A stretch of DNA of 44,573 bases, taken from positions 1 through 44,573 of the forward strand of contig JAHBWH010000057.1 of assembly GCA_019637115.1 (NCBI GenBank), in the 5' to 3' direction. Below, piece after piece: positions 1-44,573 of the stretch. The translations under genes and the position numbers were made by a program. The notes under the pieces were generated by a model. The model searched no databases. It was not told the DNA's origin and was given only the letters and a program-made list of their open reading frames with translations. This DNA is from Myxococcales bacterium. GTDB taxonomy: Bacteria > Myxococcota_A > Polyangia > Polyangiales > Houyiibacteriaceae. The first letter of the stretch is position 1; every line of letters begins with the position of its first letter.

Positions 1-244
1 GCCGCCCGCGGCGCGGGGGCCGAGCCCCGGAGGCCTCGGGGAGTCCGAGCTCCGCCGCATTCACGCGCAGTACGTGGACGCCTCGCGTCGGGCAGGCGCC
101 TCGGACATGTCGTACGAGAAGCTCGCGCAGCGCATCAAGACCATGGAGCCGGAGCTCAAGAAGAAGCACGGCGGCAAGGCGATCGACTTCGAGGTCGTGG
201 TCAAAGACGGCCGCGTCGGCCTCAAGCCCGTGCCGAAGGGTTGA
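1..244 (+). CDS. C-terminal fragment, probable MXAN_5187-type C-terminal domain protein (5' end outside window)
   Basis: The frame is open from base 2 to the TGA at 242-244 and has no start in the window, so this is the last 80 residues of a longer protein. A Pro/Gly/Arg-rich linker leads into a compact basic domain. Visible segments are ELRRIHAQYVDASRRAG, SYEKLAQRIKTMEPELKKKHG and a closing FEVVVKDGRVGLKPVPKG. The pattern of Tyr-Val near the start, a Leu/Lys-rich helix, KKHGGK and then a VVKDG beta hairpin matches what I recall of the MXAN_5187 C-terminal domain found in myxobacteria. The function of that domain is not known to me. The family name is from memory and unverified; that it is coding is well supported by codon pattern and the clean stop. 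Confidence 0.6.
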   Translation, partial: PPAARGPSPGGLGESELRRIHAQYVDASRRAGASDMSYEKLAQRIKTMEPELKKKHGGKAIDFEVVVKDGRVGLKPVPKG

Positions 245-248
245 TTCT

Positions 249-746
249 TCACGCTCCGCGCCCGCGGTCCTGCTCTGCCTCGCGCCGCGCCTCGAGCCTC
301 GCAGCGCGGCGACGCTCGGCCGCGTTCGCGCGCTTTCTTTCGTCGTCGGTCGCGGGCGCGAGCGGCGGCACCGGCATCGGGCGCCCGTCGGCGCCGAGGT
401 TCACGAAGGTGAGGTAGGCGTCGGCGCAGAGCACGCGGCGGCCGGTCTCGGGGTCTTCTTTCTCGACCACGCACTCCACCTCGAGGCTCGTCCGGAAGGC
501 GGCGTTCACCCACGAGCGCAGGATGACGACGTCGCCGACGCGCAAGGGCGCGACGAAGTCCAGCGCGTCGACCGAGGCGGTGACCGCGACCCGTCCGCAA
601 TGCCGCTGAGCGCTGACGGCGGCGCAGACGTCGATCCACGACATCACGGTGCCGCCGAACGCCGTCCCGATCGCGTTGGCGTGCTGTGGGAGCACGATCT
701 CGGTCTTCTCCGTCAGGCTCGCGGGGACGCTCTTGGGCTCGGCCAT
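249..746 (-). CDS. Hotdog-fold acyl-CoA thioesterase
   Basis: This 165-residue single-domain hotdog protein should hydrolyse acyl-CoA to free acid and CoA in the cytoplasm. The helix-leading motif ANAIGTAFGGTVMSWID (about residues 23-39) is the signature of the YciA/ACOT-type acyl-CoA hydrolases, with the Gly-Gly turn and the catalytic-region Asp of WID. The following strands, FVAPLRVGDVVILRSW and TSLEVECVVEKEDPETG, are the usual hotdog core. The tail beyond about residue 135 is Arg/Ala-rich, as often seen in bacterial members. The frame stays open about 32 codons further upstream, but ATG at 746 is chosen because homology starts just after it and a TACGGT hexamer lies exactly 6 nt upstream. 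It is divergent from the S9 peptidase gene. Chain-length preference cannot be told from sequence. Confidence 0.9.
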   Translation of the reverse strand: MAEPKSVPASLTEKTEIVLPQHANAIGTAFGGTVMSWIDVCAAVSAQRHCGRVAVTASVDALDFVAPLRVGDVVILRSWVNAAFRTSLEVECVVEKEDPETGRRVLCADAYLTFVNLGADGRPMPVPPLAPATDDERKRANAAERRRAARLEARREAEQDRGRGA

Positions 747-752
747 GCCGCG

Positions 753-758
753 ACCGTA
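753..758 (-). promoter_or_regulatory. Putative -10 box of a leaderless promoter for the thioesterase gene
   Basis: TACGGT on the minus strand ends 6 nt before ATG 746. TTGCGT about 15 nt further upstream could be a -35. There is no Shine-Dalgarno sequence in the 6-nt gap. The same geometry recurs before several genes in this window. Confidence 0.5.
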
Positions 759-965
759 GCAGACCCGACCCGGACGCAACCCGGAGGGCGCCTTCTCGCG
801 CGCCGGGACCGGGACGGGGGCCGGGAACAACGGAGCCCGCACCGAGCCGCGGCGAGGCCCGTGTCGTACCCGTGGGTGATGGCGCGCGGCCAGCGCAGGG
901 TGCGGGCGTGGGCCTTCGGCGCGTCCCCAAACATCGAAGGCCTCGGACGCATCTCCGGGTACGGG

Positions 966-971
966 TATCCT
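966..971 (+). promoter_or_regulatory. Putative -10 box for the S9 peptidase gene
   Basis: TATCCT lies 8 nt before ATG 980 with no purine-rich ribosome binding site between. A transcript starting 6-7 nt downstream of this box would have essentially no leader. Confidence 0.45.
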
Positions 972-979
972 CCGCCGCG

Positions 980-2986
980 ATGCTGAACGTCCAAGCCCTC
1001 GTCGCCCTCGGGCGCCTCGCCGATCTCTGCCCGAGCCCCTGCGGCGGCTGGCTCGCGGCGTCGGTCGCTCGCCTCGAAGACGAAGGCTCCCGCTACGTAC
1101 ACGACCTCTGGCGCGTCCCGCTCGACGGTGGTGCTGCGATCCAGCTCACACGCGGTCCGTGGAACGATCGCTCGCCGCGCTTTCGAGCCGACGGCGCGCT
1201 CCTCTTCCTCTCGAACCGCCCGGTCGGCAAGGGCCCCGACAAGGGCGAGGATCAACGCAGCCAGATCTGGCTCCTGCCCGAGCGCGGCGAGCCGCGACGA
1301 CTGACCGACGAGCCGCTCGGCGTCCTCGACTACGCGGTGTCGGAGGCCGGCGTCATCGCGCGCGCCCCGGTGTGGCCGGGCGTCGTCCACGAGAAGCAGC
1401 GCGAGCACGCGCGCGACGTCGCCGAGAAGGGGCCGAGCGGGCTCCGCTACACGACGATGACGGTGCGGCACTGGGACGCCTGGCTCTCCCCCGCCGCGCC
1501 GCACTTCATCTCCTATGACCTCGAGGGCGGCGGGCGTCGCGACCTCACGCCGACGGCGGATCGGGAACACCGCGACGTCGACTGGGATCTCTCGCGGGAC
1601 GGCCGCACGCTCGTCAGCGGCGCGGCGTTCGTCGACGAGGACCGCATCCACTCCGTCCGCCTCGTCGCGATCGACGTCCCGAGCGGCCACGCGCGCCCGC
1701 TCGGCCCGACGGGCCGCGTTCGACACCAGGGGTTGCGCCTCGACGACGCGGGCAAGCGGGTCGCGACGCAGCGGGAGCAGCGCGCCCCCGACACGCTCGG
1801 CGCGCGCTCGCTCGTCGTGCTCGACCTCGAGTCCGGCGCGGAGGAGACGTGGGATCCGAGCTGGGATCGCTGGCCCGTGCCCGCCGCGTGGATCGACGCG
1901 GACACGCTGCTGTGCAGCGTCGACGAGCAGGGCCGCACGGACCTTGCGCTCGTCGGCGCGCACGAGCACGAGGCGCTCACCGACGCCCACACCTACGCGA
2001 GCGCGCAGCTCGTGCGCGGCGGGAGCGCCGCAGGCGCGGTCGTCGCGATCCGATCGGGCCTTCGGGAGTGCCCGAGGCCGGTGCTCGTCCCCCGTCCCGC
2101 GACGAGCGCGACGACGACCGCGACGGCGACCGCCGCGCCGCGCGCCCTCGCCGACGTCAGCGGCTTCGACCCGGAGCGCCTCGCGTCGGTGGTGAGCGAG
2201 GAGCTCTTCGTGCCGACCGCCGACGGGAAGACGGTCCACACCTACCTGCTCCGCCCGGCCGGCGAGGGTCCCTTCCCGACGGTGCTGTGGATCCATGGGG
2301 GCCCGATCTCGCACTTCGGCGACGTCTGGCATTGGCGCTGGAACCCGCTCGTGCTCCTCGACGCGGGCTTCGCCGTCGCGCTCCCGAACGCGCGCGGGTC
2401 GACGGGCTATGGACACGACTTCGCGGCCGAGGTCTGGGCCGACTGGGGCGGTCGCTGCTTCGACGATTTGATGCGCGTGACCGACGCGCTCGCCGCGCGC
2501 CCCGAGGTCGGCGCCCTGGCGGCGATGGGCGGCTCCTTCGGCGGCTACATGACGGCGTGGATCGGCGGCCAGACGGATCGCTTCGCCGCGCTCGTCACGC
2601 ACGCCGGCCTCTTCGATCTCCGCGCGTTCTACGGGGTGACCGACTACCCCGGGTTCTTCGGGTCGATGATGGGTGCGCGACCTTGGGAGGGCGACCTCGA
2701 CCGCCACTCGCCGCACCGCGGCGTGGAGCGCTGGAGGAGCCCGACCCTCGTCATCCACGGCGAGCGCGACTTCCGCGTGCCGATCGGCGAGGCGCTCGCC
2801 CTCTTCGAGGCGCTGCAGGCGCACGGCGTCGAGAGCGAGCTGCTCGTCTTCCCCGACGAGAACCACTGGATCCTCAAGCCCCGGAACGTCGAGCAATGGT
2901 ACGGCCACGTGCTCGAGTTCTTGGACCGCCACCTCCGGCCCGTGCCTCGGGCGCTGCCCGACGGGGGCCCGCGCCACCCGGCTTGA
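980..2986 (+). CDS. S9 family prolyl oligopeptidase / acylaminoacyl-peptidase-like serine peptidase
   Basis: This 668-residue protein has an N-terminal beta-propeller (about 10-400; WRVPLDGG, QLT and DLTP blade repeats) and a C-terminal alpha/beta-hydrolase domain (about 420-655). The catalytic triad is readable: Ser519 in GGSFGGYMT, Asp597 in HGERDFRVP and His629 in ENHWILKP. The oxyanion-hole segment IHGGP is also present. Family members cleave short peptides or remove N-acylated residues; the propeller filters substrates by size. There is no signal peptide, so it is probably cytoplasmic. ATG 980 is chosen because the propeller begins at once and a TATCCT box lies 8 nt upstream; the open frame extending to 686 lacks homology and overlaps the thioesterase gene. 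An Ala/Thr-rich linker (about 372-388) separates the domains. The rhomboid gene follows after 36 nt. Confidence 0.92.
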   Translation: MLNVQALVALGRLADLCPSPCGGWLAASVARLEDEGSRYVHDLWRVPLDGGAAIQLTRGPWNDRSPRFRADGALLFLSNRPVGKGPDKGEDQRSQIWLLPERGEPRRLTDEPLGVLDYAVSEAGVIARAPVWPGVVHEKQREHARDVAEKGPSGLRYTTMTVRHWDAWLSPAAPHFISYDLEGGGRRDLTPTADREHRDVDWDLSRDGRTLVSGAAFVDEDRIHSVRLVAIDVPSGHARPLGPTGRVRHQGLRLDDAGKRVATQREQRAPDTLGARSLVVLDLESGAEETWDPSWDRWPVPAAWIDADTLLCSVDEQGRTDLALVGAHEHEALTDAHTYASAQLVRGGSAAGAVVAIRSGLRECPRPVLVPRPATSATTTATATAAPRALADVSGFDPERLASVVSEELFVPTADGKTVHTYLLRPAGEGPFPTVLWIHGGPISHFGDVWHWRWNPLVLLDAGFAVALPNARGSTGYGHDFAAEVWADWGGRCFDDLMRVTDALAARPEVGALAAMGGSFGGYMTAWIGGQTDRFAALVTHAGLFDLRAFYGVTDYPGFFGSMMGARPWEGDLDRHSPHRGVERWRSPTLVIHGERDFRVPIGEALALFEALQAHGVESELLVFPDENHWILKPRNVEQWYGHVLEFLDRHLRPVPRALPDGGPRHPA

Positions 2987-3010
2987 ACCTCCGGGCAGGG
3001 ATACTAGGGT
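2983..3010 (+). promoter_or_regulatory. Putative sigma-70-type promoter for the rhomboid gene
   Basis: TTGAAC (2983-2988, overlapping the S9 stop codon) and TAGGGT (3005-3010) are separated by 16 nt; ATG 3023 follows 12 nt later. The whole stretch 2978-3020 closely resembles the promoter-like stretch at 44080-44122. Confidence 0.5.
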
Positions 3011-3022
3011 GCCGCCACTCGC

Positions 3023-3907
3023 ATGAGGATGCTGCACATCTTCGCGGAGGAGCCGCCGGCCACGGCGCTCGCGGACGCGCTCTACGTCGACGGGGTCGGT
3101 GCGTCCGTCCGCGAGACGCGTGACGGAGAGTTCGCGCTCTGGGTGCACGAAGAAGACGAGATGGAGCGGGCGCAGGCGCTGCTCGCGCGCTTCCTCGCGA
3201 GCCCCGACGACCCGATCTTCACCGAGCGCCAGCGCGCCGCGAGGGCCCAGCGGAAAGCCGAAGAGGCCCGCGAGAAGCAGATCCAGAAGCGGGTCGAGCG
3301 CGTACGCACGCAGCTCGAGCGCGCCGACGGCCCGCCGCTGATGACGTACGCGATGATCGCGATCGCGGTGGGCTTCTACCTGCTCGCCGAGGTGCGCCCC
3401 GAGATCGCGCGGGAGCTCGTGCCTCGGGGCAGCGGTCGGACGATGACCGAGGCCGTCCTGAACGGGCTCACGAGCCGTCCGTGGACCTTCCTCACACCGG
3501 TCTTCGTCCACGGCGGGTTGCTCCACCTCATCTTCAACGTCTTGTGGGTCCGGCAGCTCGGCATGCTCGTGGAGCGCGCGCACTCCCCGTGGCGCCTGCT
3601 GCTCATGACCGCCGTCTTCGGCATCTCGGGCGTCGTGCTCGAGCTCTTCTGGTCGGGCTCGCTCGCGGTGGGCCTCTCGGGCGTGGTCTACGGCCTGCTC
3701 GGCTACCTCTACTTCCGGGGCAAGTTCGACCCGCGCTTCCCCTTCGTCATCCCACGCACGACGATGCTCTGGATGATGGCCTGGTTTGCGCTCTGCTTCT
3801 TCCCTGGCTTCCCCGTCGCCAACGGCGCGCACACCGCGGGCCTCGTGCTCGGCTCAGCTTGGGGTTACCTCGCCTCGGGCGACCTCGGCCGCCGCGCGAA
3901 GCGGTGA
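3023..3907 (+). CDS. Rhomboid family intramembrane serine protease
   Basis: This 294-residue protein carries an N-terminal soluble domain (1-70) and a charged helix (about 72-98), like the cytosolic extension of GlpG. Next comes a membrane core: a helix at 108-120, the loop-1/TM2 signature HGGLLHLIFNVLWVRQLG, then further helices. The catalytic dyad is Ser219 in VGLSGVVYG (GxSG) and His270 in NGAHTAGLVLG. The HGGLLHLIFN stretch supplies the oxyanion-stabilising His and Asn. It should cleave transmembrane substrates within the bilayer; substrates cannot be predicted. It lies 36 nt downstream of the S9 peptidase with its own promoter-like sequence and ends 4 nt before the next gene, so it probably heads a small operon with 3912-5251. 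A second ATG at 3029 is possible. Confidence 0.93.
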   Translation: MRMLHIFAEEPPATALADALYVDGVGASVRETRDGEFALWVHEEDEMERAQALLARFLASPDDPIFTERQRAARAQRKAEEAREKQIQKRVERVRTQLERADGPPLMTYAMIAIAVGFYLLAEVRPEIARELVPRGSGRTMTEAVLNGLTSRPWTFLTPVFVHGGLLHLIFNVLWVRQLGMLVERAHSPWRLLLMTAVFGISGVVLELFWSGSLAVGLSGVVYGLLGYLYFRGKFDPRFPFVIPRTTMLWMMAWFALCFFPGFPVANGAHTAGLVLGSAWGYLASGDLGRRAKR

Positions 3908-3911
3908 CGCG

Positions 3912-4355
3912 ATGAGCGCGGCCCAGCGCGCGTTCGTGTACGCCTTCTCGCTCCTCGTGCTCGGGGCGATGCTCTCGCCGCTCGCGCGCCACCCCGACGA
4001 AGACTCCTTCCCGCTCAGTACCTACCCGATGTTCTCGCGCGAGCGGCCTCGCGAGATGACGATGACCCACGCGGTCGGCGTCGACGCGGAGGGACGCACC
4101 GAGCCGCTCTCGCCGCGCCTCAGCTCTGGCAACCGCGAGGTGCTCCAGTCGATGGTCGTCCTGCAGCAGGCCGTGCACGGCGGGCGCGCCCAGGCGCAAT
4201 GCGAAGCGATCGCGGCGCGCGTCGCCGAGGCGCGCCCGCACCTCGCGCAGGTCGTGATCGAGACGATCACCTTCGACGCCGTCGCCTACTTCGAAGAAGA
4301 CCGTCGCGAGCCCGACGTCCGTGACGTCCACGCGCGCTGCGAGGTGCCCCGATGA
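3912..4355 (+). CDS. Single-pass membrane-anchored protein of unknown function, partner of the HTTM gene
   Basis: The 147-residue product has one N-terminal hydrophobic segment (about 8-26, FVYAFSLLVLGAMLSPLA) followed by a soluble domain. A PLSTYPMFSRERP stretch just after the membrane segment looks like a conserved core. The rest is mixed alpha/beta with no catalytic motif I recognise. The start is ATG 3912, four nt after the rhomboid stop; the stop overlaps the next gene's ATG by 4 nt, so the two are almost certainly co-translated. The overlap with an HTTM-domain gene suggests the two products act together in the inner membrane. I cannot assign a function. Confidence 0.8.
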   Translation: MSAAQRAFVYAFSLLVLGAMLSPLARHPDEDSFPLSTYPMFSRERPREMTMTHAVGVDAEGRTEPLSPRLSSGNREVLQSMVVLQQAVHGGRAQAQCEAIAARVAEARPHLAQVVIETITFDAVAYFEEDRREPDVRDVHARCEVPR

Positions 4356-5251
4356 GCGCGCTCGACGCCTTCTGGATGCCGAGCACGCCCGCGCGCCGGC
4401 TCGCGACCCTGCGCGTGCTCGTGGGCGGCTACGGGCTCGTCTACGTGCTCGTGCGCCTACCGCACCTGCTCAGCTACGCGCTCGACGACGTCGCCCGCTT
4501 CGTCCCGGTCGGGCCCGTGACGCTCGCGCCCGCGCCGACCCTGCCCTGGCTCTACCAGCTCCTCGTCGCGCTCGTCGTCGTCACGAGCGCGACGTTCTTC
4601 CTCGGCGTGAGGCATCGATGGCTCGCGCCCGCGCACGCGCTCCTGCTCACCTGGGTGCTCAGCTACACGAACAGCTGGGGCAAGATCCTCCACACCGACA
4701 ACCTCTTCTTGGCGCACGTCGTCGTCCTCGCCTTCGCGCCGGCCGCCGACACGCTCTCCCTCGACGCGCGGGGCCGCGCGGAGCCTCCGGACTCGCCGCG
4801 CTACGGCTGGGCGCCGCGGCTCATGGTCGCGGTCGCGGCGTCGGCCTACCTGCTCGCGGGCGTCGCGAAGCTGCGCGGGAGCGGCGCGCACTTCGTCGGC
4901 GGCGAGACGCTTCGCAACTTCATCGCCTTCGACAACGCGCGCAAGATCGAGCTCGGCGACCTCTACTCGCCGCTCGGCGCGGCGCTCGTGCCCTACCCCT
5001 CGCTCTTCGTGGGGCTCGCATGGTTCAGCCTCGCGCTCGAGCTCGGCGCGCCGCTCGCGCTCCACCCCCGCGTCGGCCGCCCTTGGGCGCTGGGCATGTG
5101 GGGCTTCCACCTCGGCGTGCTGGCGCTGATGGCGATCGGCTTCGTGTACCCGCTGAGCTTCATCGCCTTCGCGCCGCTCTTCGACGTCGAGAAGCTCTGG
5201 ACCCGCCGCCCGCTCCGCGGGCTCGCGAGGCGTCTGGGCGTCGGAGACTGA
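4352..5251 (+). CDS. HTTM-domain (vitamin K-dependent gamma-carboxylase-like) multi-pass membrane protein
   Basis: This 299-residue polytopic protein has several hydrophobic helices (about 17-36, 62-82, 92-104, 119-130, 157-172, 211-232 and 250-275). Landmarks are the N-terminal LATLRVLVGGYGLVYVL, the YTNSWGKILHTDNLFLAH stretch, and AYLLAGVAKLRGSG followed by a conserved Phe/Gly loop. This combination is typical of the HTTM domain named after horizontally transferred transmembrane proteins related to vitamin K-dependent gamma-carboxylase. Bacterial members have no settled activity. The gene overlaps the preceding 147-residue gene by ATGA. It ends at 5251, and no gene is seen between there and 5482. 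Confidence 0.8.
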   Translation: MSALDAFWMPSTPARRLATLRVLVGGYGLVYVLVRLPHLLSYALDDVARFVPVGPVTLAPAPTLPWLYQLLVALVVVTSATFFLGVRHRWLAPAHALLLTWVLSYTNSWGKILHTDNLFLAHVVVLAFAPAADTLSLDARGRAEPPDSPRYGWAPRLMVAVAASAYLLAGVAKLRGSGAHFVGGETLRNFIAFDNARKIELGDLYSPLGAALVPYPSLFVGLAWFSLALELGAPLALHPRVGRPWALGMWGFHLGVLALMAIGFVYPLSFIAFAPLFDVEKLWTRRPLRGLARRLGVGD

Positions 5252-5481
5252 CGCTTCGCGCTCCCAGTGGACGGAGCGGCGGTGGATGGCCTGGTGCCTG
5301 CCGGCCTCGACGGGAGGGAGATGGCGCCACCCCCTCGTCCCCCCGCTTCCGCGTCGTCCCCCTCCCCCCTCGCCGCGCCCCGCCGCTGGCGCTACTCTTC
5401 CTCCCAAGGGATCGGCCGCTCGGGGGTCTCTCCTCCGACCGCGCGCGGGTAGACGCCCGCAGGAGGCAACGTGGAGGGGTC

Positions 5482-6096
5482 ATGCGGGAGCTGATGGTGT
5501 GGGTGGCGCTCTTCCTTCTCCTCGAGGGAGTCCACGCCGTCCCCATCGACGCGGCGTCCGGCGGCGACGCGCGCCTCGTGGGCGACGACCCGAACGCCTA
5601 CGCCTCGACGCTCAACGCCGAGCTCACCTTCGAGAACCCCCGCTCCCCGTCTGGGTGGGGCAGCCTCGACCTCTCGGCCTCGCCGCAGCGCGACGAGGTC
5701 CGCGTGGACGTCGTGCTCGGGACCCCGACGGTGGCGCGACGCTTCACCTGCGGGACCCTCGCGGTGGTCATCGACGGCGCGGGCGAGTCGGTGAGCGCCT
5801 CCGAGGTGGGGACGCCCATGAGCGGCGGCCACTTCGACGCCGTCACCGCGCGGCTGACCATCGACCACGTCCGCCGGATGGTGTCCGCCCGCGACGTCGC
5901 GCTCGAGGTCTGCGGCGAGCGCTTCGACCTCCGCGCGACCGACCGGACACGCCTCGAAGACTTCGTGCGTCGCTTCGACGACCTCGCGACCAACGACGGC
6001 CCCTCCCTCCCCTTCCCGCCCCCCGAGCTCGGCCCCGAGCACGAGTGGCCGATCCACGATCCGGCCTTCTTCGGCGGCCCGCCGACGCCGAGCTGA
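5482..6096 (+). CDS. Secreted protein of unknown function
   Basis: The product is 204 residues. The start is the ATG at 5482, supported by GGAGGGG about 5 nt upstream. An N-terminal hydrophobic segment (about 5-20, VWVALFLLLEGVHA) ending in Val-His-Ala reads as a cleavable signal peptide. The mature part alternates short beta strands (LTFENPRSP, SLDLSASPQ, VRVDVVLGTP) and contains two Cys (in FTCGTLA and LEVCGERF) that could pair once exported. A Pro-rich C-terminus follows. I recognise no family. The frame is open further upstream, but that extension has no signal peptide and no ribosome binding site. Confidence 0.75.
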   Translation: MRELMVWVALFLLLEGVHAVPIDAASGGDARLVGDDPNAYASTLNAELTFENPRSPSGWGSLDLSASPQRDEVRVDVVLGTPTVARRFTCGTLAVVIDGAGESVSASEVGTPMSGGHFDAVTARLTIDHVRRMVSARDVALEVCGERFDLRATDRTRLEDFVRRFDDLATNDGPSLPFPPPELGPEHEWPIHDPAFFGGPPTPS

Positions 6097-6140
6097 CGCG
6101 CCCGGCTCGCCTCCGCGGTCCGCCGACGCCACGTGGAGGG

Positions 6141-6246
6141 GCCGCGACGCTCCCTGCGCCGGGCGACCCGAGCTGGCACGTCTCGCCCGATGCGCCGCGA
6201 CGCTCCCTGCGCCGGGCGACCCGAGCTGGCACGTCTCGCCCGATGC
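6141..6246. repeat. 53-bp perfect tandem duplication
   Basis: Two exact copies of a 53-bp unit lie at 6141-6193 and 6194-6246, in the gap between the secreted-protein gene and the Spy-like gene. The copies show no difference, so the duplication is recent. Nothing coding is recognisable in it. Confidence 0.9.
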
Positions 6247-6357
6247 GCGGGATTTCTGCTCGCCCGTCGCTTTTTCTCTCCCGCTTCAGAGGTCCTTCAG
6301 ACCTGCCGCGTTCCAATGCACGAGGCGACGAGAATCCCGCCTCGAAAGGAACCCGCC

Positions 6358-7074
6358 ATGAAGAACCTCCTCCTCGGCACCGCCCTCTCGCTCGCGACCA
6401 CCTTCCCCGTCCTCGCCCAGCCCCGGAACTACAACCCGGACGCTGGCGTCGCTGCCCAGCCCGCCGAGGGCCGCGGGCAGGGCCGTCGCGGCCACGGTCA
6501 CGGTCACGGCCACCGCAACCCCGAGGCCATGCTCGAGCGCATGACCCAGGACCTGCAGCTCCAGCCGAACCAGGTGCAGCAGCTCCGCCGCATCTTCGAC
6601 GAGTCTCAGCGCGAGCGCGCGAACCTGCGCGGTCAGCGGACCCCCGAAGCGCGTCAGGCGCACCGCGCGCTGATGGAGCGGACGAAGTCGCGGGTGGACG
6701 CGGTCCTCACCCCTGCGCAGCGGACCCGCGCGCAGCAGCTCCGCGAGGCGCGCATGTCGGAGCATATGAACCGACGCCTCGAGCGCATGCAGGAGCAGCT
6801 CTCGCTCCAGCCGGCGCAGGTGCAGCGCATCCGGCAGATCCTCACGCAGGCCCAGGCCGAGCGGAGGAACCTAGGCCACGGCCCCGAGCACCGCGACGCG
6901 CATCGCGCGCTGCACGAGCGCACCAAGACGCAGATCGACGGCGTCCTCGACGCCAACCAGCGCGCCCGCTTCGAGCAGATGCGCGAGCGGCGCGGTGAGC
7001 GCGGCCACCGAGGGCCTCGTGGGCCCAGAGGTGAGCGCGGCGAGCGCGGTGCGCGCGGTCCGCGGACCTTCTGA
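6358..7074 (+). CDS. Periplasmic Spy/CpxP-like LTXXQ protein with tandem repeats
   Basis: The product is 238 residues. The signal peptide MKNLLLGTALSLATTFPVLA precedes a likely cleavage before Gln-Pro. A His-rich patch (HGHGHGH, about 48-55) could bind metal. Two tandem Spy-like helical units follow: the first from about 62 (LQLQPNQVQQLRRIFD) to LTPAQ at 117-121, the second from about 148 (LSLQPAQVQRIRQIL) to LDANQ at 197-201. The last 28 residues are an Arg/Gly-rich tail (RGPRGPRGERGERGARG). Spy/CpxP/CnrX relatives act as periplasmic chaperones or metal sensors. Most have one such unit, so the duplication and RG tail are unusual. ATG 6358 is preceded by AAAGGAAC, a reasonable ribosome binding site. 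Confidence 0.8.
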   Translation: MKNLLLGTALSLATTFPVLAQPRNYNPDAGVAAQPAEGRGQGRRGHGHGHGHRNPEAMLERMTQDLQLQPNQVQQLRRIFDESQRERANLRGQRTPEARQAHRALMERTKSRVDAVLTPAQRTRAQQLREARMSEHMNRRLERMQEQLSLQPAQVQRIRQILTQAQAERRNLGHGPEHRDAHRALHERTKTQIDGVLDANQRARFEQMRERRGERGHRGPRGPRGERGERGARGPRTF

Positions 7075-7095
7075 CCGCCCTCGACCCCCAACGAT

Positions 7096-7128
7096 GACGA
7101 AGCCCGTCGCGCCGCGGCGGGCTTCGTC
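7096..7128. terminator. Strong hairpin, probable terminator after the Spy-like gene
   Basis: An 11-bp perfect stem (GACGAAGCCCG at 7096-7106 with its complement at 7118-7128) encloses an 11-nt GC-rich loop, 21 nt after the stop. There is no U-tract, as is common in very GC-rich genomes. Confidence 0.6.
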
Positions 7129-7181
7129 GCGTCACGAAGCCAGTGCAAGGGCCGCGTGCATGGGCATCGGCGCCTTTCTGT

Positions 7182-7187
7182 TACGCT
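7182..7187 (+). promoter_or_regulatory. Putative -10 box of a leaderless promoter
   Basis: TACGCT sits exactly 6 nt before the GTG start at 7194. The gap contains no ribosome binding site. The identical hexamer and spacing precede cysK. Confidence 0.55.
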
Positions 7188-7193
7188 GCCGAC

Positions 7194-8387
7194 GTGAACC
7201 AGACTCCCCAACCTGGCTCTGGGTGCTCGGGCCGAGCTCGGCGCGCACGAAGGGTCCACGTCCTCGGGGCGGGCGTCGCGCTCGCGACGCTGCTCTGGGG
7301 CTGCGCGGACGGGAACAACCCCGCTCACCGACGCGATGGCGGCGCGGTGGGGATCGACGCGGGCGGGGCCGATGGCGGCCCGAGCGATGGCGGATCTGGC
7401 GTCGACGCGACGGTCGATGCCAGCGCGGCCCCGGACGGCGGGGGGGCTGACGGCGGCGCGTGCGCTGCGCCGCTGACCCGGTGCGGCGGCGCCTGCGTCG
7501 ACGTGATGACCGACGTGAACGCGTGCGGCGGCTGCGGGCGTGTCTGCGAGGCCCCCATCGGAGGCTCACCGCGCTGCGCGAGCGGGACCTGCGAGACGGA
7601 GTGCCCGGCGGGTCAGACCGACTGCGGCGGGACCTGCCGGACGACCAGCGAGGCCTGCTCGGCCGGCGTGGGCGCGTGCGCGCGCGCGGGCGTCACGGTC
7701 TGTTCGCCGACCGGGACGAGCTGCGGCGCGACGCCCGGCACCCCGCAGGCCGAGACTTGCAACGGCATCGACGACGACTGCGACGGCCAGATCGACGAGG
7801 GGCACCGCGCGGTCTTCCGCGAGACCACGTACACCCAGCTCTCGACGCACCACTCCCCGTGCAACGGCTCGACCGAGCGCTGGGGCCGCAACTGCTTCGC
7901 GGCGTCCCACCGCGCATGCGCGGCATTCAGCGCCTGCGTGCAGAGCGGCTTCGGGCCCGTCGAGAACAACCTCGACTACGCGCCCACCGTCTGCGCCGAG
8001 GCGTCGGTCCGCAACCTCACCTACGCCCAGCTGGCGGCGCAACACCCGCCGTGCGACGGCAGCTTCCCGAACGGCACCGCGAGCGCCGACTGCAACGCCG
8101 CGATCCACCGCTGGTGTCGCGCGAACGGCTTCGTGACCGGGTGGGGCCCCGTCGAGAACGCCGCGCCCAACGTCGCCGTCGCCTGCTCGGCGCGCGCCGA
8201 GGTCATCAACACGACCTTCGCGGTGCTCGCGTCGCATCACCCGGCGTGCGATGGCACGAACGAGCGGTGGGGCCCGAGCTGCCACGCAGCCATCCACCGC
8301 TTCTGCAACGCGCGCGGTCGACGCGGCGGCTTCGGCCCCCTGGAGAACAGCGGCGGCTCCGCGACCGTCGGGTGCGTGCTCGACTGA
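7194..8387 (+). CDS. Cys-rich surface lipoprotein with MopE-type motif and three tandem Cys/His modules
   Basis: The product is 397 residues. GTG 7194 gives a lipoprotein signal (basic RARRARRVH, hydrophobic VLGAGVALATLLWG, lipobox Cys); starting further upstream would bury it. A flexible Asp/Gly/Ala linker follows, then a Cys-rich region and the motif ETCNGIDDDCDGQIDEG, the putative metal-binding signature shared with MopE-type proteins. The C-terminal half is three tandem modules of about 64 residues (from about 211, 275 and 340). They share a T/LTYxQL-type start, HHSPC or HPPC-like, WGxxC, an AxHRxC core and GFGPxEN or GWGPVEN. I do not recognise this module. Cys spacing is preserved in all three, so each probably has the same disulfides. 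The protein should sit on the outer membrane facing outward or in the periplasm. Confidence 0.85.
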   Translation: MNQTPQPGSGCSGRARRARRVHVLGAGVALATLLWGCADGNNPAHRRDGGAVGIDAGGADGGPSDGGSGVDATVDASAAPDGGGADGGACAAPLTRCGGACVDVMTDVNACGGCGRVCEAPIGGSPRCASGTCETECPAGQTDCGGTCRTTSEACSAGVGACARAGVTVCSPTGTSCGATPGTPQAETCNGIDDDCDGQIDEGHRAVFRETTYTQLSTHHSPCNGSTERWGRNCFAASHRACAAFSACVQSGFGPVENNLDYAPTVCAEASVRNLTYAQLAAQHPPCDGSFPNGTASADCNAAIHRWCRANGFVTGWGPVENAAPNVAVACSARAEVINTTFAVLASHHPACDGTNERWGPSCHAAIHRFCNARGRRGGFGPLENSGGSATVGCVLD

Positions 8388-8408
8388 GGCGCGCCGAACG
8401 TTCCGCGC

Positions 8409-9788
8409 TCAGCGCCGACGGCGGATCGCGAAGAGCAGGAGCGCTGGCAGCCAGAGCGCGGCGGGGCCGCTCGTCGCGCGGCAGCCACACCCGCCAGGGA
8501 GCGAGGGCGCGCCGACGCCAGCGTCCGCCGGCCCCGCGTCCTCGGTCCCGGCGTCGACCGGGAGCATCCCGACGCCTTCGCCGTCGAGCAGGATCGTCGT
8601 CACGCAGGCGTCGGGGTCGCTCGAGCGGACGAGCAACATCGCGCTCCGGGCGCCGCCGTCGACGGGCGCGAAGCGGATCGGGAGGGAGACCCGCGAGCTC
8701 GGCGGGAGCGTGTGGCGGCCCGACTCGACGTGGAAGGGCGGGCCCGGGGCCTGCACTTCGATCTCGAGCACGGCGTCCCCGTCGTTGTGGAGCGTGACCA
8801 TGCGGGTCTGCTCCTCCCCTGCGGGGACGACGCCGAAGTCGACGCGCATCCCCGGCTCGACGCGGAGATCGCCGAACGGGACGTAGACCTCCGCCGGCTC
8901 GAAGCGGGTCGTGCCCATGAGATCGAGGAGGTTCAGCGGGATCTCCGCGATCGGGAGATCGAAGCGCGTGCCGACGACCTCGACGTAGAGGCCCGGCCGG
9001 AGCACGACGCCGCCCCGCCAGCGCAGCTCGCCCTCGGGCAGGACGGTGACGTCCATGCCGCGGCCATAGCCGCCCTCGGGGCTGAGCATCCGGAAGATCT
9101 GCAGCTCCTCGGTGATGACGTCGTCGCCTGGCGTCACGAGGATGTGCTGCGTCTGGTAGGTGGCGCCGAGCGCGAGCGCTGCGCGGACCTCGAAGCCGCC
9201 GTCGACGCCGGGGATGGGGATGAACGAGCCGAGCCCGACGTTCAGCACGCGGATCGACGAGGTCTCGTCGTAGAGCGAGATCGGCCGCGGGTCGGCGTCC
9301 GGAAGCACCCATGGGTCGAAGGTGGCCTCGTCGCGGGCCATCAGGTCGCGAAGCGCCGCGGGCAAGATGGGGATGTCTCCGCTCCACGAGTAGCGGATGC
9401 CCGCGACGGTCACGTCGAAGCGGATCTGCGCGATGATCTCGATGCCGTACTCGATGCCGAAGCGTCCGCCGCCCGGGGTCCCGACGACGCTGGTCATCAC
9501 GGGGATGGGCCACTCCGAGACGAGGGCGCCGTTGAGCTCGACCTCGCTCTCGCCGGCGACGCGCACGCCGAAGCGCACCTGCAGGGGCGATCCGGCGGGC
9601 ACCCAGCCGCTGTCGAGGTCGATCGCCCGAAAGAGCATGTCGCGATGGCTGAACGCGAGCTCCTCGACGTTGCGCGTCTCGGGGCAGCGCGGTCCCGCCA
9701 CCTGCGCGGCCGCCGGAGCAGGGGACGACGCGAAGAGCGCGCACGCGAGCACGACGGAGCCCCGAAGCCAAGCACACCCAAATCCCAT
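8409..9788 (-). CDS. Secreted protein with ASH-like beta domain and MYXO-CTERM-like sorting tail
   Basis: The product is 459 residues. The N-terminal signal peptide (about 8-28, GSVVLACALFASSPAPAAA) starts at ATG 9788. The body is beta-rich (about 30-300), followed by a domain at about 305-400 that looks like the choice-of-anchor/ASH fold (FGVVPAGEEQTRMVTLHNDG, then LPIRFAPVDGG and SSDPDACVTTILLDGEG). The C-terminus has a Ala/Asp/Gly linker, GGCGCRATSG, a hydrophobic helix (AALWLPALLLFAI) and RRRR. That architecture is the MYXO-CTERM sorting signal, in which a Cys ahead of the helix is processed for surface display. The exact ligand is unknown. The gene is convergent with the preceding lipoprotein, with 21 nt between the stops. 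Confidence 0.8.
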   Translation of the reverse strand: MGFGCAWLRGSVVLACALFASSPAPAAAQVAGPRCPETRNVEELAFSHRDMLFRAIDLDSGWVPAGSPLQVRFGVRVAGESEVELNGALVSEWPIPVMTSVVGTPGGGRFGIEYGIEIIAQIRFDVTVAGIRYSWSGDIPILPAALRDLMARDEATFDPWVLPDADPRPISLYDETSSIRVLNVGLGSFIPIPGVDGGFEVRAALALGATYQTQHILVTPGDDVITEELQIFRMLSPEGGYGRGMDVTVLPEGELRWRGGVVLRPGLYVEVVGTRFDLPIAEIPLNLLDLMGTTRFEPAEVYVPFGDLRVEPGMRVDFGVVPAGEEQTRMVTLHNDGDAVLEIEVQAPGPPFHVESGRHTLPPSSRVSLPIRFAPVDGGARSAMLLVRSSDPDACVTTILLDGEGVGMLPVDAGTEDAGPADAGVGAPSLPGGCGCRATSGPAALWLPALLLFAIRRRR

Positions 9789-9899
9789 GGGGGCAAGCTT
9801 CTCCCGAGGGCGGGGTGGTCGACAAGGGGGGGCGAACGAAGCTCGCGTCCAGCGGGGGTCTGACGCGGTCTGAGTCCTCAGCGACGCGGTCTCCGCGAC

Positions 9900-10015
9900 G
9901 TCTCGGTCTCGGCCTCGGTTGCGCGTACATCTCGGTCTCGGTCTCGGTTGCGCGTACGTCTCGGTCTCGGTCTCGGTTGCGCGTACGTCTCGGTCTCGGT
10001 CTCGGTTGCGCGTAC
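9900..10015. repeat. Four tandem copies of a 29-bp minisatellite
   Basis: Units lie at 9900-9928, 9929-9957, 9958-9986 and 9987-10015. Each unit is itself made of GTCTCG hexamers followed by GTTGCG and CGTAC. The first two units carry one substitution each; the last two are identical. There are no spacers, and 29 is not a multiple of 3, so this is not a coding repeat. Confidence 0.9.
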
Positions 10016-10510
10016 GTCGCGGGAGAGAGTTGTTCGCGTCTTCGTGCGCTCACGGCGGGGGAGGACACGCCTATCCGTTCGAGCGATCTTCGGGGCTCCC
10101 GGTGCCCTTCGCGCGCGATGGACTCGCGGTGCCCCCGGTTCTGCGTGGATCGGACGACGGCTCTTCGCCCCCGGATTCGTGCGAGCGACTTCGGACGGCG
10201 ACGCACGCCCGGTGCCTTCGGACGTTCGATGGACATCACGCCTGGAAATAGAAAGTAGGGTCGGAGGCGAGCGCCGTCGTGAGCTGCGCGCACGACAGCG
10301 CTCGCAGGGTCCGAGGCGCGAGAGGTGGCGACGTCCCGTGTCGAGAGTGCGGCGGTCTTCCGGAACGGAGGATGGGCTTGCCCGCTCCGCGCTGAGGCGC
10401 TGCGCTCGGCAGGTGGGTCGACAAGCCGTCGGGTCGGCGGCGCGGACTCGGACGGTCGCGGACTCCATCCCGTGTCCGGTTCCGCAACGCTGCCGGTCTA
10501 CGCGCGTGCT

Positions 10511-10638
10511 CGTCCACGGCCACGTACGTCCACGTCCACGTACGTCCACGTACGTCCACGTCCACGACGTCCACGTCCACGTCCACGTACGTCCACGTCC
10601 ACGTCCACGTCCTCGTCCACGTGCGCGTGCGCGTGCGC
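10511..10638. repeat. Degenerate hexanucleotide array (GTCCAC with CGTACG interruptions)
   Basis: About 125 bp of GTCCAC-type hexamers are interspersed with CACGTACGTCC blocks, passing at the end into GTGCGC. The array is rich in CGTACG and CACGTG-like palindromic words. Nothing in it reads as protein. Confidence 0.8.
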
Positions 10639-10744
10639 GACCAGAAACGTCCGGCGAGGTCTCACCGCGGCGAAGCGCTGGTTTCTTCGTCGGACACGGA
10701 CGCGACGGGATGGATCTGCCGCACCTGGTCACGAACTTCAGGGG

Positions 10745-10808
10745 AGCTGTGCTCAGCTTCCTATGAGGGGCTGTCGCCAGCCCCTCCCCCACGGGGCATG
10801 AAGCCCCG
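10745..10808. other. Cluster of three adjacent hairpins
   Basis: AGCTG/CAGCT at 10745-10758, GAGGGGCTG/CAGCCCCTC at 10765-10786 (9 bp, 4-nt loop) and CGGGGC/GCCCCG at 10792-10808 (6 bp, 5-nt loop) follow one another. They could form part of a structured RNA or a bidirectional terminator. I match them to no known RNA family. Confidence 0.4.
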
Positions 10809-10883
10809 CGGGGCCCCCTCCGACGAGCCACGCTCGCTTCGCTCGCTGCGCGCCGTCCGGTAGGGCGGCTTGCGAAATCGGCC

Positions 10884-11000
10884 AAGCTTCTTTTCAACGC
10901 CCAAGCGCACCTCGAGGCCTCCTGCGCGAACCTCGGCTTCGTGCGCGTGGGCGAGCCATACGACGAAGATGGCATCCCGCACGTCGGCATGCGTCGCTGA
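10884..11000 (+). pseudogene. C-terminal remnant of an ElaA-like GNAT N-acetyltransferase
   Basis: The frame ending at TGA 10998-11000 reads NAQAHLEASCANLGFVRVG followed by EPYDEDGIPHVGMRR. NAQAHLExxxxxLGF...V and the closing EDGIPHVxM are the C-terminal signature of the ElaA family of GNAT acetyltransferases. Only about 38 residues match. Upstream in frame there is GC-rich, hairpin-containing sequence with no acetyl-CoA binding motif (no RxxGxG/A), so the gene has lost its first three quarters. It is therefore a relic, probably left by a deletion or by insertion of the repeat material upstream. Confidence 0.75.
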
Positions 11001-11045
11001 GCCTGCGGGTCGGAGCTGGGTCGGCGCTGGGCCGGAGCCGTCGGC

Positions 11046-12476
11046 TCAGATCAACACGCCGCCCACGGCCGGGACGACGACGTAGACGTTGCGTCGGTCG
11101 AGGACGGTGTCGGTTCCGGGCTCGAAGACCTCGATGTAGGCGCGGAAGATCTGCACGAAGGTCTGCTCGGGCAGGAAGTCGTTCCGGAAGGCCACCTCGA
11201 AGGTGATCGTCGTCCCGCCGCCGACCCCGTAGAACGTGGTCGCGTCGAAGCTCGTCGCGCGCGTGGCGCGCAGAGGTCGCACGGCCTGGATGAAGCGGCG
11301 GGCGTCGACCGCGTCGCTCTCGTCGTCGAGGGTGCGGCTCGTGACGTCCTGCCGCGCAGCACCGACGAGATCGAGGATGCCGTCGACGACGGCGCCGCTG
11401 ACCGATCCGCCCGGCGCGTTGTAGACGGTCAAGGAGCCCGCCGCCGAGCGCGAGCTCGTCGCGGTCGCGAGCGCCTCGAGGTGCGGGCGCGCCGCGTTCG
11501 GCAGCGGGATCGGGATCGGGATGATCGAGATCGGGTCGACGGCGGCGCCGACGATCTTCACGTCGTGCGCGTTGAGCGCGGCGACCATCTCGGTCCAGGT
11601 GCGCGCGGTGACGCCCGAGTAGGCGTTCGCGCCGCCGGGGCCGTTGTGCATCTCGGCGTCGGTCACGACGACGATGATCGGGTGGCTGTCGAAGCGGAAG
11701 CAGGCCTCACCGAAGCCGTCGGGGCAGCCCCCGCTCACCGCGCGGTAGAGCGCCTCGACGGTCGACTCGGGGCCGTCGTTTCCGCCGCCTGCGCGGAGCC
11801 CGTTGAGCGCCGACTGCACCCTCGACACGTCGTCGGTCATCTCCTGTCGGACGATGAACGGCCAATCCCCCGGGTCGCCGTAGGGGGCGACCGGGAAGTC
11901 CCGATAGTCGCCGACGCCCATCACGGAGTCGACGATCGCGTCGTTGATCGCGGGGACGATCATGGTCGAGAGCGAGCTGCGGACGTTGCCGATGGCGGCG
12001 CCCATGCTCCCCGTCGTGTCGACGAGGAAGAAGATGTCGGCGCGACCGAGGCGGGCGGTGAAGTCGAGCTCGCGGAGCTCGGTCGGCGCCTCGAAGGGCA
12101 GGACCACGTAGAAGTCGGTCGGCGGGATGGTGCTGTTCGGGTCGAGCGGGTCGGTCCCGGCGAGGATCTCCACGCCGTCCGGCACGCCGTCCCCGTCCGT
12201 GTCCGGGTTGTGTGGGTCGGTGCCGAGGCGGATCTCCTCGTCGTCCGGGATCCCATCGCCGTCCGAGTCGAGCCCCCGCGGCGGCCCCGTATCCGGGCGC
12301 GGACCGACGTCGACGAGCACTGGGTTGCCGGGCCCCGAGTCGCTCATCGGATCCGTCGTCCCAGCGTCGCGGCTGCCGCTCGGCCGGCCGCTCCCGCCCG
12401 AGGGGCTGCATCCACCGAGCGCGAAGAGGAGCGCCCACACACCAACCCGCGAACCGCGCTGCATTCCGAGCTTCAT
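11046..12476 (-). CDS. VWA-domain lipoprotein with calcium-binding thrombospondin type 3-like repeats
   Basis: The product is 476 residues. The lipoprotein signal ends in ALLFALGGC (lipobox LGGC at about 20-23). A Gly/Ser/Asp/Pro linker is followed by two Ca-binding Asp-rich repeats, DSDGDGIPDDEE and DTDGDGVPDGVE, each trailed by GTDP. A von Willebrand factor A domain starts near residue 145 with IFFLVDTTGSMG, giving the metal-dependent DxTxS site. Later IVVVTDAEMH supplies the usual strand and Asp. VWA domains bind protein ligands through a divalent ion, so this is probably an outer-surface adhesion or scaffold lipoprotein. ATG 12476 is supported by GGAGGGCGC just upstream and a TAGCGT box 21 nt away. 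It lies 209 nt downstream of opgH on the same strand; a functional link is not shown. Confidence 0.88.
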   Translation of the reverse strand: MKLGMQRGSRVGVWALLFALGGCSPSGGSGRPSGSRDAGTTDPMSDSGPGNPVLVDVGPRPDTGPPRGLDSDGDGIPDDEEIRLGTDPHNPDTDGDGVPDGVEILAGTDPLDPNSTIPPTDFYVVLPFEAPTELRELDFTARLGRADIFFLVDTTGSMGAAIGNVRSSLSTMIVPAINDAIVDSVMGVGDYRDFPVAPYGDPGDWPFIVRQEMTDDVSRVQSALNGLRAGGGNDGPESTVEALYRAVSGGCPDGFGEACFRFDSHPIIVVVTDAEMHNGPGGANAYSGVTARTWTEMVAALNAHDVKIVGAAVDPISIIPIPIPLPNAARPHLEALATATSSRSAAGSLTVYNAPGGSVSGAVVDGILDLVGAARQDVTSRTLDDESDAVDARRFIQAVRPLRATRATSFDATTFYGVGGGTTITFEVAFRNDFLPEQTFVQIFRAYIEVFEPGTDTVLDRRNVYVVVPAVGGVLI

Positions 12477-12497
12477 GCGCCCTCCGACGAAAGGAAG

Positions 12498-12503
12498 ACG
12501 CTA
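12498..12503 (-). promoter_or_regulatory. Putative -10 box for the VWA lipoprotein gene
   Basis: TAGCGT on the minus strand, 21 nt before ATG 12476, is followed by GGAGGG as ribosome binding site. In contrast to other starts here, this one would have a short leader. Confidence 0.35.
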
Positions 12504-12685
12504 CCGAGCAGCGGCCCTCGCGAACGTGATTCTCCGCACGCCGACCCGTGAGAACGGCTTTCACCACGTGCGCGCGTGGATGGTCGCGCCTCGCGACCCA
12601 GGATCCGTTTCTCGGACTTGCTCCGCCTGATCCCTCGATCGGCTGTCAGCCTTCCCGAACCCAGGAGCGGTGACGCGGTCCATCT

Positions 12686-15067
12686 CTACGGCGCGACGAG
12701 CTCCTCGGTTCGGGGCTCCGCGCGGACCCCTCGCGGCAGCTCCCACTCCTCGACGCACCAACGCCGCCACGCGGCGCGGTGCAGCGCGCGCAGCGCACGC
12801 GACGAGCCGAGCAGCGCATCGCGCTCGGCCGCGTCGAGCCCTGCGGGGCCCACCTCGACGGCGCGCGCCACGAGCTCGTCGTCGACCGGCGCCTCCTGGC
12901 GCTCGGCGTCCGCGCACACACGCGCGCAGAGCACGGGGTCGAGCACCAGGTCTCGGAAGCGCGACGCGTGGTCCGCGTGGTAGTAGCCGCGCCGCGCGTC
13001 GAGCGCGCGCACCACTGGCGGGGGCGCGTTCTCGACCGGCGTGCCCAAGATCCCCGCGCGCGCGAGGGCACGACCGGCCGCCTCGGATCCGAGCGCCGCT
13101 GCGATGGGGATCGCGAGCGCCCAGGGCAAGGCGATGGGCAGCACGTAGGGCAACGCGCTCGGCGCGAGCGCGCTCGTCACCGCCGTCGCCGTGACGCCGA
13201 GCGCGGTCGCGAGGAGGCTGCGGGCGTCGACCGCGGCTGCGAACGCGCCGTCCGCGACCCGTCGTTGAGGGCCCCACCCGACGGCAGCCCCCGTCACGAC
13301 CTCGAGGACGAAGGTGGTGTGCGCGAGCATCATCAGCGGCGCGAGCACGAGCGAGACCACCAGCTCGAGGAGCGCCCCGAGGAGCAGGCGCGCAGCGCCG
13401 CCGAAGGCCGGCGCCCGGGCGAGCGCGTGGGCGAGGCCGACGAGCCGCGGCGCGAGGAGCAGACCGAGCGCCGCGACCGCTAGGCCGAGGAGCGCGCGCG
13501 GGCTCGCGATCTCGCCCGTCATCGCGTGGACGGCGCCGAGGACGAGGAACAAGAGCCAGAGCGGAGAGACGAGGTACGCCACCGCGCCGAGCAAGAGGTG
13601 AAGCCGGCTCCTCGCCGCGAGCCCGTGCGCGAGCACCAGGCGGAGGTGCTGCAGGTTGCCTTGGCACCAGCGGCGATCCCGGACGAGGAAGTCTCGGAGC
13701 GTTGGCGGCGGCTCCTCGTACGACTCGCCGAGATCGTCCGCGATCCGCACCTCCCAGCCGCCGCGCCGGAGCAAGGCGGCCTCGACGAAGTCGTGGCTCA
13801 AGATGGTCCCGCCGAGCGGCGGCGCGCCGCTCAGGGTCGGCAAGCCACAGCAACGCACGAAGGCCTCCGTGCGCACGATCGCGTTGTGCCCGAAGTAGTT
13901 GCCGTCGGGTCCGCTCCAGCCCGCCAGACCGCTGGTCAGCAGCGGCCCCCCGATGGCGTGTCCGAGCTGGAGCGCTCGAGCGAAGAGCGTCTCGCCGCCG
14001 CGCAGCTCGATGGGCGCCTGCAGCAACCCGAGCCGCGGGTTCGCCTCCATGCGACGCACCAGCTCGACCAGCGTCGACGCGCCGACGAGGCTGTCGGCGT
14101 CGAGGACGACGACGTAGCGATAGCGCGAGGCGTGGCGGACGAGGAGCTCCGCGAGGTTCCCGGCCTTCTTGCCGACGTTGTCGTGGCGCCGACGGTAGAA
14201 GACGGGCACGCGCTCGCCCGCCTTGCTCGCGAGCCGCCGCCAGGCGCGCACCTCGTCGGCCGCGCGCCGCGGGTCTTGGGTGTCGCTCGCGACGAAGATC
14301 TCGAACGCCTCGGCGCCGGGGGCCTCGAGAAGCTCGCTCCGCATCGCCTCCAGGGCAGCGAAGACCCGCTCGGGATCCTCCTCGTAGATCGGCATGACCA
14401 GCGCGGTCCGCGGTAGCGGCCCGGCGGACCGCTCGACCGCCGGCCCCCGGCGCTGGCGCCACGCGCCGATCACCACGAGGCCGAGCGACAAGCCATGGAG
14501 CGCGATGAGGATTCCGAAGAGGCCGGCCCACAGGCTCGCCACGAGACCGCCGCCCGCGGCCTCGGCGAACGCGCACGCGCCGCCGAGGCCGAGCGCGGCG
14601 CTCGGGATCAGCCCGAGGATCCAGCGCAGCCGCGGTCGTCTCAACGGCTGCGCGTCGAGCCGCGCCTCGCCGACGAGCGCCGCGTGGGCGGCTCGCAGCG
14701 CCGCGCGCTGCGCGACGTCGTCGCTCAACAACGCGTCGGGGCACCGGTCGAAGGCGCGACGGAGCGCCGCGCCTTCGACGTCAGCCTCACGTGCGCCTGG
14801 TGCGAGCACCTCCTCCGCCCAGCGCTCGAGGCGCTCCTGCGCATGCTCGACGAGCGCCGCGGGATCCGCCGCGTCGCCGTCGGGGAGCTCCGCCACGAGC
14901 CGCTCGACCCGCGCGTCGATCGCCTCGTCGTCGAGCGGCGCCAGCGCCGACAGGAGCGCGCGCAGCCTCCGGCGCGCGTCGACCCCGCGCGGCGCTCGAA
15001 CGTGACTCGACACGGTCGTGACGAGCGCGCGCTCGTCCTCCGAGATCGCGAGCCGAGGGACCGTCAC
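12686..15067 (-). CDS. opgH: Glucans biosynthesis glucosyltransferase H (OpgH/MdoH)
   Basis: The product is 793 residues, close to the usual length of about 800-850. This inner-membrane GT2 glucosyltransferase uses UDP-glucose to make the linear beta-glucan backbone of osmoregulated periplasmic glucans. After a soluble N-terminus and a pair of helices, the catalytic domain shows MPIYEEDPERVFAALEAM, FVASDTQDP, VVVLDADSLVGASTLVELV (DxD), YFGHNAIVR, GGTILSHDFVEAALL and DRRWCQGNLQHLRL (QxxRW). Multiple membrane helices follow (about 480-680). The start is GTG 15067, overlapping the opgG stop by 4 nt, so translation is coupled to opgG. The C-terminal 120 residues are soluble and charged. Confidence 0.95.
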   Translation of the reverse strand: MTVPRLAISEDERALVTTVSSHVRAPRGVDARRRLRALLSALAPLDDEAIDARVERLVAELPDGDAADPAALVEHAQERLERWAEEVLAPGAREADVEGAALRRAFDRCPDALLSDDVAQRAALRAAHAALVGEARLDAQPLRRPRLRWILGLIPSAALGLGGACAFAEAAGGGLVASLWAGLFGILIALHGLSLGLVVIGAWRQRRGPAVERSAGPLPRTALVMPIYEEDPERVFAALEAMRSELLEAPGAEAFEIFVASDTQDPRRAADEVRAWRRLASKAGERVPVFYRRRHDNVGKKAGNLAELLVRHASRYRYVVVLDADSLVGASTLVELVRRMEANPRLGLLQAPIELRGGETLFARALQLGHAIGGPLLTSGLAGWSGPDGNYFGHNAIVRTEAFVRCCGLPTLSGAPPLGGTILSHDFVEAALLRRGGWEVRIADDLGESYEEPPPTLRDFLVRDRRWCQGNLQHLRLVLAHGLAARSRLHLLLGAVAYLVSPLWLLFLVLGAVHAMTGEIASPRALLGLAVAALGLLLAPRLVGLAHALARAPAFGGAARLLLGALLELVVSLVLAPLMMLAHTTFVLEVVTGAAVGWGPQRRVADGAFAAAVDARSLLATALGVTATAVTSALAPSALPYVLPIALPWALAIPIAAALGSEAAGRALARAGILGTPVENAPPPVVRALDARRGYYHADHASRFRDLVLDPVLCARVCADAERQEAPVDDELVARAVEVGPAGLDAAERDALLGSSRALRALHRAAWRRWCVEEWELPRGVRAEPRTEELVAP

Positions 15068-16638
15068 GAGAGGCCCTCGGGCTGCCAGAGATACGCGAGC
15101 GTCTCGCCCAACGCGCGATCACCGCGGTGCAAGAACGCGCGGAGCTCGACGTCGGGCGCCTCGGCCCGGACCCGGAACGCGAGGCGCCAGGTGCGCCCGA
15201 CGCGCTCCGTGCGCACGTCGTGCGCGGCGCCTCCCGCGACGTCGACCCGCGCGTCGAGCGCGTCCACCCCCTCGAGGCTCGCCCCGGCCCAGTCGATGAC
15301 GAAGAGGCCGTCCGCCGGACCGTGCGCGTCGGGACGCACCGTCGCCTCGGGGCGACCGAGGCGCATCGCCACGACGTGCGCGCCGCCGTCGGTCGTGGGG
15401 ACCTCTCCGAGCTCGACGCGGTAGCGATAGCGATAGCGTCGCTCACGCGCGTCGGGGACGAAGAGCGCGCCGATGTTGTCGTCGGTCTCGAGGCGCGTCG
15501 CGATCTCGAGCAGCCTCACCTCACCACCGCCGAAGTCGGAGAGCGGCGTGACGAACGCGCTCGGCCGACGCTCGTAGTGGGACTCGGTGTCCTGGTAGCT
15601 CGCGAAGTCCCGGTCGCGCTGCACGAGGCCGAAGCCTCGCGGCTGATCGAGTCGAAACGACGACATCGTCGTGCGCGGGGGGTTCCGGAGCGGGCGGAAG
15701 ATCCGTTCGCCGTTCGCGGCGTGCAGCACGAGCCCGTCAGAGTCGTGCACCTCGGGACGAAAGTCGTCGAAGCGGCCCGCCGCCTCCTCGCCGAAGAGGA
15801 ACATGCTGGTCAGCGGGGCGAGCCCCAGCGCGCCGACGGGTCGGCGAAGGTGAACCTCCGCGTCGATCTCGAGGAGGGTCGAGCCCGCGTCCCGCCGGCG
15901 CGCGAGCCCGCCCTCGAACGAGAGCGTGAAGTGGAACGCGCCCTCCACGCTCGGGCCGCGGACCTCCGCGACGAGGTGGAGCGCCTCGTCGTCGGGTCTC
16001 GGGCGGACGAGGTGGAGCGCGACGATCTCCGGGAACTCCTCGGGCCGGTCGGGCAACCCCGTGTCGATCGCGAGGCAGCGGCCCGAGAGCCCGTACGCTT
16101 GGCCGCGACCGAGCGAGCGAAAGTACGTGGCGCCGAGGAAGACGAGGACCTCGTCGCGATACGCCGGAGTGTTGAGCGGCGCGTGCACGCGCAAGCCCGC
16201 GAAGCCGAGCCCCGCGAAGCGCGCCGGGTCGAGGCCCTCGGGGTACTCGAAGAGCGCGGGGTCGAAGGTCAGGCGGCGCGAGGCGTCGTCGTGGACGTGC
16301 ACCTCGACGTCGCGCCCGTAGTAGAAGCCGCGGTGGAAGAGCTGGGCCTCGAAGTGGCCGGGTTCGCCGCGCCAGAGGCTGCGCTCGGGGCGAAAGCGGA
16401 TCTGCCGATAGAGGTCGTAGGAGATGCCGCGAAGCTCCGGCGGCACCTCGGGCGACGGCGCGATCGGGGCTCGTCGCAGACGTCGTCGGGCGCGCGCGGC
16501 GGCGGCGGCGAAGATCTCCTCGGCGCGCGCCGCGGGCGTCGACGCGCGAGCGTGGGTGGGAAACGTGGCCGGAGCGCACGCGGAGGCGAGCAACGCGGCG
16601 CCGACGCGGCGGAGGAACGGACGTCGTCCGAGTGACAT
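15064..16638 (-). CDS. opgG: Glucan biosynthesis protein G/D family (OpgG/OpgD), Tat-exported
   Basis: The product is 524 residues. The N-terminus GRRPFLRRVGAALLASACA carries a twin-arginine motif, which is typical of OpgD rather than OpgG; a Cys at its end also leaves a lipoprotein possible. The periplasmic domain has family landmarks: YDLYRQIRFRPERSLW, FEAQLFHRGFYY, FAGLRVHAPLN, FLGATYFRSLGRGQAYGLS and FRLDQPRGFGLVQRDRDF. The RDFASYQDTESHYERRPS block is highly characteristic of MdoG. Family members modify or branch the glucan made by OpgH. Pairing with opgH favours the name opgG, while the Tat signal favours opgD; the symbol is therefore tentative. ATG 16638 is the only sensible start. Confidence 0.92.
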   Translation of the reverse strand: MSLGRRPFLRRVGAALLASACAPATFPTHARASTPAARAEEIFAAAAARARRRLRRAPIAPSPEVPPELRGISYDLYRQIRFRPERSLWRGEPGHFEAQLFHRGFYYGRDVEVHVHDDASRRLTFDPALFEYPEGLDPARFAGLGFAGLRVHAPLNTPAYRDEVLVFLGATYFRSLGRGQAYGLSGRCLAIDTGLPDRPEEFPEIVALHLVRPRPDDEALHLVAEVRGPSVEGAFHFTLSFEGGLARRRDAGSTLLEIDAEVHLRRPVGALGLAPLTSMFLFGEEAAGRFDDFRPEVHDSDGLVLHAANGERIFRPLRNPPRTTMSSFRLDQPRGFGLVQRDRDFASYQDTESHYERRPSAFVTPLSDFGGGEVRLLEIATRLETDDNIGALFVPDARERRYRYRYRVELGEVPTTDGGAHVVAMRLGRPEATVRPDAHGPADGLFVIDWAGASLEGVDALDARVDVAGGAAHDVRTERVGRTWRLAFRVRAEAPDVELRAFLHRGDRALGETLAYLWQPEGLS

Positions 16639-16977
16639 GCGGCGGCGGTGTCAGCAGCAACCGTGCCGGTCGTCCGCGCTCGACGTACGCCCCGCTCCGC
16701 GCCGCGGCCTCCGCGGGATCCTCTTTCGAGCACGCATCGCCAGCCACGGCGGCGCGCCCCTGGGTCGCGGGGTTCGGCGAGCGTTCCTTCGTGCTCCCCG
16801 ACGCCTGCTCGAAGCGCGCGCTCGAGGTCGTCACGCGTGGAGGGTGGGCAGGCTCGTCCCGCACGGGCGCCACAGGCGAGGCGCATCGCCCCGCCCCAAC
16901 CTGCAGTACGACACCGTGCTCGAAGGTCCTGGGAGGGGCCCGCGGGGTGGCGCGGATTTCGCAGAGCGGCGGCGCGC
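16639..16977. other. Divergent intergenic region between opgG and a kinase gene
   Basis: The 339-bp gap should hold promoters in both directions. I see no clear -10/-35 pair, no hairpin and no gene. Confidence 0.5.
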
Positions 16978-19095
16978 ATGTCCTCGAGGAGCGCGTCCGC
17001 CGCGCCAGATCGTACGCTCGACTACGCCGCGCGCTCCGTCCTCGGGACGCTCGCGCCCAGCTCGCAGGCGGAGGGCGATCTGAAGACCTTCGTCGCCGAG
17101 CGCGCGCTGCGGCATTGCTGGGAGGGCTTGCGCCAATACCTCGCCATCCGGGTGCCCTCGCCTGCGCTCGGGGCGGTCCTCTTGGACCTCGAGTCGTTCG
17201 CCGACCGCGGCCTGCTGAGCGAGCCCCCGAGCGCGCGTGCGCACCTCTTCCGCCGCGCGCACGAGCGGGCTGCCCTCCCCGCCGACGCGCGCCCGACGCC
17301 GCGCTGGTGGCGTCCCCCGAGCGCGCGCCACGCGAAGGACCTCGAGAGGTTGCGAGCCGCGCTGCGCGACGACGACGACGCGGACGCCTTCGAGATCGCC
17401 GAGCTGACCTTCGCGCGGCGGCTCGACGCGGCCGAGGTCGCCTTCGTCATCCGCCGCCCGCCGGCCTCGGTGGAGGAGGTCATCGCGTCGATCCGCGACG
17501 TCGCGCGGCGCATCCTCGGACCATACCCCGCGAGCCGCAGCGGACAGCTCGATGACGCCCTCCTCGAGGCGTTCGCGCTCGAGCCCTCCGCGCGGCGACC
17601 TCGCGCGCGCCCGCTGCTCCCGCTCGGGGCCGTCGTCGCCGAGCGCTACCGGGTCGACACCCACCTCGGCTCCGGCGCGTTCGCCGACGTGTACCGCGCC
17701 GCCGATCTCGAGGTCCCTGGCCACGTGGTCGCCCTGAAGCTCTTCCGCGCCCCTTCGGTCGACGAGGACGCCCGCGAGATCGCGCTCCGGGAGCTCCGCC
17801 TGATCGCGAGCGTCTCCCACCCCTCGGTCGTCCAGTTCAAGGACCACGGGTGGCACGACGACCGCTTTTTCTTCGTGATGCCCTTCCACCGCGGCCAGAC
17901 GCTGCGCGAGCGGCTGGCGACGGGGCCCCTGAACCGCGCCGAGGCGCGGCGCATCTTCGTGCCGCTCGCGCACGCGCTCGCCGCGATGCACGACGCCGGG
18001 GTCCGGCATCAGGATGTCAAACCAGACAACATCCTGCTCGCGCAGCTCCACGCCGGCGACGACGAGTCGCTCCTCCCCGTCCTCCTCGACCTCGGCGTCG
18101 CGGCCAAGGACGCCGAGAGCGTGCTCGCCGGCACGCCGACGCACCTCGCGCCCGAGGTCGCCGCGCGCTTCGCGCGCGAGCCCGATCCGCCGGCGATCAC
18201 GGGGAAGGCCGACGTCTTCTCGTTGGCGCTGACCTTGAAGAACGCGCTCGCCCCCGAGGAAGAGGAGACCGTCCTCGCGGGCGCCGTGGACGCCTTCGTC
18301 GCCGATCGCGCGCGCCGCGCGCCGCGCCCGCCGTCACGCCCGGACCTGCGCTTCCTGCGGGACAGCTTCGAGCGATGGCTGCACCTCGCGCCCGACGAGC
18401 GCCCGACGGCGCACGAGCTGGCGCGCGAGCTCGCCCGCCTCACGGCCCCCGAAGAGCAGCGCGCGCGGCGCCTCGCGGCGATGCGCTGGGGCCTGCCCGT
18501 GCTCGTCATGCTGGCCGTCGTCTTCGGCGCGGTGGTCTTCGTGCTCGGGCGGGAGACCGAGCTTCAGCGGATCGAGGCGACGCAGGCGAGAGAGCTCGCG
18601 ACGCTCGAGCGACTGCGCGCCGAAGAGGCCCGCGACCGCGCGGCGCGCGTCCGCGCCGACCTCGCGGAGGCGCACGAGCGACGCCTCGCGCTCGAGGCGG
18701 ACGTCGAGCGGCTGCAGGCCGAGTACACGACGAGCCGGCTCACCCGCGAGGAGCTCGCGTCGAAGCTCGCGCACGCTGAGCGTGGGCTCGCGCTCGTACG
18801 CGAGGAGGGCGCGATGGAGGTGGCGCGCGTCCAAGGCGAGCTGCGCCGGATGCGGGAGTCGCGGGATCTCACCCTCGGCGAGCTCGACCGCGCGGGCGAG
18901 GTGCTCCGCGCCGAGCAGGGCCGCGCGAACGCGCTGCGCGCGCAGGTCGAGACGCTCAGCGCCGAGCTGGCGGAGGCGCAGACGTCGAGCCGCGCGGCCA
19001 CGCGACGCGTCGGGGAGCTCGAGCAGACGCTGAGCGCGCTCCGGGCGAGCCTCGACGACCTCGACCACCCGCACCCCGCCGACGGCGAGCCCTGA
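16978..19095 (+). CDS. Transmembrane protein kinase with degenerate motifs and C-terminal coiled coil
   Basis: The product is 705 residues. Residues 1-215 are an alpha-rich region with no family I recognise. The kinase domain spans about 222-485: GSGAFADVY glycine loop, Lys254 in VALKLF, HQDVKPDN with catalytic Asp346 (Gln replaces the usual Arg), and LLDLG with metal-binding Asp371 (Leu replaces Phe of DFG). HLAPE follows as the APE motif. The essential Lys and both Asp are kept, so activity is likely. A membrane helix (about 507-524, VLVMLAVVFGAVVFVLG) leads into about 165 residues of coiled coil rich in Ala, Glu, Arg and Leu. The coiled coil would be periplasmic and could dimerise or sense the envelope. 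ATG 16978 is followed at once by plausible coding sequence; the longer upstream frame is Arg-rich and unconvincing. Confidence 0.88.
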   Translation: MSSRSASAAPDRTLDYAARSVLGTLAPSSQAEGDLKTFVAERALRHCWEGLRQYLAIRVPSPALGAVLLDLESFADRGLLSEPPSARAHLFRRAHERAALPADARPTPRWWRPPSARHAKDLERLRAALRDDDDADAFEIAELTFARRLDAAEVAFVIRRPPASVEEVIASIRDVARRILGPYPASRSGQLDDALLEAFALEPSARRPRARPLLPLGAVVAERYRVDTHLGSGAFADVYRAADLEVPGHVVALKLFRAPSVDEDAREIALRELRLIASVSHPSVVQFKDHGWHDDRFFFVMPFHRGQTLRERLATGPLNRAEARRIFVPLAHALAAMHDAGVRHQDVKPDNILLAQLHAGDDESLLPVLLDLGVAAKDAESVLAGTPTHLAPEVAARFAREPDPPAITGKADVFSLALTLKNALAPEEEETVLAGAVDAFVADRARRAPRPPSRPDLRFLRDSFERWLHLAPDERPTAHELARELARLTAPEEQRARRLAAMRWGLPVLVMLAVVFGAVVFVLGRETELQRIEATQARELATLERLRAEEARDRAARVRADLAEAHERRLALEADVERLQAEYTTSRLTREELASKLAHAERGLALVREEGAMEVARVQGELRRMRESRDLTLGELDRAGEVLRAEQGRANALRAQVETLSAELAEAQTSSRAATRRVGELEQTLSALRASLDDLDHPHPADGEP

Positions 19096-19135
19096 CCGGC
19101 CGCGACGCGCCAGTCGACGTGGGCGCCGACGCTGG

Positions 19136-19141
19136 TACGCT
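19136..19141 (+). promoter_or_regulatory. Putative -10 box of a leaderless promoter for cysK
   Basis: TACGCT is 6 nt before GTG 19148. TCGACG lies 16 nt upstream of it as a possible -35. No ribosome binding site is present. Confidence 0.55.
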
Positions 19142-19147
19142 CCGCGG

Positions 19148-20092
19148 GTGATCGCGGCCAACATCCTCGAGCTCATCGGCCACACCCCCATCGTGCGCCT
19201 CAACCGGATCGTTCCCGACGGCAGCGCCGAGGTGCTGGTCAAGCTCGAGGGCTTCAACCCCGCCGGCTCGACGAAGGATCGCATCGCGCTGGCGATGATC
19301 GAGGCCGGCGAGGCCGAGGGGACGCTCCGACCCGGCGACACCGTCGTCGAGCCTTCCTCCGGCAACACCGGCATCGGCCTCGCGCTCGTCTGCGCGGTGA
19401 AGGGCTACGCACTCGTGATCACGATGCCGGACGACGCGTCGCTCGAGCGCCGGCGCCTGCTCGAGCACTACGGCGCCCGGATCGTGCTCACCCCGGCGAA
19501 GAAGCTGATGCCGGGCGCCATCGACGAGGCCCGCGCCATCGTGCGAGACAACGCGCGGTGCTTCATGCCCCAACAGTTCGACAACCCCGCGAACCCTCGC
19601 GCTCACCGCGAGCGCACCGCCCGCGAGATCCTCGAGGCGACGGAAGGCCGCCTCGACGCCTTCGTCGCGGGCGTCGGGACGGGAGGCACCCTCACGGGCG
19701 TCGGCCGAGCGCTGCGCGACGCGCTCCCGGACGTGCACCTCGTGGCAGTCGAGCCCGAGCGCTCGCAGGCGCTCGCGGGCAAGGCGACGGGGCCCCACGG
19801 CATCCAAGGCCTCGGCGCCGGCTTCGTGCCGTCGATCCTCGACCGCTCGCTCATCGACGAGATCCTCGCCTGCCCCGATCGGGCGGCCTACGAGCACGCA
19901 CGGAAGCTCGCGCGGCTCGAGGGCATCAGCGCCGGGTTCAGCGGTGGCGCGGCCGTCTGCGGCGCCCTCCGCGTCGCCGCGCGGCTCGGCGAGGGCAAGC
20001 GCGTGCTCGCGATGGTCCCGGACTGCTGGGAGCGCTACGTGAGCGTCGCCGAACCGGGCCTCGATCCCGTCGGCCTCGACTTCGTGATCTGA
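19148..20092 (+). CDS. cysK: PLP-dependent cysteine synthase (O-acetylserine sulfhydrylase family)
   Basis: The product is 314 residues, the standard CysK length. It should make cysteine from O-acetylserine and sulfide in the cytoplasm. The PLP lysine is Lys43 in NPAGSTKDRIA; the substrate-loop SSGNTG is at 70-75; the phosphate-binding GTGGT is at 177-181. GIQGLGAGFVP, typical of the CysK/CBS fold, is present. The usual SSGA before the C-terminus reads FSGGAA here, a small departure near the PLP ring. A cystathionine beta-synthase-type role cannot be excluded, but no extra regulatory domain is attached. The start is GTG with a -10-like box 6 nt upstream. The downstream sulfate-exporter-like gene supports a sulfur role. 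Confidence 0.92.
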   Translation: MIAANILELIGHTPIVRLNRIVPDGSAEVLVKLEGFNPAGSTKDRIALAMIEAGEAEGTLRPGDTVVEPSSGNTGIGLALVCAVKGYALVITMPDDASLERRRLLEHYGARIVLTPAKKLMPGAIDEARAIVRDNARCFMPQQFDNPANPRAHRERTAREILEATEGRLDAFVAGVGTGGTLTGVGRALRDALPDVHLVAVEPERSQALAGKATGPHGIQGLGAGFVPSILDRSLIDEILACPDRAAYEHARKLARLEGISAGFSGGAAVCGALRVAARLGEGKRVLAMVPDCWERYVSVAEPGLDPVGLDFVI

Positions 20093-20093
20093 C

Positions 20094-20381
20094 GTGAAGC
20101 CTTCGTCGATGCACACCCGCACGCTCCGCACGCACCACACGCAGCTCCGCACGCAGCCGCTCCGCTTGCTCCGCGCGCAGCCGCCACGCACGCAGCCGCT
20201 CCGCACGCAGCCGCTCCGCACGCAGCCGCTCCGCATGCTCCGCACGCAGCCGCTCCGCACGCAGCCGCTCCGCACGCAACCGCCCCGCGTGCTGCCGGTC
20301 CGCATGCTCCGCACGCAGCCGCTCCCCACGCAGCCGCCTCGCCGCCTGTCCGTCGCTCCGCGAGGCGAGGTGCGCGCATGA
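20094..20381 (+). CDS. Possible small basic repeat peptide (Leu-Arg-Thr-Gln-Pro repeats)
   Basis: A 95-codon frame starts with GTG one base after the cysK stop. It encodes a string of LRTQP pentapeptides and overlaps the yeiH start by ATGA. The tight junctions at both ends would fit a coupled leader gene. Against this, the whole frame is made by a 15-bp repeat, which keeps several other frames open too. The product resembles no protein I know. I list it as possible only. Confidence 0.25.
   Translation: MKPSSMHTRTLRTHHTQLRTQPLRLLRAQPPRTQPLRTQPLRTQPLRMLRTQPLRTQPLRTQPPRVLPVRMLRTQPLPTQPPRRLSVAPRGEVRA
20118..20345. repeat. 15-bp tandem/interspersed repeat array between cysK and yeiH
   Basis: At least six exact copies of CGCACGCAGCCGCTC plus several variants lie in 228 bp, some adjacent, some split by short CGCATGCTC-type spacers. 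The array fills nearly the whole gap between two sulfur-metabolism genes. Confidence 0.9.
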
Positions 20382-21451
20382 AGCAGCTCCCCGGCCTCCT
20401 GCTCTGCGCCGGCATCGCGCTCGCGGCCGGGGCGCTCCAGTCGCTGCCCTTCCCGCCCTTCACGCTCGCGGACGGCACGCACCCGGTCGACGGCATCCTG
20501 CTCGCGATCGTCCTCGGCATCACCTTGCGGCAGCTCGTGACGCCGCCCCCATGGCTCGTCCGCGGGATTCAGGCCGCCGCCAAGAACGTGCTCCCCTTCG
20601 GAATCGTCCTCCTCGGCGCGAAGCTCGACTTCGTCGACGTGATGCGCGTCTCTGGGCAGGCGCTGGTCATCAACGTCACGTGCGTGCTGGTCGCGCTCTT
20701 CGTCACGCTCTGGCTCTGCCGCCGCTTCGAGGTCCCTCGCAACCTCGCCATCCTCATCACCATCGGCACCGCCATCTGCGGTGGCACGGCGATCGTCGTG
20801 GTCGCGCCCGTCATCGAGGCCGACGACCGCGACACCGCCTTCGCGGTCGGGACCGTCACGCTCTTCGGCCTGATCGCGATCGTCGCGTTCCCGATCCTCG
20901 GGCACGCGCTCTCGCTCGACGACATGCAGTTCGGCGTCTGGGCGGGCACCGGAATCCACGCGACCCCGCAGGTGATGGCCGCCGGCTTCGCGTACTCCGA
21001 GACCGCCGGCGACGTGGCGACGATCGTCAAGCTCGTGCGCGTGCTCCTGCTCGCGCCGATGGTGGTCGCGCTCGGCCTCTGGGTCGCCCGCGAGAAGCGG
21101 CGCACGCAGGCCCTGCACCTCAAGCAGAAGGTCCCCTTCACGACGCTCTTCCCGCCCTTCGTGCTCGGCTTCTTGCTCGTGGCCGCGGCCGCGTCGCTGC
21201 GCCTGCTCCCCAGCTTCACGCTCCACCTCGAGGACAGCGCGCTGTGGAGCGCCGGGGACGTCCCGGTCAGCATCTCGTGGCTCGCCAAGACCCTGAGCAT
21301 GTTCTTCGTCACGATGGCCATGGCAGGCGTCGGGCTCGGCGTGAACCTCCGCGGCCTCCTGAAGGTCGGCCCCAAGGCCCTCTACGTTGGCCTCGTCGCG
21401 ACCCTGGTGCTCGCGGTCTTCTCCGCATCGCTCGTGCTCGCGTTCCTCTGA
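20378..21451 (+). CDS. YeiH/UPF0324 family putative sulfate/sulfite exporter
   Basis: This 357-residue polytopic membrane protein has about ten hydrophobic helices. The family hallmark GTAICGGTAI is present, preceded by FEVPRNLAILITI. LPFGIVLLGAKLDF and GTGIHATPQVMAAG are further conserved stretches, and the last helices contain MAGVGLGVNLRGL. The family is annotated as putative sulfate exporters on limited experimental evidence. Location after cysK supports export of excess sulfite or sulfate, or of a sulfur metabolite. ATG 20378 has GAGG 9 nt upstream and overlaps the end of the repeat-encoded frame. Confidence 0.88.
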   Translation: MKQLPGLLLCAGIALAAGALQSLPFPPFTLADGTHPVDGILLAIVLGITLRQLVTPPPWLVRGIQAAAKNVLPFGIVLLGAKLDFVDVMRVSGQALVINVTCVLVALFVTLWLCRRFEVPRNLAILITIGTAICGGTAIVVVAPVIEADDRDTAFAVGTVTLFGLIAIVAFPILGHALSLDDMQFGVWAGTGIHATPQVMAAGFAYSETAGDVATIVKLVRVLLLAPMVVALGLWVAREKRRTQALHLKQKVPFTTLFPPFVLGFLLVAAAASLRLLPSFTLHLEDSALWSAGDVPVSISWLAKTLSMFFVTMAMAGVGLGVNLRGLLKVGPKALYVGLVATLVLAVFSASLVLAFL

Positions 21452-21503
21452 CCGCGCGCCGAGCTCGACGCACGACGAGCAGACTGGCGCGGCGCGGCCA
21501 CGA

Positions 21504-22214
21504 TCAAGGCGTCGACCACGTCACGCGCACCTTCTCGCGGACCAGGACGAACGGTATGGCGAGAAGGAACGACCCGAGTCCGGTAAACCCCATGGGCATC
21601 AACCGAGACCGGTTGCTGGTGCCCGGCCCAGAGGTCCACGCAGCAGTGAGGCCCGCCGCCGTGACCATGAGGCCGATCGATGCGATCGCGAGGGCCGCGC
21701 CGAAGACACGCATTCCGCGCCGACGGCGGTAGACGACACGCAACGTGGTGTCCAGCTGCAAGTTCGTGAGCTCGATCCATCGTGGGTCACGCGCTCTGCG
21801 TCCGACGCCGAGCTCGATCGGGCCAGGGGGCAAGTCGACAGCGCAGATTCCGGTACACAGCAACCGCGCTCCTCGCTGGTCGTCCAGTCGATAGAGCGAC
21901 AGGTCGGATCGACGGGGGGCAAACGTCAGGCGGACCATCCCGGGCTCCCGCCCACCACCGTTCTGTGCGCGAACGACTTCGGACCGAACGCCTTCGGCTC
22001 GCTGGTTGTCGACGCCGCGGTTCGCGTCGAGGACCTCGCACTCGCCGTCGGCCGAGCAACGCTCGCCGGCCGCACATGGAGGGTTGCACGCCGAGACACA
22101 GTGGTCTTCGACGCACACGTAGCCGGCGCGACAGAGGGGTAGGCAGTCCGCCCGAGCGTTCGGGACCGAACCGAGCGCGACGGAGAAGAGCACGAGCCCT
22201 CTCACCCACCTCAT
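21504..22214 (-). CDS. Secreted/membrane Cys-rich protein, paralogue of the upstream gene
   Basis: The product is 236 residues. The signal peptide (about 1-23, MRWVRGLVLFSVALGSVPNARA) precedes a Cys-rich block: CLPLCRAGYVCVEDHCVSAC and then NPPCAAGERCSADGEC. The middle part (about 85-165) is a beta-rich domain containing CTGICAVDLPPGPIELGVG, reminiscent of a PEGA-like strand pattern. Two hydrophobic helices (about 176-196 and 212-226) end the protein. The Cys block is nearly the same as in the gene at 22259-23161, so the two are paralogues. They are 44 nt apart on one strand and probably co-transcribed. Function unknown. The frame extends further upstream, but only ATG 22214 gives a signal peptide. 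Confidence 0.75.
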   Translation of the reverse strand: MRWVRGLVLFSVALGSVPNARADCLPLCRAGYVCVEDHCVSACNPPCAAGERCSADGECEVLDANRGVDNQRAEGVRSEVVRAQNGGGREPGMVRLTFAPRRSDLSLYRLDDQRGARLLCTGICAVDLPPGPIELGVGRRARDPRWIELTNLQLDTTLRVVYRRRRGMRVFGAALAIASIGLMVTAAGLTAAWTSGPGTSNRSRLMPMGFTGLGSFLLAIPFVLVREKVRVTWSTP

Positions 22215-22258
22215 GCGAGCGTCCAGGGCGAGCTCGCGTGGCTCGTGGTCGGTGGCGT

Positions 22259-23161
22259 TCAGAAGCTCCCCCCCAAACCAGCGAACGCTCCGGCCGGGTT
22301 TCCCCTGAGCACCGGATGAAGGGTCACTCGCGAACCGCGAGTTGGTTCGATGAGGAATCGTCGCGCCTGCCGGTGTGTCGCCATCGCATCCCCCGTCAGC
22401 ATGAAGACCCCCAAGACCCCTGCCACCGTGAGGCCGATGATCGCCTCCGACGGAACGTCGCTCGTGAAGCTGATGCCGAGCACCGCGGCGCCCGCGACCA
22501 ACGTCGACGCGAGCAGGATCCACCCCGAAACGCGCAACGCAGGGATACCTCGAACGTCGGGATGCATGCGCCGAAGGGCACGCCGACCGGTCCCCGCGAT
22601 GACGCCGAAAGGTAACGCGACCGCCATCGCCGCGCCGCCGAGAGGTCGTGACACGTCTTCTTCATCGTTCAGCGCGGCCGAGGCGATCCCGAGCCCCAAC
22701 GTCAGAAACCCACCGATCCACCCGGCCACTGCGCGTCGCCTCGCTCTTGCCGCGAGGCTCAGCGCCCGCCGCTCCTCGATGTCGCCCTGGCCCGGGGAGT
22801 TTGCCGGAGGCGGGCTCGCGTAGAGGGGAGGGGCCAGTGCCCCTGCTGGCTCGGTCGCGAGGCATTCTCCGTGTACCGAGCAGAGCTCGCCCGCTCCGCA
22901 GGGCGGGTTGCACGCGGTGACGCAGCCTCCGCGCACGCAGACGTAGCCGGTCCGACAGCTCGGCACACAGGCCTCGCTCTGGGGCACGCTCTCATCCGCG
23001 AAGGGCGAAGGAGTGGACCGCGCCTCTACGCACATCCCGCCCTCGCAGGCGTAGTTCTCAGGGCAGTCTGGGGAGCACGCTTGGGCGACGGCGACGCCGG
23101 TGCTCCCAAGCTCCCACACCAACGCCGACGCCACCACGACCATGTGCGACCACTTCACCAT
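22259..23161 (-). CDS. Secreted/membrane Cys-rich protein, first gene of paralogous pair
   Basis: The product is 300 residues. The signal peptide ends near VAVAQA (about residue 28). Two Cys-rich blocks follow: CSPDCPENYACEGGMC and then CVPSCRTGYVCVRGGC with NPPCGAGELCSVHGEC. The second block matches the single block of the downstream gene almost residue for residue. After a Pro-rich linker there are about four hydrophobic helices (about 143-160, 175-190, 212-230 and 240-258). The short regular Cys spacing suggests disulfide-bonded periplasmic knobs anchored by a membrane domain. It is divergent from a Ser/Thr kinase gene (23324) across an AT-richer spacer. No family recognised. Confidence 0.78.
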   Translation of the reverse strand: MVKWSHMVVVASALVWELGSTGVAVAQACSPDCPENYACEGGMCVEARSTPSPFADESVPQSEACVPSCRTGYVCVRGGCVTACNPPCGAGELCSVHGECLATEPAGALAPPLYASPPPANSPGQGDIEERRALSLAARARRRAVAGWIGGFLTLGLGIASAALNDEEDVSRPLGGAAMAVALPFGVIAGTGRRALRRMHPDVRGIPALRVSGWILLASTLVAGAAVLGISFTSDVPSEAIIGLTVAGVLGVFMLTGDAMATHRQARRFLIEPTRGSRVTLHPVLRGNPAGAFAGLGGSF

Positions 23162-23220
23162 CTTGTCGCCCCCGACCTCTCCACCCCGCGAGAACAGACT
23201 CTACTGAAGACCTCGCACCC

Positions 23221-23233
23221 ATGACATAGTCAT
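23221..23233. promoter_or_regulatory. Possible operator palindrome in the divergent spacer
   Basis: ATGACATAGTCAT is a perfect 5-bp inverted repeat around ATA. It lies in the AT-richer gap between the divergent Cys-rich gene (23161) and the kinase gene (23324). A related word occurs at 27285-27298 in the other divergent spacer of this cluster. Confidence 0.35.
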
Positions 23234-23304
23234 TTCGTCCACATAACGCGCATTACTCTTCTTCAAAACGCATCACGGCACCACCACTCGGCGTACATTC
23301 ATGG

Positions 23305-23310
23305 TACTCT
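23305..23310 (+). promoter_or_regulatory. Putative -10 box for the kinase gene at 23324
   Basis: TACTCT is 13 nt before ATG 23324. An intervening ATG at 23316 runs into a stop after three codons. No clear -35 or ribosome binding site is seen. Confidence 0.35.
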
Positions 23311-23323
23311 CACCGATGGCGTC

Positions 23324-24910
23324 ATGAAACTCGAGACCGATCACCTCCGCGACCTGCCTGCGCGCACGGATCCGCTCATCGGCAAGGAGCTCGCGGGTCG
23401 CTACCGGATCACCCGTCGCCTCGGAGGTGGCGGCATGGGCGCGGTCTACGAAGCCGAGCACGTCCTGATCGGTCGACGCGTCGCCATCAAGGTCCTACAT
23501 GCCCAGTTCGCGACCGACGCCGAGGTGGTCCGCCGATTCATGAACGAAGCGCGCGCGGCGGGGATGATCCATCACCCGAACATCCTCGAATGTACGGACA
23601 TGGGGCAAGCGGACGACGGCTCACCGTTCCTCGTGCTCGAGCTCCTCGAGGGCCGCGACCTCGGCGACTTGATCCGTGAGTGCGGCGCGCTCCCGCTCGG
23701 TCGCACGGTGAGAATCGCTCGACAAGTGGTGGCCGCGCTCTCAGCCGCGCACGAGCGCGGCATCGTCCATCGTGACCTGAAGCCAGACAACATCTTCCTC
23801 GTAGCCGACGACCGCGTGAAGGTGCTCGACTTCGGCATCTCGAAGTTCGCGTCGTTGCGAACGACGGGTGGCCCCGGAACCGCGACGGGCTCGATCCTGG
23901 GGACCCCGTACTACATGGCGCCCGAACAGCTCCGCGACGCGAGCCGGGTGGACGCCCGCGCCGACATCTACGCGCTCGGCGTCGTACTCTTCGAGGCGCT
24001 GTCGGGACGAGTCCCATTCACGGCGGACACCCTTCCGGAGCTCATCCTGTCGATCGCGATGGCGGACCCCCCACCCATCGCGGCGCTGCGGCCGGACCTC
24101 CCCGAAGCGATTGTGAGCACGATTGAGCGCATGATGGCCAAGCGGCCGGAGGATCGATTCGTCACGATGACTGACGTCGACGCCACGCTCGCGCCCTTCG
24201 AGCACGACACCGCCGACGCACCGCTGGGGTTTCGGGCCACGATGCCGCACCCTTCGATGACGCCCATGGTGACGTCGAGCGCGGCGAGCGCCCCCAGGCG
24301 CTCATGGCCCATGTTCACGATCCCTCTCGCGCTCGGGGCCGGGGCACTGACAATCTGGGCGCTCACCTCCCCCGCACCCTCGCCGGCAGCGTCTGCCGCG
24401 GGCGAACCGTTCCCCGCGCCCGTGGCCGCTCTGGCCCCGTCGCCGCTCGGAGCGGAGCGTTCGAACGGCTCGTCCATCGACGACGACGACGAGCCCGACG
24501 AGCCCGTGGTCGAGCCGACACCGCTCACCGCGGCCACGCTGCGGGACGACCCACGCAGCCACGTCGGCGCCATTGTCGCCTTGGAAGGCCGAACCCGCGA
24601 GTCCTCGGGGGGGTCGCTCCTCTTCGTGATGGACACCGAGTGCGCGCCATGCGTCTTCGGGCTACGAGACGCGACCCCTCGCGCCGAGGCTCTACGCATC
24701 AGCGCGCGCGTCACCGGAGAGACCCGCTCATACGACACGCGTGGAGGCGCTCGCCGCCAGATCCCCGTTCTCGCGGTCGAGCACCAAGAGGAGATCCCCT
24801 CCCCTAGGTGGAGCGTCCCCGACGTCGAGCTCCCCCGGCTGGCCCGTGAGCGGCCACGAAGAGGTCGCTCGACCGCCGAGCCCGCACCGCCTCCCCTGCA
24901 CGAACGGTGA
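23324..24910 (+). CDS. Transmembrane Ser/Thr protein kinase with C-terminal OB-like domain
   Basis: The product is 528 residues. A canonical Hanks-type kinase domain spans about 27-290: GGGGMGAVYEA, Lys56 in VAIKVL, HRDLKPDN with catalytic Asp151, DFG at 169, and GTPYYMAPEQ. It is an RD kinase with all core residues. A Pro/Ser linker leads to one membrane helix (about 330-348). The periplasmic part has an acidic stretch (DDDDEPDEP) and a domain at about 410-500: TAATLRDDPRSHVGAIVALE, ECAPCVFGLRD and ISARVTGETRSY. This reads like the OB-fold domain annotated tRNA_anti-like, though I hold that loosely. The CAPC pair could form a disulfide or bind metal. The kinase probably reports envelope state to the cytoplasm. 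It is convergent with the lipoprotein gene ending at 24978. Confidence 0.92.
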   Translation: MKLETDHLRDLPARTDPLIGKELAGRYRITRRLGGGGMGAVYEAEHVLIGRRVAIKVLHAQFATDAEVVRRFMNEARAAGMIHHPNILECTDMGQADDGSPFLVLELLEGRDLGDLIRECGALPLGRTVRIARQVVAALSAAHERGIVHRDLKPDNIFLVADDRVKVLDFGISKFASLRTTGGPGTATGSILGTPYYMAPEQLRDASRVDARADIYALGVVLFEALSGRVPFTADTLPELILSIAMADPPPIAALRPDLPEAIVSTIERMMAKRPEDRFVTMTDVDATLAPFEHDTADAPLGFRATMPHPSMTPMVTSSAASAPRRSWPMFTIPLALGAGALTIWALTSPAPSPAASAAGEPFPAPVAALAPSPLGAERSNGSSIDDDDEPDEPVVEPTPLTAATLRDDPRSHVGAIVALEGRTRESSGGSLLFVMDTECAPCVFGLRDATPRAEALRISARVTGETRSYDTRGGARRQIPVLAVEHQEEIPSPRWSVPDVELPRLARERPRRGRSTAEPAPPPLHER

Positions 24911-24977
24911 GCACGGGCGCGATGCGCCGACTGCGATGCTGCCCCGACACGGTCGAACGACGGAAGGTGCAGAGCGC

Positions 24978-25730
24978 TCATCCCCGGCGAAAGCAGACGT
25001 TCCCTCGTCCGCCACCGGCCGAGACGCACTCGAGCGACCCCGGACAGTCGGGCGTCGAGCTGCAACGTGTCAGACACAGACCGAGGGCCGGCTCGGACGA
25101 GTCGATCCCGCCGATGCACGCAGCCTCCTCCGGACAGTCGTTCTCCTCGGGGCGACAGGTGACCATGCAGTGCCCTCCGATCGCGAGCAGGCATGCGCCC
25201 GAGCGACAATCCTCGTCACGCGTACAGGCGCTGAGGACGCCTCCGAGCGTTTCGCTGGAGGGTCGGCACGCTCGCGTGTACCGATCACACTCCCCGGTTT
25301 CGCACTCGGCGTCGTCCATGCAGAAGCGGGCGCACGAACCGTAGAAGCATGCCCAGCCCGCTCGGCAATCGTCGTGCCGCGCGCATTGCGGAGCACAAAG
25401 CCCTTGCTCGACGCTCGTCGGACGCACGCAGATCGCCGCCGCTCCACACCCATCTTCTTCTGCGCACACCCTCGTGCACGCCCCCCCCGGGCCTCCCCCA
25501 GCGGCCTCTTCTGCGTTGCATTGAAGGGTCGCCTCGCAGTCGTCTGCGCAGCGGCAGGGTGCCCCCACGCCCCCTCGCTCATCTCCACGACACGCCGGCG
25601 CTCCCGCGTCGACGCCTGTGTCCATCTCGACGCCACCTGCGTCCGTCGCTGGCGGTGCGGGAGGCGTCGAAGAGCAAGCGACGATCCACGAACCGACCCA
25701 CACGAACCTGCTCGCATTCCAGGATGCCAT
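24978..25730 (-). CDS. Cys-rich lipoprotein
   Basis: The product is 250 residues. ATG 25730 with GAGGAG about 5 nt upstream gives a lipoprotein signal (FVWVGSWIVAC, lipobox near residue 19). A Pro/Ala/Asp linker precedes about 24 Cys in regularly spaced clusters: CRCADDCEATLQC, CAPQCARHDDCRAGWACFYG, CMDDAECETGEC, CTRDEDCRSGAC and CSSTPDCPGSLEC. The recurrent CxxDxDCxxG pattern is typical of myxobacterial Cys-rich surface lipoproteins. No enzyme motif is visible. It lies 2 nt downstream of the larger lipoprotein gene and is surely in the same transcript. Confidence 0.85.
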   Translation of the reverse strand: MASWNASRFVWVGSWIVACSSTPPAPPATDAGGVEMDTGVDAGAPACRGDERGGVGAPCRCADDCEATLQCNAEEAAGGGPGGACTRVCAEEDGCGAAAICVRPTSVEQGLCAPQCARHDDCRAGWACFYGSCARFCMDDAECETGECDRYTRACRPSSETLGGVLSACTRDEDCRSGACLLAIGGHCMVTCRPEENDCPEEAACIGGIDSSEPALGLCLTRCSSTPDCPGSLECVSAGGGRGNVCFRRG

Positions 25731-25732
25731 CG

Positions 25733-27148
25733 TCACTCCTCGGTTGGGATCAACCGCCGCGGGTGCCAGAGCGCCGAGTGCACCGACGCGAGCCCGAACG
25801 CCCCTGATTGCCCGTCCTGCGTCCACGCCGCCAGCACGGCCCCGCTGGCGGACGTGGCGAGCCCGACACGACTCTGCGCCCCGCGGCGGGGCGACGGCGC
25901 GAAGGACGTCGCCGCACAGGCTGGGTTCGAGAAGAGGACTTCCCCCCCCGCGCCGAGCCGCACCGCCTCGAGCGACGACGTGAGGTCCTCCCCCTCGCTG
26001 GACTCGACCTCCCACGCGACGAGGAATCCATGCGCACCGAGCGACGTGATCGCGGGCCGGCGAGCGTTGCCCATCGGCGGGACGAACGTTCGCACCGCGT
26101 GACGCGCACGTCCTCCCTCGTCGATCGTGAGGAATGACCACGTCGACCGCGTATCGTCGCCTCGTTCCGTCCACACGACCGCGACGTGGCCGGTCGCAGT
26201 GACCGCGGCGTCGACGCTCGTGTCGATGGGGAGCCCCGCGTCCGCCTCGGAGAGCGTGACTGGGTCTGTCGTGGGGCGCAATCGGTCGTCGTAGACCTGC
26301 CACCGTGTCCGGGAGTCCTCCTGCCAGAGCATCCCCACCCGCTCCCCAGACAGCGCGATGAGCCGCATCGACCGAAGGGCGTTGCTCTCCCGCAGCGTGA
26401 TCGGCTCGGTGCTGATGCTCTCCCCCGCGGTGAGGAACTCGTGACCCCCGAAGCGGGCCCGTAGCACTCGAGCCCGGATCGCCTGCTGACTCGACACCCC
26501 TCGCCGGATCGCCGCGATCCATGCGATGACGAAATCAGTCCCACCACCTGGACGCTCTCCGAGCAGCGCGCTTCGCACATCATACACGCACCGACTCTCG
26601 GTCGTGTTCGGGTCCCGAAGCAGCTGGCACGTGCCCGCTGGCTCGTCGCTCACCTGCACTGGCGTGAGCGCCGTCCCGTTGGGACACGCGCTGCCTCGGA
26701 TGAACTGCACCCACGCTTGGGAGCTATCGTCGTCGGTGCGCGAGTAGACGAGCGCCCCCACGCCGTCCTCGGTCGGCGGAGCCACGAGCGACGGCCCTGC
26801 GTGGACCTCGAACGAGCCGTGAGGGGTCCGGGCTGGTGCGAGGGTCAGCTCGGCCGGCGCATCACAAGTCGGGATCGGCGTCCCCGTCGCGGAGACCAAC
26901 GCGACGCGGATGTCCGTCCGCGCGTCACTCGGATCGGCCGAGACGTCGGAGACCCATGCGACGAGCGCACCTCCGAAGGGCATCGCCACGACGGATCCCG
27001 CGCCGGCGACCCTCTGGCGGCCCTCGGTACGCCGATTGATCTGCTCGATCGCCGCCTCACCGCGCTCGCACACGTCGATGGCGTTGACCAGGGAGCAACC
27101 ACTGACGGAAACCGCCAGAAGCCAGCACACCCTCCCCCAGGCACGCAC
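25733..27148 (-). CDS. Large beta-rich lipoprotein of unknown function
   Basis: With GTG 27148 the product is 471 residues and begins directly with a lipoprotein signal (VRAWGRVCWLLAVSVSGC). An alternative start is ATG 27262, adding 38 residues ahead of the signal, which would be unusual for a lipoprotein. The body shows repeated strand patterns ending in AW, VW or LW (GALVAWVSDVSA, DFVIAWIAAI, HVAVVWTERGDD, GFLVAWEVESS, AVLAAWTQDG) about every 40-60 residues. This looks like a beta-propeller with about six or seven blades. No catalytic motif is visible. It is divergent from the TPR/PEGA gene and co-transcribed with the smaller lipoprotein. Confidence 0.8.
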   Translation of the reverse strand: MRAWGRVCWLLAVSVSGCSLVNAIDVCERGEAAIEQINRRTEGRQRVAGAGSVVAMPFGGALVAWVSDVSADPSDARTDIRVALVSATGTPIPTCDAPAELTLAPARTPHGSFEVHAGPSLVAPPTEDGVGALVYSRTDDDSSQAWVQFIRGSACPNGTALTPVQVSDEPAGTCQLLRDPNTTESRCVYDVRSALLGERPGGGTDFVIAWIAAIRRGVSSQQAIRARVLRARFGGHEFLTAGESISTEPITLRESNALRSMRLIALSGERVGMLWQEDSRTRWQVYDDRLRPTTDPVTLSEADAGLPIDTSVDAAVTATGHVAVVWTERGDDTRSTWSFLTIDEGGRARHAVRTFVPPMGNARRPAITSLGAHGFLVAWEVESSEGEDLTSSLEAVRLGAGGEVLFSNPACAATSFAPSPRRGAQSRVGLATSASGAVLAAWTQDGQSGAFGLASVHSALWHPRRLIPTEE

Positions 27149-27284
27149 CTTCCGCGGCGTTCGTTGCAACGCGATGATCGTGTGACGATGGACTCCGCGC
27201 GTGAGCAGCACGCCCGACGGTCCCGCATGTCTCATCCACGCGTCCATGGTCAAATCGTCCATGTGGCCGACAAATCTGGACTAA

Positions 27285-27298
27285 ATGACCATAGACAT
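27285..27298. promoter_or_regulatory. Possible operator-like word in divergent spacer
   Basis: ATGACCATAGACAT resembles the palindrome at 23221-23233. It lies in an AT-richer gap between the divergently transcribed lipoprotein and TPR/PEGA genes. The similarity is suggestive only. Confidence 0.25.
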
Positions 27299-27327
27299 CG
27301 GCCCTTCCCACCGAGCTGAATGAGCAC

Positions 27328-28617
27328 GTGGTTGATGCCGCACCGCTCCTCACCGCGCGCTCGCGCCTCGTAGGGGCTCTGGTCGTGGCTTTGGCCAGCC
27401 ACCTCGTCGTGCCCGTCGCCAGCGCCGACGCGGCCTCGGAGGCGAGCCTTCAGTTCGAGCTCGGGGCAGAGCTCTACCGACAGCGGCGATACACCGAGGC
27501 GGTCGAGCGGTTCTTGGCGTCCAACCGCCTCGCACCGAACCCCAACGTCACGCTGAACATCGCGCAGACGCTCCAGCTCACGCGGCGCTGGGTCGACGCC
27601 TACAACTGGTACGAGACCTACCTCACCTCGTTCGAGCTCGACGAAGACGCCCGACAGAACGCGATCCGACTCCGTGATGCGCTCGGGGCACGCGTCGCGG
27701 TCGTCGACATCGAGACGACCCCGCCTGGCGCCGCGCTCTTCATCGATCGAGTCGAGCTCGGCACAGCGGGAATCTCTCCCCGACGGATCGCCCTTCCCGC
27801 TGGGACGCGGCGTGTCATCGCGCGCCTCGAGGGTCACCGCGACGGGACGATCGACCTCGATGCCGCCCTCGGGGAGGTCGTCGGTGGTCGGCTGGAGCTC
27901 TCGCCGCTCGTGGGCTCCGTGGTCGTGCGCACCGAGCCCCCTGGCGTGCAGATCGTCGACGAGACGTCGGGGGCCTCTCTGGGCGAGGCGCCCGCGACAC
28001 TCTCACTCCGCGTCGGGCGACACACGCTCGCGTTCCGTCACCCCGGCCACGTCGAGCAGCGTCGATCAGTCGAGGTGCTCGACGAGGCCACAGTGAACCT
28101 CGACGTTCGCATGAGCCGCGCCGCGTCTCAGGTCGCGGTCCTGACGATCACGAGCATCCCACCAGGTGCGCGGGTCACACTCGACGGCGCGGACGTCGGG
28201 GTAGCACCGCTGACGCTCTCCGAGCTCGACCCCGGGCCCCGCCACCTGAGCCTCGACCACGAGGGACGCGAACGGTGGGGCCAGGAGGTCGTGCTGGAGG
28301 CGGGAGGCGCGACGCGTGTAGAGGCGCACCTCGCGGACCGAGCGCCCCTTCGACGTTGGCGAATCCGCCGATGGGGCTTCTATGGCGCCGCGGCCGCCGC
28401 CCTGCTGAGCGGGCTGGCCGTGGGCATCGCGGCCCGGGGTTCGCGGGGCAGATTCTTCGACGATCCGTCGAGGGCGCAGCTCGATCGGGTGCGTCGGATG
28501 AACCTCGCGGCGGATCTCACGATGAGCGCTGCGGTGGTGAGCCTGAGCGTCGTGGTGATCTGGGATCTGACCCGTCCAGATCCCCACTCCCGCGCGACGA
28601 TCCACATCGACCGCTGA
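27328..28617 (+). CDS. TPR and PEGA-domain membrane protein
   Basis: The product is 429 residues, starting at GTG 27328. A signal peptide (to about Ala-Ser-Ala, residue 33) is followed by TPR-like helices (ASLQFELGAELYRQRRYTEAVERF and the NIAQTLQLTRRWVDAYNWYETYL region, about 36-110). Three PEGA-type beta units then occur: VDIETTPPGAALFIDRVELG, VVVRTEPPGVQIVDETSG and LTITSIPPGARVTLDGADVG. Each has the TxPPGAxVxxDG core. Two hydrophobic helices close the protein (about 351-366 and 395-417). PEGA domains are surface or periplasmic ligand-binding folds frequently linked to kinases in myxobacteria. It faces away from the lipoprotein pair across a short shared promoter region. Confidence 0.9.
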   Translation: MVDAAPLLTARSRLVGALVVALASHLVVPVASADAASEASLQFELGAELYRQRRYTEAVERFLASNRLAPNPNVTLNIAQTLQLTRRWVDAYNWYETYLTSFELDEDARQNAIRLRDALGARVAVVDIETTPPGAALFIDRVELGTAGISPRRIALPAGTRRVIARLEGHRDGTIDLDAALGEVVGGRLELSPLVGSVVVRTEPPGVQIVDETSGASLGEAPATLSLRVGRHTLAFRHPGHVEQRRSVEVLDEATVNLDVRMSRAASQVAVLTITSIPPGARVTLDGADVGVAPLTLSELDPGPRHLSLDHEGRERWGQEVVLEAGGATRVEAHLADRAPLRRWRIRRWGFYGAAAAALLSGLAVGIAARGSRGRFFDDPSRAQLDRVRRMNLAADLTMSAAVVSLSVVVIWDLTRPDPHSRATIHIDR

Positions 28618-28946
28618 AGGAGACGAACGCTCGATGGCTCTCGTGACTCAGCGCTGAATGAGCACAGCGCACGTAGCTCCACGGCCAGTGACGGCTGCAG
28701 ATCGCCTCATGTCCGTCACCTCGGCGGCATAGACGCTACGAGCTCATGGAGATTTTCAACCGTGGAGGGCCACCGAGGGGACCGCAGAGGACCGCCGAGA
28801 GATGAGTATTGGCCGGTTTCGTCGTTCCCTCCGCGGCCCTCGGCGGCCCTCGGCGGTTGTTCGAGGAACGGTGGGGCGGACGCTCCGTGCGCCGGATCTG
28901 GGCCGATCTGCGCCCGTAACGGCCACCGACTTCGGTGAGCGCCTCA
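28618..28946. other. Intergenic region carrying a long stem-loop repeat
   Basis: The 329-bp gap separates the TPR/PEGA gene from the convergent regulator gene. No gene is seen. Its main content is the inverted repeat at 28757-28859. Confidence 0.6.
28757..28859. repeat. Imperfect inverted repeat built of CCGCCGAGGG-type decamers
   Basis: The left arm (28757-28795) and right arm (28825-28859) are imperfect reverse complements made of three decamer-like units each. About 29 bp containing ATGAGTATTGGCC form the loop. The arms are CAACCG, then GAGGGCC, CCGAGGG and CGCNGAGG in order. It could fold into a long hairpin. It resembles dispersed CCGCAGAGG-type repeats I have seen in other genomes, from memory. 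Confidence 0.7.
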
Positions 28947-30239
28947 CTACCCGGCCGCGACCTTCGGAGCGCCATCGCGCGCCACGAGCGCCGCGAGCTC
29001 GCCCCGCGAGCGGACCCCGAGCTTCTCGAACCCCGATCGAAGCTGATTGGCGACCGTTCGCGGAGACGTCCCGCGGAGGCTAGCGATCTGGCGGTCACTC
29101 TTCCCCGCCGCGGCGAGCAACGCGACGGCGCGCTCGCCCTCGGACAAGCCACGCAGCGCCCAACCGCTGGCGGCGAGCTCGCACGCTTGAACCACGAGAG
29201 TCTCGCCCGCCCAGGAGAGCTGACTGAACGTCACGAACCGACCGAGAACGGCGAGCTCCTCTCGGCGGCGAAGACCGAACTTTCGGAGGGCGCGGGCGAG
29301 GTGCGACGCGACGGTGCTCTCGCTCACTCCAAGCAGGTAAGCGACGTGTTTGTTCGAGTCGCCCCGCGCCACGAGCTCGGCGACCTGCGCCTCGCGCGCG
29401 CTCAGCCGGCGTGGGTCGAAAGACGGAGGCGGGTTGTAACGAGCGAGGACGAGGCGTCGCCCGTCAGCCTCCCAGTGGTCGACGAGGCTCCATCGCCCGG
29501 CCGCCAGGCCCTTCCAGAGATCCAACGCCTCATTGGGCTCGTGTCGCCGCGCGCCCCGCGCCTGCTCGATGCGTCGGAGGTGCTCTCGAATCGCCTCGCG
29601 CACCGACCGGGGACGAGCACCCCTCTCGGCGTGGAGGCACCGACCATCGGGGCTCAGCACCGCGTCGACGGGCGCGGACGTCTCACTCGCTCGTCGCAGC
29701 CTGAGCGCCGCCGCGAGGTGCACGCCGACCCGCCGCCAGAGGTGCCGCTCTGCGCGACTCGACGTGATCTGCTGGGGTGACATGCCGCCGATCGCCAACA
29801 CCTGGGAGCCGCTGCGCGGCGTCATGAACGCGACGTGGTCGACGAACGGAGCGCGTCGACCCCGGAACGGAACGTATCGGCGGTCTGCGTGGTAGAGATC
29901 GGTCGGCGCGAGCGCGGCGTCGCCGGCCATGAGCTCACTGAACGTCCGAAGCCGTCCCTGGTTCTGCGCGAGCAACCTCAGCCACTCGCTCGATTGGATG
30001 GGTACCGCAGAGCGAAGGAATGCCTCGACATCGGCTCCCACGCCCTCGACCCCGAGCGCAACGACGGTGAGCCTGTCAGGTACGTCGAGGCCGTACAGCA
30101 CCGCTTGTGTGCCAAAGCCGCGGTCGAGGCTCGGGGCAGAGGCAGACGCGATCGCCTGCACCCAACCCTCGATCGTTCGATCGACCCGATACGCGGCCTC
30201 GACCACCGCGATCGCGTCGAAGCGCCCTCCCCTACCCAC
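28947..30239 (-). CDS. Transcriptional regulator with two LuxR-type HTH domains
   Basis: With GTG 30239 the product is 430 residues; GAGGGGGG 6 nt upstream supports this start over GTG 30284. Residues 1-200 form an alpha/beta sensor-like region (VVEAAYRVD, DVEAFLRSAVP, HVAFMTPRSGS). Two LuxR-type HTH domains follow. The first, about 279-335, reads LSAREAQVAELVARGDSNKH, then LGVSESTVASHLARAL. The second, about 365-420, reads LSEGERAVALLAAAGKSDRQ, then GTSPRTVANQLRSGFEKLGV. Both keep the Glu, Val and recognition-helix pattern. One such domain per protein is the rule; two in tandem is unusual. The ligand is unknown and no acyl-homoserine lactone pocket motif is evident. Confidence 0.85.
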   Translation of the reverse strand: MGRGGRFDAIAVVEAAYRVDRTIEGWVQAIASASAPSLDRGFGTQAVLYGLDVPDRLTVVALGVEGVGADVEAFLRSAVPIQSSEWLRLLAQNQGRLRTFSELMAGDAALAPTDLYHADRRYVPFRGRRAPFVDHVAFMTPRSGSQVLAIGGMSPQQITSSRAERHLWRRVGVHLAAALRLRRASETSAPVDAVLSPDGRCLHAERGARPRSVREAIREHLRRIEQARGARRHEPNEALDLWKGLAAGRWSLVDHWEADGRRLVLARYNPPPSFDPRRLSAREAQVAELVARGDSNKHVAYLLGVSESTVASHLARALRKFGLRRREELAVLGRFVTFSQLSWAGETLVVQACELAASGWALRGLSEGERAVALLAAAGKSDRQIASLRGTSPRTVANQLRSGFEKLGVRSRGELAALVARDGAPKVAAG

Positions 30240-30858
30240 CTCGGAGCCCCCCTCACGGTGCCTCGATGACCGCTGAACGACCACGGCAGACGCACAATGC
30301 CGCCCGACGAATCCGGCTGTCGATAGTCAATTTCGCGACAGAGACGGGTCCGCGCCTGCCGGCGGACCTCGACACGCCCTACCCCGTGCGTCGCAGGAAG
30401 CGTTCACCCATCGCGGGAGTCGAAACGCAGCCGAAATGCGGCGCGGGAGGGATGGCCCCACACCACGAAGCGGTAGAGCGAAGCGGTCACCTCGAGGCCG
30501 ACCGCGCGAAGCGCGCGGCCGACCTCCGTTTCCGGAGGGGGCGCCGCGGGGGCGGGGGCGTGGCCGGGAGGATCTCTTCACCCTCCTCTGGGCCGCGCGC
30601 GGCGCGCGGACGAGAGGAGCGTGCCGCGTCTCTGCCCGCGAACCCCGCCCCGCGGCGCCCTATCCCTCGCCGTCTGGATCGGCTGCGGCAATCACCCGCA
30701 GGGGTCCGGGGGTGAACGCTTACGCATCGCAGAGGAGCCCTCTCCACGAACGTCCGCTTCCGAGCTCATGTCCGGTTCTTGGGCATGTCGGCATCCGGGT
30801 CGGGAATGTGCCGGGCTGCAACGAACCCTTCGTCCGGCGCAGCGGGTAGGATGCGCGC
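30240..30858. other. Divergent intergenic region, no gene recognised
   Basis: The 619-bp gap lies between the regulator and the first DUF4132 gene. The part around 30505-30540 contains GC-rich inverted repeats (a GGTCGGCC/GGCCGACC-type pair) and two GAAGCGGT words. Frames here are Arg/Pro/Gly-rich and match nothing I know. Only the -10-like TAGGAT at the right end is interpretable. Confidence 0.5.
30847..30852 (+). promoter_or_regulatory. Putative -10 box of a leaderless promoter
   Basis: TAGGAT lies exactly 6 nt before GTG 30859, without a ribosome binding site between. Confidence 0.5.
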
Positions 30859-32277
30859 GTGGAGCTACCGCCCCCCTTCTCGCGTTGGCGCCGCGAGCTG
30901 CGCCCGAGCTTCGCGACGCAGCTACCGCCGCTCGTCTCCCTCGCGGGCGACGCCCTCCCGGAGGCGGCGAGCCTCCGCCTCTTCGATCGGCTCGCGCAGG
31001 GGCTCGCGCCCCGCGACGTGAGCGCGCTCCACTCCGTCTGCCCGCCCCGCGCGCTCGACCGCTGGCTCCTCGGGGCGCTCACCGCCTGGGAGCAGGCGAA
31101 GGGGCCGACCCACGAGGCGTGGATCTTCCGAGGGCTCGCCTCGCTCGGCGGCGAGTCGGTCGTGCGCGCCGTCGGTCGGCGCATCGAGCGCTGGGCCAAG
31201 GCAGGGCAGCTCGGCTGGAGCGTGCACGGGATCACGGTGCTCGCGAACGCGGGCGACGACCTCGCGATCCTCACGCTCACGCGGCTCACGCAGACCGCGA
31301 GCGACGGCCGCGTGCGACACGAGGCCAGCGCCGCGCTCGACCGGCTCGCCGCGGCGCGAGGGGTCGATCGAGACGCGCTCGAGATGGGCGCGCTGCCCGA
31401 CCTCGGCTTCGACGCGAGCGGCCGCGCGACCCTCGACTACGGCGGCCGCGCCTTCGCGGTCGAGCTCGACGAAGGACTCGAGCCGTGGGTCGTGGTCGAC
31501 GGAGCCCGTCAGCCCAAGGCGCCGCCCACCCGCGCGACCGACGACGAGGCGCAGGCGAAGGAGGCGCGCGCCCTCTTTCGCGCGTGGCAGCTCGAGCTCC
31601 GAATGATCGCGCGCACGCGGACGCGCATGCTCGAGCTCGCGATGCGCACCGAGCGCCGATGGCCCGCGAGCGAGCTCCTCGCGCTCTGGGTGAGACCCGC
31701 GACCGTGCGCCCCCTCGCCCGGCGCGTGCTCTTCGCGACCGACGCCGGCGCGCGCTTCCGCGTGGACGACGAGGGCTCCTTCGCAGACTCCTACGACGCC
31801 CCCTTCGAGCTCGACGCCGACGCCCTCGTCGGCGTCGCGCACCCCCTCGCGATCGACGAGGACGAGCGCGCGCGCTGGCGCCAGGTGCTCGAGGACTACG
31901 CGATCATGCCAGCCTTCGCGCAGCTCGATCGCGAGACCCACGGCTGGCCGGCGGCGACCCTCGGCGAGTCCGAAGAGCCCCGCTGCCGCGGGTGGCGCGT
32001 GCACCCGGCCCGCCTCCGCGCGCTCACGGGCGTCGGCTGGCGCGAGCAAGGCTGGGAGGGCGCGGTGCAGGGGCTCGTCCTCCCGCTCGCGCCGCGCCTC
32101 GAGGCGCGGCTGCGGCTCGCCACGCCCTACCGCGCCGCCGACCTCGGCCGCGCCGACGCCCGCGTGGAGCTCGACGTCCTCGCGCTCGAAGGACGCCCCG
32201 CCGACTTCGGCGATCTCTCCCCGATCGCGCGCAGCGAGCTGGCGCGGGACCTCGAGGCGCTACGCCCCAGCTCGTGA
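30859..32277 (+). CDS. DUF4132 domain protein (short form)
   Basis: The product is 472 residues. It starts at GTG 30859. The first 170 residues are helical and HEAT-like (LLGALTAWEQAK, ILTLTRLTQTASDGRVRHEA). The conserved C-terminal domain spans about 230-460. Landmarks are ARALFRAWQLELRMIARTRT, ELLALWVRPATVRPLARRVL, FRVDDEGSFAD, VAHPLAIDEDERARWRQVLE and MPAFAQLDRE. The same series of blocks recurs at the end of the next gene, so the two share a domain. This corresponds to DUF4132, known from E. coli YehI and MolR, whose molecular function is not established. It is cytoplasmic, with no signal or membrane helix. Confidence 0.78.
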   Translation: MELPPPFSRWRRELRPSFATQLPPLVSLAGDALPEAASLRLFDRLAQGLAPRDVSALHSVCPPRALDRWLLGALTAWEQAKGPTHEAWIFRGLASLGGESVVRAVGRRIERWAKAGQLGWSVHGITVLANAGDDLAILTLTRLTQTASDGRVRHEASAALDRLAAARGVDRDALEMGALPDLGFDASGRATLDYGGRAFAVELDEGLEPWVVVDGARQPKAPPTRATDDEAQAKEARALFRAWQLELRMIARTRTRMLELAMRTERRWPASELLALWVRPATVRPLARRVLFATDAGARFRVDDEGSFADSYDAPFELDADALVGVAHPLAIDEDERARWRQVLEDYAIMPAFAQLDRETHGWPAATLGESEEPRCRGWRVHPARLRALTGVGWREQGWEGAVQGLVLPLAPRLEARLRLATPYRAADLGRADARVELDVLALEGRPADFGDLSPIARSELARDLEALRPSS

Positions 32278-32423
32278 TCACGAGCCACCACCCCGTGCCG
32301 GCGTTGCCGCTGGGCCCCGGACCGCGCTTCGCCCCACGAGCTCACGTGAGCGACTGAGTACTTGCCGGTGAGTCTTCTCCCGACACCCACCGATCGAGAG
32401 GAAACTTCGGCCGCGCTTCGACG

Positions 32424-32454
32424 TACCCTCGCCGGCTCGCACCCCCGAGAGGAG
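32424..32454 (+). promoter_or_regulatory. Putative -10 box and ribosome binding site for the long DUF4132 gene
   Basis: TACCCT at 32424-32429 and GAGAGGAG at 32447-32454, about 6 nt before GTG 32461, give a conventional short leader and decide the start. Confidence 0.4.
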
Positions 32455-32460
32455 TCGTAC

Positions 32461-35400
32461 GTGCCCATCGAGATCCGCCCCGAGACCCGCCCCGACGACA
32501 TCCAGCTCCCCCCCGCGCTGGAGGCGACGCACACCCTGCACCGCGACCACTACGACGACGCGAAGACGCAGGTGAAGACGGTCTGGGCCGCGCGAAATGA
32601 CGCACCGACGGTCAAGGACGGCCCGCTGGTCACCTTCCGGCGCGACGGGCGCGCCTGGTCCGAGGAGGAATACCAGGACGGCAAGCTCTGGACGATTCAC
32701 GTGCTCTTCGGGGAGAGCGGCGCGCCCCTCGACCACGGCACCCGCAAGGACGGCGAAGGCATCCAGCGCGCCTACCACGAGAACGACACGCTGCGCGCCG
32801 AGGGCCCCTGCACCAGCGGCCGCTCCGAGGGGACGTGGCGCTATTGGTTTCAGGACGGCACGCTGCAGGCCGAGGGCGACTTCCGCGCTGGCGCGAAGAC
32901 CGGCCCGTGGCGCTACTTCAACGCCGACGGCTCGCTGCGGCTCGAGGAGGACTACCGCGACGACGAGAGCGTCTGGGTGGTCTACTGGCACCAAGGCCAG
33001 AAGAGCCGCGAGGGTCTCCGCCGAAAGACCCCCGAGGGACATTGGGGCGACGACGGGCCGTGGTCTTGCTACGAGGGCGGCGAGCTCAAGCACACGGACC
33101 TCTACCACCAGGGGAACTACGTCCGCCGCGTCCCGAACCCCGGGCCGGTGATCGCGGCGATGCGGTCGAAGGGCGACCCGGCCGCGCAGCTGCAGGCCAT
33201 CAAGAAGGTCGCCGAGCACACCTCGCCGTGCGAATTCCTCGAGCCGCTGCACGCGACGGGCGAGGTCTCGGCCGAGCTCGCGCTGTCAATCGCGATCGAG
33301 GCCTACAGCCACCTCTGGGATCGGGTCTTCCCCATCGTGCTCTCGTACGGCGACGCGATGCACGCGCCGCTCGACGCGGCCGCGGAGCGCCTCACCGCGG
33401 AGTCGTACCCGAACGACAACCAATGCGTGGTGCTCTGCCTCTGGCGCTGGGAGCTGAGCGGCAAGACACCGCTGCCCGCGCTCTACGAGCCGCTGCTGAA
33501 GCGCGCGCTCAGCTACAACGCCGAGCTCTCCGACCACAAGCGGCCCACGGTCGAGCGGCTCCGCGAGCTGGTGAAGAGCTATCCCCGCGAGGCCCGAGAG
33601 GCCCTGGTCCTCAACCAACGGGGCAAGCCCCTCTTCGCGTACGCCGGGCTCGCCGCCACACCCGAGACGGTCCAAGCGACCATCGACGAGATCGCAACGC
33701 TGAAGAAGAACGTCTTCCGCTACAACCCGTCGCGCGCGATCAGCCTGAAGGCGATGCTCGAGGAGGTGGGCGAGCTGGCGATCCCCGGGCTCGTCGCCAC
33801 CTTGAAGGGCGCGGGCAAGAAGGCGCAGGCGCGCCAGATCTACGTCGAGGTGCTGGCGAAGAGCGGCGCCCCCGAGGCGGCCGCGGTGCTGCTCGACTTC
33901 GTCCACGACAAGGTCGACGAGGCCGCGCGCGCCGCGCGCGAGGGCCTGCAGGCGCTCGGAGAGGCCGCGCTCCCGGCCATCGAGGACGCCCTCGGCGCGA
34001 AGGCCAAGGCGCTCAAGCTCGCCGCCGCCGAGACCCTCTCGAAGATGGAGCCGACGGACGCCGTCCGCGCGGTCGCCGAGCGGCGGCTCGCGGCGGAGAA
34101 GAACGCCGAGCTCCGCGCGCTGCTCGAGCCGATCGCGGCGGGCGCGAGCGGAGAACCGACGCCCGAGGCCCTCCCCGCGGCCTACGCCGCGATCCTCGCC
34201 GACCGCGCCGCGCTCGCCGACCGCCGCGACGAGGTCCTCGCCGCGCTCGAAGGCCAAGAGAGCTACGCGCACGTCCAGGCGTTCCTCGCCGAGAAGCTCG
34301 CGGAGGACCCTCGCTTCGCGGTGCTCTTCATGGAGCGCGTCGGCGCGGAGCTCCGCAAGGAGGCGCCCCGCCTGCACGGCCTCGAGCACGGCAAGATCCT
34401 CTGGCCGCTCCACAAGCTCGGCGCCTTCGAGCGTATCGCCTGGCTCGCGGCCGAGATGCTCTCCGTGATGCCGGAGAAGGGCGGACACAACGTCAAATAC
34501 TTGGTCAAGGATCTCTACCGGAACGCGCGCCCCCTCGACTCCAAATACGATCCGATCCCCGAAGAGACGCCCGGCCCCTTCCCACAGGCGCTCGCGTTCT
34601 TCCTCTCGCGCGGCGAGCCCGTGCCCGCGAAGAAGCCGCTGCTCGCCTGGCTCGAAGAGAACGCCCCGTCGGTCTCGGCCGCGGCCTTCGCCGCCCACGT
34701 CGAGGACGCCGCCAAGCCCGTGCGCGACGTGGCGATCCGCGGCCTCATCACGTCGGCCGACGCGGCGATCGAGGTGACGCTCCCCCTGCTCGCGGGCTCG
34801 ACCAAGCAGCAGGCCGCCGCCGCCGAGGTGCTACGGGCGGTCCCCCGGGCCGCCTCGGTCGCGCCGCTCGAGGCGGCGCTGAAGAAAGAGAAGAACGCGA
34901 AGCGCCGCGAGGCGCTCGAGTCTGCGCTGCTCTCGTGCCGCCTCGCGGCTGGGGCCCTCGACGTCGACACGCTCGACGCGACGCTCTCGGCGCGCGCCCC
35001 CGCGACCGCGGAGCCGCCGAAGGACATGCCCGCGCTGCGCTGGCGCGGGGGCAAGCCCGTGAGCGAGGCCGCCACGCGCTGGCTGCTCGCGGCGCTCCGC
35101 ACCGAAGACGGAAGCGGCCCGCCGAACGCCGAGCTCGCGGGCGTGCGGAGTCAGCTCGAGGATGAGCCCGCGCACGCGCTCTGCCGCGCCATCTTGGCGA
35201 CCTACCCCGAGACCTCTGCCGACCGCTGGGTCCGCTACCAGCGCGCGCTCCTCGGCGACGACGCGGCGATGGACGGCCTCGGCAAGATGCTCGCGAGCGA
35301 CGTCTACCGGTTCAGCGCCGACTTCGCCGCGCACGGCGTCGAGGTGCTGCGCCGCAACCCCACCCCGGCCGCCGTGCGCTGGCTCGAGCACTACTCGCAC

Positions 35401-36165
35401 CGCTCGAAGGGCAAGCTCGAGCGCGAGGCCGAGCGCGCGATCCGCTCGCTGACCTCTGGCGAGCTGAGCCGCGACGACCTCGTCGACCGCTCGATGCCGC
35501 GCATCGACGACGAGGCGAGCCGCGCGCTCGTCGCGGAGCGGCTCGAGATCGCGATGTGCACGGCGCGCCGCTGGACGCTCGACGCCTGGCGCGACTTCGT
35601 GCTCGGCAACGCCGCCACGGCCGCCCTCGCGCCGCAGCTCCTCTTCGCCTGCTACGACGGCGGCGAGCTCCACCCCTTCCGCGTCCTGGACGGGGCGCCC
35701 GTCGATCGCGAGGGCGCGCCCTTCGAGCTCCGCGGGGAGATCGGCGTCCCCCACCCCGTCGAGCTCGACGAATCGACGATCGACGCTTGGATCGACGTCT
35801 TCGACGCGCCGCCCTTCGAGCAGCTCGACCGCCCCTGCACCCCCGACGCGTCCGAGGTCTTGAGCAAGGCGATGCCCGCGCCGCCCCTGGTCGCCGGAGA
35901 GCTCCTCGACGCGCTCGAGGCCAACGGCTTCGTCGCCGACAACCCGGAAGATGCCGGCCTCGTCTGGGGCGCTCGCAAGCGCTTCGGCCCGCGCTGGACG
36001 CTCCGCGTCAGCCACACCTCGTACTCGGCAAGCAGCCGCCGCCCGGTCGAGGGGAGCACGCTCACGGTCCAAGGCCTCCACGTCGAGGGTGATGGCGTCG
36101 TGCCGGCGGCCTTGTGGAGCGAGGCGCTGCAGACCGCGCGGCGCCTCGTACCCACGCTGGCCTGA
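32461..36165 (+). CDS. Large DUF4132 protein with MORN/YwqK-like and HEAT-like repeats
   Basis: The product is 1234 residues. GTG 32461 is chosen because of GAGGAG upstream; the frame is open 33 codons further but without homology. Residues about 55-225 are MORN-type repeats (DGTLQAEGDFRAGAKTGPW, YFNADGSLRLEEDYRDD and related), the kind seen in YwqK-family proteins. Residues about 230-900 are helical HEAT-like repeats (for example GLVATLKGAGKKAQARQIYV). The C-terminal 270 residues hold the DUF4132 domain: ARRWTLDAWRDFVLGN, LLFACYDGG, FRVLDGAPVDREG, VPHPVELDESTIDAWID and PPFEQLDRP, aligned block for block with the preceding gene. The protein is soluble and cytoplasmic by appearance. The two genes are probably one functional unit. 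Confidence 0.85.
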   Translation: MPIEIRPETRPDDIQLPPALEATHTLHRDHYDDAKTQVKTVWAARNDAPTVKDGPLVTFRRDGRAWSEEEYQDGKLWTIHVLFGESGAPLDHGTRKDGEGIQRAYHENDTLRAEGPCTSGRSEGTWRYWFQDGTLQAEGDFRAGAKTGPWRYFNADGSLRLEEDYRDDESVWVVYWHQGQKSREGLRRKTPEGHWGDDGPWSCYEGGELKHTDLYHQGNYVRRVPNPGPVIAAMRSKGDPAAQLQAIKKVAEHTSPCEFLEPLHATGEVSAELALSIAIEAYSHLWDRVFPIVLSYGDAMHAPLDAAAERLTAESYPNDNQCVVLCLWRWELSGKTPLPALYEPLLKRALSYNAELSDHKRPTVERLRELVKSYPREAREALVLNQRGKPLFAYAGLAATPETVQATIDEIATLKKNVFRYNPSRAISLKAMLEEVGELAIPGLVATLKGAGKKAQARQIYVEVLAKSGAPEAAAVLLDFVHDKVDEAARAAREGLQALGEAALPAIEDALGAKAKALKLAAAETLSKMEPTDAVRAVAERRLAAEKNAELRALLEPIAAGASGEPTPEALPAAYAAILADRAALADRRDEVLAALEGQESYAHVQAFLAEKLAEDPRFAVLFMERVGAELRKEAPRLHGLEHGKILWPLHKLGAFERIAWLAAEMLSVMPEKGGHNVKYLVKDLYRNARPLDSKYDPIPEETPGPFPQALAFFLSRGEPVPAKKPLLAWLEENAPSVSAAAFAAHVEDAAKPVRDVAIRGLITSADAAIEVTLPLLAGSTKQQAAAAEVLRAVPRAASVAPLEAALKKEKNAKRREALESALLSCRLAAGALDVDTLDATLSARAPATAEPPKDMPALRWRGGKPVSEAATRWLLAALRTEDGSGPPNAELAGVRSQLEDEPAHALCRAILATYPETSADRWVRYQRALLGDDAAMDGLGKMLASDVYRFSADFAAHGVEVLRRNPTPAAVRWLEHYSHRSKGKLEREAERAIRSLTSGELSRDDLVDRSMPRIDDEASRALVAERLEIAMCTARRWTLDAWRDFVLGNAATAALAPQLLFACYDGGELHPFRVLDGAPVDREGAPFELRGEIGVPHPVELDESTIDAWIDVFDAPPFEQLDRPCTPDASEVLSKAMPAPPLVAGELLDALEANGFVADNPEDAGLVWGARKRFGPRWTLRVSHTSYSASSRRPVEGSTLTVQGLHVEGDGVVPAALWSEALQTARRLVPTLA

Positions 36166-36218
36166 GCGGGCGGCGTCGCGCGCCCGGTGGCGCGGCTCGC
36201 GAATCCTGCGGGCGAGCG

Positions 36219-36375
36219 CTAGCAGCCCGTTGAAGCACTCTTCGAGTCCCTCAACGGACGGCCTCTTCTCTCTGGGGTTTTTCGGAAAGACCCCCTCCAA
36301 TGGGCAAAGCCCACCGGAGCCTCCCCCAAAACACGCGGCTCCGTTGAAGAACTAGGTTCTTCAACGGGCTGCTAG
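36219..36375. mobile_element. MITE-like palindromic element with 17-bp terminal inverted repeats
   Basis: CTAGCAGCCCGTTGAAG (36219-36235) is repeated as its exact reverse complement at 36359-36375, giving a 157-bp element. Because CTAG is self-complementary, the outer four bases could be a target duplication around 13-bp ends. Inside lie further hairpins: CCGTTGA/TCAACGG (36227-36257), GGGGT/ACCCC (36274-36294), TGGGC/GCCCA (36301-36313), GGAGCC/GGCTCC (36316-36342) and CCGTTGAAGAAC with its complement around a TAG loop (36341-36367). It encodes nothing. It lies between convergent genes and may also stop transcription from both sides. Confidence 0.75.
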
Positions 36376-36454
36376 GTGATGCCTCGCACCCACATGCTGA
36401 CGCGAGGGACGCGCCCAGCCGCTGAGCGGTAGGAGTCCGCGAGGCCTGGGTGTC

Positions 36455-36997
36455 TCAGGACGGAACCAGGTCTCGCGGGGGCGCGTCCGGATCGTAGGGG
36501 CGGGCGCGTCCTTGGCGAATCCCCGCGCTTCCGGCGACGAGTCCGAGCGCGGTCACGACGACCAATGACACCCAGAGCCGCAGAGGTGCGTCGCCAGCGA
36601 AGATCATCCAGGCCGCGAGTCCGCCCATGGCCAAGCTGGTCGGGACCAACGCCCACCCCAACCAGTACAGCCCGCTCGATCCGCCCAAGAAGCGGATCTC
36701 CGGGTGGCTTCGATGGAGCGCATGCAGCCGCTCCAAGACCGCGGCGTAGTCGGCGACCCGATCCTCGACACGGGTCCCCACGACACGACGCGAGCGCAAC
36801 GTCACGGGCCGCGTCGACGTCGCCTCGATGCGCATCACGTACGCGCCCAACGTCTGGCGGACCCGAACGGTCCGGATCTCCGAGAACGGAACGTGCGTCC
36901 TGCGTTTGCTGCGCTCCTCGATGACGACGACGCCATCGCCCTCGAACGAGCAACGCACCGAGACCGAGGGAGAGGCCGCAGCGAGCTCGTAGTCCAT
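36455..36997 (-). CDS. Small membrane protein of unknown function
   Basis: The product is 180 residues, starting at ATG 36997. The N-terminal 95 residues are a beta-rich soluble domain (VSVRCSFEGDGVVVIEE, THVPFSEIRTVRVRQTLG, YVMRIEATSTRPVTLRS) with the look of a bacterial PH-like domain. Two hydrophobic helices follow (about 115-137 and 144-161, the second LWVSLVVVTALGLVAGSAG). A Pro/Asp/Arg tail ends it. No catalytic residues are evident. The frame is open about 20 codons upstream, but the soluble domain begins at ATG 36997. The PH-like assignment is a guess from strand pattern. Confidence 0.65.
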   Translation of the reverse strand: MDYELAAASPSVSVRCSFEGDGVVVIEERSKRRTHVPFSEIRTVRVRQTLGAYVMRIEATSTRPVTLRSRRVVGTRVEDRVADYAAVLERLHALHRSHPEIRFLGGSSGLYWLGWALVPTSLAMGGLAAWMIFAGDAPLRLWVSLVVVTALGLVAGSAGIRQGRARPYDPDAPPRDLVPS

Positions 36998-37225
36998 GAG
37001 CCCCAATATCACGCCACGATTCGACAACGAACGTCCACGCCGTGGGAGTCGAGAGGTCACCGACGACGTCGTGGAGCGTGCGCTGCTGAGACACCGCTTC
37101 TCAATCCGCGCTCCCCGCCCTGCGACGGGACCTCGACGAGAGCTGACCGGCTGCCCTCTCGCGTCTTCGCGCCAGGGCTGCTACTCCCTGGACCCGGCGC
37201 CGGGCGGCGTCGCGAGAGGAAGACC

Positions 37226-39025
37226 ATGACCCGCCGAAGCGAGCGCCGACACCTGGGGTCCCGCCTCCTGCGCGTCACCGCGCCGGCGCCAGTGACCGAG
37301 CCGAGCGAGCCGCCCGCGCCCGCCGCGTTCCGCCCCGCAACGCCCGACGATCATTGGGTCGATCTCCTCCACGCCGAGCCGCTCGTCCCCGTCGAGACCG
37401 AGGCGCTCCGGCGGGCGCTGCGCTTCGCGTTCGAGTCGGGTGACGCGGGCGGTCTGCTCGGGCTCGCGCACGAGCAGGCCCCCCTCGCCCCGTCGACGTG
37501 GGATCCCGAGAGCTTCGTGACCGGGCTCTTCCTGCCCGAGCTCGTCGACGAGTGCTTCCCGGTCATCATCGAGGGCGCGCGACACCGCGCGAGCAAGAGC
37601 TTCTTGCTCCGCGTCCTCGGGCAGCCGCCCGCCGACCACCGCGACGTCGCCCTCCGCCAGGAGGTGCTCCGCGAGCTCGCCGCCTCCCCGACGATGCGCG
37701 CGGGCGTCAGCGCCGCGTACGTCGCGCTCCGGCGGCTCCGCGGGCTCCTCGACGAGTCCACCGGCTTCCGCGACGAGACGCTGCGGCGCAAGGTGGAGAT
37801 CCTCGAGTGCGTCCGTGGCTTCGTCGAGGCGACCTGCGAGGCGTGCCAGGGCGCGAGCTCCGCCCTCGCCCGGCTCCACGCCGCCACGACGGCGACGCGC
37901 GAGAGCGAGGCCTACCAGCGCCTCCTGCAGGTGCTCGACTTCGAACGGAACCTCGCGACCGTCGACGTCCGCGTCACGCTCGGCTCCGACGGGCGGATCC
38001 GGGACTTCGCCCTGATGAAGGTCGAGGAGAACCGCGCCAACCCGATGATCCGCCCCGCGTGGCGCCGCGCGCTCGAGCGCTTCGTCGCGTGGGTGCGCGG
38101 GCACCGCTACCACGAGCACGAGGTGATCCTCCGGGTCATCGACGACGTCTTCGACGCGCTCGAAGATCACCTGCTGCCGCTCTTCTCGCTCGCCGGGCAC
38201 CTCGAGGTCTACCTCGCCGCGCTCGGCTTCCGCGACCGCGCGGCGCGGGAGGGCCTCGAGGTCTGCCTTCCGACCTTGGCCCCGACGCCCTGCCTCGACG
38301 ATCCGGCGGGGCCGCTCTCGATGAAGGCGCTCTTCAACCCGCTGCTCTTCTTGCAAGGCATCCGACCGGTCCCGTGCGACCTCGCGCTGCGAGGGCACGA
38401 CGCGCTCGTGCTGGTCACGGGTCCGAACTCCGGTGGCAAGACACGCTTGCTGCAGGCGGTGGGGCTCACGCAGGTCCTCGGCCAGGCGGGCCTCTACGTG
38501 CCCGCCGCCGAGGCGACGCTCACGCAGGCGCCCGCGATGTTCGTGTCGCTCATCGAGACCGGCCGCGCCGACGAGAGCGAGGGCCGGCTCGGCACCGAGC
38601 TGCGTCGCGTGCGCGCGCTCTTCGAGGCGCTCCGGCCGGGCTCCATCGCGATCCTCGACGAGCTCTGCTCGGGCACCAACCCGAGCGAGGGCATGGCGAT
38701 CTTCGAGATGGTCGTCAGCCTGCTGCCGCGGCTCCGCCCGCAGGTCTTCCTCACGACACACTTCCTCGACGCGGCCCGCCGCCTCGACGCCGAGCGCGTC
38801 ATCGACCGGCTGGAGCCGCTCCAGGTCGAGCTCGACGCGCAAGCGGAGCCGACCTATCGCTTCGTCCCCGGCGTCGCGCCGACCTCGCTCGCCCATCAGG
38901 TGGCGTCGCGCCTCGGCGTGACCCACGAGGAGCTCGCGGGGCTCGTGGAGCGGCAGGAGCTGCGCGCCCGGCGACGGGAGCCTCGCGGGGACGAGGCGGC
39001 GGCGCTATCGTCCGACGCACCATGA
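37226..39025 (+). CDS. MutS-family DNA-binding ATPase (MutS2-like, lacking the Smr domain)
   Basis: The product is 599 residues. ATG 37226 has GAGAGGAAG 5 nt upstream. The N-terminal 370 residues are helical lever/clamp-like. The ABC-type ATPase domain shows Walker A GPNSGGKT at 399-406, followed by LLQAVGLTQVLGQAGLYVPA. Walker B AILDELCSGTNPSEG has Asp478 and Glu479, and TTHFLD gives the switch His. The signature helix contains ELRRVRALFEAL. There is no mismatch-recognition FxE motif and no C-terminal Smr nuclease domain, so neither classical mismatch repair nor standard MutS2 action fits. Such short MutS-like ATPases lack an assigned role. Its stop overlaps the glmU ATG by 4 nt. Confidence 0.85.
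   Translation: MTRRSERRHLGSRLLRVTAPAPVTEPSEPPAPAAFRPATPDDHWVDLLHAEPLVPVETEALRRALRFAFESGDAGGLLGLAHEQAPLAPSTWDPESFVTGLFLPELVDECFPVIIEGARHRASKSFLLRVLGQPPADHRDVALRQEVLRELAASPTMRAGVSAAYVALRRLRGLLDESTGFRDETLRRKVEILECVRGFVEATCEACQGASSALARLHAATTATRESEAYQRLLQVLDFERNLATVDVRVTLGSDGRIRDFALMKVEENRANPMIRPAWRRALERFVAWVRGHRYHEHEVILRVIDDVFDALEDHLLPLFSLAGHLEVYLAALGFRDRAAREGLEVCLPTLAPTPCLDDPAGPLSMKALFNPLLFLQGIRPVPCDLALRGHDALVLVTGPNSGGKTRLLQAVGLTQVLGQAGLYVPAAEATLTQAPAMFVSLIETGRADESEGRLGTELRRVRALFEALRPGSIAILDELCSGTNPSEGMAIFEMVVSLLPRLRPQVFLTTHFLDAARRLDAERVIDRLEPLQVELDAQAEPTYRFVPGVAPTSLAHQVASRLGVTHEELAGLVERQELRARRREPRGDEAAALSSDAP
39006..39011 (+). promoter_or_regulatory. Putative internal -10 box for glmU
   Basis: TATCGT lies inside the end of the MutS-like gene, 10 nt before ATG 39022. 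It may give glmU its own transcript in addition to readthrough. Confidence 0.3.
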
Positions 39026-40422
39026 GCCAACTCGTCGGAATCGTGCTCGCGGCCGGTCAGGGCACGCGCATGAAGAGCCAGACCCCGAAGGTCCTGCACC
39101 GCTTGGCGGGGCGCTCGCTCGTCGCCTGGAGCGTCGGCGCCGCGCTCGAGGCGGGCGCAGATCGCTGCGTCGTCGTCGTCGGGCACGGGCGCGAGCAGGT
39201 CGAGGCGGACCTCCGCGCGCGCTTCGGCGACCGCGTCGACTTCGCGCACCAGGCCGAGCAGCGCGGCACCGGGCACGCCGTGCGCTGCGCGATGGAGCAA
39301 GCCCTCGAGGGCTTCTCCGGCGCGGTCTTCGTGCTCTACGGCGACTGCCCGCTCGTGCTGCCCTCCACCATCCGGCGCCTCGTCGACGCCCGCGGGCGCG
39401 CGCCGCTCTCGCTCGTGACCGCGACGCTCGCGGACCCCACCGGCTATGGCCGCATCCTCCGGGAAGGAGGCGCCGTCGTCGGCATCCGCGAGCAGCGCGA
39501 CTGCGCCCCGCGCGAGCTCGCCATCGACGAGGTCAACCCCGGCCTCTACGCGATCGACGCCGCGTTCCTCCGCGAGGCCATGGGCGCGCTCACCACCGAC
39601 AACGCGCAGGGAGAGCTCTACCTCACGGACGTCGTCGCGATGGCCGCGAAGGCCGGGGGCGCGATCGACGTTCCGGGCGACATGGGCGAGCTGAGGGGCG
39701 TCAACGATCGACGGGAGCTCGCCCTCTGCGGCGAGGTCCTCCGCCGACGCATCAACGACGCGCTCGCGTCGAGCGGCGTCGGCATCGTCGATCCGGCGTG
39801 CACCTACGTCGACGCCGACGTCGTCGTGGAGCCGGACACGACGATCGCACCGAACGTGCACCTGCGCGGGCGCTGCGTCGTCCGCAGCGGCGCGATCATC
39901 GACGTGGGCTGCGTCCTCCAGGACGTCGAGGTCGACGCCGGCGCGCACCTCTTGCCGTACACCGTGGCCGCCGACAGCCGCGTCGGGCCGTCCGCGCACG
40001 TCGGCCCCTTCACCCACCTCCGCCCCGCGACGGTGCTGCACGAGGGCGCCAAGGTCGGCAATTTCTGCGAGACGAAGAAGACGATCGTCGGCAAGGACTC
40101 CAAGGTGAACCACCTCTCCTACGTCGGCGACGGCGTGCTCGGCGAGGGCGTGAACGTCGGCGCCGGGACGATCTTCTGCAACTACGACGGCTTCCAGAAG
40201 CACACGACCGTCCTCGACGACGGCGCCTTCATCGGCAGCGACTCGCAGATCGTGGCGCCCGTCCGCGTCGGCAAGGGCGCCTACGTCGCGAGCGGCTCGA
40301 CGGTCACGCGCGACGTCCCCGACGACGCGCTCGCGATGTCCCGCACCAAGCAGGTCAACAAAGAGGGCTACGCGAGCCGCTTGAAGGCGAGGTTCGCCTT
40401 CAGCAAGAAGTCGTCGACGTGA
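39022..40422 (+). CDS. glmU: Bifunctional UDP-GlcNAc pyrophosphorylase / glucosamine-1-phosphate N-acetyltransferase
   Basis: The product is 466 residues, standard GlmU length. It makes UDP-N-acetylglucosamine for peptidoglycan and lipopolysaccharide in the cytoplasm. The N-terminal uridylyltransferase shows LAAGQGTRMKS, QRGTGHAV, LYGDCPL and the EVNPGLYAID block. The C-terminal left-handed beta-helix has hexapeptide repeats from about 245, including VGPFTHLRPATVLHEGAKVG, NFCETKK, LSYVGDGVLGEGVNVGAGT and NYDGFQKHTT. The acetyltransferase His is in the HLSYVGD stretch. The gene overlaps the MutS-like gene upstream by ATGA and the synthase gene downstream by GTGA. Confidence 0.96.
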   Translation: MSQLVGIVLAAGQGTRMKSQTPKVLHRLAGRSLVAWSVGAALEAGADRCVVVVGHGREQVEADLRARFGDRVDFAHQAEQRGTGHAVRCAMEQALEGFSGAVFVLYGDCPLVLPSTIRRLVDARGRAPLSLVTATLADPTGYGRILREGGAVVGIREQRDCAPRELAIDEVNPGLYAIDAAFLREAMGALTTDNAQGELYLTDVVAMAAKAGGAIDVPGDMGELRGVNDRRELALCGEVLRRRINDALASSGVGIVDPACTYVDADVVVEPDTTIAPNVHLRGRCVVRSGAIIDVGCVLQDVEVDAGAHLLPYTVAADSRVGPSAHVGPFTHLRPATVLHEGAKVGNFCETKKTIVGKDSKVNHLSYVGDGVLGEGVNVGAGTIFCNYDGFQKHTTVLDDGAFIGSDSQIVAPVRVGKGAYVASGSTVTRDVPDDALAMSRTKQVNKEGYASRLKARFAFSKKSST

Positions 40423-41579
40423 GCGCTTCGGGCGGATCGGCAGATCCGGAGCGCGACGCCGCGCGAGCGTGCCGGCGCGTGCTCGAGCGTCACGCGAAGA
40501 GCTTCGCGTTGGCAGCACGCCTGCTCGCCCCGGCGCGCCGTGACGACGCCGCCGTGCTCTACGCGTGGTGCCGCTTCGTCGACGACGCCGTCGACGAGGT
40601 CCCGCCCGCGCAGGCGCGGATCGCGCTGCGGTCGCTCCGTGAAGAGCTCGAGGCGCTCTACACAGGCGCCCCAACCGCCGGCGCTCCCACAACCAATGCC
40701 CCGACCACCGGTGCCCCAACCGGTGCCCCAACCGGTGCCCCGACTGGCGCCCCGACCCCCGGCGCCCCAACTGGCGCCCCCACTACTGGACCGGCGCCCG
40801 CGATGGCCGAGCTCGATCCCGCGCTCCTCCGCGAGGCCATGCGCGTCGTCGTCACGCGACGACGGATCCCGCGCCTCTACCTCGAAGAGCTCCTCGCCGG
40901 CATGGCGATGGACGTGGGCCCCGACGCCGACTCCGCCAACGCCAACCCCGCCGACCACGCCGACGCTCCCGCGGTCGAGGGGACGCGATACGAGACGCTC
41001 GAGGATCTCCTGCGCTATGCGCACCGCGTCGCAGGCGTCGTGGGCCTCATGATGTGCCACGTGCTCGGCGTCCGAGACGACGACGCCCTGGTCCCCGCGG
41101 CCCACCTCGGCTGGGCGATGCAGCTCACCAACATCGCCCGCGACGTGAGCGAGGATTGGGCGCGAGGCCGCCTCTATCTGCCGCGCTCCTGGTTGCCCGA
41201 GGTGCGCGAGGTCCGCGGGCCCTTCCCCGACGCGCTCGCGGCCCCCACGGCCGACGCCGTCGCGCGCCTGCTCGCGGTCGCCGACCACTACTACGCCAGC
41301 GCCGACCGCGGCCTGCTCGCGCTCTCGCTCCGCGACGCCAGCGCGATCGCGACCGCGCGCCACGTCTACGCCGCGATCGGAGACGTGCTCGCCGCGCGGC
41401 ATTTCGACGTCCGAGGCGGGCGCGCCGTGGTCCCGAGCGCCGGCAAGGCCCGCGAGGTCGCGCGGGCGCTCGGACGCACCGCGCTCGCTCTCCCGCGTCG
41501 CGTCGCGGCCCGCGTCACGGAGGGGCCGGTCGGGCTCCCGCGCCGCGTCGTCCACTTCGACGAGCTCGCCTTGCGGTAG
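40419..41579 (+). CDS. Squalene/phytoene synthase family protein with inserted Gly-Ala-Pro-Thr repeats
   Basis: The product is 386 residues. GTG 40419 overlaps the glmU stop. Family motifs are FALAARLLAPARRDDAAVLY, the first aspartate motif DDAVDE, YAHRVAGVVGLMMCHVLG, LGWAMQLTNIARDVSEDWAR with the second aspartate motif DVSED, and RLYLPRSWL. Such enzymes couple two prenyl diphosphates head to head to give squalene or phytoene in carotenoid or hopanoid pathways. Residues 83-127 are a run of GAPT and GAPTT units inserted just after the first motif, where homologues have only a short loop. A second low-complexity insert (about 169-188, rich in Asp, Ala and Asn) lies later. Both aspartate motifs are intact, so activity is plausible. 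Confidence 0.85.
   Translation: MSASGGSADPERDAARACRRVLERHAKSFALAARLLAPARRDDAAVLYAWCRFVDDAVDEVPPAQARIALRSLREELEALYTGAPTAGAPTTNAPTTGAPTGAPTGAPTGAPTPGAPTGAPTTGPAPAMAELDPALLREAMRVVVTRRRIPRLYLEELLAGMAMDVGPDADSANANPADHADAPAVEGTRYETLEDLLRYAHRVAGVVGLMMCHVLGVRDDDALVPAAHLGWAMQLTNIARDVSEDWARGRLYLPRSWLPEVREVRGPFPDALAAPTADAVARLLAVADHYYASADRGLLALSLRDASAIATARHVYAAIGDVLAARHFDVRGGRAVVPSAGKAREVARALGRTALALPRRVAARVTEGPVGLPRRVVHFDELALR
40665..40797 (+). repeat. 12/15-bp coding minisatellite inside the synthase gene
   Basis: About 130 bp of GGTGCCCCAACC-type units, 12 bp with some of 15 bp, code for GAPT, GAPTT and GAPTP. All units are multiples of 3, so copy-number change would keep the frame. Confidence 0.9.
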
Positions 41580-41764
41580 TGGTGCTCGGCGGATTGACGA
41601 ACCGTTTGCGCCGGTCCTCGGCGCCGCTCGGCGGCCCGACCGGCCTTCGGCCTATCTCCTCGAAAATGCTCTGAATCAGCGTCGGCCTGTCTTCGCCGCC
41701 ACGCGGAACCGACGCTCCGTGCTGAACCGCTCCAGACTCCTGTGGCGTAACACTGGGGCGGAGG

Positions 41765-42508
41765 TCAATCGTCGCTTGGCGCCCCGACGAGCTCCGCGAC
41801 GCGCTGCACCAGCACGCCCGCGCTCAAGGGCTTCTGCCACCAAGCGTCCGCCTGATGCTGCGTCGCCCCGAGCTGCTCGGCGGTCGCCGCGCTGAGCATC
41901 GCGACCTTCGCCTTCGACTGATGCGGGATCGAGCGCACCCACCGGCAGACCTCGACGCCGCTGCCCCCCGGCATCATCGCGTCGAGCAGGACCACGTCGA
42001 ACGCCCGCTCGCGCAAGAGCGCGAGCGCCTCCTTCGCGCAGCCCGCCTCGCTCACCGCGTGGCCGCCGAGGCGCTCGAGGGCGAGCCGGGCGAGCTTGCG
42101 GACGGACGCCGTGTCGTCGACGAGCAGCACCTCGAGCCGTCGCGCGTCGGTCCGCGCCTCGCGCGGGAGCGGCGCGGCGGGTGGCTCTGCCGGCGGACGC
42201 CGCGCCCGCGCCAAGAGAGACAGGACGGCGCGGCGAAGCTCGTCTCCGACCTCGCGCCCGACCGCGCCGAGCGCGCCGAGCGCCGCCTCTTCGACCGCGG
42301 ACGCTCGCGCTCGCAGCGCCTCGTCCTCGGCGATCCCTCGGATCTGGTGGGCGATCCTGCGGATCACCTCGAGGCTCTCGGCGTCCCCCGCTTGGGCCCT
42401 CTCCCACGCGCCCTCGAGCTCGTCGGCGCGACCCGGCAGCGACGCCACCGCCTCGGCTCGGACCGCCGCGAGCCGCGCCTCGAGGGCGGCGATGGGGTCA
42501 TCATCCAC
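41765..42508 (-). CDS. HPt-receiver two-component protein
   Basis: The product is 247 residues. GTG 42508 is 6 nt downstream of TACGAT. An N-terminal helical domain (about 5-100) contains RRIAHQIRGIAEDEAL with His54 in the position of the phosphorylated His of HPt domains (consensus HxLKGxA). A Pro/Arg linker follows. The receiver domain spans about 125-240: VLLVDDTASVRKL, phospho-acceptor Asp176 in VVLLDAMMPGGSG, and a Lys in WWQKPL. HPt and receiver in one protein suits a phosphorelay intermediate. It is divergent from a kinase-receiver gene 76 bp away, which hints at a shared pathway. No DNA-binding output domain is attached. Confidence 0.85.
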   Translation of the reverse strand: MDDDPIAALEARLAAVRAEAVASLPGRADELEGAWERAQAGDAESLEVIRRIAHQIRGIAEDEALRARASAVEEAALGALGAVGREVGDELRRAVLSLLARARRPPAEPPAAPLPREARTDARRLEVLLVDDTASVRKLARLALERLGGHAVSEAGCAKEALALLRERAFDVVLLDAMMPGGSGVEVCRWVRSIPHQSKAKVAMLSAATAEQLGATQHQADAWWQKPLSAGVLVQRVAELVGAPSDD

Positions 42509-42514
42509 GGGACC

Positions 42515-42520
42515 ATCGTA
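42515..42520 (-). promoter_or_regulatory. Putative -10 box of a leaderless promoter for the HPt-receiver gene
   Basis: TACGAT on the minus strand ends 6 nt before GTG 42508. TACCAT on the plus strand (42519-42524) overlaps it and could serve the divergent kinase gene with a leader of about 55 nt. Confidence 0.5.
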
Positions 42521-42584
42521 CCATCGCTGGTGCCCACATCGCGACGAGCGGCCGACGAACCGTTCTTTCCCCCTCCCGCCACCG

Positions 42585-43907
42585 ATGGCACCATGGGCGC
42601 GGATGGTTGCGAATCCGAACGGGAAGACCGATCCCCGCGACGTGGCTGACGACGAGCTCATCGAGGACTCGGATGCCCCGCCTGCGGGGACCGTCATCGA
42701 CGGATATCGCGTCGAGCGGCTCATCGGGCGCGGCGGCATGGGCGTCGTGGTCCTCGCACGCGACGAACGCCTCGCGAGGGACGTCGCCATCAAGCTCGTC
42801 GCGCCCGAGCGAGTGTCGAGCGCGAGCGCCCGCGCGTCCTTCCTCCACGAGGCCCGCGCGATGGCGGGCGTCCGCCACGAGAACGTCGCGCAGATCTACA
42901 CCTACGGCGAGTACGAGGGCCTCCCCTACTTCGTAATGGAGTACGTGCCGGGCAAGGACCTCGGGACCTGGCTCGACGAGCACTTCGCGCGTCACGAGCT
43001 CCCCTCCGTCGACGAGACGCTCGGCATCCTCGACCAAGTCTGCCGAGGCCTCGGCGCGATCCACGCCCGAGGCATCGTCCACGCGGACGTGAAGCCCGGC
43101 AACGTGCTCATCGGCCCGGCGTTCCGCGCAGCCGTCACCGACTTCGGGCTCGTCCGCGCGCTCGGCGAGCGCGACGCGAGCGAGCTCGTCGTCGGCACGC
43201 CCGCCTACATCGCGCCCGAGATCGTCTACTCGCGCACGCCCGTCTTCGACCGTCGGGCCGACGTCTTCGCGCTCGGCGTGATCGCCTACGAGATGCTCAC
43301 GGGCAAGCTCCCGTTCCGCATCCACGACGTCAACTCGCTCTTCGACGTGCATCTCCGGCGCGACCCCGCGACGCCGCCGAGCGAGCACCGCCCGGACCTC
43401 CCGACCGCGTTCGACGACGTCGTGATGACAGCCCTCGAGCGCGACGTGGACCGCCGGTTCCCGACGACGGACGCGCTGCGCAAGGCGCTCTTCCGTGCGC
43501 GGAGCGACGCCGGGCGCAGCCCCGGCCCTACGCGCATCCTGATCGCCGACGACGACCCGCACGCCCGCGCGATGGTGCGCGAGACCCTCGCCTTCGCCTT
43601 CCCCGACGCGACCTTGGTGGAGGCGGCGGACGGCGCCCAGGCGCTCGCCGAGCTCGAGGCGATCCCCGCCGATCTCGTCGTCATGGACCTCGACATGCCA
43701 GGGATGAACGGCCTCGAGCTGACGGCGGCCATCCGCGGGGCCCCTCACCTCGCGAACGTCCCGATCCTGGTCGTCACCGGCCGCGGGGGCAGCGGCGATT
43801 GGCGGCTCCTGCAGAGCCTCGGGGCGGACGGGTTCCTCCTCAAGCCGGTCGATGCCTACACGCTGGTCGCGCTCGCCCGGCGGGGGCTCGAGAGCAAACA
43901 CCGCTGA
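42585..43907 (+). CDS. Ser/Thr protein kinase fused to a C-terminal receiver domain
   Basis: The product is 440 residues from ATG 42585 (ATG 42603 is equally possible). The kinase domain spans about 40-300: GRGGMGVVVLARD, Lys70 in VAIKLV, HADVKPGN with catalytic Asp168 (Ala replaces Arg, so non-RD), DFG at 186 and GTPAYIAPE. After a short basic linker a receiver domain fills about 313-435: ILIADDDPHARAMV, phospho-acceptor Asp368 in VVMDLDMPGMNG, VVTGRGG and a Lys in LLKPVD. There is no membrane helix, so the protein is cytoplasmic. The arrangement lets a His-Asp relay control Ser/Thr kinase activity, or the reverse. Confidence 0.92.
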   Translation: MAPWARMVANPNGKTDPRDVADDELIEDSDAPPAGTVIDGYRVERLIGRGGMGVVVLARDERLARDVAIKLVAPERVSSASARASFLHEARAMAGVRHENVAQIYTYGEYEGLPYFVMEYVPGKDLGTWLDEHFARHELPSVDETLGILDQVCRGLGAIHARGIVHADVKPGNVLIGPAFRAAVTDFGLVRALGERDASELVVGTPAYIAPEIVYSRTPVFDRRADVFALGVIAYEMLTGKLPFRIHDVNSLFDVHLRRDPATPPSEHRPDLPTAFDDVVMTALERDVDRRFPTTDALRKALFRARSDAGRSPGPTRILIADDDPHARAMVRETLAFAFPDATLVEAADGAQALAELEAIPADLVVMDLDMPGMNGLELTAAIRGAPHLANVPILVVTGRGGSGDWRLLQSLGADGFLLKPVDAYTLVALARRGLESKHR

Positions 43908-43910
43908 GCG

Positions 43911-43976
43911 GCTAGCCGGCTCGAATTTCCAGGCGGGTGTACCAGTACACCCGCCCGGAAATTCGAGCCGGGTAGC
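43911..43976. repeat. 66-bp palindrome made of two inverted copies of a 32-bp element
   Basis: Left arm 43911-43942 and right arm 43945-43976 match at 30 of 32 positions as reverse complements around a CA centre. It begins 4 nt after the kinase stop. It can extrude as a long hairpin and may act as a terminator. The arm matches the direct copy at 44076-44107. Confidence 0.9.
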
Positions 43977-44075
43977 CGCGGCCCTCGACGCGGATCTCGC
44001 TCGCCGACCTCCTCGAATAGGCTTCGGCCTGTCCTTCGTCGGCGCGGCAAACGACCTCCACGCCGATCATCCACG

Positions 44076-44113
44076 GCTACCCGGCTCGAATTTCCAGGCG
44101 GGTGTACTAGGCT
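44076..44113 (+). promoter_or_regulatory. Third copy of the 32-bp element, placed as promoter of the last gene
   Basis: The copy 44076-44107 contains TCGAAT (44086-44091), and 16 nt later TAGGCT (44108-44113) follows, 9 nt before ATG 44123. These are reasonable -35 and -10 boxes. The related sequence at 2978-3020 lies before the rhomboid gene. Confidence 0.55.
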
Positions 44114-44122
44114 CCGCCGCTC

Positions 44123-44554
44123 ATGGGTACCCGCTTGCGCTTCGTCGCCCTCTCCCTCGCCGCGCTCGGCGCCTGCGCGCCCGCGATCGGCGATTCGTGC
44201 ACCACGTCGATCGACTGCTCCATCAACGGAGACCGCATCTGCGACGACACGGTCACGGACGGTTACTGCACGATCGTCGGCTGCGACCCCGACACGTGCC
44301 CGGACCGGGCGCGCTGCGTCGAGTGGCGCGGCGCGATCGACCGCACCGCCGTACGCTACTGCATGGCGCGCTGCGTCGACGACGGCGACTGCCGAGACAA
44401 CTATCGCTGCCTGAACCCCATCCGCGACCGTGAGCTCTTCCCCGTCGACGAGGACGTCTTGGACGACGAAGGGCGACCCGTCCCCCTCGCGCGGGTCGTC
44501 GACCTCGCGGAAGGGTTCGCGGAGGCCCGCTTCTGCATTCACGTCGGCGAGTGA
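44123..44554 (+). CDS. Small Cys-rich lipoprotein
   Basis: The product is 143 residues. The signal RLRFVALSLAALGAC ends in the lipobox LGAC (Cys18). The mature part has ten further Cys (CTTSIDC, CDDTVTDGYC, CDPDTC, CMARCVDDGDC, YRC, FC), giving likely disulfide pairs. The CVDDGDCRDNYRC stretch has the CxxDxDCxxxxxC pattern shared with the lipoprotein at 24978-25730. ATG 44123 is 9 nt after TAGGCT, with no ribosome binding site. Complete within the window. Function unknown; probably displayed on the outer membrane. Confidence 0.8.
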   Translation: MGTRLRFVALSLAALGACAPAIGDSCTTSIDCSINGDRICDDTVTDGYCTIVGCDPDTCPDRARCVEWRGAIDRTAVRYCMARCVDDGDCRDNYRCLNPIRDRELFPVDEDVLDDEGRPVPLARVVDLAEGFAEARFCIHVGE

Positions 44555-44573
44555 CCTCGGGTTGGGGGCACTG

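Follow-up and report, generated by a model that had tools for sequence, protein, structure and literature searches.

A Divergently Encoded HPt-Receiver and Ser/Thr Kinase-Receiver Pair Conserved in Polyangiales: A Candidate Phosphorelay with a Ser/Thr Kinase Output

Introduction

His-Asp and Ser/Thr signalling in bacteria are usually treated as parallel systems. Myxobacteria are rich in both, and the connection between the two is poorly known. Two divergent genes on a contig of a Myxococcales bacterium (JAHBWH010000057.1; the whole stretch of 44,573 nucleotides that was analysed is called here the window) raise the question of whether a phosphoryl group could pass from a histidine kinase to a receiver that controls a Ser/Thr kinase. 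One of them encodes an HPt domain joined to a receiver (HPt-REC), the other a Ser/Thr kinase joined to a receiver (STK-REC). The pair thus physically contains the joint between both kinds of signalling, i.e., an HPt, a receiver, and a receiver-fused kinase, and together with the sensor loci found in its relatives it makes the connection directly testable.

The Two Genes and Their Products

The HPt-REC gene lies on the minus strand at positions 41765..42508 and its translation from a GTG start codon gives a protein of 247 aa, while that of the STK-REC gene (42585..43907, plus strand, ATG start codon) gives one of 440 aa. The 76 bp that separate the divergent start codons (42509..42584) are the presumed site of both promoters; a promoter region common to both genes is plausible, and the promoter scan found no match to a sigma-70-like promoter within the gap. 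The coordinates, start codons, and 76-bp gap given in a preliminary description of the window were correct, and His54, Asp176, and Asp368, named there as phosphorylation sites, occupy these positions within the expected motifs.

In HPt-REC, the HPt domain (about residues 5–102, with the phospho-acceptor His54, Arg57, and Gly58) is separated by a disordered linker (residues 104–121) from the receiver (127–237). The N-terminal part of the window protein has no match in Pfam or among PDB sequences, and a Foldseek search with its AlphaFold2 model returned receivers only among the 50 matches listed. Over the same N-terminal region, six orthologues (L021, L024, L025, L026, L027, and L029) pass the cut-off of Pfam Hpt (PF01627), scoring 27.9–37.0 bits against a cut-off of 24.6. 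The model (mean pLDDT 80) has five N-terminal helices, at residues 5–22, 24–39, 43–59, 63–77, and 83–102, with His54 located in the third, and the HPt signature is retained in the alignment of 14 HPt-RECs: His54 and Gly58 in 14/14, and Arg or Lys at position 57 in 13/14. Taken together, the scores of the orthologues, the five-helix model with His54, and the conserved His/basic/Gly signature identify the domain, as judged from sequence and model, as HPt; the earlier wording, "HPt-like", correctly pointed to an HPt but was too weak. The receiver of HPt-REC (Response_reg, E 3e-18) possesses all the residues expected from PF00072: the acidic pair Asp131/Asp132, the phospho-site Asp176, Ser206 at the Thr/Ser position, and Lys226. 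The acidic pair, Asp176, and Lys226 are, like His54 and Gly58, invariant in 14/14 proteins, and the aromatic position K-3 is occupied by an invariant Trp223. A FATGUY-type motif was not found in this receiver.

STK-REC consists of a Hanks-type kinase domain (residues 41–301, Pkinase, E 2e-47) and a C-terminal receiver (318–430, Response_reg, E 8e-22); the kinase part of its AlphaFold2 model (mean pLDDT 79) is closest to PknA/PknB. Besides Lys170, the kinase domain of the window protein carries the residues defining the Hanks type, namely Lys70 of VAIK, Glu89 of helix alpha-C, His166 and Asp168 of HxD (here His166-Ala-Asp168), Asn173, and Asp186 of DFG, which were found in all 17 STK-RECs aligned. 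Lys70, Glu89, Asp168, Asn173, and Asp186 are invariant in 17/17, together with Asp368 and Lys420 of the receiver. In the window protein this receiver contains the full PF00072 set, i.e., the acidic pair (Asp323/324), the phospho-Asp (Asp368), the Thr/Ser residue (Thr398), and the Lys (Lys420). Thr398 is present in 16/17 sequences (Ser in one) and Phe417 also in 16/17 (Leu in one); a Thr/aromatic pair of this kind has been described as the allosteric switch of output receivers (PMC9981736). The HxD motif reads HGD in seven of the 17 proteins, HAD in six, and HRD in four. The non-RD HAD motif noted previously is indeed found at residues 166–168; on the evidence of the alignment it is a feature of the window kinase and not of the system, and since HAD, HGD, and HRD vary within the family nothing should be built on it.

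Some other features of the window may also be mentioned. Just after the stop codon of the STK-REC gene, at 43905–43985, there is a near-perfect long palindrome (RNA fold of -67.4 kcal/mol, z -10.9) made up of a 25-bp unit, CGGCTCGAATTTCCAGGCGGGTGTA, which recurs as a third copy at 44082–44106. With up to two mismatches this unit occurs eight times in the genome, and the reversed control not at all; it resembles a dispersed REP-like or terminator element. Two more Ser/Thr kinase-like stretches are present on the plus strand at 17635–18252 and 23402–24166.

Conservation of the Pair

Many genera of the order have kinase orthologues, at 45–73% identity. When 290 genomes from across the class were scanned with the HPt-REC alignment, 23 proved to carry a full-scoring HPt-REC (at least 157 bits; below a gap in the scores, the next matches reach at most 116 bits and cover mainly the receiver), all of them in three families, among which, by the identities of the contigs, are Polyangiaceae (the window's own family) and Sandaracinaceae. 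STK-REC is the divergent neighbour of HPt-REC in 22/22 genomes with enough flanking sequence, the window's included; the 23rd is outside this count as its match begins at a contig end. Loss of the linkage in relatives had been set beforehand as a result that would refute the phosphorelay idea, and all the testable genomes keep the two genes together. The divergent pairing is well beyond chance.

The outer neighbours vary: RuvC and a YebC-like gene in one family, EF-G in another genome, and GlmU with others in the window. As the remaining neighbours differ between families, the linkage of the pair is not just a matter of general synteny. In several genomes an amidase gene (fam2) is located near the pair and was judged to have no part in signalling. 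In a tree of 50 STK-RECs all 24 pair members fall into one clade (SH-aLRT 97), whose subclades follow the families, fitting vertical inheritance; judging by these sequences, the simplest history would be one ancient pairing inherited vertically. The distances between HPt-RECs correlate with those between STK-RECs (r 0.64, calculated without a species-tree control), as is expected of any two vertically inherited genes. The relatives include metagenome-assembled genomes (MAGs), contigs stop near some of the pairs, and the gene calls are based on reading frame and homology only.

HPt Genes near Other STK-RECs

In the preliminary description such wiring had been called rarely described. It does seem hardly described, but STK-REC fusions themselves are common in the order: 19 genomes contain 58 of them, along with 112 Pfam Hpt matches. 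In these genomes an HPt lies within 2 kb of 8/49 STK-RECs outside the pair clade and of 0/90 receiver-less kinases obtained in the same search (Fisher P 1.6e-4, a value that overstates independence because the members are related), and random placement would give 0.24 STK-RECs with an HPt at this distance, versus the 8 observed. Seen from the other side, 7/20 HPt genes in short frames (<400 aa) are located within 2 kb of an STK-REC (L193, L194, L195, L197, L185, L191, and L196), a clustering not seen in the literature searched. The HPt gene is convergent to the STK-REC gene in L185 and L196, downstream of it on the same strand in L191 and L195, and upstream of it in L194, and in L193 REC and HPt are encoded by separate genes, from which the STK-REC gene diverges. 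HPt domains are thus generally associated with STK-REC genes in the order, and both the orientation and the partner vary from case to case.

The possibility that L191 encodes a single STK-REC-HPt polypeptide was ruled out, as the frame stops after the REC and the HPt is a separate downstream gene. L185, L189, L190, L191, and L192 form an STK-REC branch with two tandem kinase-like domains before the receiver, the first of which, inspected by eye, is without several catalytic motifs and may be a pseudokinase. Kinase-receiver matches spanning the receiver are also found outside the phylum, in MAGs of Gemmata (L090), Pedosphaera (L105), and Acidobacteria (L155).

Histidine Kinases in Related Loci and in the Host Genome

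Several STK-REC loci of relatives are fuller in that they include histidine kinases. L198 encodes on one strand an HPt-REC-REC-GGDEF protein, then STK-REC, then a GAF-PAS-HisKA-HATPase protein. Pfam marks one receiver in the first of these (4895–6688, plus strand), its first receiver being weaker and recognized by eye; one HPt may there work for a diguanylate cyclase as well as for a Ser/Thr kinase. L197 has, in this order, an NtrC-type regulator, HPt, a histidine kinase, STK-REC, REC, and a GAF-PAS histidine kinase. L195 has two STK-RECs flanking an HPt and a GAF-PAS hybrid kinase, and the divergent neighbour of STK-REC in L170 is a sensor with four domains, HisKA-HATPase-REC-HPt. In L081, from a Sorangium MAG, a REC-HisKA-HATPase gene begins about 45 bp after STK-REC; no HPt was found on this contig. 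The STK-REC of G003, with a divergent HisKA-HATPase-REC-HPt sensor, was considered as an orthologue in which this sensor has replaced HPt-REC; since the tree places it in a sister paralogue clade, that reading was rejected and the locus serves as an analogy only. Because the fuller loci sit elsewhere in the STK-REC tree or are absent from it, they support a relay into the window pair by analogy.

No histidine kinase was found on the window contig, in agreement with the preliminary description, and a scan of 17 neighbourhoods that hold the pair gave none with a clear linkage and one weak partial match (L168), which weighs against the relay reading. Elsewhere in the host genome there are about 82 HATPase_c matches, whereas HPt domains are few: of its five Pfam Hpt matches three are in long frames of 825–969 aa that also hold a HATPase match. 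Given the lack of a clearly linked histidine kinase and the many HATPase_c matches elsewhere, the pair may receive its phosphoryl groups from one or several unlinked kinases.

Proposed Phosphoryl Flow and Its Alternatives

The donor to an HPt domain is the Asp of a receiver; a histidine kinase does not charge it directly. The relay suggested in the preliminary description, leading from a His-Asp system to the kinase-fused receiver, is at its core well supported by the strict conservation of the pair, the invariant phospho-sites, and the histidine kinases in the relatives' loci; its first step, directly from a histidine kinase to HPt, has to be replaced. As the HPt takes its phosphoryl group from an Asp, the likelier path would run from a histidine kinase to Asp176 or to the receiver of a hybrid kinase, and from there via His54 to Asp368. 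A histidine kinase encoded elsewhere would phosphorylate Asp176 of HPt-REC, or, as an alternative entry, a hybrid kinase would phosphorylate its own receiver; either receiver would then charge His54, which would pass the phosphoryl group to Asp368 of the STK-REC receiver. The phosphorylated receiver would alter the activity of the attached kinase, and in this way a transient His-Asp signal would be converted into Ser/Thr phosphorylation of target proteins. The parts of a His-Asp-His-Asp chain downstream of the sensor are present, i.e., a candidate intermediate receiver, an HPt, and an output receiver, and the pair is probably the downstream half of a multistep phosphorelay with a Ser/Thr kinase as its output. 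That the phosphoryl group flows this way, that it is transferred between these sites, and that the receiver gates the kinase are inferences.

Gene linkage gives no direction, and HPt-REC could drain Asp368 rather than feed it. It would then act as a phosphatase-like buffer: Asp368 would be charged by a histidine kinase directly or by acetyl phosphate, and the HPt would pull the phosphoryl group back to Asp176 for hydrolysis, keeping the Ser/Thr kinase off. The same parts and the same linkage would serve this role, the receiver on the HPt protein being an obvious sink; ArcB offers a known case of such reverse flow (reviewed in PMC12471899), and the REC-histidine kinase of L081 adjoins STK-REC on a contig in which no HPt was found. 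Against it, L197 and L198, where histidine kinases without a receiver of their own accompany an HPt, look like forward relays with the HPt as the only route through a separate receiver. A draining role is regarded as unlikely.

Still less probable is that the kinase acts on the relay, with STK-REC phosphorylating HPt-REC on Ser/Thr and so modulating another two-component pathway, its own receiver being a docking or localisation module. Phosphorylation of response regulators by Ser/Thr kinases is established (reviewed in PMC12471899) and the kinase domain retains all its catalytic residues; however, the STK-REC receiver keeps the switch pair and every residue that phosphorylation of its Asp requires, needless for mere docking, and the HPt associates with STK-RECs and not with receiver-less kinases. 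That the two genes are merely co-expressed from a common promoter region and belong to separate pathways, as the 76-bp gap and the frequent co-regulation of divergent neighbours might suggest, is very improbable, since the linkage persists over three families though the surroundings change, and a common promoter does not explain why the HPt/STK-REC association recurs in convergent and same-strand arrangements and in other gene families.

On the phosphorelay reading, eukaryote-like kinases are probably switched by phosphorelays in the bacteria of this order. A broader and distinctly more tentative proposal is that Polyangiales hold a widespread class of phosphorelays ending in a receiver-gated Ser/Thr kinase, to which stand-alone HPts are often devoted; the window pair would be its most conserved, sensor-free form and could be a shared hub joining several orphan histidine kinases to one Ser/Thr kinase output.

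Comparison with Known Systems

Spo0F/Spo0B, ArcB/ArcA, and CckA-ChpT-CtrA are His-Asp-His-Asp phosphorelays. The proposed relay shares with them the alternating His and Asp sites and the intermediate receiver and HPt preceding the output receiver; it differs in that their output is a DNA-binding regulator and here a Ser/Thr kinase, and in that the receiver and HPt are fused here without a histidine kinase, the cognate one being unlinked. Censuses of response regulators include some with kinase output domains, and fungi have phosphorelays that end in Ser/Thr kinases. Like the relay proposed here, the yeast HOG system, Sln1-Ypd1-Ssk1-Ssk2, leads to the control of a Ser/Thr kinase, but Ssk1, the output receiver there, binds the kinase as a protein of its own, whereas in STK-REC the receiver is fused to it. 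With PknA/PknB, STK-REC shares the kinase fold and catalytic residues; Pfam found no PASTA match in it, and a receiver is present instead.

Proteins combining a receiver and an HPt on one non-kinase polypeptide, as HPt-REC does, have been catalogued, with 312 "RRHPt" in one survey (PMC4558063); the difference is that HPt-REC is paired with a Ser/Thr kinase. Any protein annotated as a serine/threonine kinase was left out of that survey, which put STK-REC partners beyond its reach. Similarly, a myxobacterial study defined two-component loci as unidirectionally encoded (PMC4603909), a definition under which a divergent pair would not form one locus. Given these criteria, surveys could overlook such pairs (PMC4558063, PMC4603909), and in the open literature, which was covered in part, no description was found of an HPt paired with STK-REC in bacteria.

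The same domain order, a Ser/Thr kinase followed by a C-terminal receiver, is found in fungal Rim15 (PMC8510515). The Rim15 proteins of Basidiomycota and Mucoromycota retain the phospho-Asp, those of Ascomycota have lost it, and the role of the receiver was stated as not yet studied (PMC8510515). Rim15 is a eukaryotic kinase of the Greatwall family, whereas the kinase domain of STK-REC is closest to bacterial PknA/PknB; moreover, the non-Ascomycota receivers of Rim15 are non-aromatic at K-3 (PMC8510515), and for Rim15 no pairing with an HPt gene is described. The likeness of STK-REC to Rim15 is one of architecture, not of membership. All the parts of the proposed system are known from elsewhere, and its wiring seems to be a little-described variant of the phosphorelays compared above.
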